From assembly GCA_030748415.1 (NCBI GenBank), contig JASMMA010000013.1, positions 1 to 64,000 of the forward strand: a stretch of DNA of 64,000 nt, in the 5' to 3' direction. Positions within the stretch are counted from its first letter, which is position 1. The number at the start of each line of letters is the position of its first letter. This stretch comes from Planctomycetota bacterium. Lineage in GTDB: Bacteria > Planctomycetota > UBA1135. Made by a program: the position numbers and the translations under genes. The notes beneath the pieces were generated by a model. It was given only the letters and a program-made list of their open reading frames with translations. It was not told where the DNA came from and ran no database searches. Positions 1-64,000 of the stretch are shown one piece after another.

Positions 1-48
1 GAATTGCTGCGGTGGAAGTTTTTCCGACTTCCTTTTTTTGTCACTTTG

Positions 49-75
49 TGACCCAGCCGATTGTGTCAGTGTCCT
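49..75 (+). repeat. Family-A palindromic repeat, solo end (copy A1)
   Basis: A degenerate copy of the same ~26-bp sequence that bounds the elements at 12279-12445 and 35669-35837. It has TGACCC, a short loop, a damaged GGGTCA arm (here TGTGTCA) and the tail GTGTCCT. It lies directly beyond the 3' end of the minus-strand tRNA-Asp gene. A partner in inverted orientation would fall before the start of the window, so it cannot be judged whether this was once a full element. Confidence 0.6.
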
Positions 76-81
76 AGGGGA

Positions 82-158
82 TGGCGAGGATGACGGGACT
101 CGAACCCGCAACCACCAGATCGACAGTCTGGTACGCTAACCAATTGCGCCACATCCCC
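82..158 (-). tRNA. tRNA-Asp (GTC)
   Basis: Read on the minus strand, the 7-bp acceptor stem GGGGATG pairs with CATCCTC (one G-T wobble). The anticodon stem CCAGA/TCTGG encloses the 7-nt loop CTGTCGA with anticodon GTC, which reads Asp codons. The T arm carries GGTTCGAGTCC. The discriminator is G, and CCA is encoded in the DNA (84-82). The gene sits about 40 bp downstream of mazG on the same strand and may be the last member of that transcript. The assignment rests on the visible cloverleaf; no covariance search was possible. Confidence 0.93.
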
Positions 159-199
159 GCTCTTAAGGGCGAGAAGTATAGGTAGCTCCCCCAAGAGGG

Positions 200-1018
200 T
201 CAAGCAGAAGGGGCCCCACCCTCTAATCCCTTCGCCTCATCCCAGAGAGCATCCATATCTTCCAGAGCCGCCTCAGATAGTGGCTGCCCCAAGTGTTTCT
301 CAATGTATTGAAATCGGTTCGAAAACCTTTCGATCGTGCCCCGGAGCGCAAGTTCCGGCTCCAAGTCCATCTTCCGGGCCAAGTTCACAACCGCGAACAA
401 CAAATCCCCCAATTCGTGGCGCGCATGTTCACGGTCACCACTCTCCACGGCCTCACGAAATTCTGCCCACTCTTCCTCAATTTTCTCCTCAGGCCCCTGC
501 AAATCAGGCCAATCAAATCCCGCACTTGAGGCCTTCTGTCCAACCCGATACGCACGCAACAGAGCAGGCATCGAAACGGGAACCCCTGACAGCGCGGACT
601 CATCACCACCCTTCTCCGCCTTCTCCCGCTTCTTAATCGTTTCCCAATTCTCCAGAACTTCACCCGTTCCACTCACCTCCACCTCGCCATAAACATGGGG
701 ATGGCGACGGATCAACTTCTCAACGATTCCAGTGGCAACATCTGCAGGATTAAAACCACGATCTTCCGATGCAACCCGAGCAACCATCAATACCCCCATT
801 AATAAATCCCCAAGTTCTTCGCATAGGTTCTCCATGTCACCTCGAGCAACAGCGTCCGCCATTTCATGACATTCCTCAACCAAATGAGGGGCAAGAGATT
901 CAACGGTCTGCTTACCATCCCACGGACAACCACCCGGAGACCGCAAGGTGTCCACAACTTGCATCAACCTCTCAATCGAACTCACCCACTCACTAGGTAC
1001 TTTTTTTTCTTCAACCAT
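200..1018 (-). CDS. mazG: Nucleoside triphosphate pyrophosphohydrolase MazG
   Basis: A 272-aa MazG with the usual two-domain layout. The family hydrolyses (deoxy)nucleoside triphosphates to monophosphates and pyrophosphate, cleaning non-canonical nucleotides from the cytoplasmic pool. The N-terminal domain has the PWD motif near residues 32-34 and the metal-binding acidic motifs EECHE (48-52) and EELGD (67-71). The C-terminal domain repeats this with EEKIEEEWAEF and ELGDLLFA. The ATG at 1018 was chosen because homology begins there; a longer frame upstream only overlaps the acetyltransferase gene. It overlaps the preceding GNAT gene by 8 bp, so the two are probably translationally coupled. 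Confidence 0.92.
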   Translation of the reverse strand: MVEEKKVPSEWVSSIERLMQVVDTLRSPGGCPWDGKQTVESLAPHLVEECHEMADAVARGDMENLCEELGDLLMGVLMVARVASEDRGFNPADVATGIVEKLIRRHPHVYGEVEVSGTGEVLENWETIKKREKAEKGGDESALSGVPVSMPALLRAYRVGQKASSAGFDWPDLQGPEEKIEEEWAEFREAVESGDREHARHELGDLLFAVVNLARKMDLEPELALRGTIERFSNRFQYIEKHLGQPLSEAALEDMDALWDEAKGLEGGAPSA

Positions 1019-1448
1019 TTTTCCATTCCATGACAAAGTGAGGTCCAATTCCCTCAATCTCAAACTCACCCCCAACAGAAACAAACCCACCCCTGCGGTA
1101 AAGCCCCAATGCTCCAACTCGTGCATTGCACCAAATCCCGGCTCCCCTTCCACGCGCAAATCGCTGACATTCCGTCAGCAAAATAGCACCCAATCCATTC
1201 CCGCGAAAGCCCGAATCTACAGCCATTCCACGCAATCGAAGGCCACAGCCCTCCCGGACTTCATTCATTAAAGTCACACATCCCACAATCTTCCCTTTCA
1301 ATGAAATAGAAAAGTGGACCGTGCTCGCATGCGCGTCCTCCGGATAACGAGCAGTCTCAATTGGCAACCCTTCCCGAAGGTTACGATGACGAATCGGCAA
1401 AATATCTTCAGCTGATACCCCTTCACGAACCTCCACGGCATTTTTCAC
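1011..1448 (-). CDS. GNAT family N-acetyltransferase
   Basis: About 145 aa with the GNAT fold. A central beta strand region ([10 protein letters not shown]) is followed by the acetyl-CoA pyrophosphate loop of R/Q-x-x-G-x-G/A type, here [12 protein letters not shown], and then a C-terminal YRRGGF strand typical of the family. The substrate cannot be told from sequence. I place the start at the GTG at 1448, because it forms a GTGA overlap with the queC stop and has a GGAG about 9 nt upstream. The longer ATG frame from 1505 would run 60 bp into queC. It sits between queC and mazG in one operon, and no link to queuosine chemistry is evident. Confidence 0.85.
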
Positions 1449-2131
1449 GATTCCAACTCCGCAACTGCTTGGCTTCTTAAGCGACAAGAATCGCACAATC
1501 CGCACGCCGTTCCGTTTTTACTTGGGTCATAGCAAGAAATCGTCTCTTTAACTGGAACGCCAAGCTCTTTGGCTAAACGCAGAATCTCTACTTTTCTCAA
1601 ATCCTGAAGAGGGGTATGCAACTTAAATGGCCGCCCTTCCACGCCCTCTCGCGTCGCCAAGTTGGCCAAATTTTCAAATGCCTGAATAAATTCAGGTCGG
1701 CAGTCTGGGTAGCCAGAATAATCCAAGGCATTAACACCTATCGCCAAATCGTGCGCCCCTCTGGCTTCAGCAAAACCAAGAGCGAGCGAAAGAAAAAGTG
1801 TATTTCGCGCAGGAACATAAGTGGAGGGTATGTCTGACGCCACCGGGTCCATGGTGGATTCACCTTTGGGAACGTCAATTGAGAAATCGGTCAAAGCAGA
1901 CCCCCCCACTCCTCGAAGGTCCAACTTCAAAACTAAGTGGTCCGCCAAACTCAGCGCTCGCGCAACTTTTCTCGCCGCCTCCAGCTCAATCGAATGCCTC
2001 TGCCCGTAATCCACGGACAAGGCATGAACCTCAAAACCCTCCCGCTGAAGCCAGGCCGCAACGGTAGCCGAGTCCAAGCCGCCCGAAAGCAACACAACGG
2101 CTCGTTTTCGCGTATCCTGTGTGGAATCCAA
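1445..2131 (-). CDS. queC: 7-cyano-7-deazaguanine synthase QueC
   Basis: QueC converts 7-carboxy-7-deazaguanine to preQ0 with ammonia and ATP in queuosine tRNA modification. The 228-aa product shows the PP-loop ATPase motif SGGLDS (16-21), the DYGQRHSIE segment and four zinc-ligand cysteines near the C-terminus (C200, C210, C213, C216; CGLCDSC). The open frame extends to 2293, but the extra 54 residues have no resemblance to the family and cross into mrp. The TTG at 2131 gives the normal length and has a strong GGGGGAG ribosome site 6-7 nt upstream. It is divergent from mrp across an 88-bp promoter region. No other queuosine genes lie in the window. Confidence 0.92.
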
Positions 2132-2219
2132 GTATTCTCCCCCGACCAAAAAAGGGTTGAGTTTGGCCGGATGAGGCCTAATCCTATCCTCCCCGACCGT
2201 CCCCAACCCACCGACAAAA
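2132..2219. promoter_or_regulatory. Divergent intergenic region between queC and mrp
   Basis: These 88 bp separate the divergent queC (minus) and mrp (plus) starts, so promoters for both operons must lie in or near it. The queC ribosome site GGGGGAG is visible at its left edge. I could not assign -35/-10 boxes with confidence, and there is no recognisable preQ1 aptamer. Confidence 0.4.
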
Positions 2220-3269
2220 ATGACCGAAGTAACCGAACAAACCATCCGCAAAGTTCTCAGCAATGTCCAAGATCCCGACCAGGGCAAGGACATTGTTTCT
2301 CTCGGCTTTATTCAAAATATTGCCAGTTGTGGCGGTTCCGTCAAGGTCACCATTCAACTCAACACCGCCCCACGCCCCGCTGGCGATGAAATCCGCCGCC
2401 AAGCCCACACAGCTATCGCGGGCATAGAAGGTGTCCAGTCAGTAAATGTCGAGCTAAAAGCCCTCGCACCCGAAGCTGCACCGCCGCCGGAGAACCCATC
2501 GGCCCTTGAAGGCAAACCAGTCAAAAATGTCATCGCTGTGACTTCTGGAAAAGGCGGTGTTGGGAAATCTACCTGCGCCGTAAACCTCGCGGCGGCACTT
2601 ACCGCAACCGGCCACAAAGTGGGCCTGCTCGACGCCGACATATACGGCCCCAACATTCCTGTCATGATGGGCCTGAGCGGTCGTTTAAAAACAGAAGGCG
2701 GGAATAAAATCATTCCTAAAGAATCCCACGGAATCAAAACGATTTCGATTGGGTATCTCGTTGAAGATGGCACCCCCATCATGTGGCGTGGCCCCATGCT
2801 CCACAAAGCTCTGGAACAATTCTTTAAAGATGTGGAATGGGGCGAGTTAGATTTTCTCATCGTGGACATGCCTCCCGGAACCGGCGATGCGCAAATCTCT
2901 CTCGCTCAACTTGTTCCCCTATCAGGCGCCGTGGTCATCACCATGCCTCAAGAGGTGTCCCTTACGGATGTCCGCCGCGCAATCGGAATGTGCCAACAGG
3001 TTAAGTGTCCCATTTTGGGAGTCGCTGAAAACATGAGCGGGGACATCTTTGGCCACGGTGGCGGAGAAAAAACTGCGGAGCATTACGCAGTTCCATTCCT
3101 TGGCTCTATCCCTCTTGAACCTTCTGTTCGTAAAGGCGGAGATTCTGGAATTCCCATCGTCGTTGCAGAACCTGACAGTGAGACCTCACACCACTTTAAG
3201 GTACTAGCGGAAAATGTTTTGGTTGCTTTAGAAAAGCGGAAAAGCCTCGAGCTACCTGTTCTTCAGTAA
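2220..3269 (+). CDS. mrp: Mrp/NBP35-type P-loop ATPase (iron-sulfur carrier family), cysteine-poor
   Basis: A 349-aa Mrp/ApbC homologue, a family of ATPases that bind and deliver Fe-S clusters. Residues 1-85 are a MIP18/DUF59 domain and 86-103 a linker. The deviant Walker A motif GKGGVGKST spans 110-118, followed by the ATPase core with DMPPGTGD. The C-terminal CPxC pair that normally bridges a cluster between subunits is absent: the usual stretch between NMS and DIFG is reduced to a single G ([12 protein letters not shown], ~270-281). The conserved cysteine of the DUF59 domain is also replaced (TAPRPAG at 49-55 where TPACPL is typical). Cluster binding by the standard residues is therefore doubtful. 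It converges on the next gene with an 18-bp overlap. Confidence 0.9.
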
Positions 3270-3809
3270 TACTTTTAGGCGCGCGTTTTCCACAAGGGAA
3301 CGTGAAGCATCGGCTACTCGTTGACCATCTTCATGCCAAAGAAGGCGCCAACTCCCTGTGGCAACCTCTCCGAAATCCGCCACACCGTTTGTGTCTGTTA
3401 CCAAATCGTGCTCGGCTCCAAAAAAATCAATCGCACGAACATCTGCCCCAACAACGGGTTCACCTGAGTGCGAGGCCAGGTGCACAGACAAGAAGCCTGT
3501 CCTCTCGGGAATCAATTCTATCTTGGAATCTGTCTGGACAATTGGCGGGCTCTCCTCTTCGGCCTCAACCAACTTCGAGGCAGATGCTTCCACTTTCAAT
3601 CCTGTCTCAAAACTTGCCCCATCCGAGTTTTGTTTGCTCTGCGCTTGGGCCTGGGCACGGGCCTGGGCACGGGCCTGGGCACGGTCTTGGGCCTGGGCAC
3701 GGGCTTGGGCGTGAGGATCCGGCTCCACAGCAATTGCAGCCCACAAAAGGAGCAAAGTGAAAGGAATTCCTCCTTTCAACACCGCACTAGGCTCCAAATG
3801 GCTCAACAT
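3252..3809 (-). CDS. Secreted protein with Ala-Gln/Ala-Arg repeats and a carboxypeptidase-regulatory-like domain
   Basis: 185 aa, function unknown. A basic N-terminus and a hydrophobic run (IPFTLLLLWAAIAV, about residues 15-28) suggest a signal peptide. Residues ~33-58 are a low-complexity AQARAQ tract encoded by 12-bp tandem repeats. The C-terminal ~85 residues read like a carboxypeptidase-regulatory-like (transthyretin-type) beta sandwich: SGEPVVGADVRAIDFFG, then TDTNGVADFGEVATGSWRL. The same fold is repeated many times in the divergently placed gene that starts at 3870, so the two may act at the cell surface or in the periplasm together. Confidence 0.6.
   Translation of the reverse strand: MLSHLEPSAVLKGGIPFTLLLLWAAIAVEPDPHAQARAQAQDRAQARAQARAQAQAQSKQNSDGASFETGLKVEASASKLVEAEEESPPIVQTDSKIELIPERTGFLSVHLASHSGEPVVGADVRAIDFFGAEHDLVTDTNGVADFGEVATGSWRLLWHEDGQRVADASRSLVENARLKVLLKNR
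3641..3711. repeat. 12-bp tandem repeat tract
   Basis: About six imperfect copies of GGCCTGGGCACG (plus-strand reading) encode the AQAR/AQAQ tract of the protein at 3252-3809. The unit is a multiple of three, so changes in copy number would lengthen or shorten the tract without a frameshift. Confidence 0.8.
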
Positions 3810-3869
3810 TCCAAGATTCTATAAAAAACACACCGATTGTTTCCCCAACGGTACCGTAGTAAACCTGAC

Positions 3870-6800
3870 ATGCGAAAACTTGCCCTCCCCTTTCTTGTTG
3901 CCCTCGTTGCCCTGCTGGCTTGGATTCTGACCAGGGAAACCGAATCCGTACAAACCCCAGGCCCAGAACTCATTCCCCCAACGGCAAGCGCGCCCAACTC
4001 GGCCCAAGTTGAAATTGAAGCCCCCAGCACCACTCGGTCGAAATCCACTGGCAAAGTTTTTAATAACCGGATAGAAAAAGATGGCGCTGGTAGCCACATG
4101 CTGGGCGGGCAGGTGATTGATGAGAACAGCGACCCCGTTCCTGGCGCCTGGGTTGCTGCCTATTCCGTACCTTTCCCTTTGATGGATTTTGAAAAAGAGA
4201 TTGATGAGTTTTTCGATAAGCCACTTAAGTTAGACCTCGAGCCCATCGCCTCTACCTTCGCTGACGACAGGGGCCAGTTTGATTTGCTTGGGCTTCATGG
4301 GAGAAAAGTTTATGTCACTGCTCGCAGTTTCCAACGCCTGAGCCCTCGCCGACAAATGATTCCTGCAGGCGCACTCGATCAAAAAGGTGGGGTCATCATT
4401 CGCACTGTTCCTGCTGCAAGCCTTGAGGGCACCGTCCTTGATTCCGAAGGAAATCCTGTCCCCGGGGCCGAGGTCTTGATTGGTCCTGGAATCAAGCAAC
4501 TCCTTGCAGCTTTCCGCAATCGGAGTTTTTTCATGGAGAAAGCCCTCACCGATGCTTCGGGTCATTATCAAATTGAGGCCATCCCTGCCCGAACTGCGCT
4601 CACATTAAATGCTTATCGTGGCGGCGTGGAAGCGGGAATGAGCGAACTTGCCCCCATTCCTGCATTGGCAAACGCTAACAAGAACATTGAAATGTTTCCC
4701 CTCGGCTCTTTGTCTGGAGAAGTCTGGGATTCAAAAGACAAGGCCTCTTTGGGAAGTGATATCGTTGCTATCCCATTAGATCTCCGGCTCCTTATTCCTT
4801 TTGTTCGGGACCCAAATGTTTGGGTGAGTGTTGCTCGTGGTGGCGGACGCTACCGCTTTAACAAACTCCCTCACGCTTTATATCTTCTCATCGCACAGGG
4901 TCGTGATGGGCGATCTGCTCCCGTAATGGCTCGAGTGTCCGGCGAGGACGCCAAAGCTCCCCGCTTGGTTATCCAAAACGAAAAAATCGTCCAGGGAAGG
5001 GTAATCAATGGAAATGGAAAACCAATTTCTCAAGCAATTGTTCGCCTACAAAGCATTCCCGTTGGGGAAGATGAAAATCGAGAAGAAAGTTGGAACCAAC
5101 CTGGCGGTTTGTTTTTAGAAGCCGCCCGAGAAATCCTTCCCCTTCTTCTTCCCGGTTCAGCCTTTGCTCAAACGGATGGCAATGGAAACTTTCGAATTCC
5201 CGCCTGGGACAATGCCCGGCTCCGCGTTGAAGCTCACGGTTATAAAAATTACGACTTTAGTTTAAGCAGGCTCAAAGAAGACAAAAGGCCTGTCTTGCAA
5301 ATATGGAAACCTGGGAGCGTGGAGGGCAGGCTTCAAAACAAAACAAATGAGAAACCCATTACGATGGGAGTCGCCCGAATGGGTTCCAGATCCCAAAGTG
5401 AATCCTTTATTGCGCTCGGCCCTAGCGAACTTGAATCTCTTGGTTATGTTGAGGGATCTTCGGAAAACTTACGAAAGGGCGGAAGGGCCAAAACACTTCC
5501 TGAAGGGGTCACTGATGAAGAACAACTGCTTCAGCCTACCCGAAGTTGGCGCGCACAAGCTTCCGAAATGGCCTGGGTGGATAATGAAAGGGGTACCTTC
5601 CGAATTGATAGCGTTCAACCTGGCACTTGGACCATAAAGGGCCAGGCGGAGGGTTTTCGAACGGAGACGGTGAAAAACATTTCAATCATTGAAGGTGAAG
5701 TAACAAAAGATGTCGTGATTTCGCTGGACCCCGGCGCAATTGTCCGAGGTCGAGTCGTTGATGCCGGAAACAGCCAACCCATTGGTGGGGCAGTTGTTTC
5801 AGTTGGGAGTGACGAGGAATCTGGGGCCATGGCTCTGTTTCAAGGAATGGGCGAACAAGTTGCAATCGACGAAACTGACCCCAGTGGCCATTTTGAAATC
5901 CGAGGGGCAGCCACCAAAGATAAATTCGTGCATGTTCTTGCCGATGGTTATGCAGCTGTCAGCCAAAAAATCCCACCTCTTGAGGAGGCTGAAGTTCGGG
6001 AAGGCGTTCGAGTAGAAGTTCCGCTCGGGGGCACTTTATTTGGATTGGTCTCGGACCGACATGGCGCCCCTCTTCCCAATCGACTTGTTGGCGCACTTTC
6101 CATCCAAGCGAAGGACTTTCACCAAACCACCACTGATGAAAGTGGGATGTACCGCATTGAGAACATGCGTCCAGGCTCTTACTTCCTTATGACCGCTGAC
6201 CTGAACGACGAATCTCTGTTTTCCGGAGATGTCGCCCAGCTTCTTTCCGCGGGCAGAGTGTCAACGGGTGTTGTCAAAGAAGTGGGGGAAACTCAAATTG
6301 ATATCGTTGACCCATCCGCTGGCGGGTGTCGCGTAGAGGGTGTACTCGTCAATCAGGGAGAGCCCTGTCCGGGGGCAAATATCATTTTGATGGCCGTTGG
6401 CGGTACAGGTGGATTGAGCTTTGGGATGAACATGGCGCGAACAGATGAAAAGGGTGAATTCCTTTTCCCGAGTGTTGCTCCAGGAGATTACCGTGCTCAA
6501 ATCCATGCGCCTACTGCGAATTGGGATGGGAGTTTAGATATGGAGGTCATGGATGCCGCTGAAGATTTCGTTTTCCTAGAGGTTCCTATTGGCGTTGTTC
6601 GTGGCCGTGTTATTTCCCAGGAATCGGGCGCGCCAATCAATAATATGTCCGTTCGACTTAATCGAGTGGATGGTGGAAGTGGTGGATTTGCAGCTATTTT
6701 TGGATCACCGATGGGCCGAGGCGATTGGGAATCCACTGATGAGAATGGAAACTTCTTTTTCGAAAATGTAGCCCCTGGAAGATACAAAATAAAAGTAGAT

Positions 6801-7427
6801 TCCCAATCTTGGGGAAAGAAAAGCTCCGAACTTGTGCAATCCACTACCACCGATCCGTTTCGCGTTCAGGAAAATGACAATCGCGATATGGGCGACATCG
6901 CTATGCCAATCTCTGGTGGCATCAGAGTTCTCATTCCTTCGGAAACCGAAAAATCATGGGCTTCTGTAACGGTCACTCATCAAGAGAGTCAGGATGAAAG
7001 GAGTTCGTGGGGACAAAAGTCGGTTGAAGTTTCTGGCCTCGCAGTCGGCCCCCACCTCGTTCAGGTTTCCTCCAAAGGTTGGGCCTCGGTTATGATTCCA
7101 GGGGTTGAAGTTCGCTTGGGAGAATACACCGAAGTCACTGCATCCCTTGTCAAGGGAACCCGACTATCCGTCGCCGTGTACGACATGAATGGTGAACTCG
7201 CCACTCCGGACCTTGTTCAGGTTTTTGATTCAAACGGTGTCATGGTGGCGAATAAAGCGAACCCTATCCCTGCGGCCATTCGTTCTCTTGCGCCAGCTGA
7301 AAAACGGTATGTCGGCTCCTTCGTCCCGGGAAACTATGAAATCCTGACCAAGTTGGGATCAGATGAACGTCGTTCACCCATCACCATCTTTTCTGACTCA
7401 GAACAGACTGTTGACATCCGGTACTGA
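3870..7427 (+). CDS. Very long exported protein of tandem carboxypeptidase-regulatory-like domains
   Basis: 1185 aa, hypothetical. The ATG at 3870 begins an N-terminal hydrophobic segment (LALPFLVALVALLAWIL), either a signal peptide or a membrane anchor. The rest is a series of about ten transthyretin-like/carboxypeptidase-regulatory-like beta-sandwich units. Each is recognisable by a G-x-V-x-D/N start followed by PVPGAxV and ending with T/S-D-x-x-G-x-F/Y-x-I/F and a V/L-x-P-G-x-Y/W (for example TDESGMYRIENMRPGSY and TDEKGEFLFPSVAPGDY). Such arrays are common in surface and periplasmic proteins. No enzymatic domain was seen. The stop codon lies inside the start of repeat B1, so the gene ends exactly at a dispersed repeat. 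Confidence 0.75.
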   Translation: MRKLALPFLVALVALLAWILTRETESVQTPGPELIPPTASAPNSAQVEIEAPSTTRSKSTGKVFNNRIEKDGAGSHMLGGQVIDENSDPVPGAWVAAYSVPFPLMDFEKEIDEFFDKPLKLDLEPIASTFADDRGQFDLLGLHGRKVYVTARSFQRLSPRRQMIPAGALDQKGGVIIRTVPAASLEGTVLDSEGNPVPGAEVLIGPGIKQLLAAFRNRSFFMEKALTDASGHYQIEAIPARTALTLNAYRGGVEAGMSELAPIPALANANKNIEMFPLGSLSGEVWDSKDKASLGSDIVAIPLDLRLLIPFVRDPNVWVSVARGGGRYRFNKLPHALYLLIAQGRDGRSAPVMARVSGEDAKAPRLVIQNEKIVQGRVINGNGKPISQAIVRLQSIPVGEDENREESWNQPGGLFLEAAREILPLLLPGSAFAQTDGNGNFRIPAWDNARLRVEAHGYKNYDFSLSRLKEDKRPVLQIWKPGSVEGRLQNKTNEKPITMGVARMGSRSQSESFIALGPSELESLGYVEGSSENLRKGGRAKTLPEGVTDEEQLLQPTRSWRAQASEMAWVDNERGTFRIDSVQPGTWTIKGQAEGFRTETVKNISIIEGEVTKDVVISLDPGAIVRGRVVDAGNSQPIGGAVVSVGSDEESGAMALFQGMGEQVAIDETDPSGHFEIRGAATKDKFVHVLADGYAAVSQKIPPLEEAEVREGVRVEVPLGGTLFGLVSDRHGAPLPNRLVGALSIQAKDFHQTTTDESGMYRIENMRPGSYFLMTADLNDESLFSGDVAQLLSAGRVSTGVVKEVGETQIDIVDPSAGGCRVEGVLVNQGEPCPGANIILMAVGGTGGLSFGMNMARTDEKGEFLFPSVAPGDYRAQIHAPTANWDGSLDMEVMDAAEDFVFLEVPIGVVRGRVISQESGAPINNMSVRLNRVDGGSGGFAAIFGSPMGRGDWESTDENGNFFFENVAPGRYKIKVDSQSWGKKSSELVQSTTTDPFRVQENDNRDMGDIAMPISGGIRVLIPSETEKSWASVTVTHQESQDERSSWGQKSVEVSGLAVGPHLVQVSSKGWASVMIPGVEVRLGEYTEVTASLVKGTRLSVAVYDMNGELATPDLVQVFDSNGVMVANKANPIPAAIRSLAPAEKRYVGSFVPGNYEILTKLGSDERRSPITIFSDSEQTVDIRY

Positions 7428-7479
7428 ACCCGACCCTTTTTACCGATAAAAAAAGACCCTACTCGCAAGAGGCTCCCGG
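7426..7479 (+). repeat. Family-B dispersed repeat (copy B1)
   Basis: It begins GAACCCGACCC, continues with the palindrome TTTTTACCGATAAAAA, a second near-copy GACCCTACTC, and CAAGAGGCTCCCG. The same string occurs at 49528-49580 and, reversed, at 35841-35880. Here it lies between convergent genes and includes part of the upstream stop codon. A further GGCTCCCGGG copy occurs at 7513-7522. The rest of the 7480-7564 gap shows nothing else. Confidence 0.8.
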
Positions 7480-7564
7480 GTTCCTCTATTGCGGCTATTT
7501 GCGTGCTGTTGGGGCTCCCGGGAAAAAAACGAAACACTACCCAACAAATAAAATCACAAACAAA

Positions 7565-9178
7565 TCACCAACGGGGATCCGTCACAGGAATCCATTCGGT
7601 TTCGTTAACTCGAAAAACGGCATCAACATTACCAAGCTTACGAATCTTCTTGAGAGGTTGACCCAACGACCGCAATCTGGATATGACTTTGGAGGTCAAG
7701 CGGCCAGCTTCGTACTTAAGAGTTGCAGGCAAATCTTGGCGGTGGAACCTAGGGGCAGCAACCGATTGTTTTGGTGTCATACGAAACACATATCGATTTA
7801 AAAAAACTTGAAGGACCGTGGTCAAAATCGTTGGACCTCCTGGCGAGCCGATTACTGAGTCAACTTGGCCATCGCGAACAACAATGATGGGACTCATGGA
7901 TGAAAGTGGCCTGCGTCCTGGAATCACCTGGTTGTATTTTCCTTGGATGAGACCAAACTGATTGGCATAACCGGGTCGTGTTGCAAAATCGTCCATCTCG
8001 TTATTCATCAAAAAACCACCTGGTGCCATGACCTTTGCACCGTATCCGCTATTTAAGGTAGTCGTAACGGAAACGGCGGCCCCCCTTGAATCCACAATCG
8101 AATAGTGCGTCGTTTCTTTCGATTCCCAAGGCGCGGGATAATTTGTAGAGCGTGGACGAGTGAAGCGATTAGGAGAAATGCCGGACCCTAGGCTTTTTAT
8201 AAAGGTGGGATGCGACAAAGCCGCCACTCCAAAATCGCATCCGATTGGATCCCCCATCCAGCGGTTACGAATTGCAAAGGCGCGAGCTTCAACTTCGCCC
8301 AACACCTGCACAGTGCGAGGGTCTTCCCATCCCCAAGAAGCCAAAGGGAAGTCTGACAACATCCCGAGAGTTTGCGACAAAAAGAGGCCCGAACTGGATG
8401 GAGCGGTTGCCGCAAGAATTGTTAAATCTCGCCACCGGACTTTTTGAACAGGACGAAACTCTGGCCTGTATTGAATGAAATCTTCTTCAGCTAAAACGCC
8501 ACCTCCCTTTTGAGATGTTTCCACAATCCCCTTCACGATGGGCCCCTTTCGAAATGCGCTCACTCCCTGTTTTGCGATGCGCCGTAATGTAACCGCCAAT
8601 TCCGGTTGAATCAGAAGGCTGCCCTCGTCCTTTGCAGACCCGTCCTTGTTGTAAAAACTGCGAAAGGCGTAGGGGTCCTTCCCGAGAGTTTTCGCCAGGC
8701 GAGTTAAACGCCTGTGCTCAGCTTCAGAGATAGGAAACCCGCTCGCCGCCAATTCAATGGCAGGCTCCAACAAACTCTCCCAAGGAAGACTCCCCCACAG
8801 TTTGTGGGCTTCCCACATTCCAAAAACACTTCCAGGAACACCCACGGCCTTCCAGCCAAGGGTAGATGACTCTTCAATCAGCTCCCCGTTTTCATCCAGG
8901 TACATTTCAGGATGACCAGCGGCTGGGGCAACTTCTCGGAAATCTAAAAACCAGGCTAGACCTTCAGGTTCCCGGTAGAGCATGAATCCGCCACCACCAA
9001 TGTTGCCGGCAGTTGGATAAGTCACCGCTAAAGCAAAGGAGGCAGTAATGGCTGCATCGATTGCATTGCCGCCCTCCTCCTTCAGGATGGCATCAGATGC
9101 TTGAGTAGCGTGGATTTCAGCAGTTGCAACAGCACCATGTTGCAAGCATGTGGCTAAAATAAAGGCCGAGATAATCAT
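7565..9178 (-). CDS. ggt: Gamma-glutamyltranspeptidase
   Basis: 537 aa. The family cleaves gamma-glutamyl bonds of glutathione and related peptides, normally in the periplasm, after self-processing into two chains. A signal peptide is present (MIISAFILATCLQHGAVATA). The autoprocessing site is TTHYS, with the catalytic threonine near residue 356. The substrate-binding GSPGG motif and the large-subunit GNAIDAAITASFALAV and GNIGGGGF motifs are also seen. The ATG at 9178 overlaps the upstream stop in an ATGA arrangement; a GTG two codons earlier is possible. It is co-transcribed with the metallopeptidase-like gene, so both may serve extracellular peptide turnover. Confidence 0.93.
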   Translation of the reverse strand: MIISAFILATCLQHGAVATAEIHATQASDAILKEEGGNAIDAAITASFALAVTYPTAGNIGGGGFMLYREPEGLAWFLDFREVAPAAGHPEMYLDENGELIEESSTLGWKAVGVPGSVFGMWEAHKLWGSLPWESLLEPAIELAASGFPISEAEHRRLTRLAKTLGKDPYAFRSFYNKDGSAKDEGSLLIQPELAVTLRRIAKQGVSAFRKGPIVKGIVETSQKGGGVLAEEDFIQYRPEFRPVQKVRWRDLTILAATAPSSSGLFLSQTLGMLSDFPLASWGWEDPRTVQVLGEVEARAFAIRNRWMGDPIGCDFGVAALSHPTFIKSLGSGISPNRFTRPRSTNYPAPWESKETTHYSIVDSRGAAVSVTTTLNSGYGAKVMAPGGFLMNNEMDDFATRPGYANQFGLIQGKYNQVIPGRRPLSSMSPIIVVRDGQVDSVIGSPGGPTILTTVLQVFLNRYVFRMTPKQSVAAPRFHRQDLPATLKYEAGRLTSKVISRLRSLGQPLKKIRKLGNVDAVFRVNETEWIPVTDPRW

Positions 9179-10596
9179 TTCCACTCAGGGTGTTCGGCTT
9201 CAACAGCTGCGATGACGGCATCTACAACTTGAGCGTTTACACCTTCCGAGAAAACCATCACTGCAGCACTTTCGTATTCTGAAACGGAGACAAGGGCCGG
9301 GTTTTCATCGTTCATGTAGTGGAACGCTTCGATGAACTCGCCACAATCTTCAGGGGTATCCCAAACAGTTGCCCAAACGAGCACAGAATCGCCGCCAGGA
9401 TTTTGCCACAAGGCGTAACGATCACCACCCCAACCCGCAGAAGCATCGTTGCTCCAGGAACCCATTTGCCCTTCTGGAGTTGACAAATCAGGTACATCTT
9501 CGGCAGTGAGGGTAAAACAACCCAATTCTCCCAGAGTATCTTCGCTTTTCAATTTCCAATCTGTGTCTAATAGTTGCATTCCTGTTACAGAAAGAACAAC
9601 AAATACTGCCACCCCCGCCACTGCAGGCTTACCTCTTCCCAAAACAAGCATGAGGAGGATGGAAGCAAAAACGCCGCCGAAGGCCATGCCATAGTCCACG
9701 CCCCCAGAAGGCAAAACGCTTGCCAAATTGGGAATGACTACTTCCACAGGAGGGTCCCATTTTTCAGGATCCCAGTATTTCTCGAAGTGGAGAACCTGCT
9801 CCGAAGAAAGTGGTGGGTTTGCAAAGGCGTAATCCAGGTCTTCTGCCTTTGGAGTCACAGCGGAGGCGGCAAGAATGCTGGATTGTTTCACTAAAAACTT
9901 GTTCCCTTCTAAATAGGGCAACGCAAGGGTGACAACCAAAAATGGAGGCGCATCTTTTATTGAGTCTGCCGACGACGCCATCATTTCATTCATGTTGGCG
10001 GGATCCAACTTCAAATAGCCCGCAATCATTCCTTGAATGGTATAGAGATTCATCAAGGAAGTTCCGCTCCCCTCAACCACGGCCCGAAGTGCAAATTCAG
10101 CATCTGAATTAAGGTCTCGAGCATTCTCAAACATTTTATCTAGATAATAATACTGGTCGTCCAGGGCATGGGTTAGTTCATGCGCCATAATGATGTCAGC
10201 CAATCCACCCTGGTTAAAAGTGGACATCATGTAGAACTTTTTAGTTTTTGGATCGTAAAACCCACCTACCTGTCCACGAAGCATCTCCAAAAAGGCTTGG
10301 TACAAATCTCTGTCTGGCTCCATCAAGCCCAATAGTCCGTAAGCCTTCCCCATGGAATTTAGGTTTTCAAGTCCATACTCCGACTCAAATTCTTTCTTTG
10401 CAAATTCGATGAACTCGTCAGGGGTTGTAACTCCTGCGAGAACGGGTTGCTTAAAATCCAATCCGCGGAGCTCGGCAACACGAGGGCTGATTTCAGCAAC
10501 CTTGGCGTCGAGCGCCTCTTGATCGAAGCCCCCACCTGTCGGCTCTTGGGGAAAAGAAAAAAGTGCTAGAAGAAGGGTAAGGGTAGCGGTCATCAC
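9175..10596 (-). CDS. Exported HEXXH metallopeptidase-like protein
   Basis: 473 aa with a signal peptide (TATLTLLLALFSF). A zinc-protease signature HELTH lies at 139-143 (MAHELTHALDDQYYY), and a downstream EGSG segment around residue 175 could provide a third ligand (inference). After this domain comes a hydrophobic span (SILLMLVL ... VAGVAVFVVLSVTGM, ~305-340) that should cross the membrane, and then a C-terminal domain of ~120 residues of unknown fold. The specific family name is not recognised. It is the first gene of a two-gene operon with ggt (4-bp overlap). Confidence 0.7.
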   Translation of the reverse strand: MMTATLTLLLALFSFPQEPTGGGFDQEALDAKVAEISPRVAELRGLDFKQPVLAGVTTPDEFIEFAKKEFESEYGLENLNSMGKAYGLLGLMEPDRDLYQAFLEMLRGQVGGFYDPKTKKFYMMSTFNQGGLADIIMAHELTHALDDQYYYLDKMFENARDLNSDAEFALRAVVEGSGTSLMNLYTIQGMIAGYLKLDPANMNEMMASSADSIKDAPPFLVVTLALPYLEGNKFLVKQSSILAASAVTPKAEDLDYAFANPPLSSEQVLHFEKYWDPEKWDPPVEVVIPNLASVLPSGGVDYGMAFGGVFASILLMLVLGRGKPAVAGVAVFVVLSVTGMQLLDTDWKLKSEDTLGELGCFTLTAEDVPDLSTPEGQMGSWSNDASAGWGGDRYALWQNPGGDSVLVWATVWDTPEDCGEFIEAFHYMNDENPALVSVSEYESAAVMVFSEGVNAQVVDAVIAAVEAEHPEWK

Positions 10597-10640
10597 GACA
10601 TTAGATTAGTCCTGCGCGTGCCATCGCGCCCCCCTTTCCC

Positions 10641-11768
10641 ATGTCTCAAAAGACTGTCCTCATTGTTGGCGCCGGAATCGCTGGCGCATCTACTGCTTGG
10701 CACCTGAGCCAACTTGGTGGGCATCGAATTATTCTTCTCGAAATGGAAGATGCGCCCGATCGGCATTCAACGGGCCGAAATGCAGCTATTCTCCGGACGG
10801 CCATGCCTGACCCCATTCTTCATGGTTTGGCGCGGGAGTCTTTGGATTTTTATCAGACTCCCCCCCTCGGATTCAGCGACCAGTCCCTCTTCGAGCCGGT
10901 AGGGCTCTTCCTTGCAGCGACTGCTGAATCTTCAGAAGATTTTTTAGGGTGGACCGGGAACCCCGACTGCCAAACGGGTGCTCAACGAGTGCCCCCATCT
11001 CAACTTTATGAACGAATTCCCCAGCTGGCTCCAGGAATCGAGGCAGCGGTTTATCTCCCTGATGAAGGCGTCTTCGATGTTGCCGAAATTCACCACTCCT
11101 TTCTAAAGGGTGCAGCTCGAAACGGAGTTGAAATTCGCTACAACTCGCGGGTTGAAAGTCTAATAGTTGAAAATGAACAACTCATTGGATTGAATGTCGG
11201 AGCTAAATTTCTTGAAGCTGACTCCATCCTCATTGCTGCAGGTGCTTGGGCTTCTCAAATTGCAAACACCATCAACCTCCCCATGCCGTTGACTCCTTAC
11301 CGTAGGCACATTTTCGTGACTAATCCCCTGAAGGATGTCCAAAAAGATTGGCCTGTTGTTTGGATTGCAGGTGCAGAATATTACTTCCGCCCTGAAAGTG
11401 GCGGCTTGTTGCTTTCTGGTTGCGACCAACAAGCGGTCCTTCCCGAAGCGGGCGAAGTTTCCAACGACGAAGCAGTTTCTCTGGCGGCTGAAAAAACGGA
11501 ACGCTGGTTACCCTCCTTCGCCGATGCCGAGGCTCCTTTTTATTGGGCAGGAATGCGGACCTTCGCCCCCGACCACCGTTTCGTGGTGGGTCCCGATCCC
11601 CGGTTAGGGGGCCTGCATTGGGTTGCCGGATTGGGCGGGCATGGCATTACCTGTGCGCCGGCCGTGGGGAATCTGGCCGCAGAATGGATTGCCACTGGCT
11701 GGAGCCAACACTCTCAAGCTGCAACCCTTGCGCCGGGGCGATTTCCTGCGGAACCTTGCGCCCGCTAA
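10641..11768 (+). CDS. FAD-dependent oxidoreductase (DAO/glycine oxidase-like family)
   Basis: 375 aa. The N-terminal dinucleotide-binding motif is VGAGIAGASTAWHLS (residues ~9-23), followed by the acidic residue that binds the adenosine ribose (LLEME) and GRNAA. This is the arrangement in D-amino-acid dehydrogenase, glycine/sarcosine oxidase and related enzymes. The C-terminal FAD segment is WVAGLGGHGITCAPAVG. The family oxidises amine-containing substrates; which one cannot be read from sequence. It stands alone, divergent from the metallopeptidase/ggt operon with 44 bp between the starts. Confidence 0.85.
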   Translation: MSQKTVLIVGAGIAGASTAWHLSQLGGHRIILLEMEDAPDRHSTGRNAAILRTAMPDPILHGLARESLDFYQTPPLGFSDQSLFEPVGLFLAATAESSEDFLGWTGNPDCQTGAQRVPPSQLYERIPQLAPGIEAAVYLPDEGVFDVAEIHHSFLKGAARNGVEIRYNSRVESLIVENEQLIGLNVGAKFLEADSILIAAGAWASQIANTINLPMPLTPYRRHIFVTNPLKDVQKDWPVVWIAGAEYYFRPESGGLLLSGCDQQAVLPEAGEVSNDEAVSLAAEKTERWLPSFADAEAPFYWAGMRTFAPDHRFVVGPDPRLGGLHWVAGLGGHGITCAPAVGNLAAEWIATGWSQHSQAATLAPGRFPAEPCAR

Positions 11769-11827
11769 GGTTTTCAAAGGAGGCCCCGCAATTCTGGGGC
11801 ATTTAACTTCACCTGCTTCCAATCAAA

Positions 11828-12256
11828 ATGTTACTCACAGCAATTCTGACCCTATTCCCGGCCCCTGCCCTTCCGCAACAGGCCTGCCCCCATGACGACC
11901 CCGGACGGGACCGCCCTCAGGCCCACCATCAAGATGAACGGCGTGAGAGGCAACATGGGCAAAAGAAAATGCGTCACCGTGGTGGTCAACAGGGTCACCA
12001 AAAAATGCGGCACGGTGGCAAACAGGGTCACCAGAAAATGCGGCGCGGTGGCAAACAAGGCCCCAAGCACATGCGCCGCGGTGGCAAACAGGGTCACCAG
12101 AATATGCGGCGCGGTGGCAAACAGGGTCATCAGAAAATGCGGCGCGGTGGCCGCATGATGCGCCAGCACGGTTCCCGCCAGATGTACCAGCACAGAGCCA
12201 AAATCAAGAAGCTAAAAGCTGCGCACAAAAAGATGCGTGCTCGAAAAGGACACTAG
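11828..12256 (+). CDS. Small secreted basic protein built of 11-residue Gly/His/Met/Arg repeats
   Basis: 142 aa, no known family recognised. A short signal peptide (MLLTAILTLFPAPALPQQA) is followed by a strongly basic, hydrophilic chain. Residues 52-106 are five 11-residue units of the form GGKQGHQKMRR, and the tail is also basic (KIKKLKAAHKKMRARKGH). The regular His, Met and Arg content could suit metal, nucleic-acid or polyanion binding, but this is inference only. The reverse-strand open frame over the same repeats lacks a plausible start context. A REPIN-like element begins 23 bp after the stop. Confidence 0.6.
   Translation: MLLTAILTLFPAPALPQQACPHDDPGRDRPQAHHQDERRERQHGQKKMRHRGGQQGHQKMRHGGKQGHQKMRRGGKQGPKHMRRGGKQGHQNMRRGGKQGHQKMRRGGRMMRQHGSRQMYQHRAKIKKLKAAHKKMRARKGH
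11981..12145. repeat. 33-bp coding tandem repeat (5 copies)
   Basis: Five consecutive 33-bp units, each starting GGTGGCAAACAGGG or a close variant, encode the 11-residue units of the protein at 11828-12256. Units 2, 4 and 5 are nearly identical at DNA level, which suggests recent duplication. Confidence 0.85.
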
Positions 12257-12278
12257 CGACGAAACAGACACCAAGGCT

Positions 12279-12445
12279 AGACACTGACCCCTTCCGCTGG
12301 GTCATCTTCCTCATAAAGCCTTGATTAGAAATGGTTTGGGGCAAAAACATGCCTCAGGTCTAGGCGAAAGAAAAAATCGACTCTAAGTCCTTTGGTGGAA
12401 AGAGGTTGTTCGCCAACTGACCCAGCTGATGGGGTCAGTGTCTAG
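12279..12445. repeat. REPIN-like element with family-A inverted ends (A2/A3)
   Basis: A 167-bp element bounded by two copies of a 26-bp sequence in inverted orientation: AGACACTGACCCC...GGGTCA at 12279-12304 and TGACCC...GGGGTCAGTGTCT at 12418-12443. Each end is itself a small hairpin (TGACCC/GGGTCA). The whole can fold as one long stem-loop. The interior, read in reverse complement, shares blocks (AAAGGACYTAG, CTAGACCTG, and a T-rich/CCAT block) with the element at 35669-35837, so these are copies of one mobile unit. It fills the gap between the convergent repeat-protein gene and nuoN and could act as a two-way terminator. Confidence 0.75.
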
Positions 12446-12451
12446 TTTGTC

Positions 12452-13951
12452 TTACCAATAGAGTAGGTGCAGAACGCTCTCCCGAGCAACTGCGGCAAGT
12501 GGCTCGAAGTTGATAAAGGCGATCGAACCAATGGCCAATAATAAAAGTAAAACCGATAGGCCAGGGGTCGAAACCGTAGCGTGTTCGGTTTCCGATTTCT
12601 CGAGGTAAAGTGCCTTCGCCACCCGAAAGTAGTAGAACAAACTAATCACGGACATCAGGGCAAGGAGCAGGGTCAAGAACCAAAGGCCCCCATCCCAAGT
12701 AGCTGCCATCAGATACCACTTCGCAGAGAAACCTGCAGTCGGTGGAAGACCAGTCAACGCAGCCATAAAGATAACCATGGAGGCACCAGCAATGGGATGC
12801 TTGAATCCTAAACCTTTCAAGCCAGAGATGTCGTCGGTTCCACTTTGGTTTGCGAAGTAAAGGACACCAGCAAAGGCACCCAGGGTCATGAACCAATAAA
12901 CAAAGATATAAACGGTCGCAACTTCAAACCCGAGGCGACCCATAAGGGTGAGGCCCAACAGCATGTAGCCCGCATGACCAATCGATGAGTACGCAAGGAG
13001 GCGCTTGAGATTGGTTTGGCGAAGAGCGGCCAAGTTTCCGAACACCATCGTGGCAGCCGATAAAAGTCCAAGCAAAGGAATAAGTGAAGAAGTGAACCCA
13101 TTCGCACTTTGAACCGTGGCCCCTTCTCCAACCAAGATTCCGGCATAGACCGTTGCAAGAACTCGCATAAATGCGGCAAGCGCGACACCCTTCGAGCCCA
13201 CAGCCAAAAATGCGGCCACGGGAGCCGAAACGCCTTGATAAACATCTGGCGCCCACCATTGGAAGGGGAACAGAGATAGTTTGAACCCAAATCCAACCAA
13301 TAAAAGAATGGTCGGCAAGGCAAGAGCTGCCATTTGGCCTTGGTTGGACATTTCCAAAACAGTCCGCACCATTTGGCCGGCATCCAGGGAGCCCGTCATC
13401 CCATAAAGGAGGCTAATTCCAAATAGCATCACCCCTGATGCGAGCGCACCGTAAACCACATACTTCACTGCAGCTTCTGCACCTGCGCGGTCTCGCTTGT
13501 GAATTCCAGCAAGGGCATAGGAAGCAATTCCCAATGTCTCAAGCCCAAGATAGAGCATAAGTAGGTGCCGTGTTCCAACGAGCACAAACCCTCCAAGAGC
13601 GGCGGTCAGAAGAAGGAACCAAGTTTCCGCTTTCCCCTCCTGATTGTGTCCGCGATCTTGGGTGTCCATCCAAATCACAACGGCAGTGGTCGCTGTGATG
13701 AACAACTTGAACACCGTCGCAAAGGCATCTACTCGCAGCATGCCAAATACAGTCTGCGGGGACCAGCTCAGGCGCTGGGCGAGCAGCCACGCCGTAATTC
13801 CCAAGAAGCCCAAGGCCAGAGATGCTTTCTCGCCATTCTTTTTGGGACCTAGGACCATCTCCCAAACCAGCAACAAGCACAGGCCCAGAGTTAGGGCCAA
13901 CTCAGGGAAGATGTACTGAAGGGAATCGAAGTAGGAGATGGAACTGCCCAT
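12452..13951 (-). CDS. nuoN: NADH-quinone oxidoreductase (complex I) subunit N
   Basis: 499 aa and highly hydrophobic, with about 14 membrane spans. It is one of the three antiporter-like proton-pumping subunits of the complex I membrane arm. Family hallmarks include LLMYLGLETLGIASYALAG (with the conserved Glu of TM5), the lysine-bearing broken helix GFGFKLSLFPFQWWAPDVYQG, and KRLLAYSSIGHAGYML. It is the last gene of the nuoA-N run and is separated from nuoM by only 3 bp. Confidence 0.95.
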   Translation of the reverse strand: MGSSISYFDSLQYIFPELALTLGLCLLLVWEMVLGPKKNGEKASLALGFLGITAWLLAQRLSWSPQTVFGMLRVDAFATVFKLFITATTAVVIWMDTQDRGHNQEGKAETWFLLLTAALGGFVLVGTRHLLMLYLGLETLGIASYALAGIHKRDRAGAEAAVKYVVYGALASGVMLFGISLLYGMTGSLDAGQMVRTVLEMSNQGQMAALALPTILLLVGFGFKLSLFPFQWWAPDVYQGVSAPVAAFLAVGSKGVALAAFMRVLATVYAGILVGEGATVQSANGFTSSLIPLLGLLSAATMVFGNLAALRQTNLKRLLAYSSIGHAGYMLLGLTLMGRLGFEVATVYIFVYWFMTLGAFAGVLYFANQSGTDDISGLKGLGFKHPIAGASMVIFMAALTGLPPTAGFSAKWYLMAATWDGGLWFLTLLLALMSVISLFYYFRVAKALYLEKSETEHATVSTPGLSVLLLLLAIGSIAFINFEPLAAVARESVLHLLYW

Positions 13952-13954
13952 GGT

Positions 13955-15493
13955 CTAACCGAGGTAGGCGAGTAGGTTTTCCTGAATCAGCTGGAGGGAT
14001 GCAGCCATCTTGTCCAGAATGAGAGTGGGAAAGATTCCAATTGCAATGCAGAGGAAAGCAAATGGAATCATGCAGAAAGCTTCGCGACCAGAAATGTCGG
14101 AGAAACCTTCGTACTTGGCGGGGAGGGTGCCAAGGAAAACCCGCTGAAGAGCAAACAGCAAGAATGCTGCGGTCATCAAGATTCCAAGCGTGCTCACAAT
14201 GACCAAGATTGGGAAGGCCTCATAAGAACCCATGAGAGTCATCGCTTCTGAAATGAAGCCGCTCATACCAGGCAAACCCAGACCGGCAAAGATACCAATG
14301 GTAGAGAGCCCTAAGTAATAGGGCATGCGTTGGGCCAGTCCGCCGAAGTCATCCAAGTTACGGTGATGTGCGCGGTCGTAAACAACGCCCACGATGAGGA
14401 AGAGCATGGCCGATGATGTTCCGTGGGTGAACAACTGGAGGACTGCACCATTGAGGGCGGTAAACCCGGCGCCACGACCCGCCAACGAAATGGCGGCCAC
14501 GCCTAAAAGGAAATACCCCATGTGGCTTACTGAAGAGTACGCAACAAGTCGCTTGAAGTCCTTCTGCCCCATCGCCACATAAGCGCCGTAAACAATGTTG
14601 ATGACCCCAAGAACGGCAAGGAACATCGCAAAGTTATGGAACGCATCAGGTGCAAGCGGGAAGTTAATCCGCAACATCCCGTACGCGCCAAGCTTGAGCA
14701 AAATACCTGCAAGGATGACGGATATCGGAGTTGGCGCCTCAACGTGTGCATCAGGAAGCCAGGTATGGAAGGGGAACACTGGAATCTTGATTGCAAAGCC
14801 AATAAAGAGGAACCAGAAGATCCAAGTTGTGAACTTCATGCCCAGGAAGGTGGTCATGTCGGCAGCCCAAGCTGGCGCCATGTTCTGCAAGGTCACAATG
14901 TCGAAGGTTCCCGTATCAAAGCCGCCGGATTTGAGCCAGAGTGCCACCATGGCAACCAGCATTAGAACCGAGCCAAATAATGTGTACAGGAAGAACTTAA
15001 TCGCGGCATACTCGCGGCGAGGGCCGCCCCAAATACCGATGAGGAAGTACATCGGCAGGAGCATAATTTCCCAGAAAACATAGAACAGGAAGAAGTCCTG
15101 TGCGACAAATACTCCGTTTACTCCGACTTCAAGAAGGAGAAGGAGAGCAAAGTAGCCTTTTGGAGCTTTCTGGATTGTCCACGAAGAAAAGACAGCAATA
15201 AAGTGAATCAGCGCCGAGAGGAAAAGCAGCGGTAGCGATAAACCGTCAAGCCCTAACTTGTAGTGGATGTTGAAAGCTGGGATCCAAGCCATGTCCTCTA
15301 CGAACTGCAAACCTGGGATGGCCGCATCATATGGGCCAAACCAAAGCCATGTGCAAAGAACGAGAGGGAGGCCCGTAAAGAGGGCCGCCGTCCAGCGAAT
15401 GAGACCAACTTGCCGGCCTGGCATGGCGAGAATGAGCGCCGTGCCTACCAAAGGCAGGAGGGTAATGAGAGAGAGAAGGTTATTTTCCAGCAT
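13955..15493 (-). CDS. nuoM: NADH-quinone oxidoreductase (complex I) subunit M
   Basis: 512 aa, multi-pass membrane protein, the middle antiporter-like subunit of complex I. Characteristic segments are YVFWEIMLLPMYFLIGIWGG with the channel Glu, KIPVFPFHTWLPDAHVEAPTP with the conserved Lys/Pro/His, and KRLVAYSSVSHMGYFLLG. Full length for the family. It lies between nuoL (18 bp) and nuoN (3 bp). Confidence 0.96.
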   Translation of the reverse strand: MLENNLLSLITLLPLVGTALILAMPGRQVGLIRWTAALFTGLPLVLCTWLWFGPYDAAIPGLQFVEDMAWIPAFNIHYKLGLDGLSLPLLFLSALIHFIAVFSSWTIQKAPKGYFALLLLLEVGVNGVFVAQDFFLFYVFWEIMLLPMYFLIGIWGGPRREYAAIKFFLYTLFGSVLMLVAMVALWLKSGGFDTGTFDIVTLQNMAPAWAADMTTFLGMKFTTWIFWFLFIGFAIKIPVFPFHTWLPDAHVEAPTPISVILAGILLKLGAYGMLRINFPLAPDAFHNFAMFLAVLGVINIVYGAYVAMGQKDFKRLVAYSSVSHMGYFLLGVAAISLAGRGAGFTALNGAVLQLFTHGTSSAMLFLIVGVVYDRAHHRNLDDFGGLAQRMPYYLGLSTIGIFAGLGLPGMSGFISEAMTLMGSYEAFPILVIVSTLGILMTAAFLLFALQRVFLGTLPAKYEGFSDISGREAFCMIPFAFLCIAIGIFPTLILDKMAASLQLIQENLLAYLG

Positions 15494-15511
15494 CTGCTTG
15501 AGGACTCCTGT

Positions 15512-17596
15512 TTAGAGAACCTCGAGGAGGAGCACGGCAGCGATGAGGACCGCGCCGGCGAAAGTAAAGTAGGCGTATTGCTGAATGCGGCCAGTTTGGA
15601 ATCGGCGCATAAGCTGTCCAGCAGAAGATGTCACTTCTGCAACGAGTTCAACGAAACCATCAACAACAACTCGATCGTGAGCGGCACTAAGGTTACTGAG
15701 ACCTTTCATAGTGGCCCCCATTCCATTGACAACACCGTCGACAAAGGTGCGGTCGAACCAAGCGAGGAAGGCGGAGAAGATAGTTGTTCCGCGAATGACT
15801 GTGGCTTGATACAGCTCATCAAAGCGGTATTTATCTAAGACAAGCCTGTAAACGCCACCAAGAGCGGTTGCAACTTTGGCAGGGTTGAGAACGCGCCAAA
15901 GGTAGAAAAGACAAGCAAGGAAAATCCCGAAGCCCGCAACGCTCAGGCTAATCACCATTGCTGAATGGTGTGCATGGTGGGCCTGGGTCTCAGTCACATG
16001 GATTGCAGCGGCACCGAAGGCGACAGGGTTCTCAACGAGATGAAGGAACCAAGGATGTTCCCCGCCGGAAACTCCATGCACAGGGTCGAGAATCCAGAAT
16101 TTACCGCCGACAACGGCAAGCAAACCGAGAACGACAAGGGGGACGGTCATGGTCCACGGGGATTCATGTGCCTCTTCTGCACCGTGCCCACGAGGTTTCC
16201 CGTGAAATGTCATGAACATCAGGCGGAACATGTAGAAGGCAGTAATGCCCGCTGCGACAATCAACATGTAGAAGGGTAGAGACCAAATCAAGCTGCCCTC
16301 CACCATGCTGCGCTCCAATGTCTTGGCAATGATGGCATCTTTGGAATAGAAACCTGCAAAGAAAGGAACACCGGAGATTGCCAAGGTGCTCACCAACATC
16401 GTGAGCCAGGTAATGGGCATTTTCGAGCGAAGCCCGCCCATCTTTCTCATGTCCTGTTCGTGGTGACAGCCATGAATCACGGATCCTGAACCCAAGAAGA
16501 GACAAGCCTTAAAGAAGGCGTGCGTCAGCATGTGGAAGAGACCCGCCGCGACACCACCGGCGCCAATGGCACAAATCATGTAACCAAGCTGGGAAATGGT
16601 GGAGTAGGCGAGTACCTTTTTAATATCAAACTGAGTTATTCCGATTGTGGCAGCAAAAATCGCTGTGAAGCCACCCAGACAAGCAACAATAAGTTGAGCT
16701 TCAGGGGACATCATTAAAAAGATGCGACCTGTCAAGTAAACACCAGCAGCAACCATCGTTGCGGCATGAATCATGGCGCTAACAGGAGTTGGACCTTCCA
16801 TTGCATCGGGAAGCCAAACATGAAGGGGGAACTGAGCAGATTTGCCCACAGCGCCCAAGAACATCATGATTCCCGCAACAGTCAGCCAGGATTCCCATCC
16901 ATGAACGGCAACATGGGAGTCAATTGCAGCGTACAACTCGTGGAAGGAGAGAGTTCCAAATGCCTTCCACATCATCATCATGCCAATGAAAAGGCAGATG
17001 TCGCCGATGCGAGTGGTCATGAAAGCTTTTAGGCTCGCCCAAGCTGCTTCCATCCGGGGAGCTTTTTTATCAAGCGCAAGGTGCCCGATAAGGAGATAGG
17101 AGCAAAGGCCCATAATCTCCCAAAAGATAAAGAAGAAAACTAAGTTATCACTCAAAACCAAAGCCAGCATGGCGAAGGTGAAAAGCGAAAGGTTAGAAAA
17201 GAAAATGTTGTAGCGGCTATCCCCTTTCATGTACCCAATAGAAAAAAGGTGCACTAGGAAAGAAACAAGCGCCACCATGGCCAGGAGAGCCGCGCTTAAA
17301 TTGTCGTACAACATGCCAGCTTCAAAACCGGCAAGACCAAGGGTCAGGTTTGGATCACTGAAGAAGAACTTCCAAGTAGGCAAACCTTCGAGGAGGAAGT
17401 TCGGGTCGTGATGACTCAAGACTGTTAAGAAATGGCTCACCGCAATGAATGCGGAAACACCCATCGCGCCAGTAGGCAACCAGTCACCTTGACGGGGCAA
17501 GAAGCGGCCGAAGCAGACTTGCAGAACCCATGCAGCCAGTGGCAGAAGAGGAACGGCAAGTAGCCAATAAAACTGGGTTGGAGTCGTGGCGCCCAT
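15512..17596 (-). CDS. nuoL: NADH-quinone oxidoreductase (complex I) subunit L
   Basis: 694 aa. This is the distal antiporter-like subunit, with a C-terminal extension that normally forms the lateral helix along the membrane arm; the length suits this. Motifs include FFIFWEIMGLCSYLLIG, KSAQFPLHVWLPDAMEGPTP and KKVLAYSTISQLGYM, and HHEQDMRKMGGLRSKMP, typical of NuoL rather than NuoM or NuoN. Its start codon overlaps the nuoK stop by one base (TAATG). Confidence 0.96.
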   Translation of the reverse strand: MGATTPTQFYWLLAVPLLPLAAWVLQVCFGRFLPRQGDWLPTGAMGVSAFIAVSHFLTVLSHHDPNFLLEGLPTWKFFFSDPNLTLGLAGFEAGMLYDNLSAALLAMVALVSFLVHLFSIGYMKGDSRYNIFFSNLSLFTFAMLALVLSDNLVFFFIFWEIMGLCSYLLIGHLALDKKAPRMEAAWASLKAFMTTRIGDICLFIGMMMMWKAFGTLSFHELYAAIDSHVAVHGWESWLTVAGIMMFLGAVGKSAQFPLHVWLPDAMEGPTPVSAMIHAATMVAAGVYLTGRIFLMMSPEAQLIVACLGGFTAIFAATIGITQFDIKKVLAYSTISQLGYMICAIGAGGVAAGLFHMLTHAFFKACLFLGSGSVIHGCHHEQDMRKMGGLRSKMPITWLTMLVSTLAISGVPFFAGFYSKDAIIAKTLERSMVEGSLIWSLPFYMLIVAAGITAFYMFRLMFMTFHGKPRGHGAEEAHESPWTMTVPLVVLGLLAVVGGKFWILDPVHGVSGGEHPWFLHLVENPVAFGAAAIHVTETQAHHAHHSAMVISLSVAGFGIFLACLFYLWRVLNPAKVATALGGVYRLVLDKYRFDELYQATVIRGTTIFSAFLAWFDRTFVDGVVNGMGATMKGLSNLSAAHDRVVVDGFVELVAEVTSSAGQLMRRFQTGRIQQYAYFTFAGAVLIAAVLLLEVL

Positions 17597-17901
17597 TAAT
17601 CTTTCATCGTGTAGTAGTCATCGGGCCGAATTGTGTCGAACAATGCGTGGGCATTAAGAACAATCGCCAAGGCAACTGCAGCTTCCGCAGCGGCAAGAAT
17701 GATGACAAAAATGGAAGCGATTTGACCATCAAGGGCGCTTCCCGGCTGGAAGCGGTTGAAGGCCACGAAGTTTAGGTTGGCCGCGTTCAGGATGAGCTCC
17801 AAACCCATTAAAACATAGACCAAGTTTCGGCGGGCGGCCACCATGACCAGCCCAATAATGAACAGGCAGGTTGCGACTGCTAGATAGGCGGTGAGGCTCA
17901 T
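17596..17901 (-). CDS. nuoK: NADH-quinone oxidoreductase (complex I) subunit K
   Basis: 101 aa, three membrane helices, the normal size for NuoK. The two buried glutamates needed for proton transfer are visible in VLMGLELILNAANLNFVAF and in AAAEAAVALAIVL. The start overlaps the nuoJ stop by 4 bp. Confidence 0.96.
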   Translation of the reverse strand: MSLTAYLAVATCLFIIGLVMVAARRNLVYVLMGLELILNAANLNFVAFNRFQPGSALDGQIASIFVIILAAAEAAVALAIVLNAHALFDTIRPDDYYTMKD

Positions 17902-18410
17902 TCCACATCCTCTCGGTTGAAGCGACGGCGCGCAATGAAGGCTGCTGCAACAAGAGCGGCAAGGAGAATGACAGACGCAAACTCAAAAGCAAAGAGCCAG
18001 GAGTCGCGGCGAAGAAGCTCAAGGCCAATTTCGCGCACGGTCGGCTCGGGTGAAGGGAGTTCTTTCGCTTGAATGAACCAGGGCTCTTCCCCCATGCGTT
18101 CTACAAACAAAAGTGCGCCCGCCGCAAGGATGCCAACTCCACCCCAGATGCGGAACAAGTTGCGCTCTTCGGGTTCAGGTCGAGTCAGCATGAGCCCGAA
18201 CAGAATCAAAACCAAAATCCCACCGGCATAAACCAAAACTTGGGTCATGGCAAGGAAGTCGGCGCCTAATAAAAGGAATAGACCAGCGACACCGACCAAG
18301 GTCCCCATCAAAGCAAACGCGCTATGTACCACATTTTTGTGGAACAAAGATAGCAAGGCACAGCCTACGGAAAGGATGGCAAAAAACCAGAAGGAAAGAA
18401 ACTCACCCAT
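17898..18410 (-). CDS. nuoJ: NADH-quinone oxidoreductase (complex I) subunit J
   Basis: 170 aa, five predicted membrane helices. The family signature VLVYAGGILVLILFGLML contains the pi-bulge helix linked to coupling. It overlaps nuoI by 8 bp and nuoK by 4 bp, consistent with a tightly coupled operon. Confidence 0.95.
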   Translation of the reverse strand: MGEFLSFWFFAILSVGCALLSLFHKNVVHSAFALMGTLVGVAGLFLLLGADFLAMTQVLVYAGGILVLILFGLMLTRPEPEERNLFRIWGGVGILAAGALLFVERMGEEPWFIQAKELPSPEPTVREIGLELLRRDSWLFAFEFASVILLAALVAAAFIARRRFNREDVE

Positions 18411-18975
18411 CGTTTTTATCCTCCTCGGATTTCTCAGCCTCTGCAGCTGCTTTTTTTGCCGCCGCAGCAGCTTTCTTAGCAGCCTTTTTCGCCTCGGCTT
18501 CTGCGATGCGGACCTTTTGCTCCTCAGTCAAGCCGGTGTAACTCAAAAGTTCAAGTACCAACTCGTTTCGATCTTCTGCAAGGTGAGTGATTTCCTTACC
18601 AAGATGAATGCAGTCCTTTGGACAAGGATAAACACAAAGCTCGCAGTGCATACATTTTTGGTAATCCACCGTAAAGGTGACCCACTCCAACTCCTTGCCG
18701 TGGCGATTGGCATCCATGTCGATGCAGTCCACGGGGCATGCTTTAGCGCAAGCCATACAGTAAATACATAAATCCTGTTCGAGATAATGAACGCCGCGGT
18801 AGCGGTCGTCAACGACTGGGCGCTCCTCTGGATATTGAAGAGTGACCGGTTTGGAAAACAAGTGACGGAGGGTGACACCCATCCCACTCGCTGTTGAGCG
18901 AACTGCAGACCAAACATTACCAAACCAAGTACGCTGGCTCCCATCTTTGGTGGGCTCTTGAAGAAGTTGGTTCAT
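18403..18975 (-). CDS. nuoI: NADH-quinone oxidoreductase (complex I) subunit I, with a Lys/Ala-rich tail
   Basis: 190 aa. NuoI carries the two [4Fe-4S] clusters N6a/N6b that pass electrons to NuoB. Both binding motifs are intact: C70, C73, C76, C80 and C108, C111, C114, C118. The last ~33 residues (from about 158) are a highly charged K/A/E repeat (AKKAAKKAAAAAKK) that is not part of the conserved domain. In a complex without the NADH module, this peripheral subunit is a candidate docking site for a reduced ferredoxin. A role for the basic tail in that docking is speculation. Confidence 0.95.
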   Translation of the reverse strand: MNQLLQEPTKDGSQRTWFGNVWSAVRSTASGMGVTLRHLFSKPVTLQYPEERPVVDDRYRGVHYLEQDLCIYCMACAKACPVDCIDMDANRHGKELEWVTFTVDYQKCMHCELCVYPCPKDCIHLGKEITHLAEDRNELVLELLSYTGLTEEQKVRIAEAEAKKAAKKAAAAAKKAAAEAEKSEEDKNDG

Positions 18976-18979
18976 CTCG

Positions 18980-20068
18980 TCACGCCCCTCCCGTCATGGA
19001 AAACTTGATGTACTCCCAAACAGAAGCAATCAAAACAAGGAAAAGCCCAATGGGCGTGAGGTACTTGTAGCCAAGGGCCATCACTTGGTCGATACGAATC
19101 CGCGGAACCGTCCAGCGAACCCACATCATGACAAAGACCAAGAACATAGACTTCACGACAAAGGCCGCAATGGCTAGTGGTGTGAAGAGCGCCGTTCCTT
19201 CCAGAAGATAAAGGCCTGGGAAATTCCAACCGCCAAACCAAAGGGCTGTCCCTATTGCCGACATGAGGTACATGGCGGCATACTCTTCCATGAAGAAGAA
19301 GGAGAAGCGGATGCCTGAGTATTCCGTGTGAAACCCTGCAACCAGTTCCGATTCGGATTCAGGGAGGTCGAATGGGGCGCGTTTTGTCTCGGCAAGCGAA
19401 GCTATAAAGAACAAGATAAAGGATGGAATCGCAATCCAAAACGACCCGCTGAATATGTACCAGTGGAGGCCACCCCAGCCGGCCTGCATCTCTGAGGCCT
19501 GCGTAAGGGAAAAACTACCAAAGTACATTACCGGCATCATGAGAGAGAGGCCTAGAGGGATTTCGTAGGAAGCAACTTGGGCAGCTTCTCGCATTGCTCC
19601 ATACAGGCTCCATTTGTTATTGGAACCCCAACCCGCCATCAAAACACCAATCATGGTCAAAGAAGAAACGGCGAGAATAAAAAAGACACCCAAGTCAATG
19701 TCGGCAGGCACAACGCCAGGGGCAAATGGCACCGCAACAAAAGCCGCCAAAGCGGTTCCGAGCACAATACATGGCGCAAGCTTGAAGAGTGGGCGGTCAG
19801 CTTCGGTGAGAATGAGGTCCTCTTTCAAAATGAGCTTGATGCCATCGGCAATGGATTGAGCCCAGCCATGCCACCCACCTACATACATCGGCCCAAATCG
19901 AGATTGAATGTGGCCAGCAACTTTTCGCTCCATCCAAACTGCGAAAATGGCAACCACCGAAACAAATGCCATGATGATTGCGAACGCAATTCCAGCTCCC
20001 AACAAAACCAATGCCCAATAAGGAATGGACTCGGGAAGCAAGTCGGAAAGGAATTGGACAAGACCCAT
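18980..20068 (-). CDS. nuoH: NADH-quinone oxidoreductase (complex I) subunit H
   Basis: 362 aa, eight membrane spans. NuoH forms much of the quinone chamber where the peripheral and membrane arms meet. Conserved segments seen are WMERKVAGHIQSRFGPMYVG, ADGIKLILKED and the loop ETKRAPFDLPESESELVAGFHTEYSG (motif given in part). Full length. It sits between nuoD and nuoI, the usual order. Confidence 0.96.
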   Translation of the reverse strand: MGLVQFLSDLLPESIPYWALVLLGAGIAFAIIMAFVSVVAIFAVWMERKVAGHIQSRFGPMYVGGWHGWAQSIADGIKLILKEDLILTEADRPLFKLAPCIVLGTALAAFVAVPFAPGVVPADIDLGVFFILAVSSLTMIGVLMAGWGSNNKWSLYGAMREAAQVASYEIPLGLSLMMPVMYFGSFSLTQASEMQAGWGGLHWYIFSGSFWIAIPSFILFFIASLAETKRAPFDLPESESELVAGFHTEYSGIRFSFFFMEEYAAMYLMSAIGTALWFGGWNFPGLYLLEGTALFTPLAIAAFVVKSMFLVFVMMWVRWTVPRIRIDQVMALGYKYLTPIGLFLVLIASVWEYIKFSMTGGA

Positions 20069-20070
20069 GA

Positions 20071-21222
20071 TTAGCGGTCGGTTTCTCCAATCACAATGTC
20101 AACAGAACCAATAATTGCAGCGGCATCTGCCAGCATGCACCCGGGAAGCATGTGCTCAACAACGGCCAGGTTTACAAAAGACGGGGCGCGCACACGACAT
20201 CGCTGGGCGATTTTGCCCCCATCACTCACAAGCCAGTGGCCTAATTCACCGCGCGGGTTTTCAATGCCCACATAAGACCGGCCGGGAGGACACGCAAAAC
20301 TCATGCCTACTTCTTCGTTTTGGACTTCACCCTCGCGGATGCGCTCCAAACATTGCCTCACAATCCGGTTGGATTGCACCATTTCGAACATTCGCACATA
20401 GTTGCGGTCGAAACAATCCCCAACGGTTCCGCGGAACCCTTTCCCGACTATTACATCGAAGTCCATGTCTCCGTAGAGAAGGTAGGGCTGATCTCGGCGC
20501 ATGTCCCAGTCCACACCAGAGCCACGCAACATGGGGCCGGTTGCGCCCCATGCGAGAGCCTCTTCAGGAGAAAGGGTGCCGACATTGGCAGTTCTCTCAA
20601 TGAAAATTTTGTTTTCAACGAGCAAGTTCCAATAGTCGGGCCACTTTTGGTCAAATATTTCGCAGAACTCACCCACTTGTTCCAACCAGCCATCGGGTGC
20701 ATCATTCATCACACCTCCAGGGCGAATAAAAGTATAGGTCAAACGCGCGCCGCAAATGCGTTCGAAGATTTCCAACAGCATTTCCCTTTCACGCAATGCG
20801 TAGAAGAAGGGGGTAAATGCACCGATATCCAGGCCGTAAGTCCCAACGGCAACCAAGTGGCTGGCAATCCGGTTGAGTTCCACAAGAATCATGCGCAAAT
20901 ACTGTGCGCGTTCTGGAGCATCTTGACCTAACAACTTTTCAACTGCCAAGCTGTAGCCCAAGTTGTTATTCATTGCGGACAAATAGTCATAACGGTCCGT
21001 GTAGGGCAAGTACTGAATCCAATCAACGTTCTCGCCAATCTTCTCGGCACAGCGGTGCAGATACCCAAGGTGAGATTGTGCACCTGTCAGGATTTCACCG
21101 TCGGCGCGAAGGAGAACTCGCAACACACCATGGGTGGCCGGGTGTTGAGGACCCATATTGATGTCCACATCTTGAGTGCGAACATCAAGCTCGACAATGC
21201 GCTCATTCTCGGCTAGTTGCAT
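20071..21222 (-). CDS. nuoD: NADH-quinone oxidoreductase (complex I) subunit D
   Basis: 383 aa from the ATG at 21222, where homology starts (the frame is open for 20 more residues inside nuoC). NuoD is the 49-kDa subunit, related to the large subunit of NiFe hydrogenases. It forms the quinone site with NuoB. The quinone-binding HPATHG loop (MGPQHPATHGVLR) is intact, as is the C-terminal D-I-V-I-G-E-T-D-R end. It overlaps nuoC by 10 bp and is a separate gene, not a NuoCD fusion. Confidence 0.96.
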   Translation of the reverse strand: MQLAENERIVELDVRTQDVDINMGPQHPATHGVLRVLLRADGEILTGAQSHLGYLHRCAEKIGENVDWIQYLPYTDRYDYLSAMNNNLGYSLAVEKLLGQDAPERAQYLRMILVELNRIASHLVAVGTYGLDIGAFTPFFYALREREMLLEIFERICGARLTYTFIRPGGVMNDAPDGWLEQVGEFCEIFDQKWPDYWNLLVENKIFIERTANVGTLSPEEALAWGATGPMLRGSGVDWDMRRDQPYLLYGDMDFDVIVGKGFRGTVGDCFDRNYVRMFEMVQSNRIVRQCLERIREGEVQNEEVGMSFACPPGRSYVGIENPRGELGHWLVSDGGKIAQRCRVRAPSFVNLAVVEHMLPGCMLADAAAIIGSVDIVIGETDR

Positions 21223-21815
21223 GGAACTCCGTGGTATTCCTCCGGGAATTCGTAATCCTTGCGGAGGGGGAAGCCCTCCCAATCATCGGGGAGCAAAATG
21301 TTTCGCGGGTCCGGATGGCCCTCGTAGGCAATCCCGAACATTTCAGCGGATTCGCGTTCATGCCAATCGGCGGTTGGGTAAATGCTCGTCACACTAGGCA
21401 CGGTGGCGTTTTCTTTTGAAATGTGTATTTCAATCGAGAGGCGCGCCGCCAAAGAGATGGACAAAAATTGGTAGCAACCCCAAAGTTCGGTCGCTTCGGC
21501 GCTCGGATCCATTGCCGTGCAATCAATCAATTGCTCCCAACCCAACTCATCACGCAAATGGCGGCAGACATCCAAAATGGCGTTCGAATCTTTCAGAACG
21601 ATAAAAGAATCCCCTCGCCATTCGTATTCAGGGTTTTCCTCTTTGGCTTTCTTTTTCAATCGTTTGGCTTCACCGTCTGGCGCATGCAAGGGAAGGTTTG
21701 GAGTATGGAGCTCAACCCCAAATCCCGCACTTTCAAGAGAAGCGAACACCTTTTCAGTCGCTTCCAAAACAGATGCTGATGCTCCCCAACCCGAATCTTG
21801 TTTGAAATGGCTCAT
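21213..21815 (-). CDS. nuoC: NADH-quinone oxidoreductase (complex I) subunit C
   Basis: 200 aa, the 30-kDa subunit of the peripheral arm. The conserved C-terminal region is present: [33 protein letters not shown] (given in part; see [10 protein letters not shown] and [14 protein letters not shown]). The N-terminal ~70 residues are less conserved and include a K-rich stretch. It overlaps nuoB by 4 bp. Confidence 0.94.
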
Positions 21816-22333
21816 ACTGAAGCTGTTTCAGGGATAGGCGGGAAGTCAGATGTTCGAATTACTTTCTGTCGGCGGATTTTGTCCTGCAAAGCCATTAAAG
21901 CATCAAGAAGAGCTTCGGGGCGTGGTGGGCAACCTGCCAGATAAACATCAACTGGAATGATTCGGTCCACACCCTTCATAACGGTGTAGCCAAACTTGTA
22001 GTACGGGCCGCCACCAATCGCACAGGCACCCATTGCAATCACATACTTGGGCTCTGGCATCTGGTCATATAAACGCTTGACCCGCTCCCCCATCTTAAAG
22101 TTCACTGTGCCTGCAACAATCATAAGATCGGCTTGGCGTGGGGTGGCACGGAAGGCACCCGCACCAAAACGGTCAATATCAAAGCGGGCAGCACCCACGG
22201 CCATCATTTCAATGGCGCAACATGCAAGCCCGAAAGTCATCGGCCAGAGCGAACTGAGGCGCGCCCAGTTGAGAAGCCAATCCACTCGTGTGGTGAGGAC
22301 ATTCTCTTTGAATTGATCTGCGAGGACTGGCAT
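21812..22333 (-). CDS. nuoB: NADH-quinone oxidoreductase (complex I) subunit B
   Basis: 173 aa. NuoB binds the terminal cluster N2 that reduces quinone. The four ligands are all present: the tandem pair C38-C39, C104 ([11 protein letters not shown]) and C135 (GCPPRPE). It overlaps nuoC and starts 4 nt after nuoA. Confidence 0.96.
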
Positions 22334-22336
22334 TTC

Positions 22337-22747
22337 TTATTGCTCGGGCTCCCTTTTTAGGTCACGGAAGCTACGAACCCAATCTAGATCCCCTTTCACC
22401 CAGACATAAGCAAGACCAAGGGTTAAAACAGCAATAAAAAGCAAACCCTCCAAAAGAGCTACGCCACCGATTCCAGGCTCCGTGAATGCCTCTCTCAGTA
22501 CGCGCGCCCATGGGAATAGGAAGGCAATTTCAACAGCAAAAACAACATAAACCAAGGCAACCGTGTAATAGCGAATGTCGAAGCGGAACTGAGCCCCACC
22601 AATGGGTTCCTCACCACATTCGTACGGCTCCAACCCCTTCTTATCATTGCGCTTGGGCCGAATAAGGGAACCCACAAACAGGTTGATGACGACAAAGGCC
22701 ATCCCCGCAAGCAGAAAAACCAAGACATTTGTGTAATCGAAGTACAA
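22337..22747 (-). CDS. nuoA: NADH-quinone oxidoreductase (complex I) subunit A
   Basis: 136 aa, three membrane helices with the family loop LEPYECGEEPIGGAQFRFDIRYY (given in part: YECGEEPIG), whose cysteine becomes accessible in the deactive state of the mammalian enzyme. The start is a TTG at 22747, since no ATG or GTG gives the conserved N-terminus. It lies 22 bp after korB on the same strand, so complex I and 2-oxoglutarate:ferredoxin oxidoreductase are probably one transcript. Confidence 0.94.
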   Translation of the reverse strand: MYFDYTNVLVFLLAGMAFVVINLFVGSLIRPKRNDKKGLEPYECGEEPIGGAQFRFDIRYYTVALVYVVFAVEIAFLFPWARVLREAFTEPGIGGVALLEGLLFIAVLTLGLAYVWVKGDLDWVRSFRDLKREPEQ

Positions 22748-22769
22748 AACTGAACCCCAGTTGCCCTTA

Positions 22770-23771
22770 TTAACTCACTTCCCAGGTTTCGCCAGCCTGG
22801 AGTAGAGAATCCAGTGTCCCTTCTCCTAATTGTTCCTTTGCAGCAGCAATCTGAGCGTGAATGTCTTCTTCTAGGACAGGAGCATCCACTTTGCGGAAGA
22901 CTCCAATGGGGACAGGTAGCTCGCCAGTCTCACCACCCTGGCAAAGACGGTAACCGTTGGCCCCAGTAGAACCCGATGGATTCCAGAGCGAAGCTTCTTC
23001 CGCAGAACAAACCTCAATACTTCCTGGCACCATCTTCAGACCTTTGTCTTTTTCCTTTCCAAAGATCATGGGTTGGCCGGCAACCAAGGCAACTTGGCGA
23101 TCTGATCGGACTTCCTTCGCAGTGATGTGCTCGAATGCTTTGTCATTAAAAATGACGCAGTTTTGCAAAACCTCAATAAAGGAGAATCCCTTGTGCGCAT
23201 GAGCTGCGGCGAATACCTCTTTCATGTGCTTGGGCTGAACATCTACCGTTCGGGCTACAAAGCTCGCGCCCGCACCCAACATTAAGCTGATTGGATTGAA
23301 TGGGTTATCCAGAGCACCAAAGGGAGTTGAAACTGTTTTCTTTTTTCGTTCAGTAGTTGGAGAATACTGGCCCTTGGTCAAACCATAGATTCGGTTGTTG
23401 AACATCACAACAACCATGTCCAGGTTTCGGCGTGCGGCATGAATTATATGGTTGCCACCAATGGACAAGGCATCACCATCTCCAGTTCCAATCCAAACAT
23501 CAAGGTCTGGGTTGGCGCACTTTACGCCTGAGGCAATTGCTGCAGCGCGCCCGTGAATTCCATGGAATCCGTAAGCATCAATGTAGTAAGGAAGGCGGCT
23601 TGAACAGCCAATTCCCGATACAACAGCAAAATTTTCTTTAGGAACGCCAAGTGAGGCGAAAACGCCCTGCATACTAGAAAGCATTGCGTAGTCCCCACAG
23701 CCTGGGCACCAACGCACCTCCTGGTCAGAGACAAAGTCCTTTTTTTTGTAGGTAGGAGTTTCGACAGTCAT
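22770..23771 (-). CDS. korB: 2-oxoacid (2-oxoglutarate):ferredoxin oxidoreductase beta subunit
   Basis: 333 aa. The beta subunit binds thiamine diphosphate and one [4Fe-4S] cluster. Cluster cysteines C22 and C25 (WCPGCGDY), C56 (GIGCSS) and a later one in LQNCVIFND are present. The TPP-Mg motif is GTGDGDALSIGGN (~95-107). The start at 23771 is fixed by an AAGGAG site 6 nt upstream; the open frame to 23810 overlaps korA. With the fused alpha/gamma partner it makes the two-subunit enzyme type found also in aerobes. 2-oxoglutarate is the likely substrate, though pyruvate cannot be excluded from sequence. Confidence 0.92.
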   Translation of the reverse strand: MTVETPTYKKKDFVSDQEVRWCPGCGDYAMLSSMQGVFASLGVPKENFAVVSGIGCSSRLPYYIDAYGFHGIHGRAAAIASGVKCANPDLDVWIGTGDGDALSIGGNHIIHAARRNLDMVVVMFNNRIYGLTKGQYSPTTERKKKTVSTPFGALDNPFNPISLMLGAGASFVARTVDVQPKHMKEVFAAAHAHKGFSFIEVLQNCVIFNDKAFEHITAKEVRSDRQVALVAGQPMIFGKEKDKGLKMVPGSIEVCSAEEASLWNPSGSTGANGYRLCQGGETGELPVPIGVFRKVDAPVLEEDIHAQIAAAKEQLGEGTLDSLLQAGETWEVS

Positions 23772-23781
23772 TTTTTTCTCC

Positions 23782-25632
23782 TTAGCCCAGGATGGACTCG
23801 ATTTTCTCACTTATTTCAGTTGTGGTGAAGGGTCGTCCTTTCATTTTTGAAAGTGTTTCTACGTCACGCAGGAACTCAGAACGAATCAAGCGGGCCAGTT
23901 GGCCCCGATTCATTTCGGGAATCAGAATATGTTCGTAGTTGGACATGATTGTTCCCAAATCTTTAGGCAACGGCCATACATTCCTCAAGTGAAGCTGGGC
24001 CACATCCAAGTTCGATTCGCGCTTCGATTCAACCGCACCGCGAATCGCGCCAAAGGTTGAGCCCCAACCCAACACGAGCAGCTTCCCCTTCTCAGGTCCA
24101 AAGACCTTGAGTGGGGCATAAGAATCAGCAATCCCCATGACCTTTTTCTCACGAAGTTCGGTCATGACATGGTGGTTTTCGGAGTCATAGCAAACATCGC
24201 CCGTGATGTCTTCTTTCTCCAAGCCGCCGATGCGGTGCTCAAGACCAGGAGTTCCAGGAATCGCCCAAGGCCTGGCCAAAGTCTCTGGGTCTCGGGAGTA
24301 CGGCTGGAAGTTCTCAGCGTCGGTGTAAAATTCAACGGGGAAGCGTTCCAATTCATTCTCTTGAGGAATCCGAAATGGCTCGGCGCCGTTTGCGATGTAT
24401 CCGTCGGTCAACAAGACAACCGGTGTCATGTACTTGAGGGCAATTCGGCTAGCCTCGATGGCGGCCATGAAGCAATCTGCAGGTGACTGCGCGGCAATAA
24501 CCGGTAGTGGGCATTCACCGTGGCGACCGAAAACCGCCTGGAATAAATCGGACTGTTCCGTTTTGGTGGGCAAACCAGTGGATGGCCCACCGCGTTGAAC
24601 ATTAATCACAACCAAAGGGAGTTCTGTCATCACGGCAAGCCCAAGAGCTTCGCCTTTGAGAGCAAGACCGGGCCCGGAAGTAGTTGTCACGGCAAGAGAG
24701 CCCGCAAATGAAGCACCAATGGCAGTACATATACCGGCGATTTCATCTTCCGCCTGGAAAGTAACCACGCCATAATTTTTGTAACGCGAAAGTGCATGCA
24801 AGATGTCGGATGCTGGCGTGATGGGATAAGTGCCCAAAAAGAGAGGCAACTTGCTCAAACGAGAGGCAGCAACCAAACCAAGTGCGGTCGCGGCATTACC
24901 CATAATGTTCCGGTATGTACCAGCCTTTAGGGGTGCTGCCTCAACTTGGTACTGGTTCTGAAACAACTCCGAGTTTTCAGCAATCGCATGACCAGCATGA
25001 AGCGCGGCCAAGTTTGCAGACAACACGTCGGGTTTCTTGGCAAACTTTGATTCCAACCAACGCTCGGTATTCTCAAGAGGGCGAGAGTAAACCCAGTAAA
25101 GCATGCCCAAAGCCAATAAGTTTTTTGCCCGTAGAGCATCTTTCTTAGCTAGGCCCGATTCCGCAGTCGCCTGAAGAGTGGCCTCGTTGAGGTCCAGCTC
25201 AACAACTTGGAATTGTTCCTTGAGCTTGCCATCTTCAAGGGGGTTCGATTCGTATTTGGCTTTCTCAAGATCCTTCTTACCGAAATTGCCAGTGTTCACA
25301 ATGAGCAAGCCGCCGGGCTTAAGCTCGCCAATGTTCACTTTGAAGGCAGCGGGGTTCATGGCCACCAGCACATCGGGAAGATCGCCGGGAGTATGAATAT
25401 CCTTGGCGGAGAACCGAACCTGGAACCCAGAAACTCCAATCAAGGTTCCAACTGGGGCGCGGATTTCGGAGGGATAATCCGGGAAAGTTGCCAGGTCGTT
25501 GCCGAGAGCGGCGGAGGTATTCGTGAACTGAGTGCCGGTAAGTTGCATTCCGTCGCCGGAATCTCCAGCGAAACGAATAACGACTTCCTCGAGGCTCTCA
25601 AGGGAGGGGTTTGGTTCGGCAGTGGTTGTCAT
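23782..25632 (-). CDS. korA: 2-oxoacid (2-oxoglutarate):ferredoxin oxidoreductase, fused gamma-alpha subunit
   Basis: 616 aa from the ATG at 25632 (an ATG at 25695 with a GGAG nearby would add 21 residues). The N-terminal ~190 residues are the gamma domain (IRFAGDSGDGMQLTG, ALGNDLATFPDYPSEIRAP). The remainder is the alpha domain that binds the substrate carboxylate (TYPITPASDILHALS, TTSGPGLALKGEALGLAV, GLPTKTEQSDLFQAVFGRHG). This gamma-alpha fusion with a separate beta subunit is the KorAB arrangement. The enzyme decarboxylates a 2-oxoacid to its CoA ester and reduces ferredoxin. Confidence 0.92.
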   Translation of the reverse strand: MTTTAEPNPSLESLEEVVIRFAGDSGDGMQLTGTQFTNTSAALGNDLATFPDYPSEIRAPVGTLIGVSGFQVRFSAKDIHTPGDLPDVLVAMNPAAFKVNIGELKPGGLLIVNTGNFGKKDLEKAKYESNPLEDGKLKEQFQVVELDLNEATLQATAESGLAKKDALRAKNLLALGMLYWVYSRPLENTERWLESKFAKKPDVLSANLAALHAGHAIAENSELFQNQYQVEAAPLKAGTYRNIMGNAATALGLVAASRLSKLPLFLGTYPITPASDILHALSRYKNYGVVTFQAEDEIAGICTAIGASFAGSLAVTTTSGPGLALKGEALGLAVMTELPLVVINVQRGGPSTGLPTKTEQSDLFQAVFGRHGECPLPVIAAQSPADCFMAAIEASRIALKYMTPVVLLTDGYIANGAEPFRIPQENELERFPVEFYTDAENFQPYSRDPETLARPWAIPGTPGLEHRIGGLEKEDITGDVCYDSENHHVMTELREKKVMGIADSYAPLKVFGPEKGKLLVLGWGSTFGAIRGAVESKRESNLDVAQLHLRNVWPLPKDLGTIMSNYEHILIPEMNRGQLARLIRSEFLRDVETLSKMKGRPFTTTEISEKIESILG

Positions 25633-25740
25633 GCCTGTGGGGAAAGTTTGCGTTAAGCGTTGTTGGGCGCAAGTGCGACCCATTTGGCGCATCATTTTAG
25701 GTTCTCCGAGGCCGTTAGGGCAGTCTCCAAATCACCTTTT

Positions 25741-26457
25741 TCATGACTTTTGCAAATCGACGGCAATTGGAAATTCCAATCGCACTCGGGCGCCCCCATT
25801 ATTAGGGTCATTCTGTCCAACAATCCAGCCATTTCCATCTTTCATCATTCGAGCAACGGAGTGGAGACCGAGTCCCCGGGAACTATTGGCGCTTTCGCGA
25901 GTAGAAGCAAAGGGGGCAGTCCAATCTGCTAGCTCTCCGTCGGGGAGACCCGTGCCGTCATCACGAACCTCCAACCAAACTCCTTCAGCTGACTCGCCCC
26001 AAGAAACAAAAATGTTCCCATTACCCCGGCCCGTCGCCTGAATGGAATCTCGAGCGTTCCAAAGAAGATTCAAAATGGCCCTCTCGAATCGCCTTGGGCA
26101 CCCAAGAACTTTCGGGTCCCCTTCGCCGGACCACGATAGGTTCGTGGTGCGGTCCAATTGAGATTCAAAAAGAGTGCAGGCAGATGCAGTGATTACCGGG
26201 ATGGAAATCGAATCCTGCAACTGTTCCCCTTTGCGGGCCCAGTCCATCATCTCTTCGCAAAGATTGGCAGCGCGGCTGGAAGCCATACTCAAGGCTCGAA
26301 GGCTCATCTGGGATTCCGGGGCAAACTCCGCATCTCCTTTGTTTATAAGAAGTTCTGCATGTCCCAAAACGGAGGAGAGTAAATTCCTCATGTCGTGTGC
26401 GAAATGGGCGACCTCTTCTGCGGAGAAGGTCGAAATGTCAGGCTTTGATGAGCTCAT
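25741..26457 (-). CDS. Sensor histidine kinase without a sensor domain
   Basis: About 238 aa (ATG at 26457; a GTG five codons upstream is possible). The phosphoacceptor box FAHDMRNLLSSVLGHAELL has its His near residue 21. The HATPase domain shows the N box (RAILNLLWNARDSIQ), the G1 box RDDGTGLPDGE and the G2 box GLGLHSVARMM. No membrane span or input domain precedes the H box, so it should be cytoplasmic and receive its signal from a partner. No response regulator is encoded in the window. It lies ~110 bp upstream of korA on the same strand and may regulate, or simply head, the kor-nuo block. Confidence 0.85.
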   Translation of the reverse strand: MSSSKPDISTFSAEEVAHFAHDMRNLLSSVLGHAELLINKGDAEFAPESQMSLRALSMASSRAANLCEEMMDWARKGEQLQDSISIPVITASACTLFESQLDRTTNLSWSGEGDPKVLGCPRRFERAILNLLWNARDSIQATGRGNGNIFVSWGESAEGVWLEVRDDGTGLPDGELADWTAPFASTRESANSSRGLGLHSVARMMKDGNGWIVGQNDPNNGGARVRLEFPIAVDLQKS

Positions 26458-26552
26458 AAGGCAAGGAGACACAGAGTGAGGGCTTCCGGGTCAGAGAATG
26501 TAACCTTTTAGGGACCCCAAACCCAAACGGGTCCCCCTTTCACGACCAAACC

Positions 26553-27392
26553 ATGAACCTCGGCCACGCCCGACGTTACTCCAGCCGCTTGGCTAAGGAG
26601 CTTGCCGGTGACTTTTATCCGGGCCCCGTGCTGATGCCGCACTCGGTTCTTCGTGCAATGGAACCGTTTTTTGCCTTTGCTTTGGGGCCGGCACGCCTTG
26701 GCGACCCCAACTTTGAAGCCTCAACCGAGGCCATGCTCCGTGGCCGCCCGGATGGCCCTCTTCTGCTCGCCCTCTGGGCAAGCATCTCGGTGGGCGAAGT
26801 TTCCGCGAAAGACATTCGGGACATTCTCCGCCTTTTCCCAGCCCCACTTCCGGACCGCCCACAAAACCGAGGTGAATTGTTGGCCTTCCTCTTGCCTCGG
26901 GTAGCCCCGGTAGCAAGTGGAATGTTGTCTATCGGCGGGCGACGAACCCCTGAAGCCCGCCCTCCAGCGGAGCGGCTTGGCCTGGGATTGACCCTTACGG
27001 GAATCTTGGCCCAGCTCCCCCAGCACCTTGCAGCCGACCGATTTCCCCTCCCTCTTTCGGACTTGGAAAAATGCCAGGTCACCCTCGACGAATTGAAGAA
27101 TGGCATCCAAACTGCGTCGGTTCAGAGGTTCCTCGCCACTGAAACCCGCTGGGCGCGCCAATTGTTGGATGAAGGATTGAGCCTTCGCCCCCATCTGGGT
27201 GCACGCCTCCGGCGGGGGGTTCGTGCAGTTGTTGTGAGGAGCCGAAAACTTCTCGAACAAATTGAAGACCCAAATCACGATTTCTTTCGTAGAGCCCCAA
27301 GTCTAGGGACTTCACTTCGGTGGGGCTCTGCATTCAGAGCTATGTTGGGGGTTAAACCTGAAAGGGTGAACTCCGACGAACGAGTATCCTGA
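26553..27392 (+). CDS. Squalene/phytoene synthase-like protein (HpnC type) with degenerate aspartate motifs
   Basis: 279 aa. The overall pattern matches the HpnC branch of squalene/phytoene synthases. An N-terminal RYSSRLAKELAGDFYPGPVL...FFAFALGPARLGDP stands where family members have YAFARxxDDxxDE. LGLTLTGILAQLPQHLAADRFPLPLSDL stands where NILRDVxEDxxRGRxYLPxxxL is usual, and the tail is RQLLDEGLSL...SRKLLEQIED (all given in part). Both Asp-rich metal-binding motifs are missing, so condensation of prenyl diphosphates by the usual mechanism is unlikely. It is followed 4 bp later by a UbiA-type prenyltransferase gene, so a lipid role, perhaps regulatory or with a changed substrate, is inferred. 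Confidence 0.6.
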   Translation: MNLGHARRYSSRLAKELAGDFYPGPVLMPHSVLRAMEPFFAFALGPARLGDPNFEASTEAMLRGRPDGPLLLALWASISVGEVSAKDIRDILRLFPAPLPDRPQNRGELLAFLLPRVAPVASGMLSIGGRRTPEARPPAERLGLGLTLTGILAQLPQHLAADRFPLPLSDLEKCQVTLDELKNGIQTASVQRFLATETRWARQLLDEGLSLRPHLGARLRRGVRAVVVRSRKLLEQIEDPNHDFFRRAPSLGTSLRWGSAFRAMLGVKPERVNSDERVS

Positions 27393-27396
27393 AAAA

Positions 27397-28284
27397 GTGC
27401 CTCATCTCTTACAAGCCCTCCGCCTTCGCCAATGGACAAAGAACATGGTTGTCTTTGCAGGGCTGGCTTTTAGTGGTCAGGCAACTTCACGGGACAATCT
27501 TCACTTCACTCTTCTTGCTTTTTTCAGTTTTTGTTTCGCATCTTCGGCCGTTTACTTATTTAACGACCTTCAAGACCGCGAGCGCGACCGCGAGCACCCG
27601 ACCAAAAAGAATCGCCCTATCGCCTCGGGAAAAGTAACCCCTGCTGCTGCCCTTCTGACTTCTCTTGGGCTCGCTCTTGGAGCCTTGCTCCTTCTTCATT
27701 TTCACTTAGCTTCTGCACTTCCAGCCATAGCTGCTTATTTAGTTTTACAAGTTCTTTATAGCTTATGGCTCAAGCATATTGTTTTATTAGATGCATTCTG
27801 CATCGCAGCCGGCTTTCTTCTTCGCGTGCTGGCTGGTGTATGGGCAATCGGTGTCCCACTCTCACCATGGCTTGTTGTTTGTACAGTTGAAATCGCGCTC
27901 TTCTTGGCGCTATGCAAACGCAAGGCGGAAATTGTTTCCTTGGGCGAAGACTCTTCTACGCGCCCACTCCTTAGGGATTACGCTGGACCTGTCTTGGATC
28001 TCATGATTGGTGTTGTTGCCTCTGCCACAGCTGTCACCTACGCCCTATACACCCTGTTGCCGAGCACTCTTCTTCAACTTGATGTCGCCATGGATTCGCG
28101 CGCGGGTCAACCGGGAATGATTTGGACTTTACCTTTTGTTTTCTACGGCATTCTTCGATACTTGCACTTGGTTTATCAAAAAGACCGAGGCGAAAACCCT
28201 AACCGACTTCTTTTTACAGATGGTCCCCTTTTGGTTGCAATTGCTGGCTACGCCTGTGCGGTTGCGAAAGTCATTTATTTTTAG
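27397..28284 (+). CDS. UbiA-family prenyltransferase (decaprenyl-phosphate phosphoribosyltransferase-like)
   Basis: 295 aa, about eight membrane spans, GTG start at 27397. The first Asp-rich motif is NDLQDRERDREHPTKKNRP (56-74). The N-terminus LRLRQWTKNMVVFAGL resembles the LRPxQWxKN start of the subfamily that transfers phosphoribose from PRPP to polyprenyl phosphate in the arabinan/decaprenyl-phosphoribose pathway. The second region LLRDYAGPVLDLMIGVVASA also fits. Related UbiA enzymes act on quinones and tetrapyrroles, so the substrate is not certain. It is the middle gene of a three-gene plus-strand operon. Confidence 0.82.
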   Translation: MPHLLQALRLRQWTKNMVVFAGLAFSGQATSRDNLHFTLLAFFSFCFASSAVYLFNDLQDRERDREHPTKKNRPIASGKVTPAAALLTSLGLALGALLLLHFHLASALPAIAAYLVLQVLYSLWLKHIVLLDAFCIAAGFLLRVLAGVWAIGVPLSPWLVVCTVEIALFLALCKRKAEIVSLGEDSSTRPLLRDYAGPVLDLMIGVVASATAVTYALYTLLPSTLLQLDVAMDSRAGQPGMIWTLPFVFYGILRYLHLVYQKDRGENPNRLLFTDGPLLVAIAGYACAVAKVIYF

Positions 28285-28286
28285 AA

Positions 28287-29321
28287 ATGAAGCTGGTCAT
28301 TACCGGTGGCGCTGGGTTTTTCGGCTTCCACATTGCAAGGGCCTTTCCAAACCACGACCTTGTGTTTTTGGACTTAGAGAACATTCCAGATTCTGAGCTG
28401 CCAGCCGAAGCGCAATCAGTTAAGAGAATCCAAGCAGATGTTCGCGATTTTGACGCACTAAGAAACGCGTTCAAAGGCGCCGATGTGGTTGTTCATGCTG
28501 CAGCCGCACTTCCGCTCTGGAAGCCCGCGGAAATCCGTTCGGTCAATTTTGATGGCACAAGGGCAGTCCTTGCTGTGGCACAGGAAGTTGGAGTTTCACG
28601 AGTTGTTCACATTTCTTCGACTGCGGTTTATGGAATCCCCGATCATCATCCACTTAGCGAGGAAGATGCTCTTCGCGGAGTTGGTCCATATGGTGAAAGC
28701 AAAGTCGCCGCTGAAGGACTCTGCGAAAAAGCCCGCGAGTCAGGGCTTTGCGTTCCCGTTCTACGGCCTAAAACTTTCATTGGCCCTGAACGGCTGGGAG
28801 TCTTTCAAATCCTTTTCGAGTGGGTTCGCGAAGGTAGGCGCATTCCGGTAATTGGGTCTGGGAAAAATCAATACCAACTCCTAGATGTCGCTGACGCGGC
28901 GCAAGCGGTTCGAGTTTTAGTTGAGGCCGACCGCGACCTAGCAAATCAAGCCTTCAATGTAGGCGCCCTTGAATTCAACACTGTCGCCGCAGACTTGGGT
29001 GCACTTTTTGCACATGCCTCAAGTGGAAGCCGTCTCTTTCCCACCCCAGCTTGGCTCGCAAAGTCTGCCTTAGCTGTGCTGGAGTTCTTCCACCTTTCCC
29101 CACTTTATAAATGGGTTTGGGGAACGGCCGACCAAGACTCTTGGGTGAACTGCGACCGGCTCCAAAGCTTGGGATGGAAACCTCAGCATTCAAACGCGGA
29201 AACCCTCATCCGAACTTGGGAATGGTATATGGAAAACCGTGAACAGATGGCCAATGCTGGGAAAGGACACCGCGTGCCTTGGAGTGAGGGAGCCCTTTCG
29301 CTTCTACGCCGTTTCTTGTAG
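28287..29321 (+). CDS. NAD-dependent epimerase/dehydratase (extended SDR, 3-beta-HSD-like)
   Basis: 344 aa. The N-terminal TGGAGFFG nucleotide-binding loop (6-13), the HAAA segment (70-73), catalytic Ser near 111 and YGESK (Y135, K139) are all present, so it should be an active Rossmann-fold oxidoreductase. The C-terminal part resembles 3-beta-hydroxysteroid dehydrogenase or sugar-nucleotide epimerase types. It starts 3 bp after the UbiA-like gene. In the related decaprenyl-phosphoribose pathway an oxidoreductase also follows the transferase, but DprE proteins belong to other families, so this is only an analogy. Confidence 0.85.
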   Translation: MKLVITGGAGFFGFHIARAFPNHDLVFLDLENIPDSELPAEAQSVKRIQADVRDFDALRNAFKGADVVVHAAAALPLWKPAEIRSVNFDGTRAVLAVAQEVGVSRVVHISSTAVYGIPDHHPLSEEDALRGVGPYGESKVAAEGLCEKARESGLCVPVLRPKTFIGPERLGVFQILFEWVREGRRIPVIGSGKNQYQLLDVADAAQAVRVLVEADRDLANQAFNVGALEFNTVAADLGALFAHASSGSRLFPTPAWLAKSALAVLEFFHLSPLYKWVWGTADQDSWVNCDRLQSLGWKPQHSNAETLIRTWEWYMENREQMANAGKGHRVPWSEGALSLLRRFL

Positions 29322-29328
29322 CTCGCGC

Positions 29329-29874
29329 CTAGCGCTTTTTATCAGCGGGCATCCGGCGCTTGAACACCAGGTTATCGATACGCCACAAATCTTCTCGCTC
29401 AGCTCCCTTTTTCACGGGCCGTCCGCGCTTATCGCTTGGATTCGCAGCAGAAATTTTCAGATTCGTTGTGCGGAATTTCATACTGCGCTTGACTGCTTCA
29501 ACGTTGTATAGAAAACCCGCAATCGCACTTCGAGCAAATCCAGAACTTTTGTCCTCTGTTGAAACTGTCATCGTGGTGTCGAGGAATTGGTTTCCTTTGG
29601 GCTTCGTGTTCGGATTAATCGTCACCGTGCCAATGTGAGCCCTGCGAGCTTGTCCGGAGATATAGCCCATGAAGCTGGATTCCTCTTCACCAAGAATGAT
29701 TTCACTGCGGCGGAGAGAAAGATCCTGAACTGTTTCGAAAATAACCTGGTATGCCTTCTTGTGGGAAGTAAAGCCCTCGTCATAGTCCGAGTGTTGTCCG
29801 CCAACCCAAAGGCGCGCCGCTCCAGCAGCTACGCAAAACAGGGCAAGAGAAATAAGCGTTCGATTGGCACTCAT
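29329..29874 (-). CDS. GspM/PilO-like inner-membrane protein
   Basis: 181 aa. One N-terminal membrane span (TLISLALFCVAAGAARLWVG) is followed by a short helical stretch and an alpha/beta domain with FARSAIAGFLYNVEAVKRSM and FRTTNLKIS. This is the ferredoxin-like pattern of PilO and GspM, which link the secretin-side and cytoplasmic parts of type IV pilus or type II secretion machines. Sequence similarity is weak, so the call leans on its 4-bp overlap with the GspL/PilM-like gene. No pilin, secretin or ATPase gene lies in the window. Confidence 0.5.
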   Translation of the reverse strand: MSANRTLISLALFCVAAGAARLWVGGQHSDYDEGFTSHKKAYQVIFETVQDLSLRRSEIILGEEESSFMGYISGQARRAHIGTVTINPNTKPKGNQFLDTTMTVSTEDKSSGFARSAIAGFLYNVEAVKRSMKFRTTNLKISAANPSDKRGRPVKKGAEREDLWRIDNLVFKRRMPADKKR

Positions 29875-31646
29875 GCTTTTTCCTCTCGTGCTTTTGTGGT
29901 GTCGATTTTCACTTTAATCGTGCCGGAACGAGTCCCGGGTTCATTATCTTTTGTCGCCTTAAACCCACCAGGGGTTTCAGGTGTTCCAATGCACCACGGT
30001 TGCGCTTGTAACGCCCCCGAAAGCGCCTCAAATCGATGCAGGTCGGTGTCTTGGCCATCACTAAAAATTGTCACAGCTACGGTCGCCAAAACATGGGCAT
30101 CATTCCGAGTTTTTTTGTCCACAGAAACGAACTCGAGGCTTTCTAACATCCATCTACCATCGAAGCGTTCCCCCAGTTCGCGCTCCATTACAACAGACAA
30201 CAAGTCCCAAGCATTTAAACAAGATTGTGGGAGCTCGATGCCAGCCTCACCAACCATTTCGTCCAGGTCGCGTTTTGCACGCATGAGCCGATTGCGCAAG
30301 TTTGGCATGCGGTCGAGTGGACGGAAGTCGTCACTGAAACGGGTTCGCACTTTCCATGTATCAGGCGCCTGGTCAGGGAGGCCGTCGTTTAGCTGGTCAA
30401 TGAAGTCGGCAGCGCGTTCATAAAGTTCATCGGTTCGCTGCTGCAAGGACTGCGTTTTTCGAAAGAGAATGACAGAGTCAACTAGCAACCAAGCAAGGAG
30501 GCCTACCAGCATTAAGGTAAGAGCACCGGAAACGCGTTCCACTCCCCTGGCATAACGAAACTCCTCTTGGCGGAGGTCCATTTCGGAACCTTGGCTCCCA
30601 AGGCCACGAAGGGCAGCACCCAATGCAACTGGATCTGGTGGGACTATGGCCTCATCTTCGTTTTTGGACCCGGAAGCTAAGCCCAAGGCAAGCGGGTTAG
30701 CAGGGATGCCAAGTTTGCCCGAAAGCTTCTCGCAAAGGAGGGGTAGCTCCTCACCTAAAAGGTGGAGGGTCGTTGGCGGATTTGGAACTGCAGACAACCC
30801 TCGGCGGACATCTCCAACAAGGCGACGCAAAAAAGAATCGTAAGCTTCAGCTTCAGCGCCTTCGATAGCTTCTTCGAAACTAGCCGGTTGGTTTCCGGTC
30901 GCAAGACCGAACATCGTGCGCCCAGATTCTTCTTCGTCTGTGGGTTTTTCTGTTTCAGTTTCGGTATCTTCTTCAACCTCGGTTTCAGATTCCAATTCAG
31001 GAACAGGATCTGAGTTGGGTGAAATGAGTTCGCTCCACCCAAAAGAAAGAGAGCGAGCGGCTTGCAATCCTTCCGCGCTTGCGACCAACAAAAGAGTCGT
31101 GTGGGCGCCCACATGAAGAAAGACCTGTGAACCATCTTGTTCACTTATTTCGTGTGCGCTAACCGCAGTAGCAAGAGCACCTAAGTCCAACTCAACCGTT
31201 TGAGGGTCCATTCCGGCTCGGCTGAGAACATCTAAACCATCTTGAATAAAATCTTTCGGAGTAGATGCAACGAGCAAGGTCGAAGTTGCCCGCTCGTCTG
31301 CAAGTTCAATGAAATCACAAACGACATCGTCAATGTCCAAGTGATAGAGGTCGGATTCAACCTCGAACTTGAGGATTTGTTGAATCTTTTCGCGATCAGA
31401 AAACGGGACGCTTAGTTCGCGTAACACACTTCCTGAAGAGGGAATCGACAAAACAACTTGATCTACTTTGCCGCTCGCTCGTTTAAAGCCTTTCGAAAGG
31501 GCAGCACTCAAATTTCGGCGTGGGCGATCGGTTGACTCCACAACCCCTTTTTCATGGGCACGAAGAGACCATTTCCGCGAATTCCCGTCGAGGAGGGCGA
31601 AGGACCAGCCATCAGGCTGGAGATAAATACCGAGGGAGCGAGCCAT
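29871..31646 (-). CDS. PilM/GspL-like assembly protein with a PilN-like C-terminal part
   Basis: 591 aa. Residues 1-~360 have the actin-like PilM/GspL cytoplasmic fold (LSIPSSGSVLRELSVPFSDR and QQILKFEVESDLYHL, then DLGALATAVSAHE), interrupted near 215-245 by an acidic linker (ESETEVEEDTETETEKP). One membrane span follows (ALTLMLVGLLAWLLVDSVILF, ~368-388), then a coiled coil and a periplasmic domain. This is the GspL plan, or a fused PilM-PilN. It should anchor the assembly ATPase at the inner membrane. It is preceded by sigma/anti-sigma genes in the same operon. Confidence 0.7.
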   Translation of the reverse strand: MARSLGIYLQPDGWSFALLDGNSRKWSLRAHEKGVVESTDRPRRNLSAALSKGFKRASGKVDQVVLSIPSSGSVLRELSVPFSDREKIQQILKFEVESDLYHLDIDDVVCDFIELADERATSTLLVASTPKDFIQDGLDVLSRAGMDPQTVELDLGALATAVSAHEISEQDGSQVFLHVGAHTTLLLVASAEGLQAARSLSFGWSELISPNSDPVPELESETEVEEDTETETEKPTDEEESGRTMFGLATGNQPASFEEAIEGAEAEAYDSFLRRLVGDVRRGLSAVPNPPTTLHLLGEELPLLCEKLSGKLGIPANPLALGLASGSKNEDEAIVPPDPVALGAALRGLGSQGSEMDLRQEEFRYARGVERVSGALTLMLVGLLAWLLVDSVILFRKTQSLQQRTDELYERAADFIDQLNDGLPDQAPDTWKVRTRFSDDFRPLDRMPNLRNRLMRAKRDLDEMVGEAGIELPQSCLNAWDLLSVVMERELGERFDGRWMLESLEFVSVDKKTRNDAHVLATVAVTIFSDGQDTDLHRFEALSGALQAQPWCIGTPETPGGFKATKDNEPGTRSGTIKVKIDTTKAREEKA

Positions 31647-31660
31647 TGGGTATGTTTAGA

Positions 31661-32038
31661 CTAGCGGCCTCCGCCGCCGCCAGGAAATTCTATAGGGCGG
31701 AGTAGTTCCTTTGCCCTTTCTTGCTGGTCGCTTCGGAGCAACTTATCGAATATCAGAGCTTCGTGGCGGTCATCGATAGCGATAAAGCGATTCTCGTTTT
31801 GCTCCATTAGACGCTTTTCCTCTTTTTGGATGTCCATCTGATACTCAAGCAGAAAGTGGTGCAAGACTAGTTGCTGTTTGGAATTCAGGTCAAGCGTATC
31901 GGAAAAGGCCGTGGCCCAGCTATGGAGCGAGGGGTTTAGTTCCTGCGGGGTGGGCGCCGAACGCTCACGGGCGAAGATTATTCCGAGTGTAAAGCCAGCG
32001 GCAAAAGTTAAAACAATCGGCCAAAGATAGGCTTTCAT
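31661..32038 (-). CDS. Small single-span membrane protein of unknown function
   Basis: 125 aa. An N-terminal membrane span (YLWPIVLTFAAGFTLGIIFA) is followed by a helical periplasmic domain (LDLNSKQQLVLHHFLLEYQMDIQKEEKRL given in part) and a glycine-rich end (PGGGGGR). The length and layout resemble Spy/CpxP-like or heavy-metal-sensor (CnrX-type) proteins that often sit beside ECF sigma factors, but the diagnostic motifs are not clear. It starts 3 bp after the anti-sigma gene and belongs to the sigma/secretion operon. Confidence 0.55.
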   Translation of the reverse strand: MKAYLWPIVLTFAAGFTLGIIFARERSAPTPQELNPSLHSWATAFSDTLDLNSKQQLVLHHFLLEYQMDIQKEEKRLMEQNENRFIAIDDRHEALIFDKLLRSDQQERAKELLRPIEFPGGGGGR

Positions 32039-32040
32039 CT

Positions 32041-32514
32041 TTACTTGCCAGTTGCCTTGGTGGAGGAATTCTGCGCAAAATCTTTATCGGGGTCGCCGGT
32101 AAGCGACCGAAGAATTTCATCGTGAGAAGAAGTTGAAGCAGCAGCAGCTTCCCCATGCCACTCAATCGAATTCACCGCAAGGAAACTAGCAGAAACAAGG
32201 AATGCGGCAGCGGCCACACGGGTCCACATTCTGAGGGCGGCGGAAGTGCGGTGCACTTCGGCGGCGAGCCCGGTCTCAAAGCGATGAGTCATGGCGGAAA
32301 CGAGTTCTGGGGATGGCTCTTCGGGCTGAAGCAAATCCAGCATGTTGCGCTGTTTCCCCCACTCCACCACGGCGTTGCGGCAACCAGGACATTCCAAAAG
32401 GTGAGTGCGAACTTCGGCGGCATCCATTTCAGAAACTTCACCATCAAACCAGGCACTCACGCGGCGGGACCATTTTGAGCACGGACTCTTCATTGAAATT
32501 TCACCTTTCATCAC
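32041..32514 (-). CDS. Zinc-finger anti-sigma factor
   Basis: 157 aa. The N-terminal ZAS domain contains H38, C42 and C45 (HLLECPGC) of the Hx3Cx2C signature, with the preceding WFDGEVSEMDAAEV helix. A membrane span lies at about 96-116 (AAAFLVSASFLAVNSI), and the tail should be periplasmic. Proteins of this kind hold the partner sigma factor inactive until a stress signal arrives. Its start overlaps the sigma-factor stop by 4 bp, the usual pairing. Confidence 0.88.
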   Translation of the reverse strand: MMKGEISMKSPCSKWSRRVSAWFDGEVSEMDAAEVRTHLLECPGCRNAVVEWGKQRNMLDLLQPEEPSPELVSAMTHRFETGLAAEVHRTSAALRMWTRVAAAAFLVSASFLAVNSIEWHGEAAAASTSSHDEILRSLTGDPDKDFAQNSSTKATGK

Positions 32515-33143
32515 AGAGATTCCTCCATTTTGCGAAGTTCGGTGGCAAGGCGTTCGCGGGCGCGAAAAATTCGCGATTCCACGGTACCTTGTGCGACCTT
32601 CAGGATTCGGGAGATGTCGCGGTATGGCATGCCCTCAAGCTCACGGAGAATTAAAACTTCCCGGAACTTGATTGGTAGGCGGTCCAAGCATTTTCGCACG
32701 AGTTTTTTGCGCTCTGCGAGGGATGCAGTTTCATCGGGACTGCTTTCCTCAGGTGTCGATGCTCCCACTTCGCCGCGATCATCGGTAACGATGGTCAGCG
32801 AATGATGCCGCGTTTGGCGCACCACCTTGCGGCGGTGGTCCAGGAGAGTATTCATTGCAACTTGGTAAAGCCAGGTAGAGAACTTGGCCTCGCCGCGGAA
32901 GGTGTCCATGCGTCGTTGAACTTTCAGAAAAACTTCCTGAACGCCATCTTCTGCTTCTTGGGGGTCTAAACCACAACGAATGGCAAGGCCGTAAACCTTG
33001 GGGCCGTACTCCAGAAACAAATCGTCCAGCTGACTCACGCGCGGGGCGTGGTTTTCACCGGAGGGGGTCTTGCCGGGGCGGTTCATGGACATTGCGGGTT
33101 GCACGGGGTTTGGGACGCCCTTGGGGTGGCTGATTCTTCCCAT
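32511..33143 (-). CDS. ECF RNA polymerase sigma factor (sigma-70 family)
   Basis: 210 aa; the first ~35 residues are poorly conserved and the true start may be one of the internal Met codons. Region 2 is clear (EDGVQEVFLKVQRR, FSTWLYQVAMNTLLDHRRK), with a short acidic/Ser linker, then region 4 (LPIKFREVLILRELEGMPY and DISRILKVAQGTVESRIFRA). It directs polymerase to a small regulon, probably including its own operon. It is the first gene of sigma/anti-sigma/small membrane protein/GspL-like/GspM-like, implying that the regulon touches a secretion or pilus function. Confidence 0.92.
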   Translation of the reverse strand: MGRISHPKGVPNPVQPAMSMNRPGKTPSGENHAPRVSQLDDLFLEYGPKVYGLAIRCGLDPQEAEDGVQEVFLKVQRRMDTFRGEAKFSTWLYQVAMNTLLDHRRKVVRQTRHHSLTIVTDDRGEVGASTPEESSPDETASLAERKKLVRKCLDRLPIKFREVLILRELEGMPYRDISRILKVAQGTVESRIFRARERLATELRKMEESL

Positions 33144-33185
33144 TTCGTTGCAGAATGCAACGATTTGACTCCGAGTCCAAGAAGG

Positions 33186-34427
33186 CTACTCCATATGAGG
33201 GAGGATGTGACCTAATTTGTCCCTTTTTGCCTGGAGGTAGCGCAGATTGTGCTCCTGGGGCTCTGTTTGGAGGGGAATCTGCTCCGTGATTTCCAAGCCG
33301 TAGCCGTGGAGGCCGCTCAATTTCTTGGGATTATTGGTCAGGAGGCGCATTTGGCGGACCCCTAAATCGTTCAAGATTTGGGCGCCTATCCCATATTCGC
33401 GCATATCGGGCGGGAACCCGAGGTGTTCGTTGGCCTCGACGGTGTCGTGGCCATCGTCTTGGAGTTTGTAGGCCTTGAGTTTGTTCTCCAGCCCAATACC
33501 CCGCCCTTCTTGACGAATATAGAGAATGACCCCTTTACCGGCGGCAACGACTTGATCCATGGCGGCATGGAGTTGGGGGCCGCAATCACAGCGCAAACTC
33601 CCCAAAATGTCCCCGGTCATGCATTCGGAGTGGACTCGAACCGTAACAGGATCCTCTTGTTTCATGAATTTCTCCCCTGCTTCTTCCGGCGCGTGGGGCC
33701 AGTTATAGGTAAGGGCAACATGTTCTTTGTCATCCGTTAGGGAGTGATAGAGATGAGCGAAAAAATCTCCGTGCTGGGTAGGAAGGCGAATGTCATCCAC
33801 GCGCCGCTCAATGAGCTTTTCGCGACGGCGGCGGTATTCGATGAGCTGCTCTACCGTTAGGATTTTCAAGTCATGTTTTTTGGCGAAGACCTCCAATTCA
33901 GGCATTCGGGCCATGGAGCCGTCTTCATTCATGATTTCGCAAATAACGCCGGCAGGCCGTAGGCCAGCCAATCGGGACAAATCGACAGAGCCTTCCGTTT
34001 GGCCCGGGCGAACCAAAACGCCACCTTTTCGGGCGCGGAGGGGGAACATGTGGCCCGGGCGAGAAAGGTCCTCAGGAGAGGCGCCTTCTTTTACGGCTGT
34101 CAGAACCGTATGCGAACGGTCCCCCGCAGAAATCCCGGTTGTGACACCTTCGCGCGCTTCGATGGATTCCAAGAAGGCGGTCCCCATGCGGGATGTGTTT
34201 TCAGCAACTTGGGCACGGAGACCGAGCTGGTCGCACATTTGCCCGGACATAGCTAAGCAAATCAGCCCTCCCCCTTCTTTGCGCATGAAATTAATGGCAT
34301 CTGGGGTGCATTTTTCGGCGGCGAATACCAAATCGCCCTCATTTTCACGGCGCGGGTCATCAACCAGGATAATCATCCGCCCTTGGCGAATGTCTTCTAA
34401 AGCATTTTCAACGGAGGTGAAGGGCAT
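33186..34427 (-). CDS. ribBA: Bifunctional 3,4-dihydroxy-2-butanone 4-phosphate synthase / GTP cyclohydrolase II
   Basis: 413 aa. Residues ~1-205 are RibB, which makes the four-carbon riboflavin precursor from ribulose 5-phosphate (VDDPRRENEGDLVFAAE, RPGHMFPLRARKGG). Residues ~210-413 are RibA, which opens GTP (zinc ligands in HSECMTGDILGSLRCDC, then RQEGRGIGL). The ATG at 34427 matches the usual N-terminus; a GTG seven codons earlier is possible. No FMN riboswitch is recognisable upstream. It is followed 42 bp later by the sigma gene on the same strand. Confidence 0.95.
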   Translation of the reverse strand: MPFTSVENALEDIRQGRMIILVDDPRRENEGDLVFAAEKCTPDAINFMRKEGGGLICLAMSGQMCDQLGLRAQVAENTSRMGTAFLESIEAREGVTTGISAGDRSHTVLTAVKEGASPEDLSRPGHMFPLRARKGGVLVRPGQTEGSVDLSRLAGLRPAGVICEIMNEDGSMARMPELEVFAKKHDLKILTVEQLIEYRRRREKLIERRVDDIRLPTQHGDFFAHLYHSLTDDKEHVALTYNWPHAPEEAGEKFMKQEDPVTVRVHSECMTGDILGSLRCDCGPQLHAAMDQVVAAGKGVILYIRQEGRGIGLENKLKAYKLQDDGHDTVEANEHLGFPPDMREYGIGAQILNDLGVRQMRLLTNNPKKLSGLHGYGLEITEQIPLQTEPQEHNLRYLQAKRDKLGHILPHME

Positions 34428-34547
34428 GGGAGGCAAGGATTTTACCACGATGGGGTTCTGGCTGCGCGGGCGCGTAACCCCTTTTGCTGCAGTCGTTTAT
34501 GGGCGCGCCCTCAACCAGGGGTTCAATAAGGCCGATAGAAGGTTACG

Positions 34548-35669
34548 ATGCATTTGCAACATCCTTCCCGCACCACAAAACGCCACGGTTTCCTCCGCCT
34601 TGCTTGGTGGATGGGTGCCGCGGTTCCTGCCGCAGCCCTCGCCTCAACGGCCCTCCCCAGCCTTCAAGCTTGGAAAGAACAGTCTATTTCTCAAGAAGAG
34701 ATGCTCGCCTCCCTTCGGGGACAAGTTGAGGAGCTTCAAAGTAATCAGGGCGAACTTGGCTACCGTCTCGCGGATCAGGAGGGTTTGAGTTTTGCAAACT
34801 ACACCGAGATGGAAGACCTGCGCCGGAGTTTGGATGAAGCGCTCTCCGTTGAGGATGAGCTTCGAACTGAACTTCATACTTATCGCGCGCAACTGAAATC
34901 GCAAACCATCGCATTGAACAGCGCGCACAAAGCGAATGATCCCAAGTCGATTCGTGAAAGTTTAAGGCGCGACATTCTGCGCCCTGTGTTTCAACTATCT
35001 GGAACTGATGCCGTTGGGAGCGCGGTCCTCATTCATGAGGATAAGGAAGGCCCCGGCCATTCTTATTACGCATTAACTTCTTACCATGTTGTGCGGGATA
35101 TTCTTTCGGAGCGCCCCGGAGTTGAAGATTATTACGCCGAGGCCATTGATGCGTTTTTTGAACGCGATGCGGGTGAGGTAATTGCCGAGGCTCGTCTGAT
35201 TGCCGAAAATGTGCCCGCCGATCTTGCTTTGATTCGTATTGACGCTGGGGAATCTCTTGGACAAGTTGCACAGCTTGCGCCAATTGAGCGGGCCGAAGAA
35301 ATCAAATCATTCTCTCCGATTTACACCGTTGGGTGTCCACTAGGTACTGCCGCGCAAGCAACGCACGGCGAGGTCACCCGCCGACATTGGGAAGTTTCCG
35401 GGGAACCCCTTTGGATGATTTCGAGCCCAGCTTTCTTCGGGAACTCCGGTGGTGGTGTTTTCCTTGAAGAAACCCACGAGCTGGTGGGAATCTTTGCCAA
35501 GATTTACACCCACGGTAGTTTCCGCCCCCAGGTGGTCACGCACATGGGCCTGGCGGTTCCGCTCCAGGTGCTTCATTCTTGGCTCAGGGACGCCGGCTTC
35601 GCGAGTCTCCTCCCTGCCTCCGAAGCAGGCAGCCTTGCGATGGCGGAAGAAGCAAGCTGCGAACAATAA
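34548..35669 (+). CDS. Exported trypsin-like serine protease with an N-terminal coiled coil
   Basis: 373 aa. A Tat-like or ordinary signal segment (KRHGFLRLAWWMGAAVPAAALA) is followed by a predicted coiled coil (~45-125) and a chymotrypsin-fold domain. The catalytic triad can be placed at H180 (TSYHVV), D225 (PADLALI) and S300 (GNSGGGVF), as in S1C/HtrA-like proteases. No PDZ domain follows, unlike DegP. It is expected to act in the periplasm or outside. The stop codon abuts the REPIN-like element at 35669. Confidence 0.85.
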   Translation: MHLQHPSRTTKRHGFLRLAWWMGAAVPAAALASTALPSLQAWKEQSISQEEMLASLRGQVEELQSNQGELGYRLADQEGLSFANYTEMEDLRRSLDEALSVEDELRTELHTYRAQLKSQTIALNSAHKANDPKSIRESLRRDILRPVFQLSGTDAVGSAVLIHEDKEGPGHSYYALTSYHVVRDILSERPGVEDYYAEAIDAFFERDAGEVIAEARLIAENVPADLALIRIDAGESLGQVAQLAPIERAEEIKSFSPIYTVGCPLGTAAQATHGEVTRRHWEVSGEPLWMISSPAFFGNSGGGVFLEETHELVGIFAKIYTHGSFRPQVVTHMGLAVPLQVLHSWLRDAGFASLLPASEAGSLAMAEEASCEQ

Positions 35670-35837
35670 GACACTGACCCCTTCGGATGGGTCACCACCT
35701 GGGATAAGTGCCTTTAGACAAAGGACCTAGGGAAGAAATAAGTTCCAGGGCTAGACCTGCCCTCTTTTTCCTGCCTAAAGCCATACCCGGCCGAGGCTTG
35801 GAAGGAGTGGTGACCCAGCCGAAGGGGTCAGTGTCCT
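35669..35837. repeat. REPIN-like element with family-A inverted ends (A4/A5)
   Basis: 169 bp bounded by inverted copies of the family-A end: AGACACTGACCCC...GGGTCA at 35669-35694 and TGACCC...GGGGTCAGTGTCCT at 35811-35837. The interior aligns with the reverse complement of the element at 12279-12445. It occupies the space between the convergent protease and tilS genes, and its right end contains the tilS stop codon. A family-B repeat follows 3 bp later. Confidence 0.78.
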
Positions 35838-36766
35838 ATTGAGTCGGGTCCTTTTTTATCGGTAAAAAGGGTCGGGTTCCGTATGCGGGCGAGGGTCACC
35901 TTTTCGCCGCGGGCGCGGAGTTCGTTGGCGTAGGCCTGTTGGCGGAGATAGAGGGGAAGCTGGTCAATATCGGGGGCGTTTTTGAGGAGCTCTTCCTGAG
36001 CATCCTTCCAATCGGCGGCCTCGGTGGACAATCGCAGAAGGGCCTTGATGGGGTCGCCTGTTGCAATGGTTTCCAAAACGGGAAGAACATTTTTTCGCAA
36101 CCGATTGCGCGCGGCGTAACTTGGATCTTGGTTGGTCGGATCTTCTGTCCAGGGAACGGCCCCCTCTTTTAATCGTTCACGAATATCAGAAGCTCGAAGC
36201 GAAAGAAGAGGGCGCCGGATTTCAATCGTTCGGCCTTCACCCTCACCTGATGGATTTGGAAGTTGAAAATCGCGCCGGGTTGGAATGCCAGCCAATCCTC
36301 GGAGACCCGTTCCGCGCATGATGCGAAGCAACACAGTTTCGGCAGAGTCATCAGCATGATGGGCCATCAATAAAAAGTCGGCACCGTACTCCTCTGCTAC
36401 TTGGGCCAGAATTCCATAGCGCGCGTTTCGCATTTGGTTTTCATTTCGCGCCGCATTCTGAAGAGTTCGGACCTCTGCATGGATTCCCATATCCAAAAGG
36501 CGCGCCACCGCATCAGCCGCCTCAGCAGCACTTCCGGAACGACTTCCATGATCCACCACGATGGCCATTCCCTCCAAGCCAGCCATCTGGGCAAATTCCA
36601 ACCATGTCCAGGCCAGAAATGTGGAGTCCGCCCCACCGGAGCATGCAAGCAGACACTTCGAGGCTTTCGGCCATGGAGCAAGGGCCTGGTATCCCTCAAG
36701 AAGCGAGCCCTCCAATTGGGGCGGAGCGGGTTTCGCAGAGTCGGTCACGAGCCTAGAATGCCCCAT
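35828..36766 (-). CDS. tilS: tRNA(Ile)-lysidine synthetase TilS
   Basis: 312 aa. TilS attaches lysine to C34 of the minor tRNA-Ile so that it reads AUA instead of AUG. The PP-loop SGGADS (43-48) and the following core (MAHHADDSAETVLLRIMRGTGLRGLAGI, given in part) are intact. The bacterial C-terminal tRNA-binding domains are absent, as in short TilS forms. The last ~17 residues (RNPTLFTDKKGPDSIGH) and the stop codon are encoded by dispersed repeats B2 and A5, not by conserved tilS sequence. The original 3' end was probably replaced. Confidence 0.9.
   Translation of the reverse strand: MGHSRLVTDSAKPAPPQLEGSLLEGYQALAPWPKASKCLLACSGGADSTFLAWTWLEFAQMAGLEGMAIVVDHGSRSGSAAEAADAVARLLDMGIHAEVRTLQNAARNENQMRNARYGILAQVAEEYGADFLLMAHHADDSAETVLLRIMRGTGLRGLAGIPTRRDFQLPNPSGEGEGRTIEIRRPLLSLRASDIRERLKEGAVPWTEDPTNQDPSYAARNRLRKNVLPVLETIATGDPIKALLRLSTEAADWKDAQEELLKNAPDIDQLPLYLRQQAYANELRARGEKVTLARIRNPTLFTDKKGPDSIGH
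35841..35880 (-). repeat. Family-B dispersed repeat (copy B2)
   Basis: On the minus strand this reads GAACCCGACCC, TTTTTACCGATAAAAA, GGACCCGACTC: the same core as B1 and B3. It is fully inside the tilS reading frame and abuts the A5 repeat end. Confidence 0.8.
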
Positions 36767-36822
36767 TCCCCCTCAGCTTGGAAGCCCTTTCAGCTGTAAA
36801 ACCCCAATTAATACCCAAACCC

Positions 36823-37830
36823 ATGGCCATTCGCATTGCCATCAACGGTTTCGGCCGCATCGGTCGAAATGTCTTCCGCATCATGCAGACTCGTAGCGAC
36901 GACTTTGAAGTTGTCGCAATCAACGATCTGACCGACCCAGCAACCCTTGCGCATCTCCTCCGCTACGACACGGTCGGTGGCCGCTTCGACGGTACCGTAG
37001 AAGTCGGCGACGGCGAACTGGTTGTGAACGGTAAGCCATTGAGGGCTCTCGCCGAACGCGACCCCTCCAATTTGCCCTGGGGCGATTTGAATATTGACTT
37101 TGTCATTGAGGCCACTGGAATCTTCGCAACTCGCGAAGCTTGCCAAAAGCACATCGATGCCGGCGCTAAGAAAGTTTTGTTGACCGTACCGCCAAAGGAC
37201 GCAATCGACAACATGGTTGTTTTGGGCGTGAACGATGAAGACCTCAAAGGTGATGACAAAATTATCTCTAACGCTTCATGCACAACAAACTGTTTGGCTC
37301 CTATCGCCAAAGCATTGCACAACGCCTTTGGTATTCGCCGCGGTCTCATGACCACGACCCACGCCTACACCAACGACCAACGGATTCTGGATTTGCCTCA
37401 CGGTGATTTGCGCCGCGCTCGTGCTGCAGCTCAAAACATTATCCCGACTTCGACCGGCGCCGCGCGTGCTGTTGGAAAAGTCTTGCCCGAGTTGAACGGA
37501 AAGCTGGACGGCATGTCCATGCGGGTACCTGTTCCCAATGGCTCCGTTGTGGACCTCGTGGCAGTGCTTGACAAAGAGGTCACAATTGCTGATGTCAATA
37601 ACGCAATCAAAGCTTGCGCCGATGGCGAAATGAAGGGTGTGCTTGAGTACTCCGAAGACCCGCTTGTTTCGAGCGACATTCTTCAAAACCCACACTCTTC
37701 CATTTTTGATGCGAAGTCCACCATGGTCATGGATTCAAACATGGTCAAGGTTGTGTCCTGGTACGACAACGAGTGGGGTTACTCCAACCGAGTTTGCGAT
37801 TTGGCTTTCAAGTCGCACAACCTCGGCTGA
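36823..37830 (+). CDS. gap: Glyceraldehyde-3-phosphate dehydrogenase, type I
   Basis: 335 aa from the ATG at 36823, the normal start (INGFGRIGRN). The catalytic cysteine is in SNASCTTNCLAP (~residue 152), with the partner His in the region after DLRRAR. The residue after the nucleotide-binding strand is Asp (VAINDLTD), which favours NAD over NADP. It oxidises glyceraldehyde 3-phosphate in glycolysis and is followed 46 bp later by pgk on the same strand, so the two consecutive steps are co-transcribed. Confidence 0.96.
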   Translation: MAIRIAINGFGRIGRNVFRIMQTRSDDFEVVAINDLTDPATLAHLLRYDTVGGRFDGTVEVGDGELVVNGKPLRALAERDPSNLPWGDLNIDFVIEATGIFATREACQKHIDAGAKKVLLTVPPKDAIDNMVVLGVNDEDLKGDDKIISNASCTTNCLAPIAKALHNAFGIRRGLMTTTHAYTNDQRILDLPHGDLRRARAAAQNIIPTSTGAARAVGKVLPELNGKLDGMSMRVPVPNGSVVDLVAVLDKEVTIADVNNAIKACADGEMKGVLEYSEDPLVSSDILQNPHSSIFDAKSTMVMDSNMVKVVSWYDNEWGYSNRVCDLAFKSHNLG

Positions 37831-37876
37831 GTCATCGCCACTTGTTGAGTAAGCGCTCCTCTTTGAAGCGAATCGA

Positions 37877-39052
37877 ATGACACGCACTCTCTCTGAGCTG
37901 GATTTTTCTGGCAAGCGCGCTTTTGTTCGCGTGGACTTCAATGCCCCAATGCAAGATGGGGCAATCACTGACGATACTCGGATTCAAGCGGCATTGCCCA
38001 CCCTGCGTGCAATTTTAAATTCGGGTGGAAGTGCAGTCGTCGCCTCCCATCGCGGCCGACCCAAGGGTGAAATCGTTGAAGATTTACGCATGGCCCCAAT
38101 TGCGACCCACCTTCAGGTTTTGCTCGGAGAAAAGGTTGTAGTCAAGCATGTCGCTGATGTCGCAGGGAATGAAGCTCAAGCTGCTGCATCTGGATTAAAA
38201 TCGGGCCAGGTTTTGGTGCTTGAAAACTTGCGCTTTGATGCTGGTGAAACTGCAAACGATTCTGAGTTGTCGTCTGCTTTGGCAAGTCTTGCAGATTGCT
38301 TCGTGCAAGATGCATTCGGAACTTGCCACCGCGCACACGCATCAACTGCAGGCGTTCCGAGTTTAATGAAAGAAAAAGCCGCTGGCTTGTTACTCCAAAA
38401 AGAAATGGATGCCTTCCATCACGCCTTTGCTAAGCCGGAGCGCCCCCTAGTTGCAATAATTGGCGGTGCAAAAGTAAGCGACAAAATTGTAGTGTTGGAA
38501 AACTTGCTCGATAAAGTCGATGAGGTCCTGATTGGTGGCGGAATGGCCTACACATTCTTGCGCGCTCAAGGGATTGGGATTGGCGCAAGCCTATGCGAAG
38601 AAGATCGCCTCGACACCGCAAGGTCCGTTCTTGAGCAATGTGAAAATCGAGGGATTAAATTGCATTTGCCTAGCGATCATGTTTGCGCCGATCGTTTCGC
38701 AGAAGATGCCGAGATACGAGTGCAAAGCCCGATGGTGCCCGATGGTTGGATGGGCTTAGATATTGGACCTGAAACTCAAAAACGATACGCCGAAGTCATT
38801 TCCGCCGCGGGAACTGTTGTTTGGAATGGCCCAATGGGTGTCTTTGAAATGGAACCATTCCGCGCTGGAACAGCCTGCATTGCAAGCGCTGTTGCTGAAA
38901 GCGACTGCATGTCCGTAGTAGGCGGAGGAGACTCCGTTGCCGCAATTAAACTTGTGGGCGCAAGTGAAAAAGTGAGCCACATTTCTACTGGTGGAGGGGC
39001 CTTCCTCGAAATGCTCGAAGGCAAAGAGCTCCCAGGTATTGGGGCTCTTTAG
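37877..39052 (+). CDS. pgk: Phosphoglycerate kinase
   Basis: 391 aa, full length. Conserved features: [13 protein letters not shown] at the N-terminus, the basic patch RGRPKG, the hinge region with [11 protein letters not shown], and the C-terminal nucleotide loop [12 protein letters not shown] ... [13 protein letters not shown]. It transfers the acyl phosphate of 1,3-bisphosphoglycerate to ADP. It converges on the beta-helix gene with a 4-bp overlap. Confidence 0.97.
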
Positions 39053-40587
39053 TGAACTGTAACTTCTAGGCCGTTGCTTAGGGTAGCAGTTGTAATGTCC
39101 AAGGCTTGGAACCAAAAACTGCGGCCCGTGTAGCGTGGGGGCAGAAAGTTGTCTGACCAAGCGGTGCCGCCAGGGTCGGCAATCAAGCTCGGTAGGAAAC
39201 CAATCGGTGGAGTGAGGTAAACCGTTCCGTAAATGGATGCGAATGGGTCAGCACCATAAAAGGAGAAAGCGATGTCCACGATGCCCGAAGGAGTTGCCCC
39301 TGTCAGGGTTAGTCTGGCAACATCATTTGCCACAACATTGGATGCTGAGAGCCATGGTTGGAAGAGGGGACTTGAAAAATCGACAATTCCCAAGATCGGG
39401 TCATCAACTCCATGGTGAATCGTGCCCTCAATAGAGGCTGCATCCAATACACCCCATGAATTCCAAGTTGCAGAAATGGGATCGTCGCAATTCACAAGAG
39501 CAATGTTGTGATCGATGTTTGCCGAGAAATTGTTCGCGGTGGCTTCCGACCCGCCAATGGCCAAATCAACGACCCAAGTTTGCTGGCCGACAGTTTCATC
39601 CATCAAGATGCCCGTACCCAACCCAGAAAATTCATTTCCTTGAACGCTTCCATGGACATCGTTGTAACCCCAAGGCGACAAATCAGTCAGCGCGTAGATT
39701 CCATAGGAACCTGCGCGGCCTTCCCCAAGAAATTGGTTATTCCAAATGTCTGAGTGTCCATTTGAACCAAAGAAGGAAATCCCCCACCTGTTTCGAACGA
39801 ATCGGTTGTCAGTAATGGCAACATCGGCATTGATAGCAATAAGCTGCACGCCTTGTTCACAATCATAGAAATCGGAGCTGCTAATAGATGTCGGGGCGTT
39901 TGTTCCATTGCACAGAACTCCTAATAAGGAACTTTCTACGCGGTTGTTCAGCAATGTGCCTGAAGAGCCAGCATGAGTAGAAATGCCAATCCCGCAATCT
40001 TCGGCTAAGTTGTTTTGAATAATTCCGCTTGCGGAATAGAACATAAAACCTGCCGATTCGAGTCCGACACCAGATGCGTTTTTCGCGACGCTGTCCTCGA
40101 ACAAATGCCCGCTCCCACGGGAAGCATAAATCGCTCGGTGTAAAACATTTCGAACTTCACAACGGCGGACCGTTAGGTTATTCCAATCACCGGCACTGTA
40201 GTTGGAGATGATTCCATTGCGCGCATCAATTCCACCTGCAAGGGAAGGGTTGTCGCCATCAAAAATTAAATCTTCTAGAACAACATTGTCTGCGACAATC
40301 TTGCAACATTGAGTTGTCGTGGTGACTTGGGAACCAAACCCAACCCCAGGATCGTGGGTTGCTGGGTAAATCAATACACTTCCGGGGGTGTCAGCGCGGA
40401 TGGTTACCGATTCTCGAACCGCCAAGTCTTCAACATAAGTTCCAGGCATCACCAAAATCAGATCACCGGGAAGAGAAGCATCAATTGCAGCTTGAATGGT
40501 GAGGTAGTTTCCGCCCCCAGACGAGTCCACGATTAAAGTAGATGACGGGGAAGGGAAAGATAGCAGCGAAAGGACGAGCAAGAACAT
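39049..40587 (-). CDS. Secreted right-handed parallel beta-helix protein
   Basis: 512 aa. A signal peptide (MFLLVLSLLSFPSPSSTLIV) precedes the start of a NosD/pectate-lyase-like beta helix (GNYLTIQAAIDASLPGDLILVMPGTY, in part). Many short repeating turns follow up to about residue 370 (for example NNRVESSLLGVL and ITDNRFVRNRWGISFFGSNG). The C-terminal ~110 residues are a separate domain ending FWFQALDITTATLSNGLEVT, a style seen repeatedly in secreted proteins of marine Planctomycetota. It may bind or cleave polysaccharide; no catalytic residues can be named. Confidence 0.75.
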   Translation of the reverse strand: MFLLVLSLLSFPSPSSTLIVDSSGGGNYLTIQAAIDASLPGDLILVMPGTYVEDLAVRESVTIRADTPGSVLIYPATHDPGVGFGSQVTTTTQCCKIVADNVVLEDLIFDGDNPSLAGGIDARNGIISNYSAGDWNNLTVRRCEVRNVLHRAIYASRGSGHLFEDSVAKNASGVGLESAGFMFYSASGIIQNNLAEDCGIGISTHAGSSGTLLNNRVESSLLGVLCNGTNAPTSISSSDFYDCEQGVQLIAINADVAITDNRFVRNRWGISFFGSNGHSDIWNNQFLGEGRAGSYGIYALTDLSPWGYNDVHGSVQGNEFSGLGTGILMDETVGQQTWVVDLAIGGSEATANNFSANIDHNIALVNCDDPISATWNSWGVLDAASIEGTIHHGVDDPILGIVDFSSPLFQPWLSASNVVANDVARLTLTGATPSGIVDIAFSFYGADPFASIYGTVYLTPPIGFLPSLIADPGGTAWSDNFLPPRYTGRSFWFQALDITTATLSNGLEVTVH

Positions 40588-40635
40588 GGGGCCTCCAAGG
40601 GAATGGAAAGAAACCGAACCCTTTGATTGTACCCC

Positions 40636-40908
40636 TTATTCTCGAAGTGTGTCGCTTACCTTTTCGGCCTGGTCCCTCACTTTGTCCATGGCCTTGTCAA
40701 TCCCATCGCGGGTGCCCTCAGGGCCCTGAATTAGGTAGGAGGCCAGGATTGCAACAACGAGCAGGATTGCAATTGCGGCAAAAACCTTCAGGGTTTTGCG
40801 CATGATTAGGAGGAGAACGGCAGCGACAACGAGCCCCAGTACAACGGTGATAATGGGTTGGTGGTGGTACTGCTCAATGAGCCACTGGAGAAGTGGTGGT
40901 GTCGCCAT
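40636..40908 (-). CDS. Small two-span membrane protein of unknown function
   Basis: 90 aa from the ATG at 40908. Two hydrophobic segments (ITVVLGLVVAAVLLLIM and FAAIAILLVVAILASYLIQ) are joined by a short basic turn (RKTLK), followed by an amphipathic, charged tail (DKAMDKVRDQAEKVSDTLRE). No family was recognised. It is divergent from rpe with 80 bp between the starts, so both promoters must lie there. Confidence 0.6.
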   Translation of the reverse strand: MATPPLLQWLIEQYHHQPIITVVLGLVVAAVLLLIMRKTLKVFAAIAILLVVAILASYLIQGPEGTRDGIDKAMDKVRDQAEKVSDTLRE

Positions 40909-40988
40909 GGAAATCAGCATAACCCAAGCCGTGAAAATTGAAAAAAAGGGGGGGCAGGAATGGGATGGGGTGCAGATATCCTGCGGTC

Positions 40989-41633
40989 ATGGGCCTTCCT
41001 ACACTCATTGCCCCCTCTCTCCTTGCCTCGAATTTCACCCGCTTGGCTGCTGAACTTAAGCGCGCGGAAGCCGCCGGCGCGGATTGGCACCATGTGGATG
41101 TCATGGATGGGCACTTTGTCCCCAACTTGAGCATTGGGCTGCCCGTTGTTTCGGCAATCAAAGAAGAGGCCAGGATTCCGCTCGATGTTCACTTGATGAT
41201 TGAAAACCCGATTGAGTGGGCAGAGCGGTATGCGGAAGCGGGTGCTGATATTTTGAGTTTCCATTACGAAGCTGCAGAGGGCAACTTTGAAGCGACTCTG
41301 GAAACTTATAAGGCAACTGGAAAACTGATTGGTGTTGCAGTGAATCCACCGTGTGGAGTGGAGCCCTTGAAGGATTACCTTGGCGAATTGGATATGGTAC
41401 TTGTGATGTCCGTTCACGCGGGTTTTGGTGGGCAATCCTTTATGCCCGAAGTACTCTCCAAAGCACAACAACTCCGCGAGTGGGGCTTTGCAGGAAACAT
41501 TGAAATGGATGGTGGAATCAATGGGAAAAACTCCGCTGACTGCCTCTCCGCTGGCGCGAACGCTCTCGTTGCAGGAACTTACTTGTTTCGCGCTGACAAC
41601 ATGTCTCAAGCTTTGTCAGGAATGCGCGGTTGA
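40989..41633 (+). CDS. rpe: Ribulose-phosphate 3-epimerase
   Basis: 214 aa TIM barrel, from the ATG at 40989 where the family N-terminus begins (APSLLASNFTRL). Metal and catalytic residues lie in HVDVMDGHFVPNLSIG and HLMIENP, and the phosphate-binding loop is in MDGGIN/VAGTYLF. It interconverts ribulose and xylulose 5-phosphates in the pentose phosphate pathway. The 3' end overlaps the convergent DAHP synthase gene by 28 bp. Confidence 0.95.
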   Translation: MGLPTLIAPSLLASNFTRLAAELKRAEAAGADWHHVDVMDGHFVPNLSIGLPVVSAIKEEARIPLDVHLMIENPIEWAERYAEAGADILSFHYEAAEGNFEATLETYKATGKLIGVAVNPPCGVEPLKDYLGELDMVLVMSVHAGFGGQSFMPEVLSKAQQLREWGFAGNIEMDGGINGKNSADCLSAGANALVAGTYLFRADNMSQALSGMRG

Positions 41634-42646
41634 GCATGTAAGCGCCGACCAATAGCGGCCGCCATCACTCGCGCTTCGGCAACAATCTGAACAAGCTCCC
41701 CTTCCAATAAAGCTTGGTCGGCATCTGAGCGCGCCTGACTCGGATCAGGATGAACTTCCACCGCAATTCCATCAGCCCCAACCGCAACGGATGCCCGCGA
41801 TAGCGGAGTAATCAAACTCGCAATACCCGCTGCATGGGCTGGGTCCACAATCACAGGAAGGTGTGTAATCTCCCGCAAAAGAGGGAGAATCGTTAGGTCC
41901 AAGGTATTCCGTGTCGCTCTCTCAAATGTACGGATTCCGCGTTCGCACAAAACAACTCCCTGGCACCCGCCTGCCAACAAATACTCCGCGCTGTATAGCC
42001 ACTCATCAACAGTTGCCGCAAGTCCGCGCTTCAACAAAACTGGCTTCCCTACTTCGGCAATCGCTTTCAACAGCGTAAAGTTTTGCATATTTCGTGCGCC
42101 CACTTGCAAACAGTCAATGTCGTGCTCCACAAATGGTCCAACATGTGCCGCGTCCATAATCTCAGACACAACTGGAAGGCCGACCTTCTCTCCTGCATCT
42201 TTCAATTTCCGTAAACCTTCCTTCCCAAATCCCTGAAAAGAATAAGGCGATGTGCGAGGCTTATACGCACCACCTCGCAAAATGTGGGCTCCGCCGCGCT
42301 TCACTTGAATCGCGGCCTCTTCCATAAGGTGATCCACCGAGCATGGGCCCGCAATGATGCTGACTTCACCAGCGCCCAACCGCACACCTCCCACATCGGC
42401 AACACTTGGAGCTTCTCGAAAACTCCGGTCGGCCAAGCGCCAGGCCCCTTTTGGAGTTACCGTACTTTCAACTCGCTCGTGAGATTCAATTTCCGCCTGA
42501 AGTGTCGGCGAAACTTTATCCACCGCGGCAAAGATGGGGCGGAATGATTCAGGCGAAAGAATGGTACGCACCCCTTCGGACTCCAAACGCTCGCGCACAG
42601 CTTGTACTTCAGCTGCGACCGTTCCTGGCTGAAAACGAATAATCAT
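41606..42646 (-). CDS. aroF: 3-deoxy-7-phosphoheptulonate synthase (DAHP synthase, I-beta type)
   Basis: 346 aa from the ATG at 42646, which overlaps the preceding stop by 4 bp. The N-terminal ~75 residues form a ferredoxin-like (ACT-like) regulatory domain, followed by the TIM barrel with IAGPCSVDH, GGAYKPRTSPYSFQG and CERGIRTFE. The metal ligands Cys, His, Glu and Asp are in place. It condenses phosphoenolpyruvate and erythrose 4-phosphate in the first step of aromatic synthesis. Its position at the end of the trp operon ties pathway entry to tryptophan control. Confidence 0.93.
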   Translation of the reverse strand: MIIRFQPGTVAAEVQAVRERLESEGVRTILSPESFRPIFAAVDKVSPTLQAEIESHERVESTVTPKGAWRLADRSFREAPSVADVGGVRLGAGEVSIIAGPCSVDHLMEEAAIQVKRGGAHILRGGAYKPRTSPYSFQGFGKEGLRKLKDAGEKVGLPVVSEIMDAAHVGPFVEHDIDCLQVGARNMQNFTLLKAIAEVGKPVLLKRGLAATVDEWLYSAEYLLAGGCQGVVLCERGIRTFERATRNTLDLTILPLLREITHLPVIVDPAHAAGIASLITPLSRASVAVGADGIAVEVHPDPSQARSDADQALLEGELVQIVAEARVMAAAIGRRLHAQPRIPDKA

Positions 42647-42861
42647 TTTTCTCCTCCGCACCCGCGCGACATCGCTTCAAGGATTTCTTCTAGAACCCTC
42701 GCATCAAATGGCCCCTCTGTTCGGCGAAGAAGATCTTCGCTCCGCGGCTGGCGACCGGGGTCATCCATGGGAAAGTCGGCAAGTAAGCGGGCGCGCTCCT
42801 GAAGGAGATTCACCAAGGCGCGGTCAATGTGGAAGAGTTGGTTTCTGGAAGATGGGTCCAT
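42643..42861 (-). CDS. Chorismate-mutase-like (AroQ-type) small protein, probably degenerate
   Basis: 72 aa. It matches the AroQ helix-1 pattern (RNQLFHIDRALVNLLQERARL) and a short third helix. Aligned by eye to the E. coli P-protein mutase, the equivalent of R11 is kept, while R28 and K39, both needed for catalysis, are replaced by Ala and Asp-like residues. The loop normally holding R51/E52 reads PRSEDLL. I infer that it may be a regulatory partner of the downstream DAHP synthase rather than an active mutase. It overlaps trpA by 1 bp and aroF by 4 bp. Confidence 0.6.
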   Translation of the reverse strand: MDPSSRNQLFHIDRALVNLLQERARLLADFPMDDPGRQPRSEDLLRRTEGPFDARVLEEILEAMSRGCGGEK

Positions 42862-43652
42862 CAGTTCAATCCCTGAAGGAGTTCGCGAAGAAAAGAATCG
42901 GCTTCTTGTGCCGGATGATTAGATTCATGCAGTCGTTGAACGAGAGCCGTTCCAACGATTGCAAGGTCGGCGTGTTGCACTGCAGCGCGCACACTCTCTG
43001 CACTAGAAATTCCAAAGCCAACCGCAATCGGCGCCGATGAAAGTTCTCTGGCGCGTTTGAGGAAACTTTGTGTTTCTTCGCCGAAGGTAGTTCCCGCTCC
43101 CGTAACACCGACGCGGCCAACAACATAAAGAAAGCCGCGCGCACGCGCGCCTGCTTCCTGAATGCGTTCATCCGATGATGTGGGTGCGGCAAAGAAAACG
43201 GGGCACAATCCTGATGATGAACATGCCTCTTCAAGCATGGCCCCCTCTTCAAGTGGGATATCGGGAACGATAAGCGCATCTCCACCTGATTCCCCAACGC
43301 GTTTCGCAGTTTCAATAAACCCATGCCGAACAAGCGGGTTTGCATAGGACATTACCGCAACGGGAACTTGCCCACCTTCGGCACGGAATCGAGCAAGCAT
43401 TTCAAGAGCATTATCCAAACTCGCGCCCGCCTCGAGGGCACGCTCAGATGCAGCTTGCAAAACTGGCCCGTCCGCTATGGGGTCCGAGAAAGGAATCCCT
43501 AACTCAATGCACGAAGCGCCCGCTTGGTCCAAAGCATGAAGGACCGACAAGGTCGTTTCCAATCCTCCATCGCCAGCAGTGACATAGGGAGCTACTCCTG
43601 CACACTTGTTTGCCCGAAGCTCCGCCATTTTTTTCGTGAGGCGGTTGTTCAT
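42861..43652 (-). CDS. trpA: Tryptophan synthase alpha subunit
   Basis: 263 aa. Catalytic Glu and Asp are seen in [19 protein letters not shown]. The later segments [15 protein letters not shown] and the phosphate loop [12 protein letters not shown] are present. It cleaves indole-3-glycerol phosphate to indole, which is channelled to TrpB. It overlaps trpB by 4 bp. Confidence 0.96.
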
Positions 43653-44839
43653 AACTCCTCCCCCGCCCGAAGGGCAAACACGCTTGCCAAATCTTTATCC
43701 CCACGGCCGGACAGGTTCACTAAAACGCGCTTCCCGGCAAGTTGCTTACGATTACTCCGCACCCAACCTAAAGCATGGCTGGATTCAAGGGCAGGAATAA
43801 TTCCCTCCGTTTGCGCCAAGGCATCAAAAGCTTCCAACGCTTCATCATCAGTACACCAAGCGTATTGCGAGCGGCTCAAGGCATGAAGTTCGGCATGTTC
43901 GGGCCCGACTGCTGGGTAATCCAAACCTGCACTCACCGAATGGGTAGGAAGGATTTGGCCGCCATCATCTTGCAGGAGCCAAGTGCGACAACCATGGAGG
44001 ATTCCAGGTTCACCGCCGGAAAAACGAGCGGCGTGGTTTCCAGTTTCGATTCCATCGCCACCAGCTTCTACACCAATAAGATCAACAGAATCATCACCAA
44101 CAAACGAACGGAAGATGCCAATGGCATTTGAACCTCCACCCACACAAGCAACAACCACATCGGGCAAACCACCAGCCTGTTTTTGAATTTGCTCTCTAGC
44201 CTCCTCCCCAATCACTTGTTGAAACCCAGCAACCAATGCAGGGAATGGGTGCGGGCCCAAAGCCGAACCCAAAAGGTAATGCGCATCTGGATCACTTACC
44301 CACGCTCGCATCGCTTCGTTAATAGCGTCCTTGAGTGTCTTCTGACCGTGGTGGACCACCTCCAATCGCGCACCCAACAATTCCATTCGAAGAGCGTTCG
44401 GTTTTTGACGAGTTGCATCGACCTCTCCCATATAAATCACGCATTCCAAACCCAAGAGAGCACAAACGGTGGCAGTCGCAACACCGTGTTGCCCTGCTCC
44501 TGTTTCAGCAAGGATTCGAGTCTTACCCATTTTTTTTGCGAGTAGTGCTTGGCCAAGGGCATTGTTCAGTTTGTGCGCGCCGGTATGCAAAAGGTCCTCG
44601 CGCTTCAGAAACAACTCGCAGCCCAACTCTTCACTCATACGGCGCGCATGGGTCAAAGGAGTTGCGCGACCTGCGTAATTACAAAGCAAACCATGGAGCT
44701 CGTTTTGGAAATCTTCGGCTTGACCTATTTCCTTCCATGCAGAATCCAGCTCTAACAATGAAGCCATCAAAGTTTCAGGGGCAAAGGAACCGCCAAAGTC
44801 CCCAAACCAGGGCCCGCGTTGGGTCGAATGTGCACTCAT
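43649..44839 (-). CDS. trpB: Tryptophan synthase beta subunit (TrpB1 type)
   Basis: 396 aa, PLP-dependent. The Schiff-base lysine is in [13 protein letters not shown], the catalytic Glu in [13 protein letters not shown], and the PLP phosphate loop in [10 protein letters not shown]. It joins indole and serine to make tryptophan. It overlaps trpF and trpA by 4 bp each. Confidence 0.97.
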
Positions 44840-45471
44840 GAAGTTAGCTCCTGAAAGGATGTTGCAGCGTTTTGAATGTACGAAACAAGAAGTTCATTGT
44901 CTTTGATTCCGGGCCCAGACTCTAAACCAGAAGAGGCATCCACTCCAACGGGTTGTACTTGGCGAATAGCGTTTTGGACATTTTCGGGATGGAGCCCTCC
45001 CGCCAAAAGGCAGGGTGCGTGTGCGGCGAGTTGGGCAGCAAGGTCAAAATCTACCTGAAGACCCGTACCGCCTGCGCCGGATGGATGGTCCAGGACAAAA
45101 GCCTCGGCAACATCCGCCCAAAGGGCAAGTTCTTGAAGACCATCTGGGTCAACCGCGATGCGGCGCCAAATGGGGAATGGAAATCCGTTCCAATCTTCGG
45201 GAGACTCGGCACCGCAAAGTTGGACAGTATTCAAACTGGCCTCGGCGCAAAATCGGGAAACTTCTTGGGGGCTGTTGTCCACAAATACTCCAACCTTGCG
45301 AACTGACTCCGAAAGTGCAGAGCTTATCCTTGTAGCAACTTCAACAGATATGCATCGCGGCGAGGATGCAACAGCCACAAAACCAAAAGCGTCGGCGCCT
45401 GATTCCAAAGCTAATTGGACATCTTCAACTCGAGTGAGTCCACACACTTTGATTCTGGGAAGCTCAGACAC
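44836..45471 (-). CDS. trpF: Phosphoribosylanthranilate isomerase
   Basis: 211 aa TIM barrel. The catalytic Cys lies in IKVCGLTR and the catalytic Asp in the strand after it ([10 protein letters not shown]); the phosphate loop is [11 protein letters not shown] and VDASSGLE. It is a separate gene rather than fused to trpC. It overlaps trpC by 8 bp. Confidence 0.95.
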
Positions 45472-46273
45472 CTAAACCCTCCTCTTTAATCCGATGGGTC
45501 CACTCGCCCAGCTTGGAAGAGTCCCGCATTAGCGCGGTTCCGCAGAGAACAGCATCGGCACCCGCAGAAGCGGCTCGTTCAAGCCCTTCCCAGGAATCCA
45601 CTCCGCTTTCGGCAACACGAACAAACTGGGAATCCACTTGGGGTAAAAGATCTTCAACCGTTTTGAAATCAATCTCAAAGGTCGTTAAATCTCGCGCATT
45701 AACACCAACACAATCCGGTTTCACTGCTAAGGCCCGTTCAAGTTCAATCGCATTATGGGCCTCTAACAAAACCGCGAGGTTCAATTCAGCTGCCAATGCT
45801 CGAAGTTCGGAAAGGAGAGAATCGTCAAGGCAAACGGCCATCAACAAAACCGCATCAGCACCCGCATCAGCGGCTTCCCAAACCATATACTCATCCAAAA
45901 TAAAATCTTTGCGTAAACAAGGAAGTCCGCAAGGTTCAACTCGATTCAAATCCATTAAAGAGCCGCCAAAATGGTTTTCTTCGGTCAAAATAGAAAGAGC
46001 ACTGGCTCCGCCTTGTGCGTATTGATTTGCCCGCTCGAGCAAATCCACCTCACTGGATAGGGTTCCAACAGAAGGGGAAATGCGTTTACATTCGGCAATG
46101 ATGGAAAGGGGGCCCCCTTTTAGACAAGAAACAAATCGCTCGCTCCCGTTTTTATTTAAACCTTCCAAGGTTTGGGCCTTCAAGGAGTTCAAGGACCGCT
46201 CATTTCGCCGCATTTCCAAGCGAGAACGAACGGAATCCAAAATCGGATCCAGGCGGGTACCTGTTTCAGTCAC
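45464..46273 (-). CDS. trpC: Indole-3-glycerol phosphate synthase
   Basis: 269 aa. Catalytic residues are in IIAECKRISPSVG and LRKDFILDEYM, with the later GVNARDLTTF and VAESGVDSW segments. It closes the indole ring. The start overlaps the trpD stop by 4 bp. Confidence 0.96.
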   Translation of the reverse strand: MTETGTRLDPILDSVRSRLEMRRNERSLNSLKAQTLEGLNKNGSERFVSCLKGGPLSIIAECKRISPSVGTLSSEVDLLERANQYAQGGASALSILTEENHFGGSLMDLNRVEPCGLPCLRKDFILDEYMVWEAADAGADAVLLMAVCLDDSLLSELRALAAELNLAVLLEAHNAIELERALAVKPDCVGVNARDLTTFEIDFKTVEDLLPQVDSQFVRVAESGVDSWEGLERAASAGADAVLCGTALMRDSSKLGEWTHRIKEEGLGV

Positions 46274-47292
46274 GCGGCCCCCCCTACTCGCTGACTCACA
46301 GAAATAAGACCATCCAGAATCGATTTTGCTCTCCCTGAATCAAGAGCTTCGCGGGCAAGAGCTACACCTTCTAATCCATCTTGAGCAACTTCCCCCACAA
46401 CCAAAGCTGCGGCAGTGTTTTGAAGGATGGCATCGCGGATGGGGCCCTCTTCTCCGGAAAGTAGTTCACTCAAAATCTTTAAGTTCACTTTTGAATCTCC
46501 ACCCTCCAATGCTTCAACAGGTGATTCACTCAAACCAAGATCACACGCATCGAACTGGGGCGCAGGTGCAGAACCCACAGCAATAACTCGATTGGGTCCG
46601 GCGAGAGTGAGTTCATCGGCACCTCCAGCACCATGAACAACATAAGCGCGTTGGGCACCCAAGCTTTCGAGCACTTTTGCGTAGTCCTCTAACTTATCAG
46701 CAACTCCAACTCCCAAAAGCTGTCGATTCACTCGACCCGGGGAACAAAGGGGGCCCAAGTAATTAAAAATTGTGCGGATGCCAAGTTCTTGGCGAACCGG
46801 CGCAACAAATCGCATGGAAGGGTGGAAAGAAGGCGCGAACAAAAACACCATCCCTACCTCTTCAAATACAACTTTTGCTTGTTCGGGGTTTAGCTCTAGG
46901 TGAACACCAGCAACCTCCAGCAAATCTGCGGAACCGCACTTGGATGAAACCGAGCGGTTGCCGTGCTTCACAACTTTTGCACCGGCGGCAGCAGCAACAA
47001 GAGCGGAAGCCGTTGACAAATTAAACGACCCCAAACAATCGCCACCCGTTCCGCAGGTGTCAATTGCCTTATCGGCTCCATGTTCAAAGGGCACCATCGC
47101 ACCGCGCAATGCCTCGGCAGCTCCAACAATTTCATCAACTGTCTCGCCCCGTTGGGCGAGGCCGCGCAGTAAGTCGGCCAAGGCTTCTGTATCCGCGCCC
47201 TCGCAAAGTGCTGTTCCAAAAATATGGCAACACTCCTCGCGACCTAAAGTATCACCCAAGGCAACACGGTCTGCAGCATCTCGAAGAATCAT
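46270..47292 (-). CDS. trpD: Anthranilate phosphoribosyltransferase
   Basis: 340 aa. The PRPP-binding motif DTCGTGGD is clear, as are KHGNRSVSSKCGSADLLE and FLFAPSFHPSM, and the later EELSLAG-like motif ADELTLAG. It transfers phosphoribose to anthranilate. It overlaps trpG and trpC by 4 bp each. Confidence 0.96.
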   Translation of the reverse strand: MILRDAADRVALGDTLGREECCHIFGTALCEGADTEALADLLRGLAQRGETVDEIVGAAEALRGAMVPFEHGADKAIDTCGTGGDCLGSFNLSTASALVAAAAGAKVVKHGNRSVSSKCGSADLLEVAGVHLELNPEQAKVVFEEVGMVFLFAPSFHPSMRFVAPVRQELGIRTIFNYLGPLCSPGRVNRQLLGVGVADKLEDYAKVLESLGAQRAYVVHGAGGADELTLAGPNRVIAVGSAPAPQFDACDLGLSESPVEALEGGDSKVNLKILSELLSGEEGPIRDAILQNTAAALVVGEVAQDGLEGVALAREALDSGRAKSILDGLISVSQRVGGAA

Positions 47293-47879
47293 CGACTCGT
47301 AATCCCCTCTCCAGTCACGCTAAGGAAATTTTGGAGCAAGCGATCGCCCTGTGGAGTCAAAATCGACTCAGGGTGAAACTGAACCCCAAACCATGGATTC
47401 TCGCGATGGCGAACTCCCATGACGAGACCATCTTCGGTCCACGCAGTCAGTTCCAGACAAGCAGGAAGCTCATCCCGTTCTGCCCGCAAACTGTGATATC
47501 GACCCGCAGGGAAAGGGTTCGGAAGTGAGTTAAACACTGGACACTTTCCATCGTGGTGGACCATCGAGGGCTTGCCATGCACGGGAACAGGATCCAACTC
47601 CAACTTCCCACCGCTGGCCAGCACCAAAGATTGGTGGCCTAAACAAACACCAAGCATGGCCATATCCGGAGGAAGTTTCGTGAGAAGCTCCAAACAAATC
47701 CCAGCGCCTTCGGGGCGACCCGGCCCAGGGGAAAGAACAATGCCCGCCGGTTGAAGAGCAAGCGCTTCACTCACGGTTATCTTGTCGTTTCGGTAAACCT
47801 CGACCTGCGCTCCACTCGCCGCTAAAGATTGGTAAAGGTTGTAAGTAAATGAATCGTAATTATCAATGAGGAGAATCAT
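47289..47879 (-). CDS. trpG: Anthranilate synthase glutamine amidotransferase component
   Basis: 196 aa class I amidotransferase. The nucleophile Cys lies in GVCLGHQSL, with the partner His and Glu in GVQFHPESI and the oxyanion strand LSPGPGRPE. It supplies ammonia to TrpE. In many bacteria this protein doubles as PabA; no pabB is present in the window. It overlaps trpE by 4 bp. Confidence 0.95.
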   Translation of the reverse strand: MILLIDNYDSFTYNLYQSLAASGAQVEVYRNDKITVSEALALQPAGIVLSPGPGRPEGAGICLELLTKLPPDMAMLGVCLGHQSLVLASGGKLELDPVPVHGKPSMVHHDGKCPVFNSLPNPFPAGRYHSLRAERDELPACLELTAWTEDGLVMGVRHRENPWFGVQFHPESILTPQGDRLLQNFLSVTGEGITSR

Positions 47880-49354
47880 GAGTTTGCCTCCTCTCCGCCA
47901 AAGAGGCCTGTGCCGGCCAGGCGAAGCGCTTCAAAGAGGGCTTGGGCTTTTTCAAGAGTTTCTGCGTATTCCCGTTCGGGTTTAGAGTCGAAAACAACTC
48001 CTGCACCGGCCTGCAAAGATGCCATGCCATCGCGCACAGCGAAGGTTCGAATCGAAATGGCCATGTCTAGGTTTCCTGAAGAATCTAGGTATCCAAATGC
48101 GCCGGCGTAAGGGCCGCGCGTGTCAGGTTCAATGTCGGCAAGCAGTTGCATTGCGCGAACTTTGGGGGCGCCGCTCACGGTCCCCGCAGGGAAGCTAGCG
48201 GCAAGAGCTTGGAGGGGGCTTTGGTTGGCCGCCAAATCGCACTCCACTCGGCTTACCAAATGTTGAACGCGAGCAAACTTTTCTAAAACTGCATGCTCTT
48301 TCACGCTAACGGTTCCAGTTCGAGCCACACGCCCTAAATCATTTCGCGCTAAGTCAACCAACATGTCGTGCTCTGCTCGTTCTTTGCGGTCGCCCAAAAG
48401 CTCTGCACCCAAACGATCATCTTCATCAGGGTCATCGCTTCGAGCACGAGTGCCCGCAATGGGGCGATTTTGAACTCGCCCAGCGCGCACGGCAACCAAT
48501 CGTTCCGGCGATGAACCGATTAAAGTCAAACCATCGCTCTCAAAAAAGAACATGTGCGGCGAGGGGTTCGTTAAACGAAGGGCTCGGTATAGGCTGAAGG
48601 GTTCACCTTCAAAATCCTGTTCGAATCGCTGGGCCAAAACAGCTTGGAAAATGTCGCCTTGCGTGATGTGTTCTTTCAATGAAGTTACACCCGACTCATA
48701 TTGTTCCCGGGTCATCGAAGAACGCGGTTCGCCCTGGGCCAGACGGAATCGCTGGCCAGGTCCCGGCTCTTGGCCAATTTCGTGGGCAAGTTTGTGAAGG
48801 TCAGCGATTGCGGCATCGTGGCCGCTGGCACCGCCTGGACACGCGGTAATCAAAACTACCTTCTGAGTTGCGTGATCCATTCCCACCACCGTGCGGTAAA
48901 GGTGGAAATCCGCCATGGGAATGGTCCAGGGGTCGGCAGCGGCAGGGGGAATCGTAGGTTCCAAAGCCGTGGACCATTCATAACTCATCATCCCAACCCA
49001 TCCGCCACAGAAGGGCGGAAGTGGTGCCGGGGGCATGGGCAAAGCGAACCGATCCACTACGGTTTGAAGGGCTTCGTGGGGAGTCCCGGGGACTTCCTCT
49101 TCACCGTCCTCGGTGGTCAAAATTCCGCCCCCCCGATGGCCCACAAATCGGGCAACTGGATCCACCCCAAGGAATGACCATCGGGCGATGCGGTCCGGCC
49201 CTTCGGCGGATTCGAGCAGACACAGCTGGTGATTGGCCGCCCGAAGGGACAAAAACAAGCGCACAGGGGTGTGCAAATCAGCCGGAAGCACCAACCAAGC
49301 GAGGCGGTGTTCTTCGGCGGAGGAAGGGGTTGAACTGTGGAGGAATCCGGTCAC
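47876..49354 (-). CDS. trpE: Anthranilate synthase component I
   Basis: 492 aa. The chorismate-binding enzyme has the feedback (tryptophan) site motif LLESAEG near residues 46-52 and the C-terminal catalytic core (IAGTRARSDDPDED, LVDLARNDLGRV, GAPKVRAMQLL). The likely start is the GTG at 49354, 22 bp after the attenuator hairpin; its ribosome site is weak, which fits control through the leader. It is the first structural gene of the trp operon. Confidence 0.95.
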   Translation of the reverse strand: MTGFLHSSTPSSAEEHRLAWLVLPADLHTPVRLFLSLRAANHQLCLLESAEGPDRIARWSFLGVDPVARFVGHRGGGILTTEDGEEEVPGTPHEALQTVVDRFALPMPPAPLPPFCGGWVGMMSYEWSTALEPTIPPAAADPWTIPMADFHLYRTVVGMDHATQKVVLITACPGGASGHDAAIADLHKLAHEIGQEPGPGQRFRLAQGEPRSSMTREQYESGVTSLKEHITQGDIFQAVLAQRFEQDFEGEPFSLYRALRLTNPSPHMFFFESDGLTLIGSSPERLVAVRAGRVQNRPIAGTRARSDDPDEDDRLGAELLGDRKERAEHDMLVDLARNDLGRVARTGTVSVKEHAVLEKFARVQHLVSRVECDLAANQSPLQALAASFPAGTVSGAPKVRAMQLLADIEPDTRGPYAGAFGYLDSSGNLDMAISIRTFAVRDGMASLQAGAGVVFDSKPEREYAETLEKAQALFEALRLAGTGLFGGEEANS

Positions 49355-49357
49355 GGT

Positions 49358-49400
49358 CTTATTAAAACGAGAAACGGGCCATCGTCAAGGACGAGGACCC
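49358..49400 (-). terminator. trp attenuator terminator hairpin
   Basis: On the minus strand, GGGTCCTCGTC pairs with GACGATGGCCC around a CTT loop (49400-49376): ten of eleven positions pair, with one G-T wobble and one C-T mismatch. It is followed by a T-rich run (GTTTCTCGTTTT, 49375-49364). This is a factor-independent terminator placed between the leader peptide and the trpE start, as expected for an attenuator. Confidence 0.72.
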
Positions 49401-49427
49401 GCGGGAAGAGGAGGAGGGAAGACGGCA

Positions 49428-49502
49428 CTATTTGCCACTCCCGGCTCCCGAGTTGCCCTCGGGTCCGGTAAGCCAGCGCCAATACCAATTCTTCGTGCTC
49501 AT
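49428..49502 (-). CDS. trpL: trp operon leader peptide
   Basis: A 24-codon open frame upstream of trpE, too short for usual gene finders: ATG at 49502, TAG at 49430-49428. It begins MSTKNWYWRWLTG, so Trp codons fall at positions 6, 8 and 10, far above chance. The second half of its coding sequence forms a strong hairpin (CCCGAG/CTCGGG around GGCAA, with outer CCGG arms, about 49468-49441). The terminator at 49358-49400 follows. Ribosome stalling on the Trp codons when charged tRNA-Trp is scarce would alter folding and let transcription enter trpE. Its own ribosome site is weak. Confidence 0.8.
   Translation of the reverse strand: MSTKNWYWRWLTGPEGNSGAGSGK
49441..49468 (-). promoter_or_regulatory. 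trpL: trp leader pause/anti-terminator-side hairpin
   Basis: In the minus-strand transcript, CCGG-A-CCCGAG pairs with CTCGGG-AG-CCGG around loop GGCAA. It starts right after the Trp codons and so is positioned to be opened or protected by the translating ribosome. Which strand acts as the anti-terminator has not been worked out. Confidence 0.6.
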
Positions 49503-49664
49503 GTTGGGGAGTTTACACCAAAATACCGAACCCGACCCTTTTTACCGAGAAAAAAAGACCCGACTCACAAGAGGCTCCCGAGGACATCCCATTTCGGCTC
49601 CACCAGAAAACCTCGTGCAAACAAGGGCCGTTGAGCAAAGCAGTCGCTACGGCAAGATGGGGGC
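49503..49664. promoter_or_regulatory. Divergent promoter region between the trp operon and the PqqB-GH16 gene
   Basis: The total gap between trpE and the next gene is 310 bp (49355-49664). It holds the attenuator and trpL on the left, and then this stretch with repeat B3 (49528-49580). A possible minus-strand -10 (TATTTT at about 49518-49523) lies close to trpL. Nothing else was recognised to the right of B3. Confidence 0.4.
49528..49580 (+). repeat. Family-B dispersed repeat (copy B3)
   Basis: CGAACCCGACCC, TTTTTACCGAGAAAAA, GACCCGACTC, CAAGAGGCTCCCG: matches B1 almost throughout. Unlike B1 and B2 it lies between divergent genes, immediately upstream of the trpL start, so it may influence trp promoter activity. 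Confidence 0.8.
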
Positions 49665-51329
49665 ATGCATAAAACTCTCCCCCGCCTTGCTTGGATTTTG
49701 GTGTGCTTTGGGGGCGCGGGGGTATTGGGCGCTTGTTCCATCGCGCCGGGCGAGCGCGGTAAGGAAAAGAGCACATTTCACATTCTTGGCATAGCCCAAG
49801 ATGGTGGCCGGCCACAGTTGGATTGCTCTAAAGACTGTTGTGCGGATTTGGAAAAACCCAAAGACACCGCCCGAGTGGCGGCCATAGGCGTCCGCGGCCA
49901 GCGCGGCTGGTTATTGGTGGATGCCACCCCGGACATCACTCAACAAGTTTCCGCAATGGGAGAAATGCCGGCCGCGATTCTGCTGACTCACGCCCACATC
50001 GGCCATTACCTCGGGTTGGCTCATTTGGGGCGAGAAGCAGCCGGTTCTCACAAACAACAAGTTTGGTGCAGCGAACGCATGGCAAACTTTTTGCGCGGGA
50101 ACGGACCCTGGAATCAACTTTTGAGTTTGGGGCAAATTGAAATTCAAACTTTGAAATCCGGAGTCGCTTGCCACCCCATTCCAGGAGTCACCGTTGTTCC
50201 TTTTGAAGTCCCCCACCGAGATGAATACTCCGACACATTTGCGTTTTCAATCTCAGCTGGAGGCGAGCGTTTGTTTTATGTGCCTGACATTGATGCGTGG
50301 ACGAGGGACAGCTTTGATTTATTGGAAATTGCGCGCACTCATGATTCCTTGTTGCTCGATGGAACATTCTTCAGCAACAACGAATTACCCGGTCGCGACA
50401 TGAGCCTCATCCCTCACCCACGCGTGAGCGAAACCATGGACCTATTAGAACCCATTATCCAAAACGAAAACACTCGCGTTTTATTTACGCATTTGAATCA
50501 CACGAACCCCTTATGGCAATCCACTTCTCCTCAGGCAAAGGAAGTGCGAGCCCGAGGATTCGGAGTTGCAAAACGAGGCCCCCTTCCCATCCACCGAAAA
50601 ATTAACCCCAAACCTACTGCGCCCGTTGAGGGTTACCACTTTGTTTGGTCCGACGAGTTCAACGGAACAAAGTTGGACCCATCCAAATGGGAGGTTCGGC
50701 GCGAAAATGGGAAACATGGGGTTTGCACAATTCGAAGAGACTGCTCTTCACTGGATGGAAACGGCAACTTAGTCTTGACAACTCGACTCACCGAAGAAGG
50801 CCCTGAATCCGGAATGATTAGCACGGATGGTTTTCAGGAATGGACCTACGGACTATTCGAGGCACGCCTTCAGTTTGAAAAGGCACCCGGACACCATGGC
50901 GCCTTTTGGTTACAGTCCGATGATTATGGAAAACTAAAAGATGACCTCGAAGTAAGCGGTTCAGAAATTGACATTATTGAATACTTCGGGGTTCCAATTT
51001 CTCTTTCGCATAACATTCATTGGAACGCCTATCGTTCCAAGGACAAGGCCCATGTCGGGAAAAAGATTGGACTAACTCACGCAAGCCCAAACCCTGAAGA
51101 TACTTTTCGAACCTATTCCTACTTATGGACTCCTAATGAGTCCGTTTTCTTTGTTGATGGAGAAGAAACATGGAGAACCAACGAGGGCCTCTCACATCAT
51201 CCTGAATACATCATTCTTTCAGTGCTGGTCAGCGAATGGGAATCAAAACAAATTGTCCCCGAAGCTTTCCCGGACTCAATGTTGGTCGATTGGGTGAGAG
51301 TTTTCCAGTTGGATTCGAAAGGAGACTGA
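49665..51329 (+). CDS. Lipoprotein fusing a PqqB-like metallo-hydrolase to a GH16 glycoside hydrolase
   Basis: 554 aa. A lipobox LGAC puts the lipidated cysteine at 24. Residues ~37-310 are a metallo-beta-lactamase-fold domain of the PqqB type: LGIAQDGGRPQLDCSKDCC (41-59), THAHIGHYLGL (H109, H111, H114; the usual Asp is Gly), then YVPDID (205-210) and FTHLNHTNP (274-282). Residues ~322-550 are a GH16 (laminarinase-like) domain: FVWSDEFNGTKLDPSKW, and the catalytic ExDxxE as E434, D436, E439 in SEIDIIEYFG. The frame is uninterrupted. The GH16 half predicts cleavage of beta-glucan or similar; the role of the PqqB-like half is unknown. Confidence 0.88.
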   Translation: MHKTLPRLAWILVCFGGAGVLGACSIAPGERGKEKSTFHILGIAQDGGRPQLDCSKDCCADLEKPKDTARVAAIGVRGQRGWLLVDATPDITQQVSAMGEMPAAILLTHAHIGHYLGLAHLGREAAGSHKQQVWCSERMANFLRGNGPWNQLLSLGQIEIQTLKSGVACHPIPGVTVVPFEVPHRDEYSDTFAFSISAGGERLFYVPDIDAWTRDSFDLLEIARTHDSLLLDGTFFSNNELPGRDMSLIPHPRVSETMDLLEPIIQNENTRVLFTHLNHTNPLWQSTSPQAKEVRARGFGVAKRGPLPIHRKINPKPTAPVEGYHFVWSDEFNGTKLDPSKWEVRRENGKHGVCTIRRDCSSLDGNGNLVLTTRLTEEGPESGMISTDGFQEWTYGLFEARLQFEKAPGHHGAFWLQSDDYGKLKDDLEVSGSEIDIIEYFGVPISLSHNIHWNAYRSKDKAHVGKKIGLTHASPNPEDTFRTYSYLWTPNESVFFVDGEETWRTNEGLSHHPEYIILSVLVSEWESKQIVPEAFPDSMLVDWVRVFQLDSKGD

Positions 51330-51351
51330 TTCTCCCCTAAAATCCTCGGCC

Positions 51352-52644
51352 TTGTCCGCCACCGTCACCCTCCATCAAGTTTTTCGCCTTTGGTTACCTT
51401 TGGCGGGAAGCTGGGTGTTGATGGGCGCAGAAATGCCCACATTTACGGCTTTCGTCGCCCGAATGCCCGAACCAGAAATACAGCTGGCTGCATGGGGCTC
51501 TTTGGTCTTCCCTTTGTCTATGACAGTTGAAGGTCCTGTCATTATGCTGCTTGCCGCAAGCACAGCCTTGGCTGTTGATGGCCCTTCCTATCGAAAACTC
51601 CTCCGCTACATGACATGGATGTCGGTCATTCTTACCGCTGTCCATGTTTTGCTTGCCTTTACTCCAGCTTTCTTTTGGGTTGCCCAAGGATTATTAGGCG
51701 TTCCCGAAGAACTCTTAAAACCCGGCCAACTAGGGCTCCAAATCATGACCCCCTGGACCGCGGCAATCGCCTGGCGGCGCCTGAATCAGGGCGTTTTGAT
51801 TCGATATGGAAACTCCCGCGCTGTTGCGATTGGAACCTTTATCCGACTAATCACTCTTACTGGAGCTCTTTGGGCAGGTATGGCCTTTGATTTAGGCTCT
51901 GGTGTCTTTGTCGGCGCCACGGCTGTTGCGCTTGGCGTTACTTTCGAAGCCATCTTTGCTCACTTTATTGTTCAATCGGTAATCCAAGAACGCCTCCCAA
52001 AAGAAAGCGAACATTCCCCCATCACTGTTCGCTCTTTTGCGGTTTTTTACTTCCCACTTGCTCTTACCCCTTTGCTGACCTTAATGATTCACCCAGCAGG
52101 CTCGGCGGCAATCAGCCGAATGCCCATGGCATTGTCTTCCTTGGCAGCTTGGCCCGCAGTTCATGGCTTGGTTTTTCTCACGCGGGGAATGGGGTTTGCA
52201 TTCAATGAAGTGGTCGTCGCACTTGCTGCCAAAGAAGGTGGCGAACAACAACTCCGACGCTTCGCAAAAATGTTGGCCGTAGGAACGATGGGCCTCTTGG
52301 CGCTCATGGGCTTCACCCCTCTCGGTCGCTTATGGTTTGGTTCAGTCTCGGGTCTCTCACCCGAGCTCACGGCAATTTCAGCTTCGGCCATTGTCCTCGC
52401 CATTGTGATGCCGGGATATCAGGTTTATCAATCCCTCTATCAAGGGCTCTTGGTTCACCGGCGAAAAACCCGCGGCGTGAGCGAAGCGGTTGGGCTTTAT
52501 GTGGGACTCGCTTTGGTCGGTCTTTGGGCTGGAACCCAATGGGCAACAGGCCCAGGAATTCAGTGGGCGCTCAGCGTGTTTGTTTTGGCAGGTCTTTCAC
52601 AGACCATTTATCTTCGGCAACGCAGCCGAACACTAAGAACCTGA
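51352..52644 (+). CDS. Multi-pass membrane protein, ANKH/MATE-like transporter
   Basis: 430 aa, about 12 hydrophobic spans. The start at 51352 is a TTG (no ATG gives the first span); the first helix reads VFRLWLPLAGSWVLMGAEMP. A family-like stretch is QIMTPWTAAIAWRRLNQGVLIRYG, reminiscent of progressive-ankylosis (ANKH) proteins in the MATE/MOP flippase superfamily. Substrate unknown; it may export a small anion, drug or lipid precursor. It follows the PqqB-GH16 gene by 22 bp and converges with the SGNH gene (12-bp overlap). Confidence 0.6.
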   Translation: MSATVTLHQVFRLWLPLAGSWVLMGAEMPTFTAFVARMPEPEIQLAAWGSLVFPLSMTVEGPVIMLLAASTALAVDGPSYRKLLRYMTWMSVILTAVHVLLAFTPAFFWVAQGLLGVPEELLKPGQLGLQIMTPWTAAIAWRRLNQGVLIRYGNSRAVAIGTFIRLITLTGALWAGMAFDLGSGVFVGATAVALGVTFEAIFAHFIVQSVIQERLPKESEHSPITVRSFAVFYFPLALTPLLTLMIHPAGSAAISRMPMALSSLAAWPAVHGLVFLTRGMGFAFNEVVVALAAKEGGEQQLRRFAKMLAVGTMGLLALMGFTPLGRLWFGSVSGLSPELTAISASAIVLAIVMPGYQVYQSLYQGLLVHRRKTRGVSEAVGLYVGLALVGLWAGTQWATGPGIQWALSVFVLAGLSQTIYLRQRSRTLRT

Positions 52645-53334
52645 AATTGCTTCGGCCCAGCGGCGATAGCCTTCAGGGGAAAGATGAAGGAAGTCCGGCA
52701 TGATTGCGGGATCGAGGCGGCCGCCCTCTTCTAGAAAAACATCGCCAATGTCTAGGTAGTGAACACGGTCATCGAAGGCCATTCTGGAGATGAGCCGATT
52801 TGCGCCAATATTGATTTGGCGGTTTCGGTCGTTGGGATATTCGCCGCGAGGGAAAATTCCCAAAACCAAAAAGTTCGTGAAGGGCATGCGGTGCTTGAGC
52901 TCCTTGACAATCGTTTTAACGCCTTCTGCTATCTCGGCGGAAGTGTTGTCGCTGGAGTTGTTCGTTCCGATATTCAAAACCACAAGCTTAGGGGTTTGGC
53001 CGTCGAGAGCACCTTGTTGAACTCGCCAAAGCAAATGTTGAGTACGGTCGCCGCTAATCCCCAGGTTTAGGGCTCGCAGACTTCCATAGTTGGCATCCCA
53101 AATCGTTTTGCCATTACTCTCCCAGCCTTGGGTAATGGAGTCACCCATAAAAATAATGTCCCAGTGCGCTTCGGCAGCGAGTGCCATTTGAGCGGCATGC
53201 CGATCCTGCCACCAAGAATCGGGGCGGGAGACAGGAGTAATGGCATCGTTGTCAAGTACCTCAACCTGAGGCTGAGGAACATTGCAAGAAGCAAGAATTG
53301 ATGTTGCTGCTAGAAGGGTGGCGAAGCGCTTCAT
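52633..53334 (-). CDS. SGNH/GDSL-type esterase lipoprotein
   Basis: 233 aa from the ATG at 53334, which overlaps the prolyl oligopeptidase stop by 4 bp. A lipobox (ILASC) follows a short hydrophobic segment. Block I is FMGDSITQGW (Ser nucleophile), block III contains NIGTNN (Asn oxyanion) and block V is DFLHLSPEGY (Asp and His). It resembles platelet-activating-factor acetylhydrolase-like or acetylxylan-type esterases. It should be anchored to the outer or inner membrane facing the periplasm. Confidence 0.88.
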   Translation of the reverse strand: MKRFATLLAATSILASCNVPQPQVEVLDNDAITPVSRPDSWWQDRHAAQMALAAEAHWDIIFMGDSITQGWESNGKTIWDANYGSLRALNLGISGDRTQHLLWRVQQGALDGQTPKLVVLNIGTNNSSDNTSAEIAEGVKTIVKELKHRMPFTNFLVLGIFPRGEYPNDRNRQINIGANRLISRMAFDDRVHYLDIGDVFLEEGGRLDPAIMPDFLHLSPEGYRRWAEAISGS

Positions 53335-55448
53335 TCCGAGAAGGATAGCTTCCCCATGCCAAGTTCCGATGCGAGAAAGGCCCAAAGGTCTGCGTATTCT
53401 GCAATTCGCATGGCGGTAGGCTTTCCAGCACCGTGCCCTGCGCGAGTTTCGATGCGGATGAGGGCAGGTTCCGGACCGGATTGGGCGGTCTGAAGGGCGG
53501 CGGCGAATTTGAAAGAGTGTGCTGGCACTACGCGATCGTCGTGATCGCCAGTCGTGACCAAGGTCGCTGGGTAAGCGGTGCCCGGCTCCACATTGTGATA
53601 GGGGGAATAGGCGAGCAGACTCTGGAACTGCTCGGGGTCATCCGAAGTTCCGTAGTCGGAAGCCCACGCCCAGCCGATGGTGAATTTGTGGTACCGCAAC
53701 ATGTCCAGAACGCCAACTGCAGGAAGGCATGCGGCGAAAAGGTCTGGGCGCTGGGTCATGCACGCACCCACCAATAAGCCCCCATTGGAGCCGCCGCGGA
53801 TGGCAAGCCGCTCGGGTCGGGTCCAGTTGTTGTCGCAAAGCCACTCGCCCGCAGCAATGAAATCATCAAACACATTTTGCTTTTGGTGCACAGTGCCGGC
53901 CATGTGCCATTCGCGACCGAATTCTCCACCGCCCCGCAAGTTCGGCATGGCGTAAACACCGCCCATTTCCATCCACACCAAGTTGCTTACAGAAAACCGT
54001 GGGGTAAGGGAAATGTTAAAGCCACCGTAACCATAAAGAAGGGTCGGGCAATCGCCGTTAGGTTGAACGGATTTGTGATGAACGAGGAACATCGGGATTT
54101 GAGTTCCATCTTTTGACGGATACCAAACTTGCTCCGCCACAAAGTCGGATGGGTCGAAGGCTACTACAGGAGCGCGGACGAGGGTGGACTTTCCCGTATT
54201 CATGTTGAGGGAAAAAACACTCGAGGGATATGTAAAGGAGGAAAAGCTATACCAAGCTGTTTCATCATCGTGGTGACCACCGAACCCGCTGGTTGAACCA
54301 AGGGTTGGGAATTGCACATCCCACAAGTGTTCGCCCTCCAAGCTAAAAGCTTTTGAAACGCTGTAAGCATTGTGCAAGTAACTGCAGAGAAGGTTCCCGC
54401 CAAGATAGGCAACGGATCTGAGGACATCTTCTGTTTGGGGAACAACCTCACGCCAGTTTTTCGGTGATGGATTCAGAGGGTCCACTGCAATAATGCGGCC
54501 CCGCGGAGCATTGTTCGTTGTTCGGAAATAAGCAACCTCTCCATCATTTGCGAGATATGCGTAGGCGGCATCATATTCGTTGAAAAGTGGGCGAATTTCA
54601 TTCCAATCCCCGGTGAGGTCGGCATACCACACTCGGTTTTTTCTTTCGGTTCCTTCGTTGCCGTTAATGATGAGCCAGCGGCCATCTTCGCTGACTTCTG
54701 CACCGTATCCCCATTCAGGGTGTTCAGGCACATAGTGAATGAGGCGGTCTTCGGATTGGGGTGTTCCGATTTTGTGAAAATATAGTTTCTCTTCGGAGTT
54801 CACGGCAGAGAGTTCACTCCCTTCTGGGGCAGGAAATCGTGCGTAGAAGAAACCCGAACCGTCGTGCATCCAGGCGACAGAAGTAAATTTCAGCCATTCA
54901 AGTTTGTCCTCGAGGTCTTTGCCAGTTTGAACATTCCGTATGTGCCAAGTTTGCCAATCGGAGCCCGCATCTGAAACTGCATACGCAAAAAGGTTTCCAT
55001 CTTTGCTTGCGACCGTTCCAGAGAGGGCACGGGTTCCATCTTCAGATAGATTGTTCGGGTCGAGAAGCACCTTGCCGTTTTCGTATGGGGCATTGCCTAC
55101 GAAAAGAACCGATTGGTTTTGAAGACCATCGTTGCGACTCCAGAACCAATTGTTACCACGGCGGGATGGAGCTCCGAGCTTTTCGTAGTTCCAAAGTTGG
55201 GTGAGCCGATTGCTGATGGCATCCCGATTTGGCAAAGATTCTAAATAGCCAAAAGTAACCTCGTTTTGGGCAGTCACCCAGGCTGCCGTTTCGTCTGATA
55301 AGTCATCTTCAAGCCATCGGTAGGGGTCGGCGATTTCGACACCGTGGTAGGTATCCACAACAGATCCCTTGCGAGTGTTGGGATAATCAAACGGGGTCTG
55401 CTGAACGCAAGCTGTCAGGGCGAAGAGGAGGATTGGGATGCAACGCAT
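53331..55448 (-). CDS. Prolyl oligopeptidase family serine peptidase (S9A), lipoprotein
   Basis: 705 aa. The N-terminus has a lipobox (LLFALTAC). The first ~400 residues form the beta-propeller that shields the active site. The C-terminal alpha/beta hydrolase domain has the catalytic Ser in GGSNGGLLVG, Asp in TTGDHDDRVVP and His in RAGHGAGKPT. It cleaves short peptides after proline. YHGVEIADPYRWLEDD near the N-terminus is the S9A signature. It is first in a two-gene operon with the SGNH esterase. Confidence 0.93.
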   Translation of the reverse strand: MRCIPILLFALTACVQQTPFDYPNTRKGSVVDTYHGVEIADPYRWLEDDLSDETAAWVTAQNEVTFGYLESLPNRDAISNRLTQLWNYEKLGAPSRRGNNWFWSRNDGLQNQSVLFVGNAPYENGKVLLDPNNLSEDGTRALSGTVASKDGNLFAYAVSDAGSDWQTWHIRNVQTGKDLEDKLEWLKFTSVAWMHDGSGFFYARFPAPEGSELSAVNSEEKLYFHKIGTPQSEDRLIHYVPEHPEWGYGAEVSEDGRWLIINGNEGTERKNRVWYADLTGDWNEIRPLFNEYDAAYAYLANDGEVAYFRTTNNAPRGRIIAVDPLNPSPKNWREVVPQTEDVLRSVAYLGGNLLCSYLHNAYSVSKAFSLEGEHLWDVQFPTLGSTSGFGGHHDDETAWYSFSSFTYPSSVFSLNMNTGKSTLVRAPVVAFDPSDFVAEQVWYPSKDGTQIPMFLVHHKSVQPNGDCPTLLYGYGGFNISLTPRFSVSNLVWMEMGGVYAMPNLRGGGEFGREWHMAGTVHQKQNVFDDFIAAGEWLCDNNWTRPERLAIRGGSNGGLLVGACMTQRPDLFAACLPAVGVLDMLRYHKFTIGWAWASDYGTSDDPEQFQSLLAYSPYHNVEPGTAYPATLVTTGDHDDRVVPAHSFKFAAALQTAQSGPEPALIRIETRAGHGAGKPTAMRIAEYADLWAFLASELGMGKLSFSE

Positions 55449-55487
55449 TATGGAAGTTTAGCGATGGCGCAGGTATCTTGTTGCGCC

Positions 55488-56336
55488 ATGGTGAAGCAGA
55501 AGCAAGGTCGAAAAAAGCTAAAGGGCAAGGCACGCAAGTGGACTGCCAAGACAGCAAGCAAATATGCGCTCTATGAATCTGCGGTTTACGACCCTGATTC
55601 CGATTTAGATTTCTTGCAGCGGATTTTTGAAGAGAAAAACTACCCATCCCCCATGGTTCTACGGGAAGACTTTGCCGGCACTTGCCTCTTGGGGGCGATT
55701 TGGGCCAATAGCCATGACGAGCGAACGGCTTGGTGCGTGGACCTAGACCCAGAACCTCTTACTTATGGCTTGAAGAATCACTTCCCCAAGATTGGAGATG
55801 CGGTCAAGCGGGTTACACAGTTGGAAGAAAATGTGCTGAGTGTGGAAACACCCCAAGCGGATGTTTTAACGGCGTTCAACTTCTCCTATTGGATTTTCAA
55901 AGAGCGGGCCACGATGCTCAGTTATTTCAAGCGCGCCTACAGTTCCATCAATGATGGCGGCGCCTTCGTTTTAGATATTCAAGGTGGCCCTGATTGCCAA
56001 ATTGAAACAGAAGAAGAGCGAGAAGAAGATGGCTTCTATTACATTTGGCGCACCCACGCCATGGATGCCATCACCGGCGATACCCGTTGCTCCATTAGTT
56101 TTAAATTTGCTGACGGCTCCAGAATGGAAGAAGCCTTCGTTTACGAATGGCGCCTCTGGCACTTGACCGAGCTCCGAGATATTTTGAGCGAAGCGGGTTT
56201 CAAAAATGTCGAAGTTTATTGGGAGGGTGCCGATGAAGATGGGGAAGGTGATGGCGATTTTCAACTTACCCACACCGCCGAGAACGAAGAGGCGTGGATT
56301 GCCTACATCGTTGCCTGGAAAAACGGGAAACCCTAA
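55488..56336 (+). CDS. Class I SAM-dependent methyltransferase
   Basis: 282 aa from the ATG at 55488; a longer open frame upstream would run into the prolyl oligopeptidase gene. The N-terminus is very basic (KQKQGRKKLKGKARKW). The cofactor region is less canonical: REDFAGTCLLGAIWA stands where motif I (xDxGxGxG) lies, then VDLDPEPLTYGL and AFVLDIQGG. The target is unknown; the basic tail suggests a nucleic acid or an acidic partner. It converges with the msr gene by 4 bp. Confidence 0.8.
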   Translation: MVKQKQGRKKLKGKARKWTAKTASKYALYESAVYDPDSDLDFLQRIFEEKNYPSPMVLREDFAGTCLLGAIWANSHDERTAWCVDLDPEPLTYGLKNHFPKIGDAVKRVTQLEENVLSVETPQADVLTAFNFSYWIFKERATMLSYFKRAYSSINDGGAFVLDIQGGPDCQIETEEEREEDGFYYIWRTHAMDAITGDTRCSISFKFADGSRMEEAFVYEWRLWHLTELRDILSEAGFKNVEVYWEGADEDGEGDGDFQLTHTAENEEAWIAYIVAWKNGKP

Positions 56337-57274
56337 AGCTTGCAGGCGGGGACAATCCCCCTTTTTTCGTAATACCGCTGATGGTATTCCTCAGCCGGCC
56401 AAAATTGCGTGGCGGGCAGGACTTGGGTCACGATAGGGTTTTCATGCTCACCCGATGATTCCATTTTTTGAATTGCGGTCTTTGCAATCCTTTCTTGTTC
56501 AGGATTATGGAAAAAAATAACTGAACGATATTGAGTGCCGACATTGGGCCCCTGTCGATTCGGAGTCGTGGGGTCATGGTTTTGAAAAAAAATCTCGAGC
56601 AACCCCTTGAAAGAGATGCGGGAAGGATCGAACCGGATTTGAATCGCCTCAGCGTGGCCGGTGCCGTCAGAACATACTTCTTCATAGGTAGGGTTTTCCG
56701 AAGTGCCTCCTGAGTACCCGACTACTGTGTCTAAAACACCGTCAACCTGACGGAAAAGGGATTCCACCCCCCAGAATCAGCCGCTGCCAAATGTTGCAGC
56801 GGCCCATGAATTGGTGGAGTTAAGTTCATCGGAAGAAGTGAAATTCATCGCAGCAGAGTTAATACAGAATCGATTACCAGTTGGGGGCGGGCCATCGGTG
56901 AAAACATGGCCAAGGTGTCCGTCACATTTTGCGCAGCGCACTTCGATGCGCAGGGTCCCTAGGGAGTTGTCTTGGTGTCTAGTGATTGCATTCTCATTCC
57001 ATGGCATAGTAAATGCGGGCCAGCCACAACCCGAATTATATTTTTCAGCCGACCTAAAAAGTGGAGCATTGCACCCTGCACACGAATATTCACCTTCCTC
57101 AAAGTGACGGTCGAACCGGTTTTCAAATGGAGCCTCAGTTCCGGCCTCTCGCAAAATGTGATATTGCTCGGGCGTGAGTTTTTCTTTCCAGTCTGATTCG
57201 TTCATTGCCATTGGGTCCTGGGCGGTGGTGCATCCAATTAGGAGACAAATAGCAAGAATGGAAGTATTTTTCAT
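56333..57274 (-). CDS. msrBA: Probable selenoprotein: MsrB-MsrA fusion lipoprotein with in-frame TGA (Sec166)
   Basis: 313 codons if the TGA at 56779-56777 is read through. A lipobox (LLIGC, C15) leads to an MsrB domain with zinc cysteines C65, C68, C114, C117 and catalytic C137 (RFCINSAAMNF). It continues through ATFGSG, then TGA at codon 166, then FWGVESLFRQVDGV and the rest of an MsrA domain (GYSGGTSENPTYEEV, GTGHAEAIQIRFDP). In MsrA the residue at the TGA is the catalytic Cys of GCFWG, so selenocysteine is the natural reading. TGA ends many other genes here, so the code is not globally changed. MsrB reduces Met-R-sulfoxide and MsrA the S form. A nonsense mutation remains possible. Confidence 0.75.
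56739..56753 (-). promoter_or_regulatory. Candidate bacterial SECIS hairpin downstream of the msrBA TGA
   Basis: 24-38 nt after the TGA the transcript can fold CCGTC-AGGTT-GACGG: a perfect 5-bp stem (6 bp with the closing A-T) and a loop carrying G at its second position. Bacterial SECIS elements lie within the coding sequence shortly after the UGA and have a G near the start of the apical loop; the E. coli fdhF loop is AGGTCT. The position and loop are compatible, but no SelB-binding data can be inferred. Confidence 0.5.
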
Positions 57275-57688
57275 TTACCGGGAGGCCATATAGAGAGCAA
57301 CCCCGCCAACCGCAACAAGAAGAAGTAATCCAAGCGCAAGGGATGCACCAAGCGGATCGGAGCTCATACCGATATTGGTTCGGTAAGGGTCAAAATCAAG
57401 AGCCTGGTCTTTCTTTTTTGCAGAAGACGGGCGTTTGAGTCGAATGCGGCGCCCGTCAAAAATCTCAACGAGTTCCCAGCCCGCACGAGCTTCTTGATTC
57501 AAAATTTCTGCACGCTTTTCTGGCTTCAGGAATATGTTCCCATTCGAGCGCAGAAATTTAAATTCCCAACCACCTTCAAGTTCAGCTTGTGTGTATTGTG
57601 TCATTTGTTCTTCTTCGTGGGCACGCTTTTGAACTTCGGCAGCAATGCTGGCCGTAGTTGCGGCAGTGGTGGCAGGAATGTGAGTCAT
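57275..57688 (-). CDS. Small membrane-anchored protein of unknown function
   Basis: 137 aa (an internal ATG at codon 29, MTQYTQAELEGGWEF, is an alternative start). The central part GGWEFKFLRSNGNIF...LNQEARAGWELVEIFDGRRIRLKR (given in part) resembles the short DUF4177-type beta domain, in which a similar GWELV occurs. A C-terminal membrane span follows (GASLALGLLLLVAVGGVALYM). Its stop codon abuts the msrBA start, so it is the first gene of that operon. Confidence 0.6.
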   Translation of the reverse strand: MTHIPATTAATTASIAAEVQKRAHEEEQMTQYTQAELEGGWEFKFLRSNGNIFLKPEKRAEILNQEARAGWELVEIFDGRRIRLKRPSSAKKKDQALDFDPYRTNIGMSSDPLGASLALGLLLLVAVGGVALYMASR

Positions 57689-57731
57689 GTCATTCCCTAT
57701 GCCGATTGGCGGAGCTTATTCATTAGTTTAA

Positions 57732-59432
57732 TCACGCTTCGATTTCGCGGGCGGGACCAGAGCCTTTTGGCACACGAATGTCCTCAACGAGCTGCTGGAT
57801 GGCGGAGGAGGGCGGTGGCGAAAGCTGACAAACTGCGCCAGCAACAAGGAAGTTCAGCATCATGCCAATCGTGCCAATACCCTCAGGAGAAATCCCCCAC
57901 CACCAATGTTCGGGAGTAGAAAGCTCAGGGTGGAGGAATTTGAACCACAAAATGTAGCCTGCCGTAAGTGCAATCCCGCAAACCATTCCGGAAATGGCAC
58001 CCGCTCGATTCATCCGCGTGCTGAAAATGCCCATGATGAGCACGGGAAAGAATGATGATGCTGCCAGCCCAAAAGCAAAGGCAACCACTTCGGCAACAAA
58101 GCCCGGTGGATGAATACCAAACCAACCCGCAACACAAACTGCGACGCCGGCGCTAATTCGCGCGGCGAGGAGCTCCCCTTTTTCAGAAATCGTTGGCCGA
58201 ATAGAGCGCTTCAACAAATCATGACTTACGGCTGAGGACACAACAAGCAAAAGCCCTGCAGCAGTTGAGAGGGCTGCAGCCAGACCACCAGCTGCAACAA
58301 GGCCAACGACCCAATCCGGAAGGCCAGCTATTTCAGGGTTCGCCAAAACCATGATGTCTTTGTGCACGGTGAGCTCATTTTCGATTGGCGAATCGGGGCC
58401 AACATATTGAATGAGTCCATCTCCGTTGTGATCCTCGTGCTTTAGTAAACCTGTTGTCTCCCATTTTTGAAACCAATCGGGCATTTCTTTGTACGGCTGT
58501 TCACTGACCGTCATAAGAAGGTTGGTGCGGGAAAAGGCGGCAACTGCGGGAGCAGCGGTGTAAAGAAGTGCAATAAAAATGAGTGCCCAACCAACACTCT
58601 TTCGTGCGTCTCGCACTTTGGGAACGGTATAAAAACGGACAATCACATGAGGGAGACCAGCGGTCCCCACCATCAGCGCTGCGGTAATGAAAAATACATC
58701 CGTCATTGCGCGGGAACCATTGGTATAAGAAGCAAAACCCAAATCTCGGTGAAGGCTATTGAGCTTTTCTAACAAAGGAACCCCATCGGAGAGAGAACCC
58801 CCAAGGCCGAGTTGGGGAAGAGGGGTGTCCACCATTTGAATCGAAAGAAAAATGGCAGGAACAAGGTAGGCAAAAATCAAAACACAATACTGGGCAACTT
58901 GGGTGTAAGTAATGCCCTTCATCCCCCCAAGCACTGCGTAAAAGAAAACAATTCCCATTCCGATAAAGACGCCAGTTGTTGTATCTACTTCAAGGAAGCG
59001 AGACAGCACAATTCCAACTCCTTGCATTTGGCCACTAACATATGTGAACGAAACAAAGATGGCACAAATTACCGCCACAATCCTTGCGGCCGAAGACTCG
59101 TAACGGTCCCCCACAAAATCCGGGATGGTGAATTTCCCAAACTTTCGCAAATAAGGTGCGAGCAATAGAGCAAGCAAAACATAGCCACCTGTCCAACCCA
59201 TCAAATAGACCGAACCGTCGTAGCCTAAGAATGAAATCGCGCCTGCCATCGATATGAAAGAGGCCGCGCTCATCCAATCGGCAGCTGTAGCCATACCATT
59301 TGCAAGCGGGGGGACTCCGCCGCCAGCAACATAAAACTCACTCGTACTTCCTGCGCGACTCCAAACGGCAACTCCAATGTAGAGCGCGAATGAGAGCGCA
59401 ATTAGCGTGAATGTCCAGGCTTGAACATCCAT
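57732..59432 (-). CDS. Sodium:solute symporter (acetate/short-chain acid type)
   Basis: 566 aa, about 13 membrane spans. Family hallmarks are the N-terminal SRAGSTSEFYVAGGGVPPLANGMATAADWMSAASFI (in part) and GWTGGYVLLALLLAPYLRKFGKFTIPDFVGDRY (in part). Together with an adjacent DUF4212 subunit it fits the VC_2705-like branch of the solute:sodium symporter family, near ActP-type acetate permeases. An unusually long periplasmic loop (~310-350) carries a Ca2+-binding-like stretch HEDHNGDGLIQY (DxNxDG). The substrate is inferred, probably a monocarboxylate. Confidence 0.9.
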   Translation of the reverse strand: MDVQAWTFTLIALSFALYIGVAVWSRAGSTSEFYVAGGGVPPLANGMATAADWMSAASFISMAGAISFLGYDGSVYLMGWTGGYVLLALLLAPYLRKFGKFTIPDFVGDRYESSAARIVAVICAIFVSFTYVSGQMQGVGIVLSRFLEVDTTTGVFIGMGIVFFYAVLGGMKGITYTQVAQYCVLIFAYLVPAIFLSIQMVDTPLPQLGLGGSLSDGVPLLEKLNSLHRDLGFASYTNGSRAMTDVFFITAALMVGTAGLPHVIVRFYTVPKVRDARKSVGWALIFIALLYTAAPAVAAFSRTNLLMTVSEQPYKEMPDWFQKWETTGLLKHEDHNGDGLIQYVGPDSPIENELTVHKDIMVLANPEIAGLPDWVVGLVAAGGLAAALSTAAGLLLVVSSAVSHDLLKRSIRPTISEKGELLAARISAGVAVCVAGWFGIHPPGFVAEVVAFAFGLAASSFFPVLIMGIFSTRMNRAGAISGMVCGIALTAGYILWFKFLHPELSTPEHWWWGISPEGIGTIGMMLNFLVAGAVCQLSPPPSSAIQQLVEDIRVPKGSGPAREIEA

Positions 59433-59435
59433 TCT

Positions 59436-59765
59436 TTAATCTTCCTTCACACCAAACTCTTGGTCCAGTTGATTCATCTTTCGTGCGTAGTAAAAAACGA
59501 GCAGAATAAAAACCAACATGGAGCCTTGCTGAGCAAACCAGAAACCAAGCGGAAAGCCACTCCCCGCAAGCTTCCATTGATCCAGCCAATGGTGGAGCAA
59601 AATTCCACATCCGAATGAGACCATTGCCCAAATCGTGAGCAAGGCACTAAGCAGGCGTAAATTCCTGCGCCAATATTCAGCTCGACGATTTTTGGACAAT
59701 CCCCCTGCGGGAGGGCGAGCTTGAGAATGCTGCGGAGATTCGGTTGGAGGCGGTATGGGATTCAT
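59436..59765 (-). CDS. DUF4212 symporter small subunit
   Basis: 109 aa from the ATG at 59765. The domain is recognisable by YWRRNLRLLSALLTIWAMVSFGCGILL, GFPLGFWFAQQGSMLVFILLVFYYARKMNQLDQEFGV (both given in part), with two membrane spans. It is always found next to a VC_2705-type symporter and is thought to assist it; here the pair is separated by 3 bp. Residues 1-35 are proline-rich. Confidence 0.9.
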   Translation of the reverse strand: MNPIPPPTESPQHSQARPPAGGLSKNRRAEYWRRNLRLLSALLTIWAMVSFGCGILLHHWLDQWKLAGSGFPLGFWFAQQGSMLVFILLVFYYARKMNQLDQEFGVKED

Positions 59766-59842
59766 CTGCCCAAAGACTTTACTTCCACGAGCTCTGACAT
59801 GAAATCCGCCCACAGGCGTTGTCTCGACGGCAAAATGCGGGC

Positions 59843-61561
59843 ATGAGATTCCTCTCCACCCTCCTTTTGCTGATTCCAGCCTGCGCTACAGTCGGCTTGG
59901 CTGCCCAGCAATCCGACGACCGACACCCTGGTAGCGCAAACGCAACTCTTCCCGAAATGTGCGCTCAGTATCAAGAAGACAAAGCCGCCCTAAATCGACT
60001 AATGCCCTTCTCGATGTCAAAAATGAAGCTCAATCGTATAGAGAGCTTATATAGAGAGTGGTTGGTGCGCTTGTCGAGTGTTGACTTCGGCGGTATTTCT
60101 CGATCCGAACAGATTGATTGGTTGGCGCTCAACAACCTAGTTAAACATGACTTGAGTGCAGTGGAGACCGAGAGACGAAAGGAGCAGGAAGTTTCTCATC
60201 TCCTCCCCTTCACATCTTCACTAGTCGGGCTCGTTGAAGCCCGCTCGCAAAGACTAGAGACTCCTGCGCGCGATGTTGCTAACGCATTTCACAAAGCCCT
60301 AAAAGAAATAGAAGAAGCCCGCGAAACTCTAAAGGACACCAAATCTTCGGGGTCTATCGCCCGGAGAGCTGCAAGGAAAATTTCCTCGCTGAAGAACTCA
60401 CTCGCAAATCTTTACAATTTCCGATCTGAATACGACCCTGAATTTGGGTGGTGGTGCAGTAAACCATGGGAAGAATTAAAAAAATCCCTGAACGATTATG
60501 GGCCCTGGCTCGAAAAAGATATTGGGGGCTTAAACCCTGAAGACAAAGACGCCTTAGTCGGAGACCCTATTGGAAGGGAAGCTCTTTTGGAAGAACTGGC
60601 CTTTGAAAGAATTCCGTATACGCCTGAAGAGCTCATTTCAATTGCAGAGAGAGAACTAGCCTGGTGTAACGAACGAAGAATCAATGCCGCCCTCAGATTG
60701 GGATTTGAGGATGACTGGAAAGCTGCTCAGGCTAGCGTAAAAGAACGCCATGTTGACCCTGGGGAACAGCCGGCAATGATTCTAGACCTTGCAAATGAAG
60801 CAGTTGATTTCTTGGAAGACAATAATCTAATCTCAATACCCAAGCTTGCTAAAGAGTCCTGGCGTATGGAAATGATGTCGCCTGCTCGACAAATGATTAG
60901 CCCTTACTTTACTGGCGGCGAAGTCATCTCAATCGCTTACCCCACTAAAGGCATGGATCACGAAGCAAAGTTGCAGTCCATGCGAGGGAATAACCAACCC
61001 TATTCTCACGCAACTGTCCACCATGAATTAATTCCTGGTCACCATCTTCAAGGCTATATGGCCAAGCGCTGGAATCCACAACGACGCATGTTCTACACGC
61101 CATTCCTTGTTGAAGGTTGGGCGCTTTACTGGGAACTACAGCTCTGGGATTGGGGATTCCCGCGAAATGCCGAGGAAGAAATCGGAATGCTGTTTTGGCG
61201 ATCACACCGATGTGCCAGAATCATCTTCTCGCTTAACTTTCACTTGGGGAACTGGACTCCGCAGAAATGCGTGGACTTCTTAGTCGCGAATGTTGGTCAC
61301 GAGCAACGCAATGCTGAAGCCGAAGTCCGCCGATCCATCCAAGGCGGCTATGGGCCGCTTTACCAATGCGCATACATGCTGGGCGGACTTCAGCTCCGAT
61401 CTTTGTATAGAGAGCTCGTCGAGAATGGGAGCTGGGAAAAACGTGATTTCCATGATGCCATTTTGCGCCAAGGCCCCATCCCAGTCGACCTTGTGCGAGC
61501 AGCTCTTTCTAATGTAGTTTTAAGTCCAGACTTTCCCGCGAATTGGCGATTTGACAACTGA
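59843..61561 (+). CDS. Exported DUF885 family protein
   Basis: 572 aa from the ATG at 59843. A signal peptide/lipobox-like segment (RFLSTLLLLIPACATVGLAA) is seen. The C-terminal half carries the signature HHELIPGHHLQGYMAKRWNP (~393-412), with its HExxPGHH zinc-site-like motif, and LVEGWALYWE. DUF885 proteins have a thermolysin-like zinc-peptidase appearance, and some are thought to be carboxypeptidase-like. It has its own promoter region (77 bp from the divergent symporter genes). Confidence 0.88.
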   Translation: MRFLSTLLLLIPACATVGLAAQQSDDRHPGSANATLPEMCAQYQEDKAALNRLMPFSMSKMKLNRIESLYREWLVRLSSVDFGGISRSEQIDWLALNNLVKHDLSAVETERRKEQEVSHLLPFTSSLVGLVEARSQRLETPARDVANAFHKALKEIEEARETLKDTKSSGSIARRAARKISSLKNSLANLYNFRSEYDPEFGWWCSKPWEELKKSLNDYGPWLEKDIGGLNPEDKDALVGDPIGREALLEELAFERIPYTPEELISIAERELAWCNERRINAALRLGFEDDWKAAQASVKERHVDPGEQPAMILDLANEAVDFLEDNNLISIPKLAKESWRMEMMSPARQMISPYFTGGEVISIAYPTKGMDHEAKLQSMRGNNQPYSHATVHHELIPGHHLQGYMAKRWNPQRRMFYTPFLVEGWALYWELQLWDWGFPRNAEEEIGMLFWRSHRCARIIFSLNFHLGNWTPQKCVDFLVANVGHEQRNAEAEVRRSIQGGYGPLYQCAYMLGGLQLRSLYRELVENGSWEKRDFHDAILRQGPIPVDLVRAALSNVVLSPDFPANWRFDN

Positions 61562-61627
61562 GATTATCCTCGGCCACCAAGAGAGAAATTAGGTCCATAA
61601 GTTAGGACTCGATGCTAGACTCGTTTA

Positions 61628-64000
61628 ATGTTTACCGCAACCCTAGTCGCTTTTGCAATACAAGCAGCGCCTCAGGAAAAAACCTGGGTGATGGAAGAGG
61701 GTTCGCACGAATTTGAACTAAATACTCAACTCCCCTTGGAGACTTTCGAATCCTTGTTCAAGGACCAGCCTGGTGTGGAGCTCAAGGATGGACAAAGTTG
61801 GCCACTAACTTTACAAAACCACCATCCGCTCTATCCCTTCGAAGATTTATCATCTCAATCCGCAGCAACCACACTTCGAATCCCGTTTAAAGTGCCTCGC
61901 GCAGGGCGATGGTCTATTCGCCTTGAATCTTGGACATCGGACACAGCCATTGCCATTCGTGACCCAAAGAAAGGGTATCTGGCTATTGATGACGACAGTT
62001 GGTTTGCTCTGAATCCACTCATTCACGAGGTCAAACTTCGAAAGGGCCAGGAATATGAACTTCTTATTCTTGGACTTGGGCTAGGAATTGGAAAAGTTGA
62101 GCTCCACGCTCAACGTAAAGCCTTTGATTGGGCGGACTACGCGCGAAATATTCTCGCTGATTCACGGAGCAATGTTCAACTCAAGAAAATCTCGAGTAAG
62201 AAGTGGGAGGTTGTCCTTGAAAATGGGGTCCGCCAAACTCCGGAAGAGTGGACGCGTACATATTTGGAAGAAAGGTCCGCCCCATTTCGAATTCTTGCCT
62301 TAGAAAACCTGCTCCAATCTTCCGACCCAGGAGCATGGGAGGCTCTAATTGTTTATGGGCGGATTCTGAGCGCGCGAGGCTGGGCACATTCATCTCTCCT
62401 GTTCGGACCACAGCCCGCCTGGAAAAACTACTGGGAAGAAGTCAGGGTTGCTTTCCTAAATGGAATGACTCTTTGTGCAGAATCCAATGGTGTAGAAGAC
62501 CCTCTTTTCTACAACCTGACCCTTCAAGCGGGGCGGCCGGAGTATTACTTAAGGGCTGCCGGCGATTACGATGGCGCCGCACAACTTGTCCAGAAATCCA
62601 TGCGACTTATTCTGGACAAACATGGCAAACTCCCCGAGTGGGCAGAATTCCTTCCCGTTCAACTTGGAGCAATGCTGGACTGGTCGGGGAAAAAGGTCCA
62701 AGCAATCCGCGAATTCCGGAAAGGACTCCGGCTACTAGAGTCAAGAAATCGCACTCAACTCCACAAGGTTGTTGATGATCCTGGATTTTACTACACCTTG
62801 ACCACTTTTCACTTGGGGAAAACTCTCCGTGACCTAGGTGACGAAGATGGAGCAATTGAAGCTTTTGAACGCTCCGCCAAAAGTATGTCCAATCTCCTCT
62901 CAGCCTTTAATGAAAATGGCTTCCCCTCCCTAGCTGACTGGATGGAGCAAACGAACACTACTTCCGTCATGGCTCCTGACTTCAGCATGGCGGTCTCCGG
63001 ACTTGAAGGTGTCATTGCCTTCTGGACGGAAAAGTGGTCCGGCTTTCGCGAGGAAGCAAAAGAAACTGGAGTTCCAGCAAAACTGATGGCTCAAGGAAGA
63101 CTTCAGGTCTCGCAATATTATGGCTGGACGGCCGTTCACCTGGCCTCTCTTTATGCTCAAAGAGGGGATTCTCTGCGCGCCCTCAAACAACTTCGAGAGG
63201 GGCTCGCAACCAATATCTTGCTCGGCACGCTGAACGAGAGGATGAGTTTGCTTTCTGCAAGCAATGACGCTCGAGTTACAGGCTCCTCCTGTGGAATTAT
63301 TCTTGACGGAATCTCCGTCGCCGAAGCCCTGCACAACAAAAGCATGGAAATTAGTCTCCTGATGCGTGCGTATAGCCTTGGGCAAGAGATGCGGGAAAGG
63401 CCCGATGAGCCAGGGTGGCTGGAGCCGCATGAACTTTATTTGCGCTTCATTCGGCTCTTGATGGATGAAGACACCACAACAGCGCATTTCAAATCAGCGA
63501 CAGAGCAATATCGCTGGACCAGACCTGGTATTTGGCCGTACATCACCCGCCAACAACGCTGGGCAGAAGTGCTCCGGTTATCCGAATACTTAGTTTGGGA
63601 TTTGAACGACCGAATGAGTCAGCGATTGATTGCCTTCAGCCATCCAAAGATTCAAGAGGCTCTTCATTGGGTAAAAGCTGCTTCTGAGCTTTCAGGAACA
63701 CCCTACCCAGAAAGCCTGAAATTCAAGAACCCCGAAGAAGAACAAAAGCCCCCTGCACTGACTCTCTGGTCCCCCACCAATGGACCTCTTCCAGTGGGTA
63801 AACGAATTTTTACCGTTGAGGGTTGGTTAGATGACCCATCAGGCTTGCCAGATTTGCGCTGGCGCACCGATGGCGGCCACTGGACCACGCTTTCAGTCTT
63901 AGAGAAAAACTCTTCCTCTGAGGGAAACCAAAGCAAGATACGGATTGCCGAAGAAGATGGCCGGTGGCGCTTCCGCTTCCCTCTCGATGTCCCTGCCTCA
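61628..64000 (+). CDS. Large secreted protein, partial at the window end
   Basis: An uninterrupted frame of 791 codons from the ATG at 61628 to the last base of the window; the 3' end is missing. It starts with a signal peptide (MFTATLVAFAIQAAPQ). Residues ~20-170 resemble a pre-peptidase/beta-sandwich region (VPRAGRWSIRLESWTSDTAIAI). Helical repeats follow, probably TPR-like (YYLRAAGDYDGAAQLVQKSMR and GKTLRDLGDEDGAIEAFERSAK), and from ~690 a beta-rich segment. No enzyme motif was seen. It is 66 bp downstream of the DUF885 gene and may be co-transcribed. Confidence 0.75.
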   Translation, partial: MFTATLVAFAIQAAPQEKTWVMEEGSHEFELNTQLPLETFESLFKDQPGVELKDGQSWPLTLQNHHPLYPFEDLSSQSAATTLRIPFKVPRAGRWSIRLESWTSDTAIAIRDPKKGYLAIDDDSWFALNPLIHEVKLRKGQEYELLILGLGLGIGKVELHAQRKAFDWADYARNILADSRSNVQLKKISSKKWEVVLENGVRQTPEEWTRTYLEERSAPFRILALENLLQSSDPGAWEALIVYGRILSARGWAHSSLLFGPQPAWKNYWEEVRVAFLNGMTLCAESNGVEDPLFYNLTLQAGRPEYYLRAAGDYDGAAQLVQKSMRLILDKHGKLPEWAEFLPVQLGAMLDWSGKKVQAIREFRKGLRLLESRNRTQLHKVVDDPGFYYTLTTFHLGKTLRDLGDEDGAIEAFERSAKSMSNLLSAFNENGFPSLADWMEQTNTTSVMAPDFSMAVSGLEGVIAFWTEKWSGFREEAKETGVPAKLMAQGRLQVSQYYGWTAVHLASLYAQRGDSLRALKQLREGLATNILLGTLNERMSLLSASNDARVTGSSCGIILDGISVAEALHNKSMEISLLMRAYSLGQEMRERPDEPGWLEPHELYLRFIRLLMDEDTTTAHFKSATEQYRWTRPGIWPYITRQQRWAEVLRLSEYLVWDLNDRMSQRLIAFSHPKIQEALHWVKAASELSGTPYPESLKFKNPEEEQKPPALTLWSPTNGPLPVGKRIFTVEGWLDDPSGLPDLRWRTDGGHWTTLSVLEKNSSSEGNQSKIRIAEEDGRWRFRFPLDVPAS

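Follow-up and report, generated by a model that had tools for sequence, protein, structure and literature searches.

Selenoprotein forms of MsrA (PF01625), in which selenocysteine (Sec) takes the place of the catalytic Cys in a GUFWG/H motif, are established. An example is CoMsrA from Clostridium oremlandii, a protein of 209 amino acids with a catalytic domain, a C-terminal helical domain and one catalytic residue (PMC13188914, PMC4333827). The family has a table entry and text in PMC13188914, and members are also reported as nine GOS sequences (PMC2398784), in Syntrophobacter (PMC1794560), in marine invertebrates (PMC3473315) and in algae (PMC7539508, PMC6627142). A preliminary description of the locus studied here gave the range of single-domain Sec-MsrA as a few bacteria and algae, which is too narrow in view of the marine invertebrates and the ocean metagenomes. 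No Sec MsrB-MsrA fusion was found in the literature searched, which had most subscription papers outside its reach. Word searches of four main texts (PMC13188914, PMC2398784, PMC9312934 and PMC12013277) found neither 'MsrB' nor the phylum name, and MsrA is absent from the main text of PMC4807772, which treats Planctomycetes selenoproteins.

Fusions that involve either reductase are also known. The bifunctional MsrB/A family NF004042 (PRK05550) has the MsrB domain first. The structures 3e0m, 7e43 and 5fa9 hold both Msr activities in one chain, in the order A-B in the two alignments listed, and the three-domain PilB of Neisseria does so with a thioredoxin-like domain of its own (PMC6316033). The GST-MsrA double selenoprotein of Emiliania huxleyi places Sec-MsrA in a fusion too, although it is eukaryotic and its partner is GST, not MsrB (PMC7539508).

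The locus described here lies in a stretch of 64,000 nucleotides of a Planctomycetota genome (the window). Comparative evidence makes it very probable that the frame 57274-56333 is a genuine selenoprotein gene. Its product would share with CoMsrA the Sec in place of the catalytic Cys, and differs from it in having MsrB fused in front, a signal resembling that of lipoproteins, and Cys311 as a candidate resolving residue. It matches NF004042 over its full length and in domain order, but with TGA for the MsrA Cys codon; like the structures and PilB it combines both reductases in one chain, in the order B-A and without the thioredoxin-like domain of PilB. The Sec-MsrA family is therefore already known, and Sec MsrB-MsrA appears to be a new architecture, one that recurs in the phylum. 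It would place selenocysteine in a two-domain Met-sulfoxide repair enzyme that is apparently exported in the window's genus.

The gene and its in-frame TGA

The gene, its TGA, the Sec machinery, the conservation and the selection described below were computed. The features of the locus, all on the minus strand, are as follows.

57732..59432, minus: sodium:solute symporter gene, farther upstream; ends in TGA
57275..57688, minus: DUF4177 protein gene, upstream and co-directional; the msrBA ATG follows its TAA without a gap
56333..57274, minus: msrB-msrA(Sec) gene, stop TAG; predicted exported lipoprotein
57230..57274, minus: predicted signal peptide and lipobox (MKNTSILAICLLIGC, +1 Cys15), from a crude lipobox rule and reading by eye
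56813..57202, minus: MsrB (SelR) domain, residues 25-154; TIGR00357, 178.6 bits in the full protein (cut-off 113.05); PF01641
56360..56797, minus: MsrA (PMSR) domain, residues 160-305; TIGR00401, 202.5 bits (cut-off 108.1); PF01625
56777..56779, minus: in-frame TGA, read as selenocysteine, residue 166
56739..56753, minus: candidate bacterial SECIS hairpin CCGUCA-GGU-UGACGG, from a fold; 6 bp, 3-nt loop, UGA-to-loop distance 29 nt
56342..56344, minus: Cys311 at the C-terminal end (PACKL), putative resolving residue for Sec166

On translation, the frame from 57274 to 56333 has 313 codons and a sole internal stop, the TGA at 56779-56777. The residues on either side (...AATFGSG-*-FWGVESLF...) identify this codon, number 166, as that of the MsrA catalytic Cys. 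When the TGA is read as one residue, the full protein matches NF004042 with 371.9 bits (cut-off 330), and the separate halves score 190.8 and 146.8 bits, both below the cut-off. Mechanical ORF calling yields two pieces instead, one of 165 aa at 57274-56777 and one of 144 aa at 56767-56333, the latter being without the GxFW motif. The preliminary description was therefore right to place the TGA on the catalytic codon, as both the translation and an alignment of homologues bear out, and to say that standard annotation would split the gene and drop the catalytic residue. The window holds 58 in-frame TGAs between open frames (no fewer than 60 codons on the 5' side and 50 on the 3' side), among which that of msrBA alone was judged convincing by eye.

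The MsrB domain is intact, as had been claimed, with the motifs CAGC/CAKC, SGCGWPAF and RFCINS, the last containing Cys137; we take the Cys residues of CAGC/CAKC and Cys137 to have their usual roles. At the N-terminus, CLLIGC fits our crude, self-made lipobox rule, and a lipobox-like VLMGC is seen by eye in the relative from the same genus (G001). An AlphaFold model (4 sequences) was poor, with a mean pLDDT of 59.1, and was set aside.

Homologues, selection and distribution

In a first search for relatives, 30 loci were fetched from 61 genomes, and 29 of them cover the active site (L047 has MsrB only). The catalytic codon is TGA in 12 of the 29 and TGC or TGT in the other 17, and the alignments contain no further stop at any position; a second TGA of G004, included in a whole-genome count, falls outside the aligned stretch. 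The alternation of TGA and Cys looked for at this codon is thus present. G001, about 70% identical, keeps both the TGA and the gene order (symporter, DUF4177, msrBA) of the window's genome (G000), and G007, from another genus of the same family, also has TGA. A wider contig scan gave 1 TGA among 90 alignments covering the catalytic column, drawn from 96 loci (16 of other origin); its pattern contains the Cys, so the scan is biased against TGA forms, and one of its alignments (L057) is a spurious one of an MsrB-only gene. In an order-wide search of 154 genomes, 21 gave a match no weaker than E 1e-62, and TGA was present in 3 of these 21.

Over the 147 codons after the TGA, G000 and G001 differ at 27, 18 and 74 sites in codon positions 1, 2 and 3, with dN 0.16 and dS 2.08, and 108 of the 147 residues are identical. 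For the MsrB part the counts are 24, 22 and 77 differences in 131 codons, with dS not computable. The sequence comparison indicates purifying selection on the MsrA half that follows the TGA; the decay that would have spoken against a selenoprotein is not seen in this pair.

The distribution of the Sec form was followed with the DNA pattern GGNTGATTYTGGGGNRTNGAR (G-U-F-W-G-[VIM]-E), which occurs at 29 places in 28 of 392 genomes of the phylum; the control pattern, read backwards, occurs 0 times among the matches listed. When the frames were read, the 28 genomes gave 19 MsrB-MsrA fusions, 1 MsrA-MsrB (G289) and 8 single-domain proteins, numbers that are lower bounds because the pattern demands GUFWG[VIM]E. 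The fused form is spread over four family-level groups of Planctomycetota: f1, to which the window belongs, has 3 fusions, f23 has 14, and f71 and f48 have 1 each; one of the 19 is cut by a contig end (G105) and another is split over two contigs (G102). The gene of G289 (L190, contig C122) encodes Sec-MsrA followed by a complete MsrB, and its N-terminus is lipoprotein-like by eye.

These results bear on the most serious alternative, that the TGA is a true stop, leaving an MsrB-only lipoprotein and an MsrA half that is either dead or translated from the GTG at 56767 without its catalytic residue. Standard ORF calling does yield this split. However, the downstream product would be without the GxFW motif, the MsrA half has no other stop and is under the selection just described, and TGA recurs at the same codon in the 29-locus set and, by pattern, across the phylum, so that we regard a true stop as very improbable.

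The crude lipobox rule is matched by 2 of the 19 Sec MsrB-MsrA fusions, namely G000 and G001; among the 8 single-domain Sec-MsrAs, 6 match it. G174, G289 and G002 fail it and are lipoprotein-like by eye; by the same rule no export signal was found in the f23 fusions or in G007. The Sec-MsrBA of the window's genus is apparently exported, and most Sec fusions outside that genus look cytoplasmic.

The closest Cys form is that of G032 (L024), 61% identical, in a genome with SelB and a TGA-bearing DsbD, in which tRNA-Sec gave no match at 1e-8; it is possibly a Sec-to-Cys reversion. A quick tree of 77 MsrA domains (G105 was left out, a contig end having truncated its MsrA half) requires Sec to have been gained or lost 5 times. 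Strongly supported branches force 1 change only, so repeated origins of Sec are not established. It is worth adding that G018 has, beside its Sec-MsrA, a second MsrA (L058, contig C568) in which Ser (AGT) takes the catalytic position, ATFAAGSFWGVEST.

Selenocysteine machinery and the candidate SECIS hairpin

The window's genome assembly (2.46 Mb, 68 contigs, 90.6% complete) encodes all the components of the Sec system that were looked for, each over its cut-off: SelA (466 bits, NCBIfam cut-off 267.9), SelB (307.3, NCBIfam cut-off 242.25), SelD (305.9, cut-off 125, read through an in-frame TGA of its own) and a tRNA-Sec with anticodon UCA (71.1, gathering score 47). The genes for SelA, SelD and tRNA-Sec are clustered in about 5.2 kb, with selB on the same contig. 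Together with the TGA/Cys alternation and the purifying selection, these genes strongly support the earlier reading of the protein as a probable selenoprotein.

SelD (L018:4551-5585) is itself a predicted selenoprotein, with a TGA in ACSG-U-AAK, and adjoins tRNA-Sec at L018:5605-5700. The C-terminal part of known SelBs binds SECIS; SelB here (L017:6513-8432) matches its model well over the first 361 positions, and its C-terminal part is divergent and matches weakly.

The same genes argue against a second alternative, in which the TGA is read as another amino acid, such as Trp, Cys or Gly, through code reassignment or programmed readthrough. The frame would indeed be open under any such reading. 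However, TGA is a normal stop in this genome, ending 22 of the window's 39 mechanically called ORFs that reach 250 aa, the Sec system is complete, and the aligned alternatives at the codon are Cys, bar the one Ser paralogue; this reading is still less probable than a true stop. The least probable of all is a sequencing or assembly error that turned TGC or TGT into TGA: the same TGA in G001 makes an error unlikely, TGA is common to independent genomes that include G007, and TAA and TAG were not seen at the column in the 29-locus or wider-scan alignments.

Selenocysteine therefore remains the preferred reading, and the machinery was also surveyed in 30 Sec-MsrA genomes (the 28 from the pattern search, G018 and G025). 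tRNA-Sec is over the cut-off in 28 of the 30, the exceptions being G018 and G289, and only barely so in G368 (48.7 against 47 bits). SelB is likewise over its cut-off in 28 (not G018 or G374). Neither was found over the cut-off in G018, which is 75% complete; in G289 (80% complete) tRNA-Sec gave no match at 1e-8, and SelB is present. Many f23 genomes have a second, weaker match of about 49-52 bits, which may be a second tRNA-Sec or another long-arm tRNA. The Sec trait fails as a separator of Sec from Cys forms: tRNA-Sec also scores above its cut-off in 16 of the 18 genomes whose top MsrBA match has Cys, so that the two forms coexist among Sec-decoding bacteria.

A bacterial SECIS model had been suggested as a further check, and here the outcome is divided. 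The published geometric rules ask for a loop of 3-9 nt, a stem of 4-16 bp, G at the first two positions of the loop and a spacing of 16-37 nt (PMC13188914), and the window hairpin lies within all four. Its single-gene statistics are weak, with a dinucleotide z of -0.14 and a synonymous-shuffle p of 0.07, and 584 of 5000 synonymous shuffles do as well as the stem of the fusion trio; taken alone, the hairpin of this gene is within chance. The same shuffle test gives p 0.008 for G001 and 0.004 for G007, and 8 of the 27 Sec loci tested reach p < 0.05. The Cys homologue G032 retains the trio's stem (7/7 pairs), so the stem is partly a consequence of the protein motif.

Nine single-domain Sec-MsrAs of the window's family have a different stem, of 9 bp, with 79 of 81 cells paired against a synonymous mean of 69.1, a value attained in 0 of 5000 shuffles; this stem and that of the trio were picked after the folds had been viewed, and the shuffles ignore relatedness. 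In 17 Cys homologues, 81 of 153 cells of this 9-bp stem are paired (mean 76.8). The stem of the nine relatives is thus beyond chance, and downstream hairpins therefore look selected in the family, the window's element being a candidate. The predicted folds of f23 showed no G at the loop start, so that the SECIS rule is without support there.

Proposed mechanism and a possible DsbD-like partner

In known MsrA the catalytic residue attacks the sulfoxide to give a sulfenic acid, and a resolving Cys and a reductant recycle the enzyme (PMC13188914). In the scheme proposed here, selenium incorporation, export, activity, chemistry and electron donor are all predictions. SelB with Sec-tRNA(Sec) would decode UGA 166 as selenocysteine, aided by the SECIS hairpin just downstream, and the readthrough product would be the full-length exported lipoprotein. 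Outside the cytoplasm, its MsrB domain (Cys137) would reduce Met-R-sulfoxide in proteins and its MsrA domain (Sec166) Met-S-sulfoxide. Sec166 would attack the sulfoxide to give a selenenic acid, which Cys311 would most likely resolve to a selenenylsulfide. A membrane thiol reductase would then regenerate the enzyme, plausibly a DsbD-like protein that is itself a predicted Sec carrier.

The proposed role of Cys311 draws on the distribution of the C-terminal Cys. It is present in 15 of the 18 Sec MsrB-MsrA fusions whose C-terminal end can be read (not in G174, G007 or G374), being kept in G001 and also in the Cys form of G032, and in 1 of the 8 single-domain Sec-MsrAs of the pattern search. These counts suggest that the fusion most likely uses a Sec-Cys pair, and that the single-domain forms most likely use a one-residue scheme like that of CoMsrA. 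The Sec and Cys, fused and unfused forms, in both orders and with and without the C-terminal Cys, amount to a natural experiment on why the enzyme keeps selenium. Mechanical annotation breaks such genes, and the catalytic residue is lost with it.

If the enzyme is exported, its reducing power has to reach it across the membrane. The sole DsbD_TM match found in G000 (L195:970-2760; contig C65, about 2333-4123) is a protein with DsbD_TM and thioredoxin-like domains that reads YLLVNFTGYT-TGA-VNC, with the TGA at the first Cys of the thioredoxin-like CxxC (U-V-N-C); the likely donor would therefore itself be a selenoprotein. PMC13188914 already names thiol:disulfide interchange proteins with UxxC among predicted selenoproteins. 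Of the 30 loci of this protein that were fetched, including that of G000, 22 have TGA at the codon and 8 have Cys.

Counting genomes with a match that reaches the codon, TGA is found in all 17 that carry a Sec fusion (its position was checked in 10 of them), in 10 of the 13 with a Cys form and in 3 of the 9 with a single-domain Sec-MsrA. DsbD gave no match in G289, in 2 of the 19 genomes with Sec fusions or in 5 of the 18 with Cys forms, and the match in G023 stops short of the codon. This co-occurrence is no more than suggestive of a special link between Sec-DsbD and Sec-MsrBA.

A selenium relay, in which the UxxC DsbD-like transmembrane reductase passes electrons to the exported Sec-MsrB-MsrA lipoprotein and one selenoprotein reduces another across the envelope, is possible but doubtful. 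We had rated it slightly higher, and lowered the estimate because 12 of the 17 Sec-fusion genomes with TGA-DsbD belong to f23, where the crude rule found no export signal; the relay cannot hold for fusions that stay cytoplasmic. Its best case is the window's genus, since G000 and G001 both have a lipobox-bearing Sec-MsrBA and a TGA-bearing DsbD, and with this partner a selenium-to-selenium electron relay across the membrane becomes directly testable.
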